From contig CM053259.1 in NCBI GenBank assembly GCA_028583405.1, positions 16,708,594 to 16,772,593 on the forward strand: a stretch of 64,000 nucleotides of DNA, given 5' to 3'. Under the pieces are notes generated by a model. It was not told where the DNA came from. It worked only from the letters and a program-made list of their open reading frames with translations, and did no database searches. This document shows positions 1 through 64,000 of this stretch, in pieces. Within the stretch, counting starts at the first letter, position 1. Each line of letters opens with the position of its first letter. Origin of the DNA: Pogonophryne albipinna (taxonomy: Eukaryota; Chordata; Actinopteri; Perciformes; Artedidraconidae). Both the position numbers and the translations under genes were made by a program.

Positions 1-1629
1 AGCTGAAGTGTGCTGCCATTGTTGTTGCACAGAACTGAACCGCTGTTTTGACACTGGAGTTTTCTTCAGATTGTTCAGCTTTGAAAATGCTATACTTCAA
101 AGGTAGGAAAAATGCTGACAAAGGAAAAATAAGACTGAAATAAATTGACTATGCAAGTTGTTTTATGTTGATATGGTTGAATTTCAAGGTGTGCTTTAGA
201 AGGTAAACACTGACATTGTCGTATCACAGCCTGTGTTGTTGCTCTCTTTTTTTTACCTTTTTAGTTTGGATATAAAAGTGTTAAATGAAATGGCATTCTG
301 TCTTTATACTGTATCCTCCACTGGAACTGATATTGGAGTGAGTCCAGGAACAAACCTCGATAGCAGAACTAAGGTTATCCCTCGTGATCTCATCTACAGA
401 AAATGCTTCAGGAAACAGCGGACAAACTTCACTCAAACATCTGTGTGGAGATGTGCGGTTGATGCCGCTTTTGTCAAGCTGTTAGTTCTGTGTTGTCATG
501 GGCGCTTTGATGTGATTTGTTGTTCCATGACCAACCCGGCCCGCAGAACCCATCCGACTGGGGGAAAACAGAAGGAGCGACGCGTCCACTTGACAAATGC
601 AATCGCTGTAATTGACGGCACTCCCTTTGAATGCGAGTGTGTTTTCCTAAAGCGAATGTTCTGTGCATCAGAAGTAGAAATGTGTGACCAGTCGGCTGTC
701 AGTCATTATGCTTTGAGTTTCAGCCAAAGACAGCGTTACACTCTTTCGCCTCTTTGAAACGGGACTAGTAATATTGGCCCACGTTTACAGGATCTTTCGA
801 AAAATGCTTTGTGAAGATATCCTTGCATGTTTTCTCCCAGAATGTCGAGCTCTGTAAAAGAACAAACATTAAAAGACTGGCATGTGTAAATGATGCATGT
901 GCACAGTGGAGTCAGTAGGGCTTTTCCTGAGGGGAAACATGTGAAACCCAATATGTACTTGTTATGAGAGGCTTGGTCTGTGCTTACTGAAGAGTATTGT
1001 TAGTCAGAATTGTCGAATATTGGATCTCTCTCTGGATGGCAGAGGGAACAGAGGGGATCTGTGCTTATCATACATCCCCTTCTCTTACTGACAGGAGTCA
1101 GCGTATAGCTCTGTGGGCGAGCGCACCTGCATACAGAGGAGAAGAAGGAGAGAGAAACTGTGGTCGGATGGTAGGAGGCTGAGAGGAAGAGAAGAAATTA
1201 CTGCCTGCCAGGCATCCAATCTGAGGGAGGTTTTGGTGGTGGAGCCAAAGAGATTTCATTGTTCCAAGAACTGCCTCATCAGTTTGTTTGGGTGTGCATG
1301 TTTACGTGTAATGTTGGTGCTTAATGTTTTTTATGCAGGAAGGATAGGGTTGATTTGTGTTTTTGTCTGCCTTTCGGTCTCAGGTTAAATTGAATGTCTT
1401 CTGTGGCTGATAGTCTACTTACAACAGAGCCCATTTAATAAGATATGCTGCTCAAAGCATCTCTAAAGCATTACTGAATAGTTCAACTGGCTCAACGCAG
1501 CTTATTCTTGAGTAATTTCCCCCCTTTATCCCTTCCTCCAACATTTAGCAGAAACTCCCTATTATGAAAGTGAGGCAGTTGTAGCCACTCTGAGCTGTTA
1601 CCACTGCATGGTTCACATCACGTTTTCCC

Positions 1630-1631
<2 letters not shown>

Positions 1632-1669
<38 letters not shown>
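1632..1669. repeat. (TG)n microsatellite
   Basis: About 19 uninterrupted TG units lie between unique flanks. Confidence 0.95.
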
Positions 1670-4600
1670 TTGGCTAACAAACTGTTTGGCACCTCTTAAA
1701 TGTGTTGTCATTTATATTCTGTCATGTCTTCATTGGAAGTCTTTTATCCCTGTTCCTCATTTCAATTTAAGATTTCTGTGAGCGTCTTACATATTTTAGT
1801 ATTTTATGCATATGACTCACTTATTTAGTTTACAAAGTGTTGTTGTTGTATGACATTATTGTAATTTGACAGTCTGTTTCAGGTTTTTATCTCTATGCCA
1901 ATGAAGTAAACCCATCACTAAAGCTAATCTCAGATGTGATTGCATTTCCTAGAAAGGGTTACATGGCGCCTTCTGCCTCTGTTTTGAAAAAATGGTCCAT
2001 AACAATTTCCAAGAAGCCAGGTGACTTATAAGAAGTTCTATTTTGTTTGACCAACCCAAGAGCCAAATATATCAAGTTTACCAAAAAGGCCAGCAAATAT
2101 TTACATTTAAAAACTCCAACCAGTACATTTGAATTAAAATAGTGTTACAATAGTTAATATCTTTAAGCCCACATAGTTACAAGTAGCTTGCAACGAGAGG
2201 GCCATGTTCAATACTGTTTACATTTAGGTCTGTCCTTTTGTGGAAGAGATAGATGCTCTAAAAAGTCAATGAAAACCTTAGAGCTGCTGAATATGCTTAG
2301 ATTAACGTATTCATATTTTTTTATCCAGTTCTCTGTATTATTGTCTTTTTTTATGTTATTGTGAAAACAAAAATCCTGATTCTTCTTTTGTTTTAGTTTG
2401 AAACCTTCCTCTGCCCATTGCACGTCTGCCAAAGGGACATCTGGGCTCTCGTTCCTGTTGCAGATGTGTCCTTTGTTCAGCTGTTAGTGTTCATTCTCAC
2501 CGGTCCATTGAGAGGGGATGACTTTATTGTCACTGCATAGCCACTGGCAAGCCCACCTGGTGTGACATTACGGAGCATTATATTCCGAGGCCACAGCTTT
2601 GTTATAGGTTATCAATAAAGCTGACTTCCAGGCAAGGACACAACTGACCAGGGTGACGCTCTTTTGTTGCAGGGCGCAGACTAATGGAGGTGTAGTTGAA
2701 TGGAGGAATGGGTGGGTTGACGAGGCCTCAGGGCAGGGGGAAAGAAATGAAAGATTGGCAAAATGGAGTGGTGTCGAGCAGGACTGAGTGGCAGCTGGAA
2801 TAGGTTGTCAATCTGTGAGCGGCCGAGAAAGACTAGCCCATCATGCAGCTTTTATATCATTGTTGTTATCAAGACCGGTAGGTAGACTGGAGAGCAGCTG
2901 TGGAGCAAGGTGGAGCAAGGGGTCTAGGTTGGACCTGTTCAGAGGAGGGAAATGGCCCTCAGACTAAGATTACGATGGACAGCAATGACTTGCTATCCTC
3001 CCCACTATAGTTGGTCTTCAAGCCATGATGAATCTTACAAGCAATAACCAATTAAATTATTTCACAACAGATAAATACAAACTCAACATTTTAACCTTTT
3101 TTATTATTGGCACATATAAACTGCATTTCATCGTCCTAGTATACATATGTTACGGTTGACTTCTAAAAACAGGTGACAGTTTTGGATCTCTGCTTTTCAA
3201 AGGTGACATTCCTGCTGGATAGGAAAAGGAAGGGATATTGAGATTAAAATTAATCATTTGCAACAATTTAATCATGAAAGTTAAAAGCCCCTAAAAATCC
3301 ATTATAACAGTTTTATATTCAATGTGAGTGTTAACCCCTGCAAGGATAGACCTGGAGGTGTTTGCTAAAGCTGTAGTTGAAGAAGTTCAGCCAGAACTTT
3401 CTGAAAAATACATTGAGACATAGTATTACTGCGAACTACAATGTCATAACCACTTATATGTGGAGAATTATTGTTGCTCTCCTATTTTGACATTGGATTT
3501 GCTTATATATTTATTCACGAGGAAGTACCGCACAGATATCCTTGGGATTCCTTTTTATTTCACCTGAATCCTCCAGGTCGGTGTCTTTATTCAAACAGCT
3601 GCCTCCCACCATCATCTCCATGGCGGTCAGAGTTGCAGAAGGCCCAATGTAATGTGATCGCTTGCTGAGCACATGGAAACTGTAGGCATTGTTGGCATGC
3701 AGCTAACCTGCTGCTATAAAAAGTCCAAGGAGTGCTTTGAGAATAGCATGACTCAAGCAACCAACACAGCAGGCATCAGTGCACTTACAGGCCGGCAGAT
3801 CAACTGTTTATTTCTGCCTTAAGACATCTCTGGGAAGAAAAACAAGCTTTAATCTTTCAAATTCTAGTAAATGATTATAGGAATTGCTGCATTTCCTTGT
3901 TAAAAGCAAGATGAAACGCCCCCCATGAAATAATTGTTGCCCATCTGGCTTAAAATCTCACAAATGCAACAAGATGATGTCAGTATTAAATGTTTTCTAA
4001 TTCCACTTGTAGTCTCATCTTGCAGCATTTCAGCCTGCAGAGACTCAACTCTGCCTACTTGCTTTGCTTTTTATGAGGCCTCCTCCTGATCTAACAGATA
4101 TTCTGAAAGAAAGACATATTTACCCCCCCCTCATCCAACTCTTCAATTGAATGTGTCCTTGAGACATGTAGCACCACAGGAGTAAAATGGTGTTTCTTTC
4201 CAAATGCTTATCATTGAGTGCCTTCTTCATTTCCCGACCCTGATGGACTGACCCAATTGATTTATAGGCTGAAGTTGCCCTCACATTGGCGCCTGCGAGT
4301 AAGTTTAGGACTGCACGTTGGGGGCAAGTGCTTATACCCTATGCATATTTGAGCCCCTTCACATATCATTGCAATGATTGGAGGCAAGTAACTGCCTCAC
4401 CATGTAAAAGCCCCATCTGTCCTTTGCCTTCTGCCAGTATCCTGGTCATTTGCTGCGATTCTTTGAAGCTCCTGGTTCCATTGTTCAACATTTTGTCAAA
4501 CTGTTTTTGCTTGGTGGGGGAGATGTAAAACAAGCATTCTTCGACTCGGTTGTTATTGAGTCACAGCGGCAGTGTGGCAGTCTAAATTCAATACTTTTCT

Positions 4601-6717
4601 CCGCATGAGCCACCATACAGAGGTCATGGTGATGCCAACATTTCCCTTGTATCTTTCTCTTATTTTGTGTGGGGAAATGCACTGTCTGTGTAGGTTGTAT
4701 ACACTCTGAACAGACTTGTACAGCACACAAGCATACTGCTTTGTTTTTGATACATGATTCATGCATGGGCAAACATTTTGAGCCACATGTGAATAGTCTG
4801 AACAGATATGGGCAAATGACAAAGTGTACGTCAAGGATTATGCTCTCTTCCACTGGCTATGAATTTTGCTGTTATACCCATTTGTCAACCGAAAAATTGG
4901 TTGACTCCCAAAAATACGAACTATAAAAGGGAGTCTGTTGTTAAAAGCTCTTCAATTATTTCTGCAAAAACATGATTAGTGGCTATTTTTAGTATGGAGC
5001 CATATAAAGTAAGATAAGAGGTCAGTGAGAGGAATCCAAAAAGCTGCATAAGGAATGGAAAAGAGGCATATCTCTTTACATAATTGTGCTTATGTTTTAT
5101 ATGGCCTAGGTTAACCACCCTAGATGCTAAGCTATCACTGCCTCCTTTTAAAGCGGAATGTACCAATAGTCTTAAAGTCAGTTTAAGAACCACTTTCATG
5201 AAAAGCTTTTTGGTCAAATGCACCTTGGGTGCAACATTTGAGTGGTTTTCCCCTACTATCCCATTCTACCGAGGCAGTGCTTGAGTGAAAACCAATATCT
5301 GCTACTTTGTTGAAGGGCTTCCTGTAGCATGAAATATGAGATGATGGATGCTTTTTTGAGGGTACTCTTTTAGAGTGCATGTCTTGTAAAGCACCCCCCT
5401 GCTTTCCTCTGTGTCATTAACATTTTAAAATATAGCTTTAGGTATTTATCCGGATTGGTTTTTACCTTTTTAACTAAACCATATAGTCAAATTAAGCCAG
5501 TGCTCTGGAATCAAATGAAATGTCAACATATCCTTCAATAGATGTATTATTAATGGTGGTATTTTTACTTTTAAGTACTTCCATCCTGCTTTTTCCTCAT
5601 TAGTCCTTTTCATGTGACATATACTGTGAAGTAAATGTTGCCTGTGATGGGTTCATCTTCTCTCCCGGGGTTTTTCATCTCAACCTGTGACCTTCAAGGC
5701 ATGTCTCCTTTTTAAGAGGGTGCACCCTAGTTAGTGAGATCAAGGAGGATATTTCCGACACTGAATCCAGCTCTGAGGGTGGCACACCACCATTAGAAAT
5801 TCTGCCAAAGCTCCATTGGAATATTTGAATGAGATCATTAGGCAATAGGCAGTTGATATGATTTCACTCAGGAGAGATGAGTGACCTCAGACTTTTCCCC
5901 CGACATTTCCCTTTTCAATATAGCTCCAGCAATTTGTCAATTACCGCAGTCATTAGTATTTCATTTACCATGACTGCTTATCTTGACCTTGAAACACACT
6001 TTTTCAATCCAAGATGCTAACTGACATGGTACTCTCCTCTCTGTCATTTACTGTTTCTTATTCACTCGTTTCTTAACGTGTTCCCTGTACTCTCCGCAAG
6101 AGCGTGTAACATAGCAAGCAAGTCTTGTTCTCAAACTGTGATCTAACTCCCATCTGCTCCTCCCAGCCACCCGTAGTTTCATTTTAATATAAGAAGAACT
6201 TGTAGAAGCCCTGCAAAGCTGTCACCTGTCATCCTGGTAGCTTCAAAGGTGACATAAATGTGAACCCCTCTGTGTTTTACACTGTACAGTGCAGTTTCGT
6301 TCAAGTTTGAGTCTATTTCATTCCAACTTTGATTGCTTACCCCCCACAGTCAGTCAGTGCGTCAGTGAGGTTGTTAAGAAATATAATGTTTTGATAATGC
6401 TTTCACTGGAGCCATCTGGCTCTATGAAGTGATGTGATCTCCTGTGGGATTTGACAACAGCAAATTGGACTTTTTAAAAACCTTTAAAACAACAGGTAAT
6501 TTGTTTATTATCAAGCTAACATGCTAATACACACTTAAAGAATACAATTTGACTGCTTTTTTAGAAAAATTAAGCATCGTAGTCACTCATTTTGACGGGC
6601 ATGGTTCACCATTTTCTGAAGCCGAACCTCTTATTTATTTTGGATACACACAACACTGAAGGCTTTTCTCACTTGAGAAGATGTTTTCGCCCTATTCTCT
6701 ACTGACTGACGGTGATA

Positions 6718-6835
6718 GACAGATGGTTCATCCAATCCCCTGCCAAGTATTGTTTTTGAAAGAGCCTGCCCTTTTCCAAATGGTTTCCAATGACAGCTCC
6801 TCAGATGGTTCTATGTAACCATCTGGTGCGTTATC
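6718..6835 (-). repeat. Interspersed repeat, related to part of the element at 39541
   Basis: Read on the minus strand, this segment matches 39541-39640 in the same order: a word like CCATTTGGAAA, then GGGCAGGC, CTTTCAAAAA, TACTTGGCAGG and GATTGGAT. The second copy sits inside a hAT element with clear ends, so this one is probably a decayed relative or fragment. I cannot define its ends. Confidence 0.55.
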
Positions 6836-8823
6836 ATTGCACTGCAGGCAAAATAAATTACAGCCAAAGAGGGGCTCAATTGCATTTTCTTTTTTTAAAG
6901 CACTGTGCTTATTTTTTATGTGAGTAGGGTTTAACCACATTTGTTCAGACATAGACCTTGATTTATGACCATGTAATACAATTGTTAATAATAAATGTGG
7001 CACAGGTGCATGGGTGTGCATTTGGATGAGGTCATGGTTTAGGCCAGTAGTTAGCCATTAGTCAGATGGGAGGGTATGCCTTAGAGGGGATGTTTGGGGA
7101 CAAGTCTGTCCGCTGTAGCCCGGCTGAGGGGGTTATAACTTCATTACATTCAGACTCAGTGTAAATGAGCCTCATCTACAGAGCTGTTGCTGGAGGTACA
7201 ATGTTTAACTGAATATACTACTGTACCATACTACAGCTAGGAATATTGGAAAAAGATGAACACTCACATTGTTCCACGAAGATGTCTCTCTCCTTGACTT
7301 TTTATGGGGAGTGCATGTCTCTTTTAGAAGTGCTGGCTGTACAGCTTGTGACATTAGTCTTGCCGTCTGCATCAGCATCATTCACTTGCAGAGGGAAATC
7401 AGAGGGACGATTCCCCCTTCTGCATTTCTGGGCTGCAGTTCAAACGGGAGTCAGGCTGAGAGAGTCACCTGTCTTTTTTCTCTTTGTCCTTCTCCATCAG
7501 CCTCTCTCTTCATCCAGCGTGCACACATACACCCACCCCCTACCTGCAGTGGCTGCAGCTAGAGCTGGCGTAATGTCATTATGGCACTCACGCCCTGTTT
7601 GATGTGGCCTGCTAAACAAAAGCTGAATTTGGCTGCGAACGAACCGCAGTCCAGTCTTTCAGGCTCCCTGTAATATGGTGCTGGATCTGTTTCCCCCTCT
7701 GGCTGGGATTTGGAGATTTGCTACCCAGACAAGCGAGCGAGAGGAAGCCTTTGCGGAGTTCCCACTCAGGATGAGCTCGTTGTTGCCTTTTATGTGTTCT
7801 CTTTGCCCCGAGCACCGTTTTCTACTAAGATGCTATCGCTGTGCATTTCACACAGATGCATTATCTGTGAGTGCTTGTGCTGCTTGATTTGTCATAGCTG
7901 AACTTTCAAAGTCAGATTCGGGCGACTGTGTTTTTTCAATGAGGAATAAGTGATTACATTTCTTTCGATATGGAGTTGGTACAGACTATGTTCAATCCAT
8001 ACATAGCAGTGCTGACTGCTTGCCTTTTAAGTAAGTTGTATCAATGTTGACGAGAATACTTTTTATGTTTTCGGGCCAACCCGAGGCAGTAGAAAAAAAA
8101 AAAGAGGGAATGGAGACACACACTGAAAGGCATCAAATGTTTCCATATGGCTGCCGCAGTGTAAGATTTCCACTACCAGATAATCTTGGCCAAAACATCT
8201 CATCGTACCAATACCATACATATATTAAATAGTAATGAGTTTAGTCTAATTCATTTAACTTTGTTTTTTTTGCATTTGTTTTTTCACCAATATACTAACG
8301 GATCATTTTATCCTTTCCCAAGTCGGTGTAAACTGCCAAAAAAGATCAGTTATCACTTATTTTCATGCATAGAGGGAACTGTATAAAAGCCTACTTTTGG
8401 ATGATTATAAAATTAATTAAAGTCTTTTTATTTGAACATTTGCTTTGATTAAAGACAACGTATGCATAAGTAATTTGAATTAGAAATTATGAAGCTGCTT
8501 AGTGCTTGTGTTAGGAAGTTAAGCTGGTCATTATACCCTCTCTAATCAAGACTTCAAACAACCGTGAAACTACAAACGAAAAACTACACTTTACAATATT
8601 ACAGTTTGACACATCATGCAAATGTTTTAATGTACCTTTGCCCAATACTTGTTTTTCCTGAATGGAGCTTGAGTGCATCATCATGTGACTCAGTTTCACC
8701 AAGCAGGACTGTGCTGCCAACAGCTAAAGTTAACTGACTCTGCTACAGCTGGTTTCAACTGCTCAGCGATAATTATGCAACCGATTTCTCATAGTCACAG
8801 TGCTCCTCAAGCTAGGACACACA

Positions 8824-8967
8824 ATATTTTTCATTTCATTTCAAACCTTTATTTAACGAGATTGGTCCCATTGAGATCATAGATCTCTTTTTCAAGGGAG
8901 ACCTGCAGCAGTGTTGCAATATGTCACACAGCATAACAATTTTTCACACAGCATAACAATTTTTCAT
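8824..8967 (-). mobile_element. LINE 3'-end fragment plus a two-copy 20-bp tandem repeat
   Basis: The segment resembles the 3' end of a common fish LINE in reverse orientation. It has a TTTATTTAA block, a conserved CCATTGAGATCATAGATCTC block and an AAGGGAGACCTG block. The minus strand ends in a short GAAAT-type tandem tail at about 8826-8840, as in L2/CR1-group LINEs that end in simple repeats instead of poly(A). At 8922-8967 a 20-bp unit containing CACACAGCATAACAATTT occurs twice in tandem. No coding part remains. Confidence 0.6.
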
Positions 8968-9184
8968 CTCAGAATACTCAGTTTGCATATTTTTTCAAAA
9001 AAGCTTTTGCCGCACTGTCCCTAAACCCAAAACAAAACTCATTCCCGGGCTGAGAAGCATTTAGGATGCCTCGGCCTGAGTAATGAGGAACGGCACATAC
9101 AGCTGCAGTATTCTACATTTAGCCGAGAGCTACATCCTTGGTGCTGAAGCCCTAAAGTGTGGGAGCTTCGCCATGTCTTGGGTG

Positions 9185-10304
9185 TAGTGTTAATTTCGTC
9201 AGCTATTTTTTAATTTAGTTTTAGTCTTAGTCCTGTGTTAAATTTCCTTTTTAGTTTTAGTCATATTTAGTCACCTTCATCCTGTTTTTATTTAGTCAAG
9301 TTTTAGTCGACTAAAAGTCTGAGCATTCTAGTCTTATTTTAGTCAAAGAAAACTAATTATTTTAGTCTACTTTTTGTCAATGAAAACTGTTGAGTCTTTT
9401 TTAGTCATCAGATTATATAGAACATTTCAGTCAAACTAGTCTAGCCAAAACCAATAATTTGTCATTTTAGTATATATAAATAAACAAGATTATATCTTGT
9501 CCTTATTTGATGAAAACCACAGGTTGAATGATTAAGAAGCTTTGCAGAGAGTATCTGGTCAGGTTTGTGGTGTTTTTACCCGTGTTATGGCCACATTGCT
9601 TCCCTTCTGATAAAACAATGCATTCGCTTTTTTTCTCCGCCTCATTGTAGCGAAAATGGGCCCAAATATCACATTGTTTCTTTCTCCCAAGCAGTGGTGG
9701 CTTTAGACTTTTTCGTTGTCAGTAATTTTGACGGACAGGATCGTAACATTTCCGTCCTAATCCATTATTACCCGTCGAGTGCACAATTTATCACTCACTC
9801 GCGCTGACGGGGGTATTCGGTTACCGCGATTGCGACCACTGCTCCCAAGCCCTGTTGTTGCCATTTTATTTTCTGTTAAATAAGGTTAGTTAGACCATGA
9901 GTTAGACCCGAGTCTTCCTGACAGATCATATTGTGCCGCTGCCCGGTGTAATTCAAATCTACCGCCGCGCGCAGCACAGATACACAGCTGCTGCCCTGCC
10001 GCAGCACCGGAAATGGAACTGCTGGGAGAAAAACTGACTATCAGAGATGTAACGTTATCTTTGATAATATTTCGTCTCCTCATTTTTCGTCAACGAAAGT
10101 AAAGAGAGATTTTGGCATAGTTTTTATTTAGTAAACTACATTTTCGTCTCGTCACTTTTCGTCAACGATATTGCATGATGATTTCGTTACAGTTATTGTT
10201 TACTGCCGTCGGTGCCGTCTCGTCATCGTCTCGTTTTCGTCATGGAAAAAAAGGTCGTTGACGAACATATTTCGTCATAGTTTTAGTCAACGAAATTAAC
10301 ACTA
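9185..10304. mobile_element. Non-autonomous hAT transposon, 1.1 kb
   Basis: The element starts with TAGTGTTAATTTCGT and ends with its inverse, ACGAAATTAACACTA. It is bracketed by a perfect 8-bp target duplication CTTGGGTG (9177-9184 and 10305-10312), the hallmark of hAT transposition. The subterminal regions are rich in short TTTTAGTC and TTTCGTC words in both arms, typical of transposase-binding repeats in hAT ends. No transposase frame is present, so it depended on a relative for movement. Confidence 0.9.
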
Positions 10305-10312
10305 CTTGGGTG

Positions 10313-11510
10313 ACATTTAATTGGAGAAATAACGAAAGGCTCATTGTCTGTCCTCGACTAGAAATTACAGCAGCCATTGTGCCCCCTGCTAAACAAATCA
10401 ATGTTCTCTTCAGTGCCGTTATGAATGCAGAGTCACAGTTATGACGGATTAGCTTTTCCAGTGTATTACAAAGTTGGGAAGCCTCCCATGGTGATATCTG
10501 TATTCAACATGGCTGCTCATTCGACGGCGTGGATCATTAAGGGCTGCTACATCAAACACGTTCTCTTAGGGTTGCATACTCTGAGCTCAGATGCCTGTGT
10601 TGTCTATGCTCCTCTCCTTTGTCTTCTACAAAGGACAACCGATATGTTAATAGATATTCAAGGCAGTCTTGTATTTGATCTGTTTTGTGTATATTCGTAT
10701 AAATTGGCAATTAATATGACTTCAAAGTAATACGTGATTTGTTTTTAAAGCCTACAATGCCTAACAGTACCTTCAACTGTTTATCAGTCTATCGAACGGA
10801 CTGATTAAACCACCTTTAATTGCTGAAATGGTTGTTTACACAGAGTCACTCAACCAAATCACTGAAGATCTTTTGTAAGCTTGAGCAATGTACTCTGTCA
10901 CACTAGTTTACTCAGGTTAAATCACATTTAAGTAGAAGTTATTGTGGTCTCAGTGTGAATGGTATGGTCTCAAAACCTCCACTGTTTCTCTAAACATAAT
11001 TCAATAGCGCATACATAAATGCAAACATACTGTCAATGTTTATTAAAGTAATATAGAATGCACATTTAGTGTCTATATAAGAACTTTACATTTACAGCTA
11101 GGTTGCTTTCAATGTGCTACAGATAACTAAGCAACTTACCTGCCTTGGAAATCTTAAAGAGTGCTTTGGTTTGCTAGCTCGGTTAGGGAGCCAAGTTAAA
11201 ACACAAAATGAGCCAATTATTGTAGGGAAATGAGGGACTAAAAAGTGTTGCTAGATAGTTAATATTTGTCTACAGTTACCTTTTTGTTTGTCTCTGGCGG
11301 CTGTCTGGCAATCACTGTTAATCATCGAGATAATGGAGGAGTTGCTATTATTGCTTCAACATTTTTCAAGCTGAGGAGCCCTAGCTGAAAGAAAGACGGA
11401 GTAGGGACCCTAACAAGGAAATTAAACAAGGCCTGGCTGCCATACAATGAAGTGCGGCCTTAAGTGCCATGAATAATCATACCCTTTCAATATGCATAAA
11501 CACTAAACCA
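10313..11510. other. Intronic sequence, no feature seen
   Basis: AT-rich sequence with no supported exon or recognisable repeat. Confidence 0.5.
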
Positions 11511-12116
11511 TTAAAAGAATAATATGCAGTGAACTAGTTCATTGATAAAGACCCGGTTCTGGCTTTAGCACAGTTTTTTACAACGAGCGGATACAGATTT
11601 GCTGCCAATCTGACGTCAAATCGGCAGCGGACCCACAGAAAATTGCTATCAGAAACAATACCTGACGTGTTTTGGATGTAATCTCGTCTTTGTTTACATT
11701 AGCAAGCCTCGCTAACACTCAGAGCTAACCTGTGCTGTAGAGCAATAATAAAAAAAGAACTCTCCTTGTCATAAACCTGCAAGAGAAAAATTCTTTGAGC
11801 TCCATACTGTTTCAGAAATAATCTTTGATGTGGTTTAGAACAGGATGGCGTTTTATCACAGCATAATTTAACTTTATCTCCGGTAGAATTCTGATCAGGC
11901 ATTAGCTCCGCCTCCTCTTTTTTTTTTTTTTTAAGCTAAGGACCCAAAATCCGCATTTCTCTAACAGGGCTGCAAAAGAGGGGTATGAGCAGTATGAGGC
12001 ATGGCTACAATGGGTGAACTGTTTGGTATTTTAAGCAAAAAACTGCACAGACATGTTTTGTATAGGTATGGCCCTACAATATATTTTTCCAATATAGCAT
12101 AATAGGTCCACTTTAA
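11511..12116. mobile_element. TTAA-type non-autonomous DNA transposon, copy 1
   Basis: The right end reads TAGCATAATAGGTCCACTTTAA and the left end is a decayed inverse starting TTAAAAGAATAATATGCA. TTAA borders point to the piggyBac or Kolobok superfamilies. A second copy in the same orientation lies at 35902. They share the block TTGCTATCAGAAACAAT, a block with GCTAACACTCAGAGCTAACCT, and a block with GAGCTCCATACTGTTTCAGA. There is no coding capacity. The left boundary is less certain than the right. Confidence 0.7.
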
Positions 12117-15100
12117 ACAGAGCATCGTGGTGTGTAGGTTAAGTGTGTTTTGTTTTATTACAAAAAGGCCCTTTTATCTTTGCTAGAAATATGTTGGCAA
12201 AGTAAAAAAAGATGAAGTGTCTTTACCTGAAAGCCAAAACTTAGGTAAGCAGCTTTTTGCTGGTGTTAACACCATCACTTCATTTGCATGCAAGCTAGCT
12301 AGTGGGTTGGACAGCTACAGCAGGAAATACAGACTTCATGTGTCACTGCTCTCTGTGCACTGAAGAGGCTGTGAGATTTGGGAGTTTACATCCCCAGAAA
12401 GACTCCCCTGTGGAAAAATGAAACATTGTTTTGTCACCACTGTAGGAAAAGAGAGCAGGAGAGAAGCAATCCCTCTGTTCTCTTCCATTATCTCACAGCC
12501 ATAGAATATGAAACAGCAGAGGCAGCTATGTGCTGTGAAATAATGATGAAGGGACCACAGTGGTACAGGAGACAGTGTATAATTACTCAGCCCTGGCAGT
12601 ACATTTCGACCCCTCAGGATTTCGGAACCACTATGGCAAGCCCATTCATGCAGATATGGCAGCTTTGGGGCAGCAATAACTTGTGTTATGATGTAGGCGC
12701 ACTGTATTAATGATTGTCGAGTTTGCAGAGAGGGGTGGTGTAAAGTGCTCAGAATGGTTTTGACTGGAATGTTAATAAGCGCCTTGCACCGGTGTGTAAG
12801 CCAATGAGGTGTACGTGTCTTACCAGCTTTCTCGCCTGTCTCTGAGTGACTGTACAGCTCATAGCAAAACAATAATGCATAAAGGCAGAGCAATAACAAC
12901 TTTTTGTGATGTAGACCTTATTGTCCACAGCTGTGTTTTTAACATCCAGTTTAATGGTCTAACCCTCAGTTTACCCTTACTGCAGGATTTTCAGCCTAGA
13001 GCCTCACAGTGGGGGGGATTTAAGTTTGTGTGTAGCCCTAAAAGGTGCTGGACGCTGTAAGCACTACAGCCTTGCCGTTTTGTTGCTTTACATCCATGAT
13101 AAGACTATTTTAAGGGTGTGTACAAGTACATAATTGTTCTACATGTATGTTAATTGACTCCCTCATTACACCATGTCAATATTTACTCTAGAAACCTCAG
13201 GGTGCTGTTATTTTATCCAAACATGAAGCATTCAGAGTTCTTATGAGAATGCCTTTTAATAGAGATCTCAACATGCAATGATTAGCCCAGTCATTATTGC
13301 TGCTGTTTGTCCTTAGTGTTTGTGGTATCCAATTGATTAGCCGCCCGTTATGACAGCAAAGCTCTCCGTGTGCCAGTAATGACTCCCTATCTCTGGAATT
13401 CACTGCGGCCTGCTGTTCCTGCCTGGCTCCCCCAATGCGTTCCCTATTTTTGGTCGATGGTTACAGTGGGTTTTGATAAAAGAGAAGCCTCTGCCCCAGT
13501 GGACTCCTTGGCTGAATGTGGAATTGGCGTGCCTTTCATCCACTCCCTTTGATTCACATACTGCAGTTTAAAATTCAGTGACTATGTGCTGTTGGGAAAC
13601 GTCACATTTCTTAACCCCCTTCTTGCCTACTAAATGATTTACTCCTGTTCTGTAGATGTTAAACACAATTTTAAATCCTGGACTGTGTGAAGCTTCACCT
13701 TTTGCCCCCTCTAAAGAGTTTAGACATGAGACGGTATGAACATTTCAAACAAGAAGCAGGAAGTACAACAGTTTCTGCAGGAGGTGAACTCTGATAGTTT
13801 GCCTTTCTCTGTCAATAGCACACAAATGTGTTGCGCCAATCCGCTAACTTCATAGTCACCTTTTAACACGCTATAAAGCGCTATAAAGATAAAAGAGATG
13901 ATGATTAATCTCTTTAGGTTCATCACTTCGACCGCCCCCTTGCACAATGTCGTATAACTTTCACATTTAATGCACTGTTATAAAACAATTATTATTGCCC
14001 CCTTTAGGAGTCGAAGCTTGCCTGACATTTAAAGTTCAGTGACAAAAATCATATTTGATTTTATTTCTCTCTTATGTCTTTAGGTCGTCTGGGTTTGTGG
14101 TGTTTGATAAGCTAAGCATGCAGATGAGCATATTTGATGATGTTGGTTTCTGCTAACGGTAATTTAGCATTTAGTGGGATCTGGATACCGCTTTTGCCTG
14201 CAGCAATTTTTAATTGTATCAATTTTTCATTATACGTTTACCCATAAATTAGTTCAACAGTGAAAATCATCACCTCTACTTTTAAAGGGCCAAGGCGAAT
14301 GTAAACAAGTATACATGAAAGGGTCTCCCTGTTTTCACCTGCCTGTGTGGAACCCCTTTTCACAGGTTTACCATGGAGCTGCTTCCATTTGCTCTCTCAG
14401 TGGTAGGCATTCGATAGTGGCTTAGTAAAGTGCTGTGGACTTTCAGGCTGTTTTTAGATGGAATTATTATAGGTTTTTGGAATTTACAGTGTGAACCCCT
14501 CGGGTGTGTTTTTCTCTACATTTCCATTGCATGGGGTAACAGCTATATAACATTGATCCATGTTGTAGCCACCCACGGTTTCCATATTGCAGTTAGTGGC
14601 ACTCATCTCTGAGCACACTCCTAATCTCCAGCGCTAAGAACCACACTTCTAATTTTCCATCTGCCGTCCATGTAGTGTGCAGAGACCGTCACAGAAACAT
14701 CTGTTACAATTAAAGTCCGCTCATTTATTGTCAGCCCAATATATTCATCACACCGGATTTTCAGAGGCCAGAGTTTGAGACCCTGACAAATGGGGACAGG
14801 CTTCAAATGAAATATTCATCAATTGGTAAACTGCTGACATTATTTGTTCGGTTGTTACTGTAATGTGTGCTTGTGTACATGCTTAAAGCTAGATGAAACT
14901 ATACTATTAGTTGTTGTGGTATATGATATTTCAGTTGCAAGTAGAACAGTCAACAGCAACCTACTTCTGAATCTTGCCTTTTACTGAGGTGAACACAAAG
15001 ATGACCCAAATACGTTTAGTAAATTAGCATGAGAATGTATTTCTGGAAGTACGTTTATCATAAATTTTTGACCATCCTTTGTGGGATTCATGTGAGAAAG

Positions 15101-16977
15101 CTTTCCTTATGTAACTACGGCTTTGTACAAATTTCATGTCCTGTCGAGGTTCATTTAGGGACATTCTCGTGAGCTGGGAAGCTAAGCCTTTTGGGGAATG
15201 CTCAGTATTACAGCCCACACCAAGAGAGGCTTAATCCTTTTAAAAGACGATCAGTTTGTTTTGAACACCGACTGACATTCAGCTGCGTTTCTTCAATCAC
15301 GCATTGACATTTCAAAAGTATGATGGGAGCTAATTAAAGACAGATCAAGGTAACATCAGTCAAACCTTCTCTTTAAGCCAAGTTGTAGTTTACATTTTGC
15401 ACACTATGTACTTAATACGGCATAAGGGTGTTAGGAAGGCTGCCTCATCTTGTTATACTCATACCCCCATCTCGCCTGAGCATGCATTCTGCACAGTAAT
15501 TGCTGTGGTGTTGAACCGATACTTGTTGTGGTTCAGATTCTCATCAATCTTCTGTAATTACTAATCAATACTAACCTAGCTCCAGTTGGTTAATTGTATG
15601 CCACATGGCCACCTCTGTATAGTGTTATTGAACACACACAGCACAGTGGCCTAATGGTTTTGTCATTTATGAATTCCCTGCACGTCTGCCTATAGTTTTT
15701 GCAAATGCTGATTATCTCTTGACCCTTGCCTTTAATGCTTGCCCCCCCCAATCTCAGTTTAGTCCCTTTTTGTTATTACAGCATCTATTTCAGAGCTTAA
15801 CGGTCTCCCTCCATGCTCTTTAACATATTGTGAGAAATAATTATTTGCACTCGGAATAATGAATGAAACACACCTTTGTGAAAAGTAAGTACCTGCCATG
15901 TTTAATTCTTGTACGGCTGGAAAGGACATGGCAAATTCTCAGGAGCGAGTTTGTGGTGTACTATTTTATGTTTTACCCACCTCCATTTACATATAAATTC
16001 AGACACACTTACTTCTTTCCTTTCTAAATTCACGTCCCCCACTGCATTACTAACACAATAAATATACATTCGATCAATCCTACATTTAGCTGCTGTGTAT
16101 TACTCTTTGTGTTTTTATTCTGACGTAAATCATACATTAGTTATGACTGCAATATGAAGAGGCAGTGTGGAGTGTTTCCTCAGGCAAGGTTGCACAGTTA
16201 ACCAAGGTTATTTCACAAATATATACTCAGGTGTAAATCCCATGTAGGAAGTGGGAGTGTTCCTGTTTTAAGAGCATCTCAGTTGTCCTCCTTGGACTCA
16301 GTTACCAGGCACATTGTTCTTCATCACCCTATCATGGCAAGCAGTTAGATCACACTGAGCGACTCCTTTATTTAGATCAGTAATCTGCTTGTAGTTGTTT
16401 ATTTCAAAATGTAGGAAGCTGTTGGAGTGTGAAACGATTCGGTGTACCTAATAGACCTCCCCTGCCCTTTGCCCTTAGCTGGGTGCAGCAAGGCTCCACC
16501 TAATGCAAGAAGATTAAACTGACTCCCCATTTTCTCTTTCTTCCAAGTTTTGTACACATCGTTTTAAAGTTTTGTCATTTGCTGCTGAGCAACCACTATA
16601 GTGCAGTTTCCAGTAGAGCTTGTCTAGCCAGTATCTTAGCGTTTTCCTTTTAATTGGAACAGTATGGCTTTGCTCTGTAGACCTACAACTATGGGTGTAC
16701 TTAAATTGATACAGCATAAATAATCTGAATTATCGCTGCTATTGGTATAAGATGACCCAAAGTAGGATTTTCATTAACATAATGTAATTGATCATGCATT
16801 AAATTAAATGGCAAAGATAATGCAAAATATGTTTTTTTTTGTATTTTGAAGACCAGTTTATGAAAACATCTTTTTAAAAAGCTCCACCTACATTTCATGT
16901 GATGATCACTCCTGACCTATCATTAGTAAGCAGCAACAATTCATTTGTTTAATGGTACAAAACAAAGAAAAGCAAGC
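12117..16977. other. Intronic sequence, no feature seen
   Basis: No supported coding exon. The 187-codon minus-strand frame at 12336-12899 has no domain and overlaps an open frame on the other strand, so I treat both as chance. No repeat family recognised. Confidence 0.5.
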
Positions 16978-16985
16978 ACATATCA

Positions 16986-18204
16986 GGGGTAGACATTAAG
17001 GGTAAAATGCCACTGGCCCTCCGGGCCGGTGGAATTGTATTATCACTGGCCCCACCATTGTAACCAATGGCCCGGAGCATTCGTCCAAAAAAAAAAAAAT
17101 CGACTAATAATGAAGAAAATTAACACATTTGTTGCAATAGTAATTTATGCACTAACTACATTACTACTTGTACTACAACATTTGAATAATTAGTTCTTCC
17201 TCATTTTCCTCAATTGTTCATATTTGGTTTATTAAAATAATGATATTGTGGTCATTGTTAAAAAATGTCTGCTATTATTATGAGTATTATTATTTGTATA
17301 ATGCGCTTTCTGTCATTAGGAGTTAGAAATGTAATGGCTTTGTAATAGATTTGATTAGAACCTTCATTATCCTAAACTGCTGGGACATTTCGCCAATACC
17401 TTTATATTTTCTACTCTGCACTTACTTGTCAGCATAGGTCGGCATTGATGTACAGAGCCGACAGAAGACCTTGTTTATATTGCCATCATATTGAGAGGTG
17501 CAGCCAGTGACGCGTCCTAAAACCAGGAAGTAAGCTGCTGGTTCCCTCGACAAGGGTTTTGAAAAATAGCTGGAAATAAGGTCTGTGGAAAACAAACCTG
17601 TTTGATAAATGCACGTTTTGTTCAGCCGGATAATCTCCACATGTCTACCCTACTTTTAAAATGTTCGAATCATAAATCTAATCGATAGATTATATAGGGT
17701 TTTAGGACGCGTCACTGCACCACTAGAAGCCAACTCCATCGATCAAGCTGGCTGAAACTTTCTCTCCCCCTTCTTCTCATGCTCCCTGTCACTCTCCTTT
17801 AACTTCTCCGGTGACTTTCTTTTATTTGAAGATTGTTTTTTGCCCGACGCTTAGCCGGTTACCGCTGGTATTAAAAACATTTTGGCGAATGGTTAGGTGG
17901 CGTAATAGTCTGTAGTGAAGGAGCGCGCTCCCGCTCACGGGAGCCTGCTCGCGCTGTGCTCCGTAGCAAACAGCTGTTTGCTTTTCCCCCAACAACGACA
18001 ACCGACTCACGGAACGCTATGTTGTAGCGTTGATAAACGAAACAATTTAACTAAATTGCTAGTCAAAATACCAATACCACAGGACAATTTTTTTAAAGCA
18101 ATATTTTTAGTGGCCCGAGCGGGCAAGTGGAAAGTACGTTATGCTGGCCCGGGGTGTCTAAATAGTGCTTCCGGGCCAGCGGGCCATTTATAATGTCGAG
18201 CCTT
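16986..18204. mobile_element. Non-autonomous hAT-like transposon, 1.2 kb
   Basis: The left end contains GGGGTAGACATTAAG and the right end contains CATTTATAATGTCGAGCC, an imperfect inverse. Flanks give an 8-bp near-duplication ACATATCA (16978-16985) against GCATATCA (18205-18212), seven of eight matching. Both ends carry GGCCC-rich subterminal words (CTGGCCCTCCGGGCC at the left, CCGGGCCAGCGGGCC at the right). No transposase frame remains. Confidence 0.75.
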
Positions 18205-18212
18205 GCATATCA

Positions 18213-19325
18213 TTTTTTTAGCAACTTCTCCAGTCGTGTCTGGCCATGTGGTCTCAGCAACATCGGAGGGACATAAACCCTTTTTTCGCATTCTTGCTTC
18301 TGGCTTATTCTTTTCTCGGGCTACTACAACTGCATTCCTAATAACTGTGCATTATATGCCCTGTTTGGATAATCAATTATTCAGCACCTCTCTTTGTCTG
18401 GTTATAGCTTGCGTAAGCATCTTGTCTAGCTTGGCTAAGAAAATAGCCTAATTCTAGATTGATTGTTTCATTAGACCCACAGGCCATTTAAAGTCGGTGT
18501 CATTGTGATAGATATTGCTAACCTGTTCTCATACAGGTGTGAATAAGAGAGTGTGTGACTGTGAGAAAAGATAATTAGGATGTCAATAGCAGTGACTCTG
18601 TTTTCCAAAAATCTGGTGTCAGTAAAATGTAGAGCTCATTGGCTAATTGCCTTTGAATAACTAGTATTTTTAAAACAAAGAAGGACATTCCTGAACAAAC
18701 TTCAATCCACAGGCTTCTTTACTCTGGTGCTAGTACACTCATTGACACATTCACAGAATAGCTCCTAGGCAAAGACACGTCTTTATCTGACTACCCCATT
18801 TCAGAATGTAATGACTCTCACTCTGCTCATAACAGCCTTTTTTTAAAACCCCAACAGCTTTACGTGGACCTCTTCTTTATCTAGGCTGTCAAAATGTGAG
18901 GCTGGAGCAGATAAACAATGCCAGTTTATGGCTGTTGTGTGTCTGTCGGGTATGCCGAGTTAAAGGTGGAGCACAGTGATGTGTCATGAAATATTTTCCC
19001 TCTGGCAATCAATATTTATGCCATTATGTTCCTTTAGCCCGAGATGCATCTCATTTTTAAACTTTTATTCATAAGTCCACTCCCAACAGGCATTAGTTTA
19101 TCTCTTAGCATATTGACATGATGATCTTACACCCGACCAAATAACCTAAACAGAAACCATCTGCTTGTGTTACCCTTGCCATCTGGTTCATTCAGAAAAG
19201 CTTAGATCAGGGCTACTTTTTTGTGTAAATCCAACGCCAAGCACCGGTCCAAATACAATTAGAAAATCCAGTGTTGAAAAGTTTGTTGGATGTTTTTGCC
19301 AGGCTCTCACCTTCCCACTAAGTTT
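18213..19325. other. Intronic sequence, no feature seen
   Basis: No exon or recognisable repeat. Confidence 0.45.
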
Positions 19326-19475
19326 GAGTGCCACTGCCACTGCAGTCAGCATGTCATTGTGTCCCTGGGCAAGACACTTCAACCCAAATTGCTCCTGTGG
19401 GGATTACCCACAGTATTGAGTATGTAGGTCGCTTTGCATAAAAGCGTCTAACAAGTAACATGTAATGTAATGGAA
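19326..19475 (+). mobile_element. tRNA-derived SINE, 5'-truncated
   Basis: The sequence matches the body and tail of the SINE at 29044: CAGCATGT, a TGTGTCCCTGGGCAAGACACTTC block, GGGGATTACCCACAGTATTGAG, and the tail with GGTCGCTTTG and ATAAAAGCGTCTAACAAG ending in a TGTAATG repeat. The tRNA-like head with the A and B boxes is missing or unrecognisable. Confidence 0.75.
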
Positions 19476-19560
19476 GAATTATCTTGTTTTGCCTGTTCAG
19501 AATATTTGGAAGTGACAAAATAATAACTGAATGTTTGGGATTTATCTCCCACTGATACTG

Positions 19561-20922
19561 CAGGGTGTCCCACACATACACTATACTTGGGCGGGCCGCC
19601 CAGGTATATTAACGGCCGCCCAAGTATATTTCGCGACCCATTTAGTTTTTTTTATAAATATAATTTTTTTTTTTATTCGTCCGTGACCACGACGCCATCT
19701 GCGATCGATTAACTTGTGGACAATGATCCCTCGCTCCCTTGCTCTGATCTCGCCTCCTTCTGGCCGTCTTATGTGGCCTGCCTCACACAGGGTGACTGGC
19801 TGTCTACATGATGTGGCCTGCCGACATGGCCACTGTCATACAGATCATAAATCAAAGCCCTTGATTGGTCTTTGTGTGTCATTCAAGCTCGGGATAACCT
19901 CAGCTCAGGTGAGGTGAGGTAAAGGACTCTCCGAGTGTTTAGATAGTTAACTTAGTCTAAGTTCTCAGTGGGTCTCAAACGGTGTGGTCACCATTTATGT
20001 AAACACATATTTCCATTTGAGAGGGTAGTGATTGGTCTAATGGATAGTGAGTTGGGCTGAAGATCGGAAGGCTGTGAGTTCAAATCCCGCCAGGAACACC
20101 ACCACTAGTGTGCCCTTGAGTAAGGCACTTAGCCCTTAGTTATTCCAGGGAGAATGTCCCTGTAATCGGTCATTATAAGTCGCTTCGGATAAAAGCGTCA
20201 GCTAAATGAAATGTAATGTGATTAGTAAAATATGCATGAATGAATAAATAAAAAGTTAACTAGGTGAAAAAAGGTAAGATACACTTTTAAAACTTGTTGA
20301 GAGAAAACTAGTCTTTGCTGCTGCCTCAAAGAGGAGCAGGGGGGAGAGGAGGGAGACAGAAGAGGCTGATTCAGGAGCACAGACACACTCACAACTATAA
20401 ATGAACCAAAAATAAATTAATAAACAAGTTTCAGTGTTTTTTTCATATTGGAAATGGTATGTTATTGGTTATGGCCATGATTTTATGATTATTGAAATGT
20501 ATACAGTTCTGTTTAATATAGGTGTTTCCATAGATCTAGTCTCTTTATTTTCCCCTCAAAATGCACCAGATTGATGCATTTAACTCCAAAATAAAAAATA
20601 AAATCTTACCTGGGGGGCATGCCCGTGGACCCCCCTAGAGGATTTGAGGTCGACCCCCACTAAAAATCACATGGATAGGTTCCTAAATACATTTATAAAT
20701 ACATTTATTTTTTTAAATAGTAACCCATTTCCATATGTTCATGTGTGGGTAGTAGATTTAAACGATAGGGCTATCATTATGGGCCCTGCCTGTACCTGTT
20801 CGCTCTGCCATCGCGTTAAGGGTCTGCTAACAAGCGACCAACAGAAAGGTTAATGTTAATGTTGTTGCCCCCCCGCTACCACCACCCCCCCCAAGTATAT
20901 TTCAGATCTGTGGGAAACACTG
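19561..20922. mobile_element. hAT-like transposon with CAGTGTTTCCCAC-type ends
   Basis: The left end is CAGGGTGTCCCACACATACA followed by TATACTTGGGCGG. The right end is the inverse form, with CCCCAAGTATATTTCAGATC and then GTGGGAAACACTG. This end type is common in teleost hAT elements. I could not find a clean 8-bp target duplication. A SINE (20023-20218) is nested inside. An internal block at 20549-20660 with CACCAGATTGATGCAT, GGACCCCCCTAGA and a following GTC-GACC stretch is shared with the hAT at 26015. No intact transposase. Confidence 0.7.
20023..20218 (+). mobile_element. tRNA-derived SINE nested in the hAT element
   Basis: A tRNA-like head is visible. There is an A-box-like TGGTCTAATGGATAGTGAG and a B-box-like GAGTTCAAATCCCG about 40 bases on, the two parts of an RNA polymerase III internal promoter. 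The body has the GCCCTTGAGTAAGGCACTTA block. The tail has AAGTCGCTTCGGATAAAAGC and ends in an AAATGTAATG repeat, the conserved tail of a widespread fish SINE group. It inserted after the surrounding hAT copy. Confidence 0.85.
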
Positions 20923-23900
20923 GCAGTTAATGGACCAGCACCAGAAGCGTTCTCATACACACAGGTGTTGGAGCTGTTCTTCATGAAATCCCAGAAGGAT
21001 GAAGTGCTCTGACAAACAGTGCCATCTTTGCGCAAAATGATTATACAGGAATGAAAAGTCAATAAATAAACATGTTGTTAAAACTTTAACAACACCCCCG
21101 CCCCCCCCCAAACACTGTACTGTTGGTGTGTTTTTGCTGCTCATATTTCAATAAACAATTCTACATCAACTGAGACAGGGCCGTATTGAACCTACTGCGT
21201 AAACTGTCAGGCTAGTAATTACATCCTATATTTAATTTCAGATTAACTAGGTGATGTCTTGTACCGTGTGCACAATATTGCTTTCACACATCCCCAGAAT
21301 GCAATTACCTGACTGGGTCAATGAACAAGCAGGAACACAGACACCACCCTTTGATTAAAGTGATACAGCCGCTACACGATACGCCAGGATGCCTCACCTT
21401 GCCAGATGATGGCAGGCATGCAGGACACTCGGCACTATTAAAGCTTTGTGACTCTTACTGCCAGCCTGGAGGTGTTGGTTTTTGGGGCAAGATGAGAAAG
21501 TGTGCAATGTAATGATTTACTATCCTGCAATTGTCAGGTAATCCAACACAGAAATCCTATTTGGGGATTATATCGGGTACAATTCTGTAAAGTGCAAAGC
21601 TGTAATCCTTTTCAAGTTATGAAAAACAGTAAAAGGCTTCTCTAGGAAGCTAATCAGAGAAGCACATCTATAGCTGGTGTCGTGGAATAGACTGTGCTTT
21701 TCCTATGTGATGTTGGTTTACTGTAATGTCCCGTAAATGGACCCTGAATCTACTAGCTACTTCCGCTACACTTTACTGCCTAATAAACAGTGAGCTTAGT
21801 TGTAGCTTGGTTTTTGTTTTGGTCATGGTGTCTTTCATACATTATTACTTGTATCAATTTTCCCTTCCCACAGAAATAGCCTTTTTATATATAGTATTCT
21901 TTGCATTAGCCTTACTTTAATTGTGTGTTTGTTCCTGATATAGTGATATTGACCTGATCCATCAAGGACCCCTTCTTAAATGGCAAACCCTTTAAAAATG
22001 TCATTTGTTCTGCTCCTTTTCATTATTCCCCCAAGGCTGACACTATTACAATTGAGAAGAAAATAACACCTCGCCATTGCTCAAACATGGCCCCCTGATG
22101 GCTTTCTTCTTGTGTGATGCTTATGTAGTGTCAGCTAACTTGTCTTCCGAGTCCTCAATCAGTTTATCATTTGTTTGTTAACCATACAGAGGTACCTACT
22201 CTGTCATGGTGGTGATTACACCCCTGCTACCAAAAGTCTATTTAGACATTCACCATATCGCCAACCAGTGGGGAAATAGCCAATGATGGATCTGATTATG
22301 TAGTCGATACTGAATGAGGCATTACTGGCTTATAAACAGCAATGAAGCCCACTTAGTCATGCTGATGATGGCCCTGTCTCAACAGGAAACTGGTAATCAG
22401 TGAAACGGACCTTGATTAAAAATAATTACGATGCCTCTAGGGGGCCCTGTGCGATCCAGAGTGCACAATATGCCACTCTTAATTTTAATTTTTTATTTGA
22501 GATATTATCTGAGGGGTTGATATGGGGGCCCGTTTCCCCATTTGTCACCCCTTGCTATCCATCGAATTCATTTTTTCTGGTATTAAAATGTGTCGCTAAT
22601 TTGCTGGTGCTTGGAAATGTTGCAGTGGAATCACTAGTCATCATGTGCTCTGTGGCCTGAGACCATATTGGCAGCTATGCATTAAATTGCTAATGTGCCT
22701 GGAAGAGCTACATTACCTGCCCCATCAAAGTGACAAGGGCAAAGATAAAGCACTTCGCTCGACTGCCCCTGAGATCATTGGAAAATGGATTTCGTGAATA
22801 TGGCTTGGCAGAGCGCAAAGTTGTCTTTTACAATGCTTTCTTTGAATTGGTTGTGATTCTGCTTCGCTGGTTTGACAGCTGCAGAACAATGAGGCAAAAG
22901 TGTTCGACCAGCTCCACCTGCATTCAGAGTGGTAAAAACCTCACACACCGCTGGCTCTGCACATTTGTAACATTATGTTTCTTTGCAAACCCTTGTATTT
23001 ACGAAAATAGTCTCACAGAATGGAAGAACGGTATATGGCCAGACCACACGCTGATTTTAAAGAACAGTGTTGTTGGCCACTGCAGATTGTATGTATGTAT
23101 TGCATGCAGTAAAATAAGCCTTGGTGGATGGAAGTACTAAGCTCAGATGGAAAAGATTGAATGAATAAGAATACAACAACTGAGATACAACTTAGTTGAG
23201 TGTATTCTCTTCTGTGTGACTCTCAGATGGAAAATAATGTTTGTTTGTCAAAGGCTGTGTTGTTACCAAGTTCAGGGCCCTTGTCCTAAGGTCTAATCAT
23301 TTGATTCAAGGGATAGACAATATTGCACATCTAATTTACAATCATGTTGCTCCCATTGAGTAACTGATTTTATAAAGACATTGAACAATCTCTCTATTGA
23401 AAGATTGCTTTATATTCCTGGACAATCTATAGAGAACATCATCTCATTGAATTGTGTGGGTTTTCAGGTCAAGTTATCATTTCTGTTGAACTTGACTGCT
23501 TCAGAATTCAAAACACTTTTTGACATGTATGTCAGACACACAGTTGTTGGGTTGTTTACAGCGGAGTCAGTTATTGTAAAAGTTGGATCTTTTAGGATGC
23601 ATGGTGCTCAAGTTGAACACAAGACACATGGTTTCAACATTTGGTGTTAAAATGACCATGCAGGGGGCTCTGCATGGGGAGGGGAGCTCTGGCTTCAGGT
23701 GCGATGTGAAGGAAGGTAGAGCTCCGCGCACCGTGTGATGATTAATGAGTCGCACCTCACGCCAGCACACTGTCTGTTCATGAGAGTAGTGGTACACACT
23801 CCAGCAGCTTTGCAACAACTCTGCTGTTGCATCTCCCTAGCGCAGAGACACACAAACGCACACACACACTACTGTCCACTGAATCTCAAGCTGTTGAGAA

Positions 23901-25043
23901 GATGGAAGTGAACTGAAATGCTGTTGATTTGACCAATTTATTGTATTAACTATTTCATGTGCATGATAAAGAAATTTGGTACTTGATTTTGATTGTCTTC
24001 TTGTGCACTTTGATACAGATCCACATAGTAATCTATACAAATATTTACACATTACATGTTGCTTGAAATGTGCAAATGTTATACACAATTGTACATTTGG
24101 GTTACTGTATGTATGATTTTAAGATGTATGTGAATGTGAGCAATTGAATAGAATTTTCAGTTCCTCACTGCAACCTTTCTATCTTTCTTCACTAAAGATA
24201 TTTTTTCTTTTAATAGAGTCCTAATAAAAGAACCTCTCTCGTGTGTAAAAGAGCTGATTAGCCTGCTAGATGATCGCCTGTCCTCTCTGCTATACGTCTG
24301 ACATCACCAGAACAGCTAATTGTCCGTTAGCAAACTGCTCTGCCTTGCTATAGGGTCTATATGCATGAGGTGTCTTACATGCGTTATATGGCCCTCTGAA
24401 CATATTAGGAAGCAACCTACATTAATGAGCTGTGCAGCGAGGAAGGTGTGCAGAGCACTGGCAGCAGTCTTCTTTATGGTGTCAGCTCTTCGGCAGCTTG
24501 ACAGTGTTCCAACCCTCTCGGCTCACCACAGCTACAGTGTGAATCCTGGCATGTTTGCTGGGATATTTCCTATATTTATTTTCACAGGCTCTTTTTTCTC
24601 TCTCCTTATTTCTTTGTTCCAACCCTATTCCAAATGTACGCTTTTGTCACTTCAGCACATGGCAAGGGTTACGGTTAGAAATGATCCGTGCAATTAGCAG
24701 GCTTTTGTTCAGAAAAATGCCACAGTATGTGCGAGCGCCCTTCATCTCCATTATTTAACCAAGGGCTGACCTGAGAGTTGTTGGCATCAGCACAAACACG
24801 CACATAGTGAATGAAGACATTATTTTCTCTTTTTCTAACAAGGCAAATTCTCTGCAGCTTACCCAATCAGACCGCCTTCAGAAAACCTGGAAATGAAATA
24901 ACTAAAGTGTTTTTGGTCTGTCAATGGGTATAAAATGTTTGCATAATATGGTCTTCAAATGGAAATGGATATCTCTTTGTGTAATGCTGTTATTTTGTGC
25001 TATACTCAACTCGCCCTCTTCTCTTTTTCTTCTGTCATTTTAG
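20923..25043. other. Intronic sequence before the first visible stt3b exon
   Basis: No exon or recognisable transposon supported. A C-rich run lies near 21090-21110. The pyrimidine tract CTCTTTTTCTTCTGTCATTTTAG at the right end is the acceptor of the exon at 25044. Confidence 0.5.
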
Positions 25044-25152
25044 GTTCAATTACAGATCAACACACCATCTCACCACAAATGGATTCTACGAGTTCCTCAA
25101 CTGGTTCGATGAAAGGGCTTGGTACCCCCTGGGCAGGATCGTTGGTGGCACC
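25044..25152 (+). CDS. stt3b: stt3b internal exon (probably exon 2)
   Basis: This exon encodes part of the catalytic subunit of the ER-membrane oligosaccharyltransferase, which moves the lipid-linked glycan to Asn in N-X-S/T sites. The translation starts FNYRSTHHL and continues through [20 protein letters not shown] to VGGT. The RSTHHL and [18 protein letters not shown] wording fits STT3B better than STT3A, which has a different text after FNYR. The exon begins with one base that completes a Trp codon, behind acceptor TTTTAG, and ends on a full codon before donor GTGAGT. It is the luminal loop just after the first DxD-type motif, whose codons lie in an upstream exon outside the window. Length 109 bases. 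Confidence 0.95.
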
Positions 25153-25384
25153 GTGAGTTTCTCCTCAAATAGATGCTTTTAAACATCTTCTCTTGTTGTT
25201 TCATTGTTCAGCAACTCAACGCTAACTTTAGAGGAATACATCCTTGCTCAGGTTCTTGTGAAGTGAAGGAAAATGCATGATTGAAATAAGATGAGACCGT
25301 GAGAGGTGGTTTGCATTCTAAAAACAGTTAGAAAGATGTGCTCCAGCTCTCGGTGTATCACACAGCTCAGCCGCTCCAGGAGGT

Positions 25385-27565
25385 CTTATTGAAGGGTTCT
25401 GGAAACGACGCTCCAGGCGATTGATGAACCACAGTTTGAGGAATGGCAGCGCGGCTTCCGCCCTGGTCATGGAACCTCTTAAATCTCTTTAATCTTGGAA
25501 GAATACTGGTGTCGTCACAGAGCTTGCCCATCAATGTGTGTTTTTTGTATGTGGAGATTCCTTAAAAGCATGCCCTGCAGTGTCGTGTATGTGAGGAAGA
25601 GATATAGGAGATGCCTGGGCAACTGATGCAAGACTAGCATGCCAGAACCAGAGCTGTGTACGGATCCACAGCAATAAGTCAACAATATTTTCAGAAGATG
25701 CCCTTCTCTGCCAAGGTTTTTCCCTAATGATTTTCTATGGTAGAATCTAAAAGCACAGCTGAGGTGTAGAGAGGTTCCACTTGTTTTAGGATTGTGTTCC
25801 CACATTTTGCTGATGATGTAGCGTCTTTGGCTTAATCAGACTTTGACCTCTGGTGTGAACTATCTTGCTTTCCATCAGGCTATAAAACGGGAAGAGAGTC
25901 AGCAACTCTCAGTCTTAAGCCATGCCACTCTGCTAAATTGCCCCTTTAAGGTTTTGAGCAAGTTGCTGGCTTCGGTGGGGGGGTACATTGATATATTTTT
26001 TCATCAGTGAGGGTCAGTGCTTGAATTGGGCCGGTACTCACCGGTACGCAGTACCGGCACTTCTAATTTTTACCCATGTGGTACCGGCACTTCTTACTGA
26101 GTACCGGCAAGGTGCCTCGTAAAAAGCGATAATGAAAATGTTTCCAATAAATGAATAAAATGATTTTTGACCACTTTGTTGTTCAGATATATCACATATT
26201 TGTAACTAAATGATACATTAATTGAAACAAAACACAGTATAGACTGAGGAGTGACTCTCGTGAGTTTCATGTATTTTCTTCACTCCGCTGGGAAACTGCT
26301 CTCATGTCAAGAAGCATCAGATCAGTGCATGCGCTGCATCGTCCAATCAGTGAGCGATACACAGTAAGGGGGCGGGGCGAGAATCTGAGGATTTCATCGG
26401 AGGATGGTCTGGTGGTTCCTCGGTTCCTCCATTATCGCTCCTCGCTCCTCCGGCAGAAATAAGCGCCATGGGACGCTACTCAAGATGGCGCAGACAAATC
26501 AACTTCCGGTGATACCGAGGAAATGAAAATAGTCGACCTGAGACGCATCTATGACGCGCCGCAGCGATAGACTAGAGCAGAAAAGACATCACATAACGTT
26601 AGCATTTCGAAAATGTTAGCGTGGCTTAATAATAGTGCGAAAAGACAGCGATTGTCGCGGGACAAGGATTCCCTCTCTCCTTTCCTGCTGAAAGATGGTG
26701 AGTGTACTCAGGGACGAGGAGTCATTTAACCAGCCGCCAGTAGGATTCAGGCTTTACTTTCTTTTATATCCATAAAGACAAAGTAAATCTGTTTACAGTT
26801 GTTTCATATGGATGTTGAGAGGTATCCATATATCTCTTCATTTTGCTCTCAAAGTGCACCAGATTGATGCATCTAACTTCAATATTTAAAAAAAAAAAAA
26901 TCTTCCCGGGGGTACATGCCCCCGGACCCCCCTAGAAGGTGTCAGGTCCACCCCCCACTTATAAAAATAGTACTTTACCACTGCACCCCCTCTAATCTCA
27001 GATGCACCCGGAGTCATTTTGTTTAAGTACAGTGAGCCTTTTCTAACTATATGACTTTGAGCCAAATACTTGTTTTTGGGCTATATAAATAAATTGACTT
27101 GAAACAGTTGCTGATTTAGAGTACTGGCACCTTTTTTATTCCAATTCAAGCACTGGTGAGGGTAATATGGATCCTTAGATCCACTGGCAAATTGGTACTG
27201 AATTCCCAATATTCTGGCTGTTGTACTTTACAAAGATCAGAGCTAAGCCTGAAGGCAAAGCTCTGGATTTACTAGTTGATCTCTGGCCTGTGGTCATGAG
27301 CTCTAGGAAGTGACTGGAAGAATGCAAACACATATTCAAACTACTTTAATGACTTGTTCACTTATTCTTTGGGAATCTGATAATGAATGGTCCTGCATAC
27401 CTCTCTATGGAGAACGTCCAAGACTGTGCACATGGGAAAGGATCCAAAGCAGACCCAGAACATTTTGGAGGGATTACACATCCCACATGGCTGGTTATGC
27501 TTTGGGAGATGCTGGCTGGGAAAAGGAAGTCTGTGCTTCTTTGCTAAGCAAGCTGCCATTGTGAA
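25385..27565 (+). mobile_element. Degenerate RTE/Rex3-like LINE, split by a hAT
   Basis: Decayed reverse-transcriptase coding sequence runs along the + strand. At about 25436 a QRGFRPGHGT motif (the conserved GFRPG block) is readable. At 25806-25820 the catalytic FADDV box is intact. After the inserted hAT (26015-27155), the sequence resumes with the region TGAAGGCAAAGCTCTGGATT, then GGTCATGAGCTCT, and near 27440-27560 the C-terminal block (KQTQNILEGLHIPHGW in one frame) and a CTTTGCTAAGCAAGCTGCC end. Wording and order match the RTE-type Rex3 elements of fish. Several frameshifts and stops show that it is dead. It sits directly after an stt3b exon. Confidence 0.75.
26015..27155. mobile_element. 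hAT transposon inserted in the LINE, 1.1 kb
   Basis: The ends are CAGTGCTTGAATTGG and CCAATTCAAGCACTG, a perfect 15-bp inverted pair. A perfect 8-bp target duplication GTGAGGGT lies at 26007-26014 and 27156-27163. The duplicated word lies inside LINE sequence that is continuous when the element is removed. The left half is rich in GTACCGGCAC repeats. At 26611 a short frame starts MLAWLNNSAKRQRL and reaches a GTGAGT donor-like site, so it may be the remnant of a transposase first exon. The block at 26850-26950 is shared with the hAT at 19561. Confidence 0.9.
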
Positions 27566-27744
27566 TTTGACCTACTTAATTGGCAAAAGCTGATAGATTG
27601 AGTCTTATTTTAGCCACGGCAGGAACTTTTGGGGGAATTTTCTTAATATTCTGTCTCAATCCCTCCTTATATGAAATGATTATTATAGCACCAAAATGGC
27701 CCCAATTAATCAGTAGAGTCACGCATTGAATTATGCAGGGAGGG

Positions 27745-29043
27745 TAGTGCTGCGTACCTGGACTCACATTCAGGTTCAGGTCCGGACTCAAGTCCAGAGG
27801 TTCAGGTCCGGACTTATAAGTCCGGACCTGAACCCATGGCTTGTGTCAAGTTGTGAGTAACTAAAGTGAACTTATTGTGAGCTAATTATCAATTGAAAAT
27901 TAACTCATAATCAACTCAAATTCAAACTCGTCAGGTTTATTGTGCTCCCTTCCAACTTGTGTCTACATTTCTCTACAAAGTACAAATGTAAAAAAAACAC
28001 TTTTTGCCACTTAGTCTACAAATGACAGCAACTACAGTGAACTACTACAAAGTTCAAACATTTATTTCATTTACCAAACTAAAGTAACCAAACAGTCCCT
28101 GAGCTGACTGAGCCTAAATCCCTAAAACGTTGCTGAAAGGTAGAGTGTAGAGTAGACTATACGCATTACACTGTTACACACCTACTATACAGTATACACT
28201 GTAGTGACTGTACTGTCAGAGTGTACTTTACTGTCTGTACACCATGTCTTTTCTACAACTCTACATGTGTACATTATACAGTACATACTACATACATAGT
28301 GATGTACATACATACTGTTAGAAATTAAAATCAATGTTGATATGGTGTAATTTTGAATGAAATACACTATTTAATTTAAATCAGTTTTATTCTGAAAAAA
28401 ACGGAAGTTCACACTATTAACTTAATACTTTTATTCTGAAAATTCTTCACTTCCGATTATCATTAGCATGTGGCAAAATGCTACGTTTTCAAACCGTGAA
28501 TCGAAGGTGAAATGACATGTGATGTTGTACACTGAGCACACTGGGATTAGCACTCATTTATTAACGCTGAATAACGTTTATCAGGGAATGTTTAAATAAC
28601 CACAGACACCAGAATGATGTAATTTAGCAACAGAAAAAGGCAGGAATTGCATTGGACCCGCCCCCTGACGACGCCGGCCAATAGGAGAAGACCTCAGATG
28701 ACAACAGGAAGAGCAAGCCAAGAATTGATCTCTTCTACCTGCTGACCTGGGCTGACTGGAGATGAGGAGAGCGCCTCCTTTTGCAATTTCATTTGTATGT
28801 ACACCACCGCATCTTTTGTGGAATTAAATGCTGTTAACTTTTATAAGCTTCCCTTGACTCTTTTCAGTCTCTCCTGCCTTCAGGGAGGTTTTTAGATGGT
28901 TTAGAACAAGAAGGAGAATATACGTAAGTGCTAGTTTTTTTGCGAGTCCAAGTACCGGTTCCCGACGTTCCGGTTTTAACCGGACTTGAACCGAAACTTT
29001 TTACAAGTCCAGTACCGGTTCGGCGTACCTGTACGCAGCACTA
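27745..29043. mobile_element. Non-autonomous hAT transposon inserted in a SINE, 1.3 kb
   Basis: The ends are TAGTGCTGCGTAC and GTACGCAGCACTA, flanked by a perfect 8-bp duplication AGGGAGGG (27737-27744 and 29044-29051). Subterminal arms carry repeated GGTTCAGGTCCGGAC and CCGGACTTGAACC words. No transposase frame survives. The right copy of the duplication is the first part of the SINE that follows, so this element landed in the 5' end of that SINE. Confidence 0.9.
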
Positions 29044-29224
29044 AGGGAGGGTGTGGCTCAGTGGTTAGTGTGCTGATCTTCAGATCCCCACTGCACTCAG
29101 CATGTTGTTGTGTCCTTGGGCGAGACACTTCTCCACAACTTGACCCAGTGGGGATTGCCCACAGTATTGAGTGTATTTAGGTCGCTTTGGATAAAAGCGT
29201 CTAACAAGGGACATGTAATGTAAT
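29044..29224 (+). mobile_element. tRNA-derived SINE interrupted at its 5' end
   Basis: The head reads AGGGAGGGTGTGGCTCAGTGG, an A-box-like start. The body has TTGTGTCCTTGGGCGAGACA and GTGGGGATTGCCCACAGTATTGAG. The tail has AGGTCGCTTTGGATAAAAGC and a TGTAATG ending. It matches the truncated copy at 19326 and shares its tail with the copy at 20023. The few bases left of the hAT (27737-27744) duplicate its first bases. The B box is degenerate. Confidence 0.85.
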
Positions 29225-29261
29225 GCTTTAATTTATGACAAGAAATGTTACCAGCAATAGA

Positions 29262-29400
29262 TATCAGAATCAGAATACCTTTATTAGTCCCAGAGAGGGG
29301 AAATGGACGTAGTTACAGCAGAAAAAAGAGCCACAGACAGCTTAATGTTACATATGTTACATGCATTAAGTACTAAGTTATGATATAATAAAAAATATAA
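29262..29400 (-). mobile_element. LINE 3'-end fragment
   Basis: The segment starts with ATCAGAATCAGAATACC followed by TTTATTAGTCCCAGAGAGGGG and a AAATGG-like block. Read on the minus strand this is the 3' end of a common fish LINE with a short GATTCT-type tandem tail. Only the last 100 bases or so remain, followed by A/T-rich sequence. Confidence 0.65.
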
Positions 29401-29820
29401 TAAAAACATTTAAATAAATAAAAAGTTACTTAATTTTCAAAATACACATCCTGTAACAGTTCTTAGGATTTAGCAGCCAGGTATATATATATATATATAG
29501 CACAGTTTTAACGGCATGTATATATATGTATTAGGGCTGTCAGTCGATTAAAATATTTAATCGCGATTAATCGCATGATTGTCCATAGTTAATCGCGATT
29601 AATCGCAAATTAATCGCACATTTTGTATCTGTTCTAAATGTACCTTAGAGGAATATTTTTCAAGTTTTTAATACTCTTATCAACATATGAGTGGACAAAT
29701 ATGCTTTATGCTAATGTTTATTATCATTTGAACAATGAGAAATATTCTCATGAATATTAAACACAACAACCTCTGAACATTAAAAATATTCGCCTCAATT
29801 CAACCTGGAACCTCTCTCAT

Positions 29821-30027
<207 letters not shown>

Positions 30028-30046
30028 CATCAGGATTCACAACAAC

Positions 30047-30660
30047 GCCTAGAATCCATTGCACACATAACAAATGGATGTAATGCATACAAACGCCTGT
30101 ACATAGCCCGTCATGCCCGCATTGTGGACATTGTGTCTGATGCGGTACGAAACATCTTACCATCTAGCGCAGCAATGTACAAGCACGCTAGAGTGCTACC
30201 AGAATGGTTTGGTTTTTACCAATGATGTCTTTGCTAACATCCCAAATACACCTGATGTTGTTTTTGTTGACACCAACCACAAGGAGGTGCTAATATTAGA
30301 AGTAGGCTGTGCCTTTGACCTGTACATGGACCAGGCTTTCCAGGACAAGTATATCAAATACCAACCACTGCTCGATGTGATAACCAGCTTTGGGTACAAG
30401 TGTAGATACAGCATAATTATATTCGGAAGTCTTGGCCATATATATAAATGCACCATGATTGGTCTGAGAATTGCTGAAATGTCAAAGAGAAAAGCCAAAC
30501 AAATTGCCAAATATTGATCTGTTTCAGCTATTATTGGCAGCTTAGCCGTGTGGAGAAGGAGATGCCATGTGTTCCCCTAAGTGTTCTGTGCTGCTCAGCC
30601 CCGATATATTTGATTCCCTGTCTTATGTAATATAATTTGTGGAACCAAATAAAGTATTCA
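30047..30660 (+). mobile_element. 3' end of a restriction-like-endonuclease LINE (R2/R4-type group), frameshifted
   Basis: One frame (about 30047-30226) reads RLESIAHITNGC, then KRLYIARHARIVDIVSDAV, like the His/Cys and RH stretch that precedes the endonuclease in LINEs of the R2/R4/NeSL type. It ends in a stop. A second frame, entered by a frameshift near 30200, runs to the stop at 30517 and reads IPNTPDVVFVD, LILEVGCAFD and DKYIKYQPL. That fits the PD-(D/E)xK-like arrangement of the restriction-like endonuclease. A short 3' UTR with AATAAAG near 30649 ends at another TG tract. Everything upstream of the His/Cys region is missing. Confidence 0.7.
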
Positions 30661-30694
30661 AGTGTGTGTGTGCGTGCGTGCGTGTGTGTGTGTG
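30661..30694. repeat. (TG)n microsatellite with CG interruptions
   Basis: A TG/CG tract at the 3' end of the LINE fragment. Together with 29824-30023 it brackets the LINE. Confidence 0.9.
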
Positions 30695-31712
30695 ATGGAT
30701 CGTTGGAGCCAGCGCCATAGCTATGTGCAACTCAAGGCATATGCTCGAACGGGAGCTGCCTGGACGCTGCAATCATGTTGCGCTATCCGTGCTGAGTGTG
30801 CTGACTTTTTCGTACAATGTCCCACTGTCTGGCTACCTGCATAAAGTCAAGTGCTCGGCGCAGTCGTCGGCGAAATGTCGCTCCTCTGTTTTCATTTAAA
30901 CAGCTCCTTATATCCGTTAGCGCAGCTAGCTAGCACCAGATGCTAACAACAACAATACACGTAAGGTCTCTCTCTCGCTCGCTCGGGCCACACATACACA
31001 CACCCTCCCGGTCCTCCCAGTCAGGGCCTGCCGGAGAGCGTGGAAGTGTGGTCTGCCGCAAGCGGACGGCAGGAGTGGGGCTGTCAGCATCAGTTTGTAG
31101 ATGGTATTTTAAACTCGATACGCTCTGAAACTACGTGGCGGCCGAGGACAAAAAATACACATGCGTTAATCGCGTTAAAATAATTAGTGGCGTTAATTTT
31201 TTTTTTGCGTTATTAACGCGTTAACTTGACAGCCCTAATATATATATATATATATATATATTAGGGGTGTAACGGTTCACAAACATTTCGGTTCGGTACG
31301 TACCTCGGTTTTTAGGTCACGGTTCGGTTCGGTACGTTTTCGGTACAGCAGAAAAAATTATCACAAAACATAACATATTTTTTTTTTAAATTAAACTGAA
31401 TAATGTATTCACTCAAATAAATACAAAATATAATATAATAAACATTAAGGTGCAGCATTTCGATGAACTAAAATAATCTGTATTTGAACTTTACTATACT
31501 AGTACTCACAAAACATAAACTATTAGTTTTGGGTTTTTAATTATTATTAAACTATGAATATTCACTCAAATAAATATAAAATATAATAAAATAAACATTA
31601 AGGTGCAGCTTTTCGATGAACTGAAATAATCTGTATTTGTACTGTACTGTACTAGTACATAAGCAGCCAGTTTGACATTAGGACTTGCTTGTCATTGTAT
31701 TTTCATGTTGTT

Positions 31713-31863
31713 TTAAAGAAAGATGAACTTGTCCACATTGCTTGCCGAAAGGGCAGATCTGCTGGCACTAACAATGTCTCCTGCTGTGGAGAACACCCTC
31801 TCTAGGGACAGAGGTAGCAGATACAGCCAGGTAGCGCTTTGCTAACATGGCAACATAAGGATA
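31713..31863 (-). pseudogene. hAT transposase C-terminal dimerisation fragment, frameshifted
   Basis: One minus-strand frame reads YPYVAMLAKRYLAVSATSV up to PRE. The next frame continues ERVFSTAGDIVSASRSAL and NVDKFIFL before a stop. Together these are the hAT C-terminal dimerisation block (the ATS-P-ERVFS-AG signature). A single missing base between PR and ERVF breaks the frame. Confidence 0.8.
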
Positions 31864-31925
31864 TTTGGCGTTTGTAATAGCTTTGGCTCGGTCTGAACTT
31901 TTTGCCAGTGGTGGAGGCTTAAATG

Positions 31926-32192
31926 CTAGCGGGAGTTGGGTTTGCACTTCAGTCTTTTGGTACCGGTGATATTCACGTTCGGGTGATGCCTTTTCAAATG
32001 AGTGTGCAAGTTTGATGTATTGCCAGCCGCATAACCAATTTTAGTTGAACAATGCCGACAAACAGCTTTGGTTCGGTCCACCTGTCTTTGTCCGTCATCC
32101 TTGTACGTAACTGCGAAACCAAAATGTTCCCAAACCGGAGACTTCAATGATGCTGGAGGATTTTCGAGCTCAACTTTATCTGCGTTCGCCAT
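31926..32192 (-). pseudogene. hAT transposase N-terminal fragment with BED zinc finger
   Basis: The frame begins MANADKVELENPPASLKSPV and continues into SPVWEHFGF. It then has CRHCSTKIGYAAGNTSNL and HTHLKRHHP, that is a C-X2-C ... H-X4/5-H BED finger. BED fingers sit at the N terminus of many hAT transposases and of host ZBED genes and bind the element ends. The frame ends at a stop after TKRLKCKPNSR where the catalytic core should begin. Confidence 0.85.
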
Positions 32193-32467
32193 TTCGACAG
32201 TTCCTCAAATTACTGACTACATTTGAACGCATCCCTCTGACCAGTTCGTCCAATGAAATGACTTGCTCGCTCTATGACGCGTTGAACACAATGGGAGCAA
32301 ATTACTCTTTATGCTGCGACGCAGCACCTGAGATTACTTCCAAGAAGTTGTTCACGTTCTCAATTTTTTACGTTTAACGTTATATTCGTTCGGTACACTT
32401 CGGTACACACGTGTACCGAACCGAAGGGCCCGTACCGAATAATTTCGGTACGTGTACCGTTACACCC

Positions 32468-32512
<45 letters not shown>

Positions 32513-32515
<3 letters not shown>

Positions 32516-33715
32516 AGCAATAGCTCACGACAGGCCGTGGTATATGCTCATTATATCACAGCTAAGGGGCGTGGTTCGGCCTGACGCAAAAGCTAACCCC
32601 CTTAGACAGCTTTTATAAAACGGTTACCAAGTGTGGCAATATGAAAGAAAAATACACACTCTAATTTAAATAGTTTTTATTAGTAAATAATGATGTTCAA
32701 AATAAAATAGTCCCTCCGTTGCCTTCTGCACGAAACATAGTGCGAGGTGGTTGCTATGCAACAACACTAACAGCTAGCGAACATATTAGGCAGAGAGCGT
32801 TGATCCATTATTTGGCTATTTATTTACATTCATTTGTATTTTGCTGTTTATTGTACACTCACTGAAAAACTGTCCAGCATCCATAGAATGGCTTACGTGG
32901 TTACTTGTATAGGTTGAGGTTGTTCTAGGCTGTTGCTTGGCGTGGTGAGAATATTGCTCCACTTTCTCCGGTCCCCGAGATTTGGCTTCCAGTCGCTCTG
33001 GAGAGAGTATTCGCACCTGTGGCCACTAACCGTGATCATTTCTCTGCTTTGTTTCAAGACCCGCATCAGAAAGCTTTTGAATGGTGGTACTTTTCCAGTT
33101 GGTCGACCTGCTCTTCACGTAGCTCTGCATGTCGTCGTTTAGGTGCTATTTTTTTCTGGAGATAGGCACTGCTCAATCCACTCCTCCATAGTAAGACCCC
33201 CCCAGAGGTCGAAGTTAATCTTAAATGTTTCCATCTTATGCTTTGTAAGTTTGTTTCGTAACGGAAGAAATGTAAATATAAAACTGACAAGTCAAATCAA
33301 GCAATCTGATTGGTCGATAGTGTTTTTGCGGACCTCTTTGATTACAGATTTGAAAACATCGTTGCTTGCTTTAAAAGTAGCACAATTCATTATGTCAAAC
33401 CTTGGAAAGTATCTAGATATCCCTGCCCTAATGCCAAAGGAACTGCACACTGATTATGTTTTGATGTCTATGTCTGGACCGCTGCGTAAAAAGGAGGGTT
33501 TCTGCCCCGTTACTTCTCCGCTGCTTTCTTGTTCCAGTTTGAAAAGCAAACTGCAAGCAGTTTGCTTTTCAGCCCAACGGTATACTGTTTTTCTCAGACG
33601 CGGAGGGATACTGACTTGTTGTGAAAAGTAACTTACAATTCTACCCGTGGTATACGCTCAGTATATCACGGCTAAGAACCAATCAGATTGCTTGATTTGA
33701 CTTGTCCGTTTTATA
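32513..33715. mobile_element. Composite DNA transposon with CCGTGGTATA palindromes
   Basis: The left part has CAATAGCTCACGACAGGCCG followed by TGGTATATGCTCATTATATC, and the right part (33650-33675) has a near copy, CCGTGGTATACGCTC then AGTATATCACGGCTAAG. Both are partly self-complementary. Minus-strand frames at 33066-33290 and 32816-33016 (LREEQVDQLEKYHH; SPERLEAKSRGPEKVEQ) look like frameshifted remnants of a charged protein I cannot assign. The type resembles a palindromic element group common in fish (possibly ISL2EU-like); that name is a guess. TA repeats border both sides. Confidence 0.5.
33277..33715. repeat. 38-bp terminal inverted repeat pair, 439-bp unit
   Basis: 33277-33314 and 33678-33715 are inverted copies with one mismatch: TATAAAAC, a T/G difference, then GACAAGTCAAATCAAGCAAT and CTGATTGGT. 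It could be a small MITE inserted into, or forming the right end of, the composite element. Inside it, 33541-33570 is a perfect hairpin with 14-base arms. Confidence 0.8.
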
Positions 33716-33739
33716 AATATATATATATATTGCACATAG

Positions 33740-34106
33740 TTGGTTGGTATTTAACAGCAGGGGCGATATAGTCTGTGTTGTGGTGTGTGTGTGTGTGTGG
33801 GGAGGGGGTTCTACTAGGGGCTGTGCTGGTTGTATAGTCTGACCGCTGCAGGAAGGAAGGACCTGCGGTATCTCTCCGTGAGACAGCGGGGATGCAGCAG
33901 CCTGTCGCTGAAGGGGCTGCACAGTGAGGACAGGGTGTCCTGGAGGGGGTGGGACACATTGTCCAGCAGGGAGGACAGCTTGGCTGCCATTCTCCTGTCT
34001 CCCACCACCTCCACAGTGTGTCCAGAGGACTCCCCAAGACAGAGCTGGCCTTCCTTACCAGTCTGTTGTTCATTCTCTTCCATATCTCTTCCATATCGAC
34101 ATGTAA
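33740..34106 (-). mobile_element. 3'-terminal fragment of a teleost LINE ORF2
   Basis: Minus-strand frames read MNNRLVRKASSVLGSPL and then, after a frameshift, VEVVGDRRMAAKLSSLLDNV and SDRLLHPRCLTERYRRSFLP with AAVRLYNQHSP before a stop. This is the C-terminal tail of a reverse-transcriptase protein common in fish genomes. The exact clade (Rex1/CR1/L2-like) is uncertain. A GT-rich 3' UTR follows at about 33770-33800. Confidence 0.65.
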
Positions 34107-34141
34107 GCAATTCTACAGTTCACATGTCAGATACATTGTAA

Positions 34142-35901
34142 AAGTAATATAATTTGCCTATACCTGTTGTTGTTTTTATTCATAAGCACATCAAGACTAC
34201 TCATCGACATTGAGTAATATCTAATGTAGTCAGTATGTATGTCCTCAATAGTGGTTCATGCAAATAACTAAAGTAGGTATTGAGTCTGTTGTCATTGGTA
34301 TTCTCAGTACTGTATGTTTGTGTTTGTGTGGGGTGGTGGGTAGGCTGGCGGTAGGCTGGGGTTAGGCTGGGGTTATCTGGGTTTAGGCAGCAAGGTGATG
34401 CAGAGATGCCATAAGCCTCCACCAGGCAGCATGGATTTAAGTCACAATCCAGTGGCAACAGTGAGCTGTGAACCTGACCGATTCCCCAGGCTGCTACTGT
34501 CTCCCTGTTTACCAGCAGCAAGAGCAGTTGTGAAGCATTGACCCTTTTCAGTGAACAATGTGCCAATTCCACAAAATCCATCTCCCATTTCCTCCCCCCC
34601 CCCCTCCTCTGTGAATTATCTTCCTCCAACCTCATCTTCTCAGCACTGCATCCTCTCAACCGTGAGGCCTGTGTGAGTTAAACACCTTTGGCCCATCCAT
34701 CTGCCCACTTTCCTTCTTACTTTTAACCAAGCTTTGTTATCCATCCAGGAGCACACCCTGAGATGTAATTGCATTACATATGGCTTGGTCTGGACTAAAG
34801 ACATTCTTAGTCGACACTGATATGATTTGGCGGTTTCGTTTGTTGATTTAATCATTAGATTGTGTAAAAATCGACAAAGAGGGAGCAGCCGTTGTTATAA
34901 AATATCAGGACTACATAACCCAGTGCCAAACAAATGTCACCAAGCGTTTCCATTGGCTCAGTTTGATATGCTTGGAAAGACCTGGTGATTTCCTTTCTTG
35001 TTCTTCCCCTTCTCTGTGCATGGTGATTGGAGAGTCCTCTGCACAGTACAGGCAGCGAGGCATGTTCATTTTGTTCATTGCCATCATATGCTGTTATCAT
35101 TACAGACCAAAGCAGATGGTGCAGTAGCAACACTACATGCTGAGGTTTGAATATAGTATGAACTACTGCACCAAAGACGCCACAAATTGGAATTACAAAA
35201 CCCCTCCCTCAACATTTATCTGTCATGACTTAACTAATTGTAATTGTACATGACAGGCCTTGATTGTAATAATGAATGTGCTGGTTCTGTCACAGTACAT
35301 GAATACTTGGGTTGTGCCCTTTACCCAATGGGTGGAGGCTGAAACTCATGATTAGACTGGTAATCGAAATTGGAAGGCGAATAGTTTGAAATTAATTTTT
35401 ATGACATTTAAAAGATCCCTGGGCTGCACAATTCTTTGTCTTCTGCATGCAAATAAACATACAAGGCTTTCCTCTGTACATTTCTATTTGCATTTCATGA
35501 ATATAGGCGTAAAATGAAACGAAAGAATGCATTTTTATTCATACATACTGTTAATTTGATCAAGTTTAATGTTGAGTTGTGCTGATTTCTGCTAAATTTA
35601 ACTTTCACTTGCAAGTTATTTCATGTTCCAGTCCAGTCCATTACTATAATTGTTTTAATTTGCTTAGCAGTAAGGATATAACCTTATATATAACCCTATA
35701 TCGTATATCTATTTGTATATTATAATGTTATTATGAGGTGTTAAAATGTAGTCTTTGCGAGAAACTTGAATAAATGCAGTAGTTTGAGGATGATGTTTTT
35801 ACAGCAATATAAAATAGATGTTAGAACGTTTTAATTTTCCTACTAAAACACTAAGCAAAAGGACATAAAGGATTATAGTGTATGTTGTACATGGGATATA
35901 T
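34142..35901. other. Intronic sequence, no feature seen
   Basis: No exon or repeat recognised. The 152-codon minus-strand frame at 34201-34659 shows no domain. Confidence 0.45.
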
Positions 35902-36466
35902 TTAAAGAGGACTTATCATGCAAAATGCACTTTTTGATGTCTTTTATACATAAATGTGTCCCCGGTGTGTCAGGGAACTCACACAGCGCCAGAAAATAAA
36001 ACCCTCTCTCTTTTCCTCCATACCCAAATCTCTAAAAACGGGGGTACAACGGAGCTGATCCAGATTTGCGGCGATTTTACGTCATATCGGAAATGTGGAC
36101 CCACGGCACTATCAGAAAGTTGCTATCAGAAACAATGCCCGACTGTTTTGGACGTAATATGGTCAGTGTTTACATTAGCATCGCTAACACTCAGAGCTAA
36201 CCTATACTGGAGAGCATGTGTGTGAAGAAGCAGGAAATAAAAAGGAACTCACCTTTTGGTATAACCGGCAAGAGAGCAAGCCTTTGAGCTCCATACTGTT
36301 TCAGAAATAATCCATGATATGGTGTTTCATCACGGCAGTGTTAATTTAGACAGTAGCTGCCTGGTCCCGCATGAGCTCAGCCCCCTTTTTTTTTTTTAAA
36401 GCTTTATTCCCAAAATCAGCACTTTTGAAACAGGAAGTGAAATAGAGGGATATGAAGCACTAATAT
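35902..36466. mobile_element. TTAA-type non-autonomous DNA transposon, copy 2
   Basis: The left end is TTAAAGAGGACTTATCATGC, the expected inverse of the right end of the copy at 11511. The shared blocks occur in the same order and orientation. The right end stops around a TAATATAG word and lacks the GGTCCACTTTAA terminus, so the 3' border is eroded. Confidence 0.7.
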
Positions 36467-38102
36467 AGCCTCAAGTTAGACCCACATGCAAATAGAGGAC
36501 GAGAGCTTCTGCTTTATCAGAGCAAGAGTTTTGTTTTTACAATAGGTGCTGTGATGAGCAATTACGCCATTGTATTCCTTCCTCTTTAGCAGAACTGTCT
36601 CCAAAACAGTGGTGAGTGTGAGTCATTTCAGTCGGTAACATTTGTGAGGAGATTGCCTGGTCAGGATATGTCCTGCAATGCAATTACCAAGCCATTACGG
36701 TAGTAATGTTGTCCCTGCATTTGGTGTTATTATTTTGTCGCTGGATGATTGCATTCACACTTCTGCTGCTATAGGGATGACATTGTTCTTATTGGAATCA
36801 ATAAATGTAGTATACTGGAACCAATGGGTTGCTTTACATGTCGATTTGCCAAACTAATTGAAGTGATTTGACTGTCCTGAAGTCAGATGCACAACAGCAG
36901 AATGATTGGGGATGTTGTTAAAGGCTGGTGAACACGAACAATGAACTGAGCCTAGTAAGTTTTACCGGTATTGTGTAGCTGAAGCTTGTTTTAGTGTATT
37001 TCACTGTGCCATTCTTGTCCAAAAACTACTTAAATATGGTATTTAGCAGTACTTTAGCACAGTATGACTTATTGTATGTTTTACTCCCAATTGAGTAACA
37101 TGTGCTAGAAACTGCACTGATAGTCTCTCTCAGGAAATAACTGTAAATGTGTGTTTTTCTCCCCCCTTTTTCTTTATCTTCTTAAGCTTTACATTTTCAA
37201 TTGGCACCAATGGGCTTGTATACAGTTTGCCAGCGCTGTCCTTTTAACAGGCTACTTCTGCTTTCAAACTACATTTGACTTGGATGAAGTTTAGTCCCAG
37301 ATGGTCAGCCGGTCACTTTCAAACGGCCAGCCGCATTCTGCCTCACAGGAATTCTGATAGCAGGTGGACGGGTCATTCGGTTGGCCATGCTCAATGCAAA
37401 TGAATCCATATAACATGCAAATCTATGCAAAGTGGATCAAGATCTAGGAACTGCTGCTCGGACATCTGACAGAGCTAGTGCACAGGTTCAATACATTTCA
37501 GACTTTCACCGGCTGTCATTTCTATATAAGAGGCTGAGATGGGATCGTTTACCGGAACAATCTGGTTCCTTTTTTCAAGGGCACCGTGATGGCAGTTGCT
37601 GAAGTAACAGAAAGCCACTCACTCATTTACTGTGTAGGCTAATTGTCAAAATCCCACTTGTTTGCACGACTGAGCTGGTTCTTTTTCTGAACATAGACAG
37701 GCTCCAGGGAAGAAGGGCATTTATTTTACTCCCACACTGCATTCGGTATCATAAAACAAATGTGTGCGAGCGCTTATTTGCATCAAACATATGCTTGTAA
37801 AACAGGGAGGGGATGTGGAGAGAAACTGGTTTTTATCTCAGATTGCTGCATTGTGCCTGTTTCTTAGCCCATAGTGCAGCCACAATCCATGGCTTTTGTA
37901 GGAAAAGCAGTTATATTCCCTCCTACACCTGTCTTGGCATTATAAAAACGTCAGTCTCCTTTCTCATAAGGAGATATGTTTCTGACCCTTCAAGCTGGAG
38001 GTGGGATTCATAAAACCACCGTTGCTCTAACGCGAACAAGACTTGGATTTTTTCCGTTGCATGAAACCTTTGTTTATGCCTGCACTCTCTTTGACATACC
38101 CT
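36467..38102. other. Intronic sequence, no feature seen
   Basis: No exon or recognisable repeat. Confidence 0.45.
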
Positions 38103-38286
38103 GGCCGTTTCTCAATGTCGAGTAAACCTGCTGCAGAGCCACTATTTAAAGTATACTACGTCATCGAGTGGCGCAGAAGGACTGTTTAAATGCATGTTAA
38201 ATGCCCAGCATTCGGCGCCACTCGATGACGTAGTATACTTGAAATAGTGGCTCTGCGGCAGGTATACTCGACATTGAAAAACGGCC
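38103..38286. repeat. Foldback (long inverted repeat) element, 184 bp
   Basis: The left arm 38103-38174 and right arm 38215-38286 are inverted copies with a few mismatches. Arm content includes GGCCGTTT, TCAATGTCGAGT, GCAGAGCCACTATTT and AGTATACTACGTCATCGAGT followed by GGCGC. The loop is about 40 bases. Transcribed RNA would form a hairpin with arms of about 72 bases. This looks like a MITE or foldback transposon; no target duplication is evident. Confidence 0.85.
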
Positions 38287-39229
38287 CCTGTCTTTCCTTT
38301 CATCCTCTATAGTTCATTTTTCCTCCTTTTTCTCCCAACCTCTCTGCTTCTTTATCTTTCATCTAGCCTCCTGAACTGTCTGCCTCTGTCTTTCTTTAAG
38401 TGTCTGGCTGTCTTTTCTCACCTCCATTGTGCCTAGTTTATTTTGCCTTTTCTTTCCTTACCCTTATCCTGTCCCCTCCCCCACCGCATTTTTTTACATT
38501 CAAAATCAGACCGATGATCGTGACAGTCCTCATTAATTGTGTATAATAGCGTTAAGTCTCTGAGCACTCGGTTGGGTCACACCGTTTGGAAGATGGACGA
38601 GCCAATATCATTGAATGTGACAGTTTAGTGCCTTTCTGCATAGACCAGTCCAGCTGCCCTCACCCTTTTTATTCCCCTTCTCACTCCCAGCCACCCTCCT
38701 CTCCCCAAAGCTGTCAGTTGCTCTTTCTCCTGAGCTGTAGATAAGGAAGAAAGGCTTCTCTAATGTGACAGTGCATAACAACAGCGGCCTGTCAAGCCAA
38801 TAAACAGCTCTTTGTTGCCATAAGGACAATGACTCAAGTGCATTTTTGGTAACAGCTTTTGTCAGCCCTAGTTGATATTTTCATAACGAACAAGTGATGT
38901 GATGCATTTGGAATCCCAATTAAGCAAGAAGTGCTGGTAAATTATGCGCAAAGGTGTTATAGCCATCCAATGCCCGCTGTAATGAACATTCCCAATCATC
39001 TATGTAATATTCAGGACCCTGACCCTCCCACAGAGTTTAGAGTGGCTAATTATTACAAGACTAGTTTTGTAAATGAGAGGAAACGGCTCCATTAGACAGA
39101 GTCCAATCCTCAGAGGCAAGACATGCTTGATTTTCATTGAAGAAGATTGGTTGATGCCTTGCCTACCAGACCCCAGCTTCCACCAAGTGGAGAGTTTAAT
39201 TAATGAGTTTTTGTCAAAGAAAATTATAA
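38287..39229. other. Intronic sequence, no feature seen
   Basis: Pyrimidine-rich at 38290-38500, otherwise no feature. Confidence 0.45.
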
Positions 39230-39237
39230 ATGGCTAT

Positions 39238-39826
39238 TAGGGCTGCACGATTTTGGGAAAAAATCTAATTGCGATTTTTCTGACAAATATTGCGATTGTG
39301 ATTCGATTTGCGATATTTGTTTTTAAGCGACCCAACAGAAGTTTATTGTCAAATGTGGCCATATCTCCAGCTAGGAAGGTCGCATCAACATGCTCCCGTC
39401 TCTAGCACCCCCGCAGCCTGAGCTACGAGTGAAAGAACTAAACTTACATGAAACTTCCGTTGCTTTAAAGTCAAGCTTCAGTTTAAGATTCACCCTGTAA
39501 TAGATGTAAAACATGTGATGGAGCATTACTAACCTGACTCAGAAACCATCTAGGAAAGCTCCATTGGAAGCCATTTGGAAAGGGCAGGCACTTTCAAAAA
39601 TACTTGGCAGGTGATTGGATCAATCTATCACCTTCTATCATGGGCCACTTCTGATTGGTTAACAATGGCTGGTACATGTGGAGCACAGCACTTCTGATTG
39701 GTGTGGATGACTGATACACAAGAAGATTTTATTATTTATTTTTTTAAATCGCAGGCTTTGCGATTTGATAATCGCATCATTTAAAATCGCGATTTCGATT
39801 TAAAATCGATTAATCGTTCAGCCCTA
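39238..39826. mobile_element. Non-autonomous hAT transposon, 589 bp
   Basis: The ends are TAGGGCTGCACGATT and TAATCGTTCAGCCCTA. A perfect 8-bp duplication ATGGCTAT lies at 39230-39237 and 39827-39834. Subterminal ATTGCGATT / AATCGCGATTT words occur in both arms. The interior segment 39541-39700 is also found, inverted and decayed, at 6718. Confidence 0.9.
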
Positions 39827-39834
39827 ATGGCTAT

Positions 39835-40337
39835 ATTGTTTTGAAATAATAGAATGTTATTTGAAAAATTTCAAACGTGTTAGTTCCAGATTTCAATGCG
39901 CTGCTTTCTTTGGATCGGGAGAATAGTGATTTTTCAACCATTCACTTACATTTAATCAATAAGCTTTAAAACAAGTTTACAACAGCTCTAGATGACTTGA
40001 GTTTTATCATACACAGTAGGAACTGCTTGAGCCTTGGAGCAGGACATATTAAGCCTTTTTATACAATGTAATCTATAAGCTCCAAAGGACTGTTTCTCAA
40101 TCAATCAAATGTCTTAATGATAATGCAGCTTGTCATTTTCTCATGTATGATATCCTCAGAATTGTCGTCATCTCTGTTTATGTCTAGGGCTGCCTCAATA
40201 AAAAAAAAATGGTTGCCAATACATTTTCTGTAGCAGGCGTATTGTAGCATTGCATGCATCTCTCATTGCGTCTCAGTTTAACATCCCTCCCATCCTTTAT
40301 TTTGCTCAACCTGTCTCTCTCTGCCCCCCCCTCTCAG
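39835..40337. other. 3' end of an stt3b intron
   Basis: No repeat recognised. The last bases form a strong acceptor: a pyrimidine run with CTGCCCCCCCCTCTCAG before 40338. Confidence 0.6.
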
Positions 40338-40625
40338 GTTTACCCCGGGTTAATGGTGACTGCCGGCCTCATCCACTACGTGCTTAACCTGCTCCACATC
40401 ACCGTCCACATCCGTGACGTATGTGTCTTTTTGGCACCGGTGTTCAGCGGTCTGACCGCCATCTCCACCTTCCTGCTGACGAAGGAGCTGTGGAACCATG
40501 GTGCAGGGCTGCTGGCAGCCTGCTTCATCGCCATCGTCCCTGGCTATATCTCCCGCTCGGTTGCAGGCTCTTTCGACAATGAGGGCATCGCCATCTTCGC
40601 CCTGCAATTCACCTACTACCTCTGG
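40338..40625 (+). CDS. stt3b: stt3b internal exon (probably exon 3)
   Basis: The exon has 288 bases, 96 full codons, and phase 0 at both ends (acceptor CTCTCAG, donor GTATGT). It encodes [19 protein letters not shown], then [59 protein letters not shown] and ALQFTYYLW. The [14 protein letters not shown] stretch holds the second acidic motif (DNE) of STT3 proteins, which helps hold the divalent metal and lipid-linked oligosaccharide. SFDNEG and [10 protein letters not shown] are the STT3B forms. Several hydrophobic runs are membrane helices. It joins the exon at 25044 without frame change. Confidence 0.97.
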
Positions 40626-43600
40626 GTATGTACACTCTTCATTTGATGGAAAGATGCAATAGGAGCGTATAGCTCAAAAAATTCAAATGTAATCCAGGCC
40701 AACATGTCATTTCTATTGTGGATGTACACCTTCTGTGAATAGTGTTTCAGGTGTTAGGAATCAGAATAAAACCTGATACATGTCCTCTTAAAGCTTCTAA
40801 AGCTGAAAGATATGTCAACATTTCTACCACAACAGTAAGGGCTTTATGTAGCCCTATTTTCAATCTTATTTGGCCTCACCTTAGATGTTGAATTATTTAT
40901 CCAGAGGATGAAAGGCACACTGGGCATCTTTGCAGAGCATGTGGAGCCCAGGGAATGGTATGCTCCACAGTAAAACCTTCACAATAGGATGACCTTTAAG
41001 AGCAGACTAGAAAATATTGTGGTTTAAAAGGTTAAATAACCCCACTCCCAATTTACCTTCCTTTTTAAAATACACAAAGTAAACACAGCCTGCAGGCCAG
41101 CTGACCTTGTTGAGTTTGCACCATCATAGTTCTCAACAAGAATCTGTAATATTTTTCCTTTAGATAATCAAAACACAATTTGTCAAGTAGTAGACCTTGA
41201 CCGCATAAATAAATTCCACTGATGGAGAGAAAGTGTTTTCAATGCAGCTTCGATGTTTGCACGAACCACAGAGTAATGGTCTGATCAATGGTCTTCCACA
41301 AAAGATGGAAGATGTCTGAAACAGCCATTGTTAGTTGCCATACAGCCCTGCAGATAGTCTTACCATGAATGCCTCTTGTGTGTGTTTGTATTCCTGTGTG
41401 AAAATGAAGAGATCTGCTTGGCAAACATCTCCCCCCCCCCCCCCCCCCACTCATTCTTCTTTTTTTCCAGTATTGAACTGTACCAGTTGAGTAATACCCG
41501 CTTTTTCTTTACGTTTATAAACTTGGAATAAGAATGATGAACAGGATTTAGAAAACATTGAAAGGACATTTAACATAGAACATATTTCCAGCCAACCAGT
41601 TAAAATAGAAGTATTCCGTTCCTACTTCTGCTAAACTGTTGATCTAAAGACATCTACCGATTTAAGAGGAGTGAACTATCCATGAATTGCCAATACAAAA
41701 CTTGCTTTCAATGAATTCCCTGCACCATCCCTTGCAAAGGTTGTGTGTTTCCTTAATAGGAGGCAACGTGCCAACAATCGCAGATTAAGTAGAACAAAGA
41801 GGACCCTTTGAATATTAGAGCCTCAACCATCAGTCGGACATTCAATCTGAAATTAGATGCTACAAGGTTAATTGTTGCACAAAGTAATAAACAACTGGGA
41901 TCTTTAAAGACCCAAAGGGATTTGGAGTTTGGGTAAGTCGTTACAAACCAAGGTGACATACAAGATAAACACTTGGATTCAACTTTCTTGACTAGCAGTG
42001 ACAGCAGGACTTTTGTCATTCATTGTTGCATCCCAGTGGAGAAGATGTCTGATACACTTGAGACTTCAGGTAGGTGACTGCCAGGCTAGTTGCTACTCTT
42101 AAGGGAATCATTAGTGGCTTCAACTTAATGCAAGTGGAAACAGGGCGCTAGTGGAGACTAATGATACATGAATTGTAATTTGTTGCTGTTAATGCTGTAG
42201 CCCTGGACTTGAAAGACATAGACTTCTAACAAATGTCTTCTCCTGTCATGCAGAATGTACTTTTAAATGAACAGCTGTGGGCGGTACATGATGTCATGAC
42301 GTAATGGTTAAAGTAGTCATGTTTCTGCTACTGAGGTACGGGGCATTGCTGGATGAAAACTCTAAATGCATGGTTATTACTGTGTATAATTAGAACGCCT
42401 TGGGCATATTTCTGAGTACAACATTATCCTGTCATCTCATGGAGTCTATAAAATGATTTTTTTCAGCAAAATGGCCACATGTGTCTGTTGATTGCAATGA
42501 TAGAATATAAAAGTAAGAGTTGAGTGAAGCAATTACAGTCATCCCTGTGAAAACATTTCACACCTGCACAGTAAACCTGAGCAGGTGTCGAATGAATATG
42601 GATGTCAAATTCCAATGTAATTGTCAATGTATGAATGTAAAAGAGATCAAGCAGCTAATTGAGGTGATATTAAGGAATTGATCTGCATTAGCCACTTTGA
42701 TAGGACTGAACCAACAAGAAGCCAGCTGTGTTCCCCTGTAAGGCATTCAATCTCCCCAACATGCATGCAGCATGGTTGGGGACAACATAAGTTCCTGGGA
42801 TTATGATCTTTATCATTGCTTTTACAAATATTAGGAATAACCAAAGAAATACCCTCACGTTTACTTTGTAATGCTTCTTTGTGTCTATTCATGTAACGTA
42901 AACCTGAGCTGCAGGCGTAATGCAAGTATATAAATATATTATTTTCAAATGCTTTTTTTTTTTTTTTTAGCTCGGAAGCTTTTGGTATTATCTTAAACAG
43001 TATGCCATGATAGGATGGCGCTATCTTATTGGAAGTTAATGCAAATAAGCCAAATGCCTATTATTGATCAACCATAAAGTAGCTGCCTAATTTGAGATAA
43101 ATAGGTAATTCATGGCTCTTTCACATCACCCAGTTACAGAGATGAGGCAGGCGAATCAAACTCCACTTCATTGCTTCATACCTGCATCGTTCAAACACAA
43201 CTGCCTGCAGCTGCTAAAGGGTATCATCATAGCATGAGACTGAGCAAGACCCACAGGACTTCCACATTATTGCAGACATTTGAAAGGCCATATTACCTTA
43301 CACTTCAGCATTCATTGAAAATATTCTGTTTTACCTGTGTCATGCTAAAACGACTCATGTCATCTAATGGTCCGAGCCAGAGGCAGCAATACTTTTGAAT
43401 GAACCAATTAAAAGCTGTTTCTAACCACCTTAAATCAAGACACACTTGTGAAAAATTACTGTGGATCATAACAGCTGATAGTTTCAAATACTGCAAAGCA
43501 CACAGTTACATATTCAAGGCCTTCCACATGCCAAATACAAGGTCATGTTTTTATCTTCACAAATGTTTATTTCTTCAATGGAAATTGAGGTTTTTGCACT

Positions 43601-45042
43601 TGATGTTGTGCAAATGATCTGTGTTTGCAAAATAAATGTCTCTTTCTAAGGGGATAAAGTGAAACATAACATTGTTGTTGTAGATGCTGCCAAACTCTTG
43701 ATCTGCATTGGCAATTATACGAATAGAAACATCAGTTGTAAAAAGGCATCAACCTTTAAAAATGTACTTTATTCTCGTTTTCTTTATCATTTTTCTTTCG
43801 AGTTATTTTGAATAAAACTGCATGTTGCAAGGTTCACTTTAGATCTATTATTTAATTTTCATTTAACTCATTGAAAACTACAGAGTCAGTTGCTACACAC
43901 ACAGATTTGTATAATAGTTGCCAATGTTAGACAGGCAAACTGGAACTGTAAGTGCCTAACAGTCCTCATCCAAGTGGTTTCACTGAGTGAACAGCTTACA
44001 TGTTGCTTGCCAAAGGCAATGAATGGTACTATGAGTAGCTAGTAGGCTATTTGTCCAATTTTTATTTTTGCTTCAAGGCATTGATTTCCTTTTATGCTCA
44101 AGCGTAAAGACATGCTGCAGAGTGAAGCCTTTCATCCAGGTAGTGATGCAGGTATTTCCTCATGCCATGCCTCAGCGCTGTTTGTCACACAATAACACGC
44201 TTGGAAGTAAAGTTGCCGCATGGTTGAAAGGGAGCTTTTTTCTGTTCAAGCATTCAGCCATCCCAGTTTATGTCACTTTGACAAATTGTGCATGGGTGCA
44301 TGTCTACGTGTGGTTCGGTTTCATGGTGGTATTGGTCACTATGCATCCAGCTTGCAGACAATTATCTAACTGTTGCTGACCTGGCAATGACGTACACTTT
44401 GGTGTCCAGGTGGCTGGCTGAGCATGCCAGGTGTGTTTACAGTTTTTGTCCTGGAACAACACATCTGGCTTTGTGCCTTGTGTGCAACAGTCTAACCAAA
44501 CAGGTGATGGTGTCAATGGGACAGTTTACAACTTCAAACATGCAGTGCATATTTGGAAGCCAAACACAATTAGGAAATGTGTATTATGCTCATCTGTATA
44601 TACTGGCTTTTACATGTGCAACATTCAAACCATACATCATTTAAAATCACTGGCATTGCAGAGACTTCTAAATAATATTTGAATCAAACCGTTTTATCTT
44701 TATTTAGTTTTAGATTTGAATACACCCTCAGATTACTGACACCAACAAAGAAGTACACCCAACATTTAACAGCTGTTTCCACCACCATATAAAATGTTTG
44801 AGAGCAGTATGTAACTTTGCAACGCTAGAAAACTCATGTTTGAGTTGACAATACTAAAAATATTCAAATGTCTGCATATAGAGCAAATGAATAAAGAGAT
44901 GTAAGTCATTTTAGATGAGGTGAGACATATTATGGGAGTCGGGCAACACGTACTGAAAGCTCTGTAGAAAAAGTGTAAAGGGTGAAATGAAGGTCTCTTC
45001 ACTGAAATCTGGATGAACTGCTTTATACAATAATGATGAACT
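40626..45042. other. Intronic sequence, no gene seen
   Basis: No exon supported. A poly-C run lies at about 41431-41449 and a poly-T run at about 42955-42969. No transposon ends found. Confidence 0.45.
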
Positions 45043-45047
45043 AATGC

Positions 45048-45441
45048 TGTGATGCCCCTGTGGGTTCATCAGTAGAGAGGAGGTGGCTGTGCTGTGGTGA
45101 TTGGTGATTGCAGTAACTCAGGGCACCTGGGTCTGGTGTCCTGCGGCTATTTAACGCCTCTCTGCTCCTCTCTGTTCTCTCTCTGCTTCTCCCTGCAGGC
45201 ACACCGGTTTTGTTGAGTATGATAGGAGTTTATTCAGTTGCTTTACTTTGTGCACTTCAACACTCTCACACACATACATGTCCATACAATCCTCACCCTG
45301 CATTTACATTACTGATACCACTGACTTCCACACCTCATACTTTACTGGTTTTGACTTGTTTGTCTTAAATAAACACCATTACCTACCCGTTGATATGTTG
45401 TGTCTCCTTTTTGTTGTGGCCTTTTGAGCCAGGTCGCAACA
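45048..45441 (+). repeat. 5' LTR, 394 bp
   Basis: It begins TGTGATGCCCC and ends GGTCGCAACA (TG...CA). A TATA-like TATTTAA lies at about 45149 and a poly(A) signal AATAAA at 45368-45373. A pyrimidine tract ending CCCTGCAG near 45200 would make a plausible splice acceptor. It differs from the 3' LTR by one extra base in the GCAGGCACACCGG stretch (GCAGGCCACCGG in the 3' copy). Confidence 0.96.
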
Positions 45442-45443
45442 AA

Positions 45444-45461
45444 TGGGGGCTCGTCCGGGAT
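45444..45461 (+). promoter_or_regulatory. Primer-binding site for tRNA-Pro
   Basis: Eighteen bases, TGGGGGCTCGTCCGGGAT, start two bases after the LTR. This is the classic complement of the tRNA-Pro 3' end used to prime minus-strand DNA in many retroelements. Confidence 0.93.
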
Positions 45462-46009
45462 TATTTGTTTAAAAAGTTTGTGTAGTGCTCAGAGCACATG
45501 GTGTCATTGAGCAGCTGATTCATTGTTGTGGTCCAGCTGTGTGCTGGCTTGTCGCTGCTATTTGGGGGACACATCATGTCTTTTGGGTTTTAGGAGGCTG
45601 TAGTGTTTGACATGTCGTCAGGTTTTGTGTGCCAATCAGAAGGTAAGATGTTGCTGTTTGTTACGCTTTTGTAAAAGAGATTTTCCCCGCTAGGCTTAAG
45701 TGGCGTTTCCCCTTGGGTTGCGTCTGTTTTTTTTTTTTTTTTCATAGTGTTGTGGCGACGTGGTTAGTGTCAGCTGTTTTCGGACAGCTGTCTCGGGGGC
45801 ACGTCCGCGTGAGTTCTTGGTGTTACATGCGTGCAGGTTGCTCCATAACTCCGCCGGGTTCCAGTGCGTAATTACCCACCGCAAGCCACATGAAGACTAG
45901 GTGAGATTAGGAAGATTTTGTTTCGGCAGTTAGGGGGAAATTCTCTGTTGGGTTAATCTTATGCCCATGCGTGTTGGCAGGTTAATACTTTGCTTTCTGA
46001 TTGGTTATT

Positions 46010-48253
46010 ATGACTTCTTTGTCAGCGTTTGTGGATGCGCCCTCAGTGTCTTTCTTAGATGATTGCCAGAAGGCGCAGTTGGTCGAAATAGCAGAGCACT
46101 ATAACATTGCTGTTGTGGGGAGCAAGCGGAAACATGACATTAAAACTGTCATTGTGTCATCTTTGTTTGAGCAGGGGGTGTTGCAGAAGAGTGAGTCTGG
46201 TGCAGCAGGGTTCGTGCCGGTAGTGGTTCAGACAGCTGGTTTAACGTTCGAGCAGCAAAAGGAGCTTTTGGCCATGCAGTTTGATCAGGAGAGATTGCGG
46301 TTGGAGTTGCGGTTGGAGCAGGAGAAGTTGCAGTTGGACATGAGGTTGGAGCAGGAGAAGTTGAGGTTGGAGCAGGAGAAGTTGCAGTTGGAGATAAGGG
46401 GTCAGCAGCAGGAGGTAGAGAAGCGTTTAGAGGTGGAGAAGGTGCTGGAGGTGGAAAAGATGAAATGTGAGGTTGAACATGCTAGATTACGGCTGATGGG
46501 AGAGGGCAAGTTTTCTCCAGGGGAGGATGGTGGTGATAGGTCGGCATCAGGCAGTGGCGATATCATTTCTTACTTGCGATTAGTGCCAAAATTCAATGAG
46601 CGTGACCCGGACATTTTTTTCACTCTATTTGAACGCATAGCAGAGGCAAGAAACTGGTCAGATTCGGACAGAGTGCTGTTACTTCAGTGTGTACTCACTG
46701 GGCGAGCACAGGAAGCCTATTCAGCTGTTTGTGGCGAAAATGCTTTGGACTATGATAGAGTAAAATCAGCGGTGTTGAAGTCTTACGAACTGGTTCCTGA
46801 AGCGTATCGTCAAAGGTTCAGAAGTTGGGTCAAGGGAGATAAACAGACACATGTGGAGTTTATCCGTGATTTAACTTCTCATTTTCAGCGGTGGTGCGCG
46901 GCAGCAAAGGTTGCAAGTTTTGACGGTCTTTGTGAGCTCATTGTCTTGGAACAATTTAAAGACATTCTCCCTCAGCGTGTGGCCACTTATGTGAATGAAC
47001 AGAAGCCTTCCACCGCGTTTAGAGCTGCTGAATTAGTGGACGATTTTGTGTTGACACATAAGGGCAGTTTTACTGAGAAGTATTCTAGGGGTGATTGGAA
47101 ACGTGGAGAAGACAATGGCTATGCCCGCGGTGGTGCAAAGTTTTCACCAGGCTCCTCCCGTAGATTTGTAGGTCCAGGGCGATCCGAGGGCGCCAGAGTG
47201 GGCCAATGTCATTATTGCCGAGAAGAGGGTCATTGGAAGGAGCGGTGTCCGTTGCTGGAACCTGAGGGGAAGCCTCGTTCTTCATCACATGCTCCAGCCA
47301 TGTGTTGTTCTGCCGTTTTGGTTAAAAAGTCGCAGGGTGTAAGATCGGGCATGGTGCCTGTTAAGAAGCTGGTTTGTGCCGACTTGGAGGTGGGTTCTGT
47401 TTTTGAGCCGTTCATAACGGAAGCCGTTGTATCAATGGTCGGTAGTGACAAGTATGTTCCGATTAAGGTGTTGCGTGACACAGCAGCTAGATACTCATTT
47501 ATTGTTGAGTCCGTGTTGCCTTTTTCGTCAGAGACAGAAACAGGGGATTTTGTGCTGATGAGGGGCATGGAGATGGGCTTGATTCCTGTGCAACGTCATA
47601 CAGTAGTGCTGGATTGTGAGCTGGTACGGGGAGTTGTGTCTATCGGCGTGCGTCCCGCGTTGCCACTTGATGGGGTACAGATGATTTTGGGCAACGATCT
47701 AGCTGGTAGTGCTGTGTGGGCGGGTGTGCCACCGCCTGTGGTGATTTCCAGGCCGTTGGCATCTGTAGAGCCAGATGAGAGCGGTTTGCAATTTCCAAGT
47801 GTGTCTCCAGTTTATACTGTTACGCGTGCGCAGAGCCGTAGGATGTCGACTGGCCTGCCTGTTTCGGAGTCTGGAAAATGTGGTCCAGCACGGTCCTTGG
47901 ACTTTGAGATCGAGACAAAGAAGAAGGAGAAGAAAGAGAGGAAACCCTGCAAAGCGAACAAGAGGAGGCCGAACAAGAGGAGGCCGAAGAAGAGGAGGCC
48001 GAAGAAGAGGAGGCCGAAGAAGAGGAGGCCGAAGGAGGTCGGCGCGCCCAAGAGGCCGATGAGCGCCTACATGCTGTGGCTCAACGCCAGCCAACCCAAG
48101 GAGGAGTGGGACAGTGGCGGAGGAGGAGCGTCCTCCAGTCCTAAGAAGGAAATTAAAAAAGCTGGAATTAAGAAGGATATTGGGTTGTCGTGGATCCCTT
48201 TGGGGCCCCGTCTTAAGGGGGGGGCTGTGATGCCCCTGTGGGTTCATCAGTAG
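46010..48253 (+). CDS. Gag-protease-like polyprotein fused to an SSRP1-like HMG fragment
   Basis: The start chosen is the ATG at 46010 (MTSLSAFVD), giving 747 residues; the frame is open a little upstream but without an ATG. Residues about 80-163 are a long Glu/Leu/Gln-rich coiled coil with LEQEKLQL repeats. Residues about 186-350 are a capsid/SCAN-like region (FNERDPDIFFTLFERIAEA ... LVPEAYRQRFRSWVKG). A zinc knuckle C-X2-C-X4-H-X4-C lies at residues 400-413. A retropepsin-like region around residue 490 reads DTAA where DTGA is expected and ends in MILGNDLAG, so catalysis is doubtful. A TRAQSRRM linker follows, and then no polymerase. From about residue 636 come basic residues, five KRRP repeats and an HMG-box piece. 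The stop lies in the 3' LTR. Confidence 0.9.
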   Translation: MTSLSAFVDAPSVSFLDDCQKAQLVEIAEHYNIAVVGSKRKHDIKTVIVSSLFEQGVLQKSESGAAGFVPVVVQTAGLTFEQQKELLAMQFDQERLRLELRLEQEKLQLDMRLEQEKLRLEQEKLQLEIRGQQQEVEKRLEVEKVLEVEKMKCEVEHARLRLMGEGKFSPGEDGGDRSASGSGDIISYLRLVPKFNERDPDIFFTLFERIAEARNWSDSDRVLLLQCVLTGRAQEAYSAVCGENALDYDRVKSAVLKSYELVPEAYRQRFRSWVKGDKQTHVEFIRDLTSHFQRWCAAAKVASFDGLCELIVLEQFKDILPQRVATYVNEQKPSTAFRAAELVDDFVLTHKGSFTEKYSRGDWKRGEDNGYARGGAKFSPGSSRRFVGPGRSEGARVGQCHYCREEGHWKERCPLLEPEGKPRSSSHAPAMCCSAVLVKKSQGVRSGMVPVKKLVCADLEVGSVFEPFITEAVVSMVGSDKYVPIKVLRDTAARYSFIVESVLPFSSETETGDFVLMRGMEMGLIPVQRHTVVLDCELVRGVVSIGVRPALPLDGVQMILGNDLAGSAVWAGVPPPVVISRPLASVEPDESGLQFPSVSPVYTVTRAQSRRMSTGLPVSESGKCGPARSLDFEIETKKKEKKERKPCKANKRRPNKRRPKKRRPKKRRPKKRRPKEVGAPKRPMSAYMLWLNASQPKEEWDSGGGGASSSPKKEIKKAGIKKDIGLSWIPLGPRLKGGAVMPLWVHQ
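47917..48165 (+). other. Captured host sequence resembling SSRP1 (basic linker and partial HMG box)
   Basis: The translation has a KKKEKKERKP stretch, then KRRP repeats, then GAPKRPMSAYMLWLNAS (48041-48091), directly followed by QPKEEWD and then SGGGGASSSPKKE. The GAPKRPMSAYMLWLNAS text is the N-terminal strand and first helix of the HMG box of SSRP1, a subunit of the FACT histone chaperone. KEEWD and the Gly/Ser-Lys-rich tail also occur in SSRP1, in the same order, but about 35 residues of the box between NAS and KEEWD are missing. Nothing like it belongs to Gypsy Gag or protease. The sequence is intronless, which suggests capture through RNA. Confidence 0.82.
47957..48031 (+). repeat. Five-copy 15-bp in-frame tandem repeat (KRRP units)
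   Basis: Units are AACAAGAGGAGGCCG (two copies) and AAGAAGAGGAGGCCG (three copies), which expand a basic N/K-KRRP motif. The next codons run directly into the HMG fragment. Confidence 0.95.
48215..48225 (+). promoter_or_regulatory. Polypurine tract
   Basis: AAGGGGGGGGC lies directly before the 3' LTR, the expected priming site for plus-strand DNA. It overlaps the coding frame. Confidence 0.85.
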
Positions 48254-48618
48254 AGAGGAGGTGGCTGTGCTGTGGTGATTGGTGATTGCAGTAACTCAGG
48301 GCACCTGGGTCTGGTGTCCTGCGGCTATTTAACGCCTCTCTGCTCCTCTCTGTTCTCTCTCTGCTTCTCCCTGCAGGCCACCGGTTTTGTTGAGTATGAT
48401 AGGAGTTTATTCAGTTGCTTTACTTTGTGCACTTCAACACTCTCACACACATACATGTCCATACAATCCTCACCCTGCATTTACATTACTGATACCACTG
48501 ACTTCCACACCTCATACTTTACTGGTTTTGACTTGTTTGTCTTAAATAAACACCATTACCTACCCGTTGATATGTTGTGTCTCCTTTTTGTTGTGGCCTT
48601 TTGAGCCAGGTCGCAACA
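48226..48618 (+). repeat. 3' LTR, 393 bp
   Basis: Same sequence as the 5' LTR except for one missing base. It is followed by the target duplication AATGC. Its AATAAA near 48546 lies in the sense direction of stt3b. Confidence 0.96.
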
Positions 48619-48623
48619 AATGC

Positions 48624-49602
48624 GCTCTAATCCCAAAGTTTCATTTCTTATAAATGTTTGAAATAGTATAAATATCACTGAGTAAATCACGAAAAGGATT
48701 ACACCTAAATTATAAAGGTTCTTCCCAACAATCATAATGTTTGTCTGCCTCTTTTTATAGACAGGTAGACTTTCCTTATGTTTACAGCAGGTATTACAAA
48801 GACATAGTATAGGGAATATGGCACATGTAAACATTAACCAAAGAGCAAATGTGTTGTTTAACTTCTAAGACATATAATATAAGATTTTCCCACTTGTTTA
48901 CCTCATCATTTTTTACTTTGAACGATCCCCCGAACCTCACCTTTTAAGTTTTGAAGACCAATCCGAAAACTTCCACCGGTACTATTAGATTTAGGAACAG
49001 GAAATGTGTGTTAGGGACATCTGTCACTACGCTGTTCTAATGGCTTCTTGTCACCCTGTGTGTACGGACAATACGTCTCAAAGTGAGGCAGGTGTTCCTT
49101 GCAGCAGCCATCACTGCCTCTCAAGGTGATGTCATCAGCCAAGCAGTGCCATCAAAAAAATCCCCCTCCACTCACCTACCACCTCTCGTGTCTTCTGTTC
49201 TATTTGGCAAGGGCCCTGAAAAACAATCATCGCGGCCATGCACCACTGCTTCCCATTATCAGTCTCATTTACCCACATTTGTCTTTGCGTTTGCTTTCCT
49301 ACCCTCTGTGTTTTTTCCCATCTCATCTCCCTTTAATTGTCTCCTTTTGTCCCTCCCATTGTTTTGTTATAGCTGCATTCGGCTTTTTCTTTCTTGTTCA
49401 TCGCATCTTGCTCTTTCTTCCTGTATCTCATTATTGTTCGTTCTTTCTTTCCCTCTCCTTCTTTACACCTCGTTCTTTTCTCCATTTGGCAAAAATGCAC
49501 AATCTTTTAAGTCCAAGTCCAATCTTCATTACCCGACTCCTTCAATTCATCTGCTAATAACCCATTCAACTCAACTCGCTTAATCTGTGTTTACCCAATC
49601 CC

Positions 49603-49637
<35 letters not shown>

Positions 49638-50488
49638 TTGCAAACCCTCCCATAATCTATAATTGAATCCCCCACACACCCAAGAGAGATGCTTTTTTTT
49701 TAACATCACAGCTCTTCTTTACATGAGCACATACACACAGTCACACTGCCTTGCTCCAGCCCCATGCACCATGCCTACATTGTTGCAACAGTAATTCCAC
49801 TCTTTCTTTCAGGCTCACATTTAATTAGCTGGACAGGCACCACGCTGTGTGACTTGTGTGTCTTGACAAAGAGAGTGGAGACTGGGGGGCTGGGGCAGTT
49901 GGAAAAGGAGGTTAAGGCACCAGTTGCCACATGCCTCTGAAAGGACAACGCAACGCTGCACGCTAGCTTTGGCTCAGCTTGACTGGGAATATTGTCTGAA
50001 GAGAACACATCAGCTTGCACAGAAACTATTGTCATCCTTATCACGCTTGTTTTCACTCTCAAACAATAGAAGCAAAGACTGAACATGGAGCTATTTATGG
50101 GAAAAGTGTAATGGGGGTTGTGCCTTTGGCAATGTACACTCAATTGCCAGTTAACACCTTGCTTAAACAAATTTAATCTAATAATACAGCCTTCCAATTT
50201 AGCATCCGGTCTGTTTGATATTGTGTCTTTCGAAGGCCAAGGAGATTTGGAGAGAGGATTGCTGGTGTTGTTATAGTGTGTAGTGGTACAGAAAGCGTTA
50301 GCTAAAAGATTGTCAATGTCAAGGCTGAATGTTTAGTGGATTTCAACAATGGGAATGAGGCCGTACCCTCATGATATTTTAAAACAAACTTTCTCCTTGA
50401 GCGAGACTAGGTTATACACAATGACAAACAGACCGGATTAAGGGAAAGTAGATAAAAAACATTTTATTTCTCTGTAGGGTCCTTTCCA
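48624..50488. other. Intronic sequence with a CA microsatellite
   Basis: No exon supported. Pyrimidine-rich at 49250-49490, which creates long but featureless open frames. (CA)n at about 49602-49633. Confidence 0.5.
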
Positions 50489-51536
50489 TAATATTGTCAG
50501 AGACAACAACAATATAAGCCCGTCAGTGGCAAAGAAAACAAGTATATTTGTGGAAATTGCCCAACAAGATTACATTCTGAAAATATCATCTCGGTTGAAA
50601 AATACTGAAGTTACCCTATATACAGTAAATATAGCTTTGTATAAATCCCAGATCCACTTACAAAGAGAAAAGGCAACTATCGCAATATTGGGAAAAGCCA
50701 GATACATTCTGGACTATAACTCATTGCATACTCTATATAACACACTAATATTGCCATATCTGATTTACTGTGTGGAGATTTGGGGAAACACGTACAAAAC
50801 CAACCTACAGCCGTTATGCACATTACAAAAAAGGGCTATAAGAGTTATCAATAATGTTGGATATCTTGAACACACTAATGTATTATTTTTGAAGTCACAC
50901 ATATTGAAGTTCATTGATCTGGTTAAATTTAAAACGGCACAAATCATGTACAGAGCCAGACATAATCTACTTCCTAGGAAATTAAAAACATTGTTCGTAG
51001 ACAGAGAGGGTGGGTATAATTTGAGAGGAAATCTACATTTTAAACAACTCAAGGTCAGACAACTCTGAGAAGTATGAGTATAACAATCTGTGGGGTGATT
51101 TTATGGAATGGTTTGGAGCAGGAGTTAAAACAAAGCACAAGCATAATTCAGTTTAAAAGGATGTACAGAAACACTTTTTTGGAAAACTATGAGAATGAAG
51201 AAAGGTGATTGAAGATGAGAAATGATTGTATATGTATGTATAAATATAAATGTATGTAGGAATAACTTGCATAATGATTTAAAGGACAATCATTGATCAA
51301 GTAAGGGGTGGGAATTAATAAGCATTTGCTTCCTCCTACTCCCTTTCGGACACATATGATTTATTATTATTATTAATATGAAAACTTTTTTTTTGTTTTT
51401 TTGTTGAATATACAAATATTACTATGAATGTGGATAAATACTGTATTATAACAATACGGTATACTGTTTTTTCACATTTGTTATTTGTTATTTTTTAATC
51501 TGTTCGAAATAAAGACTGAAATGAAATGAAGAGTGT
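50489..51536 (+). mobile_element. 5'-truncated LINE (L2/CR1-like group), 3' end
   Basis: The frame at 50526-51068 contains the reverse-transcriptase thumb and C-terminal region: KARYILDYNSLHTLYNTLIL, PYLIYCVEIWGNTYKTNLQP, LQKRAIRVINNVGY and REGGYNLRGNL. After VRQ a one-base deletion shifts the frame, and the protein continues as LRSMSITICGVILWNGLEQE to about 51208. The 3' UTR holds the block GCTTCCTCCTACTCCC and the element ends in AATAAAGACTGAAATGAAAT. A short tandem tail is typical of the L2/CR1-like groups, not of L1. The catalytic fingers and palm are missing, so it is dead. Confidence 0.82.
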
Positions 51537-52576
51537 CTCTATACTGAAGTCACAGGACCAGTACATGTTCTGAAAAACAGTAGGGAGTTGGAGCTGTAAA
51601 GGTTTCTGGGATGTGACAAAATATGATTTATATGCTCCAGATTTAATTAAAATGATTGACCTTTGCTTGTAATATTAAAACAACCCAATTCTCGCATAGA
51701 AAAATAAATCTCATAGTTTTAGTACTGTTGACCCAAACAGAGCAAAGAGGCCATAAAACAACCAGAGCTGCGCCTTGGTACAGGAGAGAATGATAATCAG
51801 GTCACCACTGACCTACTTACTGTGGCCACTGCTTAAGGACGTTTTAGTTTGTTATCGTGTAGTGAATTGATCTGTCCGTCAGTGACGCTCTGCTGGGTAT
51901 TCAGGCTAGTCGAGACTATCTTGGTCCACGATCATTGATCCACCCCCATCAGAAGATCTCAGGCCTTGTTGGATATGATTATGCTACATGACACCCTCCC
52001 CTCCTCCATCTGACTGGAAAGAGCACCATTTAAATGTGTATCTGTGTGCGTGTGCGCTTGCAACTTTTTCATTATCTCTGTGTTTCTTTTTGTAAATGTT
52101 AATGTGTACTCGTGCCTGCTTTATCGGCCTGTGGCGGGAATGAAAGCTTGTTTACAAGATGTTTTTGTTGGCTTAGACTGAGCTTCTCTCCCCTCATCCG
52201 CTCTCTCCCCAGAGATGAATGTTCTACACCCTCTATGATCATTAAACTGTGATCAATAAACTGCTTTTTAAAGACTAACACAATGTGAATGTAGCACACT
52301 CGCTCCATCCTATGTGTAAGTTTGTACACACACACACACATTTCATTTCACGTTATTTTCCGAATGTCGTGACTCACTCAAATCTGTTGAATCACAATGT
52401 AAATACAGCTTTCAATGGGATAATGACTTGGCAAACAGTTTAGAAAAACAAACATCATGCCATGTTATGATAAGGTTAATCCTAGGGTGCTTTAGTTTCT
52501 AATGTCCCTAAACCTTGAGTCTACATGAAGCATCTTTAGATATATTTAAAGCATATTCTCTTTTTTTCTCTTGTAG
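51537..52576. other. 3' part of an stt3b intron
   Basis: No repeat other than a short CA run at 52327-52342. Acceptor TCTCTTGTAG lies before 52577. Confidence 0.6.
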
Positions 52577-52642
52577 GTGAAGTCGGTGAAGACGGGATCT
52601 GTATTCTGGGCTATTGGCTGTTGTCTCTCATACTTCTATATG
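52577..52642 (+). CDS. stt3b: stt3b internal exon (probably exon 4)
   Basis: Sixty-six bases, 22 codons, phase 0 at both ends (acceptor TTGTAG, donor GTGAGT). It encodes VKSVKTGSVFW and then AIGCCLSYFYM, a short amphipathic start and a membrane helix. It follows ...YYLW of the previous exon and leads into VSAWGGYV of the next. The VKSVKTGSVFW text is the STT3B version. Confidence 0.95.
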
Positions 52643-55600
52643 GTGAGTGATTTCAACTTGTATTGCCATTTTACCAATTTATTCGTAAATATATGACTTG
52701 TTTATGTGATTTGTGTTTATTTTGCTTTTGTTTATGTTTCACTGCTGTGCAACAAAACCACCCTTGTGGAACTGAAACAGGGATTGTCTGCCTGAGCCAC
52801 TGTTTTGGTTTTTTACCTTTTCAATCAATTGTTGTTTTCAGCTTTTATCAACTTCTCTTTCTTTTCTATGATTTGAGTAAGAAATAAAAAAGCTTGGTGT
52901 AAAAAAGCTGCAACGTCATAAACATCTGTTCACCTTAAGCAACAAGGGATTTGGTGTTATTCGTTTTCAGTAAAAATGCGTTGTCACTTTCACCAGACTT
53001 CTTCCCTACTATGAAATGAATGCCATGCAAGTGTCTCTGGTAAACTAGATTTAAAAAGCATGTTTCTCCAAACAATCCAACTTTATATGTATTAAGAGCT
53101 AGTTTCAAATTCAGATCTGGTTCTTTATAATTAACTGTGCTTCCGTGACGGTAGTATTGGGGGGGGGGGGGGGGAAGAGAGGGTTTCTCTGTCCAGGAAG
53201 CACATGGCAAGGATTGTAAAAATAGGAGGAGCGACTCTTGTCTGCATTATTTATGATTTCAGGCAGAAACCCATCAGGGGATTGATGAGAGAGTTGAGAT
53301 AAAAAGACGATCCGTGCGCATTGCCTCAGCACCAGATTGTTTGCGTGTGTGTGTGTCTGAGGGAGCCCGAGTGCCAATGAAAACCTCCAGCTTCTTGCTC
53401 ATTCCAGGCTTAATCTCAGTGGCCGGCTTCCAGACAGATATCAAATAAAACAGATTACCGAAATCCAGCTTTATCGATCACACTGGGCCACAGAACGCGA
53501 GGGGCGTGGAGAGGAGGTGGGCGATATAGGAGTTGTGGAAAGATGAATAGAATTGGAGACAAAGCAGAAAATGGAGAAAAGGCACAGACAAAAGGATAAA
53601 GAGAGGTGTGGAAAGATAAGGGGGAACAGGACATGGTGGACAGAGAGATGGGAAGAAATGATAAGGAGATGTGACTTCCTCACTTGCAATGGGAACATTA
53701 AGTCTCCAAGCTTCATTCTCCTTAATACCACTTCCTCTCCCTGACACCCTCTCTCTCCCTTCCTCTGTGATTTGATGTTTCTCTGAACTGTATCTGCAGC
53801 CCACCCACTGAAGCAGATGAGTCCTCTGGCAGTGAGCCGCAAACTAGTCTTGTATGTCTCCATCTTAAACGCCTCCACTGTCCCCTTTGGTCCCACACAC
53901 CAAGCACTGCATCCACTTGTTGACCCGTCCTTTCTTTATCACCTTACACCCTCATTTTAATCAGGATGAAGCCAAGGCTACCTTTCCTGTTAGGAATTAA
54001 TTGAATGCGACACTTGTAAAGCAGATATGGAGACAGAGAGGGACAGATCCCCCTGTCTGGATATTAGTACTATCAGCAGGGACAGGACAGAGGGGGACAG
54101 GATTAAGACAGGGTTCCAGCACAGTAGGACCTCACTGATGGACAGAAGCCACAGGAACCATTCGGGCAGCTGCACAGCATCCTCCTTTCATCCCTCCAGG
54201 GGTGAGGGTGGAGTGAGGGGTAAACAGAGGACATAGCAAAAGCAGATGCACTGCACTCATTCCCAAAGCTTTGGCTTACTTTCCTCTCTAAAGCCTTCAA
54301 AGTCCCCTCGAGCAGAACAACCTGTAACACCAAAAGCTCCTTTGCTTAATGAAGTATTGATTAAATGCTCAGAACAGAAGACTCCTCTGGTGATTAAAAA
54401 TATGTCCCTTTGTTTAAAAATGTAAAATACTTATTTTACTTTGTAGTGCTTAGCTGAAAGTACAGCGAAAAAGATCTCCTAGCATGGCTGTTGACTTTAA
54501 GGTGCTACGTTTTTGACAGATTTATCCCCAATTAACCCCTCCTGACAATCGGAGTGCAAATCTGATTTGAAATCGGAAAATCAGTTAGGATTAGAGTTCC
54601 ATTGTGAGCAGGAAACTGGCCTATTCCCAAGCAGCTATCACTACCTGACTCGTATGTAAGAATACATACACACAGATTCACTGAGCCATCTGTGTAGTAA
54701 CCTTTTTGTTCATCCCCTATCATTAAGGGTCTTTTATTCTCAATGTCATCTTAAAGTGTTTCTAATGATCCAGAGAGTCACTGTTGGTGTTGTAGAGGGT
54801 GGCGTTAGTAAATAAGCGCACAAGAATAAATCGCATGAGGCTACAAACACTTGCAGACACACACACACACACTAACACACGAGCAGAGTAAAACCCTTCT
54901 TCCTGTTGCATGCTGTGTTCTCTATATCGTCTTCAGAGTGGCCTTGCGGTCATCAGATAAGCCCGGTTTGAAATACAGAGTGATAACGGCCCCAAACATT
55001 TTCTAAATCCTGCCCTCAGCTGATGGCCTGTGGCTCGGGCAAAGGTCTGGCAGTTTGAGCCATCATTTGAAATAGTGCTTGTTCTTGCACACTCACACAC
55101 AGCCTTGCTTTTCTGTCTTGAGCATTCATCTCTGTGTCGTCTTGTAATATGTCCAGATGGCAGGTTTTTCTTTTGGTTGATTGTACTGGCATGATCCCAA
55201 AACTGGAGGTAAATCTGCTCTCAGGTTGCATTGTAGAGTTTCCTGAATCAAAGATACCGTTGTCATATCACGTATTGATATCTGACTTTAAAAACGTGTA
55301 CATTGCATGTTAACACGCTGAATTGAGAAGGGTAACATAAATATGAACATGTATGCAATATTAATGTGAACATTCTCCTATGTTAATCTTAAGTTATAGC
55401 ACCACTGTACTATATGTTCAAGCTGCTGCTAAATACAATACATCACAAAAAGAAATTGATACATTTTCTCAACTAAAGCCATATTTTGACCATTATAATA
55501 CAATTTTTGTAAGTGAGCTATTTTAAAACCCATGACAAGCCCGGTTTTATTTTTCCTAAACCCTTGGAAATAGTAACCATGGGAATATTTCCGATCACTA

Positions 55601-57099
55601 TCTTCCATTTCTCCACCATGGCATTAAACCTCTAAACCCAGTTATACCCCAAGGGAAAACAAGCCTTACATGTAATGTTGACTAAGTCAATAATGCCCCT
55701 TAATGACGCCAGAGAGTCTAACTCAGAGAGATCAATATTTTTAAAACATTCGGTTGGTTTTTGTGACATGGAGACGCGTCCAACTTGTCTTTGTGCCTGC
55801 AGCCAGATTTGATCAAATGCAGAGGAAGAGGGGGTTGAATTGCAGTTTCCTCTTTCCTCTTTCTGTATCATTACATACTCACTAGAAATTGAAAAGTGTT
55901 ATGTTTTTGCATCCACAGTGGCGCTGCACACTGCCTTTCCACTTTTCTATTTGTAGTCAGCTCCAAGTCAGTCAGCTACAAAGACTGGATCAGTCTGAGT
56001 CTGTAGTTCAAGTCATTTCTGGTTTTCATTGGAGATACTTCCCCCATGTCACTAATTGGCGGTCACCATCTGAGAGAAAATATGCTAACCACTGCCAAAA
56101 TAGAATTGCTTCTAATCGTTCAGCTTGGAACTTATTTTGACTGCAGGAGTGTTATGAATGCTCCTCATCGTACTGAGCAGGTGCAATGTGGCTCTTTCTG
56201 ACAAGCTGTTCAAAACAAAAGTTGCTCTCATGCAATCTCTTTTCCTGTCTAATGCATTCTCTGCTGTCTCTCCCTCTTTCTCGGTTGCACTTTCTAATGC
56301 TTTACAACGGTCTTTTCCCTTTGTCTTTCTTTCTCTATCTCAACAACCCTTTTCTAAGCTCTCCTCTCTGCCTGTCTAGTGCTCTCACACTTAACATTTG
56401 CCTTTTTTGCTGGTACTTGAAAACTTGTCTGTTTTTTGTAGAGCTCTTTAACTGTCCCGAAACCCAGCGTTGTGATATTTAGCGTTGCTCAAAAACAGTT
56501 TAGGTATAATTTTAGCCGAGCCTATATCGGTCCATCCAGCATGAAAAGTACGATTGCATTTTTATAGATTCTTTATATGTCAGGTTTTAATTAATGTGAG
56601 CAGAAGCAGTACAACGGCTGATCTGGGATAATGCTATTCAAGGCCTTTTCATTCTTCTCTTTTTTGTAGGGGTCACTTGTGTTTTATATCCGTACTTACT
56701 CTCTATTTGATTAGAATGATGTTTGAGAATGGAATTCATTAGAATTTTTGAATTGAGCTTCTCTTATCCTAGCAGACACATAAGCCAGTCCTCACCCATT
56801 CACACACTTGCACAGTATAAGGTGCCACCCGCTTATCAGGAGTGATGAACATTGACACACACACCCACTGAGGTTCAGTATCTTGCCCAAGGACACTTCG
56901 ACATGTACCAACCTTTTGTTAAGTGTAGGATCCTCGGCCACAGCTGCACGGAACAAATATATGTTACAAAGACTTTCTGGTTTCCTTCCCAAACAATTTC
57001 AACATATTGTGGCAGCTCTGTGATAACCGTTTATCTTCAGGTCTGCTTTCAGTTTTGAGGTTTCCAGGCAAACCTTTCATTTTTCCTGCAAAGCTGATA
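52643..57099. other. stt3b intron, mostly unassigned
   Basis: A poly-G run at 53160-53174 and short CA runs (54858-54872, 55097) are present. Long frames at 53471-53896 (-) come from purine-rich low-complexity DNA. No exon found. Confidence 0.5.
56782..56960. repeat. Common fish interspersed repeat fragment
   Basis: The segment has CCATTCACACACTTGCACAG, AAGGTGCCACCCGCTTATCA, GAGGTTCAGTATCTTGCCCA and AGGACACTTCGACATG in order. This combination is recurrent in teleost introns and looks like part of a retroposon. I cannot assign the family or the ends. Confidence 0.55.
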
Positions 57100-57619
57100 C
57101 AGGGGGTCCGCGGGGTCTTAAAAAGTATTAAAAGTTGATAAATCCATTTAGCGAAAATTAAGGCTATTAAAAAGTATTAAACGGCATTTTCCAAGGTATT
57201 ACATTTTGTAGCTTGTTTTCAATAAGTATATAAATTGTCCTAAGAGGTTGTATTCTACAGTCTGCCTGAATGTAATCATTGCGTAGGAGTGTAGTGTGAT
57301 TCTGTGGAGTTTATTTATGGCATCCCGTTGGATTTGACGTCATCTGAACAGGACATCGCACGCTCACTGCTTGATAGCGCGCGAAGGTCCGTTTACGCCG
57401 GTTGTTAAAAAACATCGTTATGGGGAAATGCAAGTTTGCGTCCAAATGGTTGGAAGATAAGGAGGAAGGACAATCAATACTGTGTATAGTAAATGTGAGG
57501 TAAAGTGTGTCGCCAAGGTAACCGGTTAAAACTCAAAGTGGCGATGAGGTCTTAAAATGTATGGAAAGGGTCTTAAAATAGGTCTTACATTTGACTTCAG
57601 GATTCCTGCATATACCCTG
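57100..57619. mobile_element. Small hAT-like non-autonomous element, about 520 bp
   Basis: It starts CAGGGGGTCCGCGGGGTCTT followed by AAAAAGTATTAAAAG, and ends with GACTTCAGGATTCCTGCATA then TACCCTG. The CAGGG...CCCTG termini and repeated TCTTAAAA words in both arms fit a fish hAT-type MITE. No perfect 8-bp target duplication is visible. Confidence 0.6.
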
Positions 57620-57753
57620 TGATAAGTAACCAAATAACACGAAAGCCTCAACTCAGCTTGGTGACCTTGTTTGAAATAAATAAATGAAGAATGTTTGATC
57701 ATATGAAATTCAGCAGTCTGACTGACATTACTATTTTAATGTGTGTGTTCCAG

Positions 57754-57853
57754 GTGTCCGCATGGGGAGGTTATGTGTTCATTATCAACCTGATTCCTCT
57801 GCACGTGTTTGTGCTGATGCTGATGCAACGCTACAGCAAAAGAGTCTACATCG
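57754..57853 (+). CDS. stt3b: stt3b internal exon (probably exon 5)
   Basis: 100 bases, with acceptor TGTTCCAG and donor GTAAGC. It starts in phase 0 and ends with one base of an Ala codon completed by the next exon. It encodes [20 protein letters not shown] and then [13 protein letters not shown]. These are two hydrophobic stretches joined by a polar turn, matching the STT3B helix region. A CA microsatellite follows almost immediately in the intron (57859-57882). Confidence 0.96.
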
Positions 57854-59292
57854 GTAAGCTACACACACACACACACACACACATTAACTTGAAGTACTTG
57901 ATGTTTAAAGCACCCCCACAAACTGTTGTTGAAATTGAAACTGACATTCTTTTCAGATCCTCTTCCATTTGAATAGAATTGTATGCAATAAACAGAACAA
58001 AAACCACTACTCCTTCAGTTGCGTTTCCCAGCATCGTTGCCGAAGCATTTGACCCTGAAACGAGCTCAAATGCTTGTGCTCATCTTTCACAACCGTAAGC
58101 GTTCCATCATCTGCAGTGCAGACGTGATCCACACACCCACACACCACTTAACAGTAAACGCAGCCACCTGCTACCTGATCTATTCGTTTTTTTGTGTGCA
58201 AATACGAGCGACAGAACGCTGGTGAAGAGGGTAGGCTTATTATTCCAGCGAACAACCCAGTGTCACAGCACACACCGACCAGCCTTGGCACATTATGTGT
58301 TGGCTCAGAGAATCACCACACATTCGTCCTCAGCTTGAATACGAGCTCGCGACAGGCAATTCTGTTGTGATCAAGAAAAAAACCACGGTGTAAAGTATAT
58401 TTTTCACATGATTATATGTTGTATCTATTGTAACTGCAAATCGTGGTCCTTAAGAGTTTTGAAAATAAATGACGGTCTCTCCACAGTGAGATGGTTTTGA
58501 CCTACCTCTGCTCTATCTCCAAACTATTATTCAGCCATGACATTGTACTTGGCGATGCGGCGCTGTTATATCAAGTGGAAAATATCCCTTCTTTGTCCCT
58601 CAAAGATGTCTGCCGCAGAAATATCATCCTGCAACTTCATGCACCTTTTGGTAGCTAATGAGAGATGGAGAAATATGTCGACACGATGTGGCGGAAAAGA
58701 CATTAGGTCCTTATCACATTGCTCACCTTCTCTCCTCTTTACATATTGCAGCTCCCCTCTTTAGAGCCAGGTGTCTCTCTCACTAAGAGGGAACATGAAA
58801 AAAAGAGAAAAAATCCCGGTTTAATAAAATGCCTCGCGGTCTATGTTCCCTCACATTTCATCTCTCCCTGTCTTGAGTCAATAGCAGATGTGTGAGTAAG
58901 AGTTAGCTGAGGGCGACCACAACTTCTTCAAAAACCAGGCACACTCTTCAGGAAGAGTATGAAATCTTAATTAAGATGGTGCGTCTGCGAATCGGTTCCC
59001 CCCCAGCTACAAAGGTGGGAGTCGCACTGTTCTCAGCACCGTCGTCACACTCCAGGCCTCCCGTCACACCGCACAGAGCCAGCTCCCGTTTTCACAGTAA
59101 ATGACATTAGATCAGGTATTTTGTATTTACTCACTCAAGAGTAAGGCCGCGGAAATCAATAGACTTTAAATACTTCTGTTGAGGTTGATTTCCCTTAGAA
59201 GCATCCAAACTGTAGTAGTGGAACAAAATGGAAGGTTTATAGTGCAATACGTTATTGCTTTATTTCTCATTTTGTCTCTTCTCTGTTTACAG
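57854..59292. other. stt3b intron
   Basis: Short intron of 1.4 kb with a CA repeat near its 5' end. No gene or recognised transposon. Confidence 0.65.
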
Positions 59293-59391
59293 CTTACAGC
59301 ACTTTCTACATTGTGGGTCTTGTACTGTCGATGCAGATCCCCTTTGTGGGCTTCCAGCCAATCAGGACCAGCGAGCACATGGCTGCTGCCG
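59293..59391 (+). CDS. stt3b: stt3b internal exon (probably exon 6)
   Basis: 99 bases, with acceptor TGTTTACAG and donor GTAAGT. The first two bases complete Ala. It then reads YSTFYIVGLVLSMQIPFVGF and QPIRTSEHMAAA, and one base of a Gly codon is left over. QPIRTSEHMAA is the STT3B form of a strongly conserved STT3 stretch (STT3A has a different text before SEHMAA). The next exon must lie beyond base 64000. Confidence 0.96.
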
Positions 59392-60083
59392 GTAAGTCTC
59401 ACTCTATCTCCTTCCAGAGTAGCTGATCCGGCGTTTCTTCTTAGATGAAGAAGTTCACTTCTGGAAAGTTTGAAGATGAGTGTCGTTCAGAGTGCACTGA
59501 TGAAGTCAGCGTTTCTTGGAAAATATCACTGCCTTATTTTTTCCAAGTTATGACTCAATAATACCTTTATCACCAAATGTCAGAGCTTCTCACAAGTAAG
59601 ACACATAGCAGCCATCAACTTTACTGTTATTTTCGTCCTCGTCCTCCTGTATCCTACAATCTAGTATGATTACATTCACAAATATTTTCCTCAGGAGTTG
59701 GAGGGTATTTATTTGATCTCACTAAATGCTAAAATCGCTCCAGTCAGTTACATTTTCAGAAAAACAGTTTACCATACTAACTTTATTAGATAATATGTTG
59801 GTGTTTACAACTTGATTTGCTGCCCAAGCCTGGCAAACACAATCTATTCATTCAGGTTTGATGGCATATTTATATTTTCTAAAAGATAGTTGTTTCAATG
59901 CTTACCTTGAATAACATCAAACATGTTTTGACATTATATGGAACAATCCTATTCCAAGTTACATACGTTTCTGAACTGACTGAATTCTTTATCCAAGGAC
60001 ACATAGTCACAATACAGAGATTGTATTCATGTTCACTTCTTCCAACTCTCCTGATGTATGGTGCAACACAAGAGAGAGGTTAA
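59392..60083. other. Start of the next stt3b intron, no feature seen
   Basis: AT-rich sequence without recognised repeats. Confidence 0.5.
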
Positions 60084-60458
60084 CCCCTAGTTTCCACCGG
60101 GTCCGTCTGCGCCGCGTTACGGCTGCGCCGCGGTTTTGGTCCGACCTCCTCTAGCGTCATAACCCACCGGGCGCATTTCAGAAGCGGAGCGTCTTGCCTG
60201 CCGGCTCGCAGTTTTTGTTGATTTGGGCATATTTCCTGGACAGACTACTTTGTACAGACAAAGTTCATAATAATAATAATATTCCAGTTATAAACGACAT
60301 TAATCAAAGATGTGTTGCTGTATTTTAGTGGTAAAAAAAATGCATTTATCCAGGGTTGCCAACTTTGGGTACCTGGCTGGAGTGAGATTTTGATATCATG
60401 GGTTTAATTACACGTATGCACACTAAATGACTGCTATCGCGTCCGTAGCGGGACCGTA

Positions 60459-60460
<2 letters not shown>

Positions 60461-60497
<37 letters not shown>
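60461..60497. repeat. (TA)n microsatellite
   Basis: About 18 TA units in the 3' part of the hAT element. Confidence 0.95.
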
Positions 60498-60501
<4 letters not shown>

Positions 60502-60588
60502 ATATTGGACATAGACTATAAAGGGCACAACGTTTCATTCACTAATGAAAGTCAAACACATGTTTGTTTCCACTGTTTTATTGTGACT

Positions 60589-61057
60589 CTATTTTGGCCT
60601 AGTAGAACAATAAGCAGCAGACTTTGACTTGTTTATCATTTCTACTGGTGGTTCGTATTTGAAGCAGCATGGTTCAATCTGACTTCCTTTGATGCACATA
60701 ATGGATGACAGTGTCCCATCAAGTGCAAGTCTGTTTCGACACTCTGTTTTGTTCAGTCCAATTACTGAGAAGACTCGTTCTGCATCTGCATTAGAGTGAG
60801 GTAGGCATAGGACAAGCTGGGCCACCTTCCCAAGTCTGGGGAACTGTTCTTTACCAGTTACTCGGCTCTTCTGCGTAGACAAGTGTGCCCACACCATGTC
60901 CATACGATGGAATTGTTCTTCCTCTCCAACACTCACCAGGGCACCTTTCCAGACCATGTCAGGGATATCTTTTTCCTCCAGCATTTGGTACTCTAGGAAC
61001 TCATCCGAAATCCTGTCCTGTTCCCTTGGGTCCTCAAAAGGAAGAAGGTGTTTGTAT
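60589..61057 (-). CDS. hAT transposase last exon
   Basis: Acceptor CTTTGCCCAG; the exon starts with the third base of an Arg codon. It reads YKHLLPFEDPREQD, then FPRLGKVAQLVLCLPHSNAD and AERVFSVIGLNKTECRN, with IMCIKG near the end and a stop at 60589. The SNADAERVFS block is the hAT dimerisation domain. Confidence 0.85.
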
Positions 61058-61367
61058 CTGGGCAAAGACAATTGCAACAACATTATTTATAATAGAAAAA
61101 AAATATTCAGACATTTATTTTGCCATTAGATTATTGAATTCTGTAAATAAATATACATAAAACAATAACCAATTCTCTATCCAGATAGAAATAAATAATC
61201 CTTTACAATAACAGAATCTCCCAATGTAATATCTAAGCAAGCTGTATTTGTTCACCCATCTCAACTGCTTGTAAAGCCTGTCAAAATCACCATTTATCTT
61301 TAATTAACTTCTCACGTTGTTTAAATGCAGTAATGGTAAAGTGAAAATAAGGGTTCAGTAATTGTAC

Positions 61368-61611
61368 CTTTGGACAAAGTAGAGCACATCATCCACATGG
61401 GAGTTTTGTCTCTGCCTGAAGTCCACAAACTCAGCATGTGGCAGCAGGGGGTCATTGAGAGGTAGCTTCTTCAGTGCATATTCTGTAGACCAAAGCAGGA
61501 AGCCTCTTGCTGCCTTGTTGAATTTGGTGACATCACCTGAGGGAATCTCACCAGCTTCATGCAGCCTTATCAGTGTGGACTTTGTAGTCAGTCCAATGCC
61601 AAGCTGGGTGT
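61368..61611 (-). CDS. hAT transposase exon
   Basis: Acceptor TTTTCCTTTCAG, donor GTACAA. It reads TQLGIGLTTKSTLIRLHEAG ... FNKAARGFLLWSTEYALKKL ... DDVLYFVQ. The phases fit both neighbours. Confidence 0.82.
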
Positions 61612-61727
61612 CTGAAAGGAAAAAAAGACTACCATGCATTATTTTGCCCATACTATATACCTGTAGATTATTTCAGTTGTCAAAAAAGGGTCAAATAATA
61701 TAGGCTATAACAGTCAATTGTATTCAC

Positions 61728-61836
61728 CTGGCAGTTGGTTTTCTTGATCCTGAAGATCAACACTCTCCAAGCTTGTTGTTCTGAAAGCTGCAGGCTTCAA
61801 GAATTTGGACATTAGCTTTCGGATGAATGCTCTCAC
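61728..61836 (-). CDS. hAT transposase exon
   Basis: Acceptor CTGTATTTCAG, donor GTGAAT. It reads VRAFIRKLMSKFLKPAAFRT and ESVDLQDQENQLP. It starts in phase 0 and ends with one base of an Asp codon. Confidence 0.8.
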
Positions 61837-61944
61837 CTGAAATACAGAAAATATACAACCCACCCATCCATGAACATTAAGATAAGAATCAATTATACTA
61901 TTTGACATTACCATTACACTAACTTAAACAGTAAAATGATGTAC

Positions 61945-62102
61945 CTGCCCATGGAGAAGATAGATGCATGGGTGCTGCCTCTGGAACAACAGATTAAACT
62001 GGCAGAATGTAGGCAGAAGTGCCTGGTAGAAGAGGAGATGAACCTCTGTCAATGGATCCTCAAATAAGGCACGGAGCCGCAGACACCTGGCTTGCTTATC
62101 GT
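61945..62102 (-). CDS. hAT transposase exon
   Basis: Acceptor TTGTCTTTTAG, donor GTACAT. It reads DKQARCLRLRALFEDPLTEV then HLLFYQALLPTFCQFNLLFQ and ends LLHGQ. This is part of the helical insertion domain. Confidence 0.8.
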
Positions 62103-62186
62103 CTAAAAGACAAAAACGTTAAAAAATGATAAATAGAAAATTGTAGTTTTGCATTTTTAATCAATAATGAATATGGGACTACAAAC

Positions 62187-62321
62187 CAGTGGATCTGAAG
62201 TAGCTTGTCAGGGCCTTGTAGACACAGAGTATGCGGTTGACAGCCAGATCCAAACTGAGCCACCTAATGGTAAAATGCTGAAGTACCTCCATGTACGTGG
62301 TGTCACAAAACACACAGAATT
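62187..62321 (-). CDS. hAT transposase exon
   Basis: Acceptor GTTCTATTCAG, donor GTTTGT. It reads FCVFCDTTYMEVLQHFTIRW then LSLDLAVNRILCVYKALTSY. The TIRWLSL motif with its conserved Trp is typical of hAT catalytic cores. Confidence 0.83.
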
Positions 62322-62419
62322 CTGAATAGAACAAAATATGTATTTTAGATTGGCCCTTCAAACTATTTCTGAATCAATGCTTTTGAATAGAATAAATGTG
62401 TTATGTGAGGATAACTTGC

Positions 62420-62504
62420 CATGAAGCATGTTCTTTCTCTTGGTGCTGGATTTAAACCAGTAGGCAAGATCGACGCAGAAATCTTCGACTTCAAAGCCCG
62501 ACAT
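62420..62504 (-). CDS. hAT transposase exon with GC donor
   Basis: Acceptor AACCCTCCAG. It reads MSGFEVEDFCVDLAYWF and SSTKRKNMLH. The frame joins the next exon only if the donor is G|GCAAGT, a GC-AG intron. The joined text LHEFCVFC is what the family predicts. Confidence 0.78.
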
Positions 62505-62614
62505 CTGGAGGGTTAGCAAAATAAATATGTTCGTGTTAATACTTTTACAATATGTACAAAGTGGCCATCCCAGTAAAAATGAAAAAAATACAGTTGGGAC
62601 TGTCAAGTCATTAC

Positions 62615-62940
62615 CTCGGAGTACACCAAGCCACCAGCGTGTGCATTATTGTACACAATGTGGCAGGGACAGCCAAGAACGTAGATAGATGGATTTTGGT
62701 CCAGGACCCTGCTCTTAATCGAATTCCTGGCTCCCAGATTGACACTAGCATTGTCAACTGCAAGGGCCACGCAGTTGGCCCATGGGATACTGTGGCCTTC
62801 CAGCACCTCATTCATTTTGTTGAATATGGCCTCAGCAGTGCCACAGCTGGTTCCTGATGTCAGACCCATGTCAAGAAATCGTTGAATCACACCTTGTGAA
62901 CTCCAAATTTTGACAGTCAGTGGATTCAACTTCTCTCTGC
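62615..62940 (-). CDS. hAT transposase exon (catalytic core)
   Basis: Acceptor GTCATCACAG, donor GTAATG. It reads REKLNPLTVKIW, then VIQRFLDMGLTSGTSCGTAE, CVALAVDNASVNLGARNSIK and YVLGCPCHIVYNNAH. AVDN carries the second catalytic Asp, and C-P-C-H is the hAT C-X2-H-type motif. Confidence 0.85.
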
Positions 62941-63015
62941 CTGTGATGACACAAATGTATTCAACACTTACTTACTTAATTCTGTGTGACCCATGGTCAA
63001 CATGAACACACTTAC

Positions 63016-63268
63016 CAGTATCATTGGACCCATCAGTGGCCAAAGAGAAGGGATGATCACACAGATTTTTCACAAGCTCATCCATAAAATAGGGGGCTAC
63101 ACACTTGTTTATGATGGCTGTTGTTTTTGTCCTGGCTGAGGAATACTTTTGGGCTATCTTGGAATCAGGGAAACACTCCTTGAACAGCGGACTCAGGTGA
63201 TCCGAAAAAGCCAATGGGATGTTGTGCTGCACCATTGTCATGGCCACCTTCACTTCGGCTCTTCTGGT
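63016..63268 (-). CDS. hAT transposase exon (first catalytic Asp)
   Basis: Acceptor CAACCACAG, donor GTAAGT. It reads TRRAEVKVAMTMVQHNIPLA, then CFPDSKIAQKYSSARTKTTA and PFSLATDGSNDT. The Asp of TDGSND is the first catalytic acid. It joins the next exon in phase to give DTGREKLNPLTV. Confidence 0.84.
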
Positions 63269-63391
63269 CTGTGGTTGTGTAATGACATATAAAATAGTAA
63301 ATGATTTACAGGTTAGGCAAAGTTTATGTAACCCCAATCACTGCGGCTTAAACCCCACTAAATAACCATAACATCACTGTACTTAACGAAC

Positions 63392-63718
63392 TTGTATAGT
63401 AATCACATGTGTTTCCAGCTGACCCATCTCAGTGCTTTGCGGTCCTTGTATGAACATATTCATTTTTGAAGAGCTCTCAACCATCTTTTGTTTTTTCAAG
63501 TGTGATTCCCTATTGATATGGCGAATCACATCAGCTCTGCCCTGGTGTCTGCATTCTAATGCATGCCTGCATATGGAACACCAAAAATGAAAAGGTGTAG
63601 TCCCAGGCGTGATGAATGGCCATTCCTTGGTCCACTGGGAATTAAACTTGGAGCCATATGAGGCTGCCCCTGCGTTCTTCCTTTTTTTTTTATGCACACA
63701 GCGCCTCACACTCTCTCT
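63392..63718 (-). CDS. hAT transposase zinc-finger exon
   Basis: It reads KKKRKNAGAASYGSKFNSQW, then CSICRHALECRHQGRADVIR and HINRESHLKKQK, a C-X2-C ... H-X-H finger for binding the element ends. The inferred acceptor ends at 63719. The donor is uncertain: 63392 (CAA|GTTCGT) and 63407 (CAT|GTGATT) both keep the frame and both are weak. A run of ten A in the coding strand is a possible sequencing or slippage point. Confidence 0.72.
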
Positions 63719-63967
63719 CTATGGTCTATGAGGAAGAGATTTAGATATTGAATTAGCTTATTGAACACAAGTGTCGACACTGACTTAACATGTTATAAAT
63801 CATAACAAATAACAAGCATAATGGAATCAAAATGTGTAAACGGCAATCTACAATTGTGTAGTTATTTGCTAGCAAATGTTACAATAAATAAAATAAAAAC
63901 AGCTCGCTAGCAGCCTTGGCTACCTGTGAAACCTTTGGGGTATGATATTGTGAACTAGCCAAGTTAC

Positions 63968-64000
63968 CTGCACTTGTGTCTCATCTTCATCTTCCCTCAT
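63968..64000 (-). CDS. Possible first coding exon of the hAT transposase, cut by the window edge
   Basis: At the edge the minus strand reads ATG and then REDEDETQVQ before donor GTAACT. Phase 0 fits the zinc-finger exon. The ATG lies exactly at the window edge, so an upstream start cannot be excluded. Confidence 0.45.

What the first reader, a model, noticed from the sequence alone, without database searches (positions are those of the whole stretch)
45048..48618. LTR retrotransposon that replaced its pol gene with a fragment of the host SSRP1 chromatin gene
The Gag-protease frame runs on, without a stop, into a basic stretch and GAPKRPMSAYMLWLNAS. That text is the start of the SSRP1 HMG box, followed by the later KEEWD and Gly/Ser-Lys words in the right order. 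Reverse transcriptase, RNase H and integrase are missing. This is the architecture of a transducing retroelement, like acute transforming retroviruses or plant Bs1. A Gag protein carrying a DNA/nucleosome-binding HMG piece could target chromatin or alter packaging. The HMG box lacks its middle part, so whether it folds is open.
Basis: partly seen in the sequence, partly recalled or inferred. Interest (0 to 1): 0.9.

Follow-up and report, generated by a model that had tools for sequence, protein, structure and literature searches.

The report
Retrotransposon Gag fused to host SSRP1
In an Antarctic plunderfish genome, an LTR retrotransposon carries, in place of its own polymerase genes, a spliced and shortened piece of the fish's chromatin gene SSRP1 joined in frame to its coat protein; it is present in likely some 260 copies and is likely moved by a sister element that keeps those genes.

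Summary
Confirmed and extended. Window 45048-48618 is a complete LTR element: LTRs with 0 mismatches in 393 aligned bases, TSD, PBS, polypurine tract, and one ORF (SCAN Gag, zinc knuckle, protease motifs). From 47889 to 48178 the same frame reads host SSRP1. The source is the one SSRP1 gene found in this genome: 77/77, 31/32 and 31/32 base matches, with three exon junctions crossed without introns. A sister element in the same genome keeps the integrase start and RNase H; its homology stops within two bases of where SSRP1 starts and resumes where it ends, so SSRP1 replaced pol. Genome counts: 263 SSRP1-core matches besides the host exon, against 78 for the sister. SSRP1 copies lie on one side of a 100/100 branch, and most have near-identical gag to the sister but diverged protease and tail: recombination that implies shared particles. 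Tail indels shared between copies are all in frame (10 of 10), but mostly in repeats, and amino-acid changes show no constraint. Related fusions occur in Gymnodraco. This is Bs1-like host-gene transduction, in a vertebrate and at high copy number. What the tail does is untested.

The parts
45043..45047 (+). Target-site duplication AATGC (left copy)
   Evidence: Read; same five bases at 48619-48623
45048..45441 (+). 5' LTR, TG...CA, 394 bp
   Evidence: 0 mismatches and 1 gap against the 3' LTR
45444..45461 (+). Primer binding site TGGGGGCTCGTCCGGGAT (tRNA-Pro type by recall)
   Evidence: Read; whole leader 95% identical in the sister
45442..46009 (+). Untranslated leader
   Evidence: Bases 1-545 of the 559 tested (45442-46000) align to the sister leader at 95%
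46010..48253 (+). Single ORF: Gag-protease-SSRP1 tail; stop lies inside the 3' LTR
   Evidence: 12 of 18 sampled copies with a gag start keep one ORF through the tail
46239..46412 (+). Repeat-rich Gag coiled-coil tract (LEQEKLQLE words), length-variable
   Evidence: 17 of 20 distinct indels are multiples of 3; 38 of 47 copies aligned
46796..47062 (+). SCAN-type capsid domain
   Evidence: PF02023 E 5.7e-19
47150..47182 (+). Approximate recombination boundary: upstream the common subfamily is 0-1.7% from the sister's gag (46523-47122), downstream 11-13% (47183-47296)
47204..47251 (+). CCHC zinc knuckle
   Evidence: PF00098 E 0.012, below Pfam cut-off; C-x2-C-x4-H-x4-C read
47477..47698 (+). Aspartic protease, motifs DTA (47477-47485) and ILGND (47684-47698)
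   Evidence: Read; same motifs in relatives; the assignment is recalled; no Pfam hit
47889..47920 (+). SSRP1 block 1, RS(L/F)DFEIETK
   Evidence: 31/32 to SSRP1 exon L042:6532-6563, E 1e-11
47923..47954 (+). SSRP1 block 2, end of exon a (KEKKERKPCK)
   Evidence: 31/32 to L021:1381-1412; runs on ungapped across the exon a|b junction, 48 of 51
47955..48034 (+). Tandem KRRPK repeats: five 15-nt units here, one in SSRP1
   Evidence: 2 to 7 units in 45 of 47 copies, 1 and 0 in the other two
48016..48092 (+). SSRP1 block 3, exon b, N-terminal arm and start of helix 1 of the HMG box (structure by recall)
   Evidence: 77/77 identical to L021:1509-1585
48097..48113 (+). SSRP1 block 4, exon b|c junction (KEEWD)
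   Evidence: 17/17 across the spliced junction
48127..48177 (+). SSRP1 block 5, exon c|d junction (SSSPKKE-KKAG-KK)
   Evidence: 47/51 across the spliced junction
48175..48225 (+). Retained 3' end of the parent element incl. polypurine tract (48215-48225); GGA at the joint fits both SSRP1 and parent
   Evidence: Aligned to L067; joint letters
48226..48618 (+). 3' LTR, 393 bp
48619..48623 (+). Target-site duplication AATGC (right copy)
   Evidence: Read

Best explanation
It is a non-autonomous SCAN-Gag LTR retrotransposon in which a spliced fragment of the host's SSRP1 message sits where a sister element in the same genome carries pol, likely put there by template switching during reverse transcription and likely moved in trans by that sister. 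Shown: gag-protease, SSRP1 and the parent's 3' end are joined without filler; three SSRP1 exon junctions are crossed; the SSRP1 part is read in SSRP1's own frame as the tail of Gag-protease; the copies compared lie together on one side of a 100/100 branch; the gag of most of them has recombined with the sister's. Inferred: SSRP1 mRNA was packaged by chance, RT jumped from the element RNA into it and back, deleting pol; the product kept PBS, leader, LTR ends and Gag, so its RNA enters particles together with sister RNA and is reverse-transcribed and integrated by the sister's enzymes. The captured piece then shrank by in-frame deletions while its basic KRRPK unit multiplied. The tail most likely acts, if at all, as a basic nucleic-acid or nuclear-binding extension of Gag; this last step is a guess at about 0.3.
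For: LTR/TSD/PBS/PPT anatomy. SSRP1 identity, splicing and frame. Only one SSRP1 gene found in the genome (PF03531, 1 match of 1 candidate). No hit of element pieces other than SSRP1 itself in C3:26388000-26402000 (blastn E up to 1e-3). Sister element: 78 matches to its pol linker; among its close copies open frames up to 1,622 aa, besides one of 3,946 not inspected; RNase H before the same polypurine tract; integrase start directly after protease. Joints. SSRP1 core: 264 matches including the host exon, reversed-pattern control 0, first 100 places listed. Pro tree: SSRP1 rows and sister rows each one side of a branch, 100/100 (45 of 47 copies and 14 sister pieces, 38 unique rows). Gag recombination: 46523-47122 common subfamily 0-1.7% from sister, 47183-47296 11-13%, while the older subfamily is 3-13% across 46523-47296 (7 and 5 copies, 33 and 12 of 45). 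Recent activity: 11 of 18 copies with both LTRs have no LTR mismatch, the most is 5 in 394. Tail motifs in frame in 42 of 47 copies; tail indels shared by two or more copies in frame 10 of 10.
Against: No RNA, protein or mobilisation data, so expression and trans-mobilisation are inferred. Integrase core and RT of the sister were not read, only their ends. Tail substitutions show no constraint (pN/pS 1.19; shared changes 2 synonymous, 8 non-synonymous), and within SSRP1 copies protease is only weakly constrained (0.58). The in-frame count is weak: six of the ten shared tail indels are 15-nt repeat-unit changes, three more lie in a triplet-rich AAG stretch and one is a triplet beside AAGAAG, so slippage alone would keep the frame; singleton tail indels are in frame in 14 of 21. 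A chimeric read-through transcript followed by splicing would give much the same joints as template switching.
Confidence: 0.87

Rival explanations
1. The SSRP1 tail is a neutral passenger: the element spreads because it keeps Gag, packaging signals and LTR ends, and the tail is merely tolerated while it erodes.
For: No amino-acid constraint in the tail; HMG box broken in all versions read; different deletions in different subfamilies, and the HMG part absent in P0002; 5 of 47 copies have a shifted or cut tail; in-frame indels mostly sit in 15-nt and triplet repeats.
Against: All 10 indels shared by two or more copies are in frame, including 4 that are not 15-nt changes (4/4 against 1/3, p 0.012; against shared leader, LTR and PPT indels 2 of 9 after dropping two that lie in flanking DNA, Fisher p 0.021; with those two kept 3 of 11, p 0.026). 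The non-coding control was alignable in only 18 (leader) and 42 (LTR) of 47 copies and is itself rich in homopolymer changes. The basic unit grew from 1 to mostly 2-7 copies.
Confidence: 0.55
2. The tail is a selected chromatin or nuclear tether of Gag, like the foamy-virus Gag chromatin-binding signal, that helps the enzyme-less element reach the nucleus or choose sites.
For: 29 K/R and 3 D/E in a 47-residue stretch, against 21 and 5 in the 37-residue SSRP1 counterpart; frame preserved in shared indels; SSRP1 as part of FACT binds nucleosomes (recalled; FACT name).
Against: No constraint on substitutions; 31 residues of the HMG box are missing and Pfam finds no HMG box; no localisation or insertion-site data.
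Confidence: 0.25
3. Capture by transduction: an element integrated in or beside SSRP1 and a read-through transcript was spliced and packaged.
For: Gives spliced SSRP1 exons in sense orientation; read-through transduction is a described route (PMC13317346, passages).
Against: No element remnant found in C3:26388000-26402000; the captured piece starts and ends inside coding exons, joined to element sequence on both sides, and pol is lost at the same joints.
Confidence: 0.12
4. An old intrinsic HMG-like domain of this Gypsy lineage, unrelated to SSRP1.
For: None found.
Against: 77/77 DNA identity to the host exon; relatives P0004 and P0009-P0011 run on to the integrase side instead (11 of 215 hits read); the tail search found only notothenioid fusions and SSRP1 proteins.
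Confidence: 0.005

Closest known systems
Maize Bs1 LTR retroelement
   Same: LTR element that holds segments of host genes, forming a chimeric gene that is transcribed and translated (PMC13317346 and PMC5408686, passages read); lack of a full pol is recalled
   Different: Bs1 took pieces of three plant genes; here one vertebrate chromatin gene, some 263 matches in one genome, with an identified sister and visible gag exchange
LTR-mediated retroposition in animals (Tan and co-workers, as described in PMC5408686, passages; original not read)
   Same: RT template switching between element RNA and cellular mRNA gives chimeric cDNA with LTRs
   Different: Described there as a source of retrocopies; here the chimera became a multiplying element family with its own subfamilies
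Acute transforming retroviruses (recalled)
   Same: Spliced host coding sequence replaces viral genes, Gag-host fusion protein, needs a helper
   Different: Env-less retrotransposon, germline copies, host piece is a chromatin-factor fragment with a broken domain
TR-GAG elements of plants (search listing only; definition recalled)
   Same: Non-autonomous LTR elements that keep gag and lack pol
   Different: Pol is replaced by host sequence fused to Gag-protease

Membership tests
LTR retrotransposon | LTR pair, TSD, PBS, polypurine tract | tested here: met
Ty3/Gypsy with SCAN-type Gag (Gmr1-like; name recalled) | SCAN capsid domain | tested here: met
   PF02023 E 5.7e-19
Ty3/Gypsy with SCAN-type Gag (Gmr1-like; name recalled) | Pol with integrase before reverse transcriptase | tested here: not met
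   Element has no pol. Sister: integrase start after protease, RNase H at the far end. Relatives: P0037 integrase then RVT_1, P0019 integrase then RNase H
Gene-transducing LTR retroelement (Bs1 type) | Host-derived spliced coding sequence between the LTRs | tested here: met
   Three exon junctions crossed
Gene-transducing LTR retroelement (Bs1 type) | Chimeric ORF transcribed and translated | not testable with these tools
   No RNA or protein data; ORF open in 12 of 18 sampled copies with a gag start
Non-autonomous element with gag only (TR-GAG type) | gag present, pol absent, mobilised in trans | tested here: inconclusive
   First two met; trans-mobilisation inferred from gag exchange with the sister
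HMG-box protein | Complete HMG box | tested here: not met
   31 residues between NAS and KEEWD missing, QP in their place; no PF00505 hit

The most novel reading that the evidence does not exclude
A vertebrate retrotransposon swapped its polymerase for a chromatin-protein tail: the SSRP1-derived basic, KRRPK-amplified extension makes Gag a chromatin tether, and this host-borrowed tether helped the enzyme-less element overtake its own autonomous partner (263 to 78) inside shared particles.
Probability: 0.22. Interest if true: 0.88.

Novelty: new variant of a known kind. Interest (0 to 1): 0.74.

Why it matters
Host-gene capture by LTR elements is known from maize Bs1, from plant surveys and from oncogenic retroviruses. 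Here donor gene, captured cDNA, intermediate forms, sister element and recombinants can all be read in one animal genome; I recall no vertebrate case as complete. It lets one propose an order of steps: capture, in-frame shrinkage, repeat growth, gag renewal from the helper, burst. It also poses a testable question: can a Gag tail from a chromatin factor help an element that has no integrase of its own?

Tried and rejected
Chance or low-complexity basic match: rejected by codon-shuffle control and 77/77 identity. An apparent 2,356-aa frame at C7:36635244 that might have been Gag-Pol with SSRP1: it is an assembly gap read as X. Purifying selection on gag from the pooled copies (pN/pS 0.22): not used, because the shared differences come from two gag types produced by recombination. 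SSRP1 copies against the sister give dN/dS 0.17 (gag, older set), 0.16 (protease), 0.31 (gag, common set, few changes), 0.57 (linker) and 1.35 (the 114 bases after the boundary); part of that time may precede the capture, so it does not prove constraint after it. Searches of the phage collection, Rfam and tRNA genes found nothing; the solved-structure search gave SSRP1 and other HMG proteins. Ten paper searches: only (8 papers; 10 of 119 listed) used SSRP1 or HMG terms, and no listed title or abstract start reports SSRP1 in a retrotransposon; the library holds only open-licence papers.
Full report
What genome this is. The window lies at 16708594-16772593 of contig C18 of G000. Contig lengths 59,391,674; 50,992,350; 47,603,259; 45,138,401; 45,007,767; 44,948,606 and 43,946,785 equal those printed for chromosomes 1-7 of the Pogonophryne albipinna assembly (PMC10716251, passages only); total size and contig number differ a little (1,073,210,567 bases in 861 contigs against 1,074,502,020 in 1,111). 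It is an Antarctic plunderfish (Notothenioidei, Artedidraconidae).

The element. LTRs at 45048-45441 and 48226-48618 differ by one gap and no substitution; AATGC is duplicated on both sides; a primer binding site follows the 5' LTR and a polypurine tract precedes the 3' LTR. One ORF, ATG 46010 to stop 48253, codes for a coiled-coil tract, a SCAN capsid (E 5.7e-19), a weak CCHC knuckle, and protease motifs DTA and ILGND (the protease label is from motifs, Pfam gave none). No polymerase, RNase H or integrase match was found.

The SSRP1 part. PF03531 finds one SSRP1 gene in the genome, on C3 near 26.39 Mb. Its exons were delimited by GT/AG sites and spliced in a script. Element 47912-48177 aligns in SSRP1's own reading frame with 198 of 206 aligned bases identical; 48016-48092 is 77/77. 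The element runs without gap across junctions a|b (48 of 51, counted on the first repeat unit), b|c (17/17) and c|d (47/51). The best of 200 codon shuffles scores 83 against 310. The bases just before this, unexplained at first, are SSRP1 too: 47889-47920 match an upstream exon 31/32, E 1e-11. The blocks span residues 388-652 of the icefish SSRP1 P0122, with large internal losses. No version that I read keeps residues 398-513, so capture in one piece is an inference.

The loss of pol. A relative without SSRP1, P0004 (species not given), runs from protease into integrase. Its linker finds close copies in the plunderfish genome (150 of 718 candidates scored) with frames up to 1,622 aa, besides one of 3,946 not inspected. 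For one of them, C19:9118533, separate pieces were read: LTR ends (79-96%), leader (95%) and protease (91%) match the window element; RNase H lies before the same polypurine tract. Integrase core and RT were not read there. Homology to the sister stops at about 47887, within two bases of where SSRP1 begins, and resumes at about 48175, where SSRP1 ends; GGA at the 3' joint fits both partners. So SSRP1 replaced pol in what looks like a single exchange.

The family. Patterns with up to 3 mismatches give 264 SSRP1-core matches (one is the host exon; 100 places listed), 78 sister pol-linker matches and 365 protease-motif matches, which include both kinds; reversed-pattern controls are 0. I held 47 distinct copies: 27 from the best DNA and protein hits and 20 chosen by hand from the list, so not a random sample. 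All 47 hold alignable SSRP1 DNA, and 42 read PMSAYM, EEWD and KKAG in the frame set at 47847. Of the 20 chosen by hand, 18 have the gag start and 12 of these are one ORF through the tail. Of 18 with two LTRs, 11 have no LTR mismatch and the most is 5 (one of the 18 was compared over 174 bases only).

History. On a 401-column protease piece, the SSRP1 copies and the sister copies are each one side of a branch (100/100; bootstrap not fully settled; 45 of 47 copies were long enough, with 14 sister pieces, 38 unique rows of 59). One copy of 47 (L036) still has the exon-a words TVKVVKEKK; Gymnodraco proteins P0003 and P0006 still have KAVESKKQYEIARQELEDR, lost in the window copy; P0002 (species not given) lacks the HMG part. 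The NAS-to-KEEWD deletion of 31 residues is shared by the window copy, P0003, P0005, P0006 and L036, and no held copy has an insertion there. Gymnodraco is in another family, Bathydraconidae, so the capture likely predates that split, unless it was passed sideways. The KRRPK unit occurs once in SSRP1 and 2 to 7 times in 45 of 47 copies (1 and 0 in the other two).

Recombination. In 33 of 45 SSRP1 copies gag from 46523 to about 47150 is near-identical to the sister's while the bases after it are 5-12% away; in the other 12 (L007, L020, L033, L034, L036, L037, L039, L045, L050, L053, L055, L059) gag is 3-14% away throughout that stretch (six sister gag pieces, 97-base windows). Finer windows on 7 and 5 copies give 0-1.7% up to 47122, 2.9% in 47123-47182, then 11-13%. 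In the leader and the first 240 gag bases both sets are closer to the sister (0-3% and 0-6%), so the left boundary is not fixed. Exchange between the two families happened after the capture. RNA exchange in one particle is the usual route (inference), and it is the main support for mobilisation in trans. Direction, sister to SSRP1 element, is likely but not proven.

Does the tail matter? For: tail indels shared by two or more copies are in frame in 10 of 10. In non-coding parts 1 of 6 shared indels in the leader (18 copies) and 2 of 5 in the 3' LTR alignment (42 copies) are multiples of three; two of those five lie in flanking DNA and one in the G run of the polypurine tract. Leaving out 15-nt repeat changes, the tail has 4 of 4. 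Against: three of those four lie in an AAG-rich triplet stretch and the fourth is a triplet beside AAGAAG, so slippage would explain them; singleton tail indels are in frame in 14 of 21; substitutions in the tail look unconstrained (pN/pS 1.19); the HMG box is broken; and the family is so young that frames would be open anyway. I hold the passenger reading at 0.55 and the tether reading at 0.25. Foamy-virus Gag has a basic chromatin-binding signal (PMC7828637, passages); the likeness is an analogy only.

Literature. Bs1 and LTR-mediated retroposition are described in reviews I read by passage (PMC13317346; PMC5408686). Ten searches of an open-licence library were run; the two with SSRP1 or HMG terms listed no paper whose title or abstract start reports an SSRP1-bearing retrotransposon.

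Noticed in passing
window 45221-45366 and 48398-48543 (inside both LTRs): After about its first 173 bp the SSRP1 element's LTR holds some 120 bp more than the sister's LTR (L067:663-942, 280 bp); origin of that stretch not traced.
   Followed up: partly
window 46239-46412: The Gag coiled-coil tract varies in length between copies, often by 12, 21, 33 or 54 nt; 17 of 20 distinct indels are multiples of three.
   Followed up: partly
L064 (C7:14987260-14991310) and L061 (C6:29251880-29255930): Shorter derivatives: L064 has both LTRs without mismatch but has lost most of the leader, gag and the first part of protease, so a smaller LTR-SSRP1 form exists; L061 lacks everything before the end of protease in the fetched stretch.
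   Followed up: no
L060, L055: L060 has the same further deletion in both LTRs, suggesting another LTR subfamily; in L055 no 3' LTR was found in the fetched stretch.
   Followed up: no
window 50526-51068 (+): A 180-aa frame with the text PYLIYCVEIWGNTYKTNLQPLCTLQKRAIRVI, which by recall resembles the end of a LINE-type reverse transcriptase; Pfam gave only one sub-threshold hit, TnsC, E 0.13.
   Followed up: partly
window 47699-48247 (-): Antisense 182-aa frame with LLRPPLLRPP repeats is the mirror of the KRRPK repeat tract.
   Followed up: yes
G000:C188:51185-51514: A sister-type match in an open frame of 3,946 aa, perhaps an assembly gap; not inspected.
   Followed up: no
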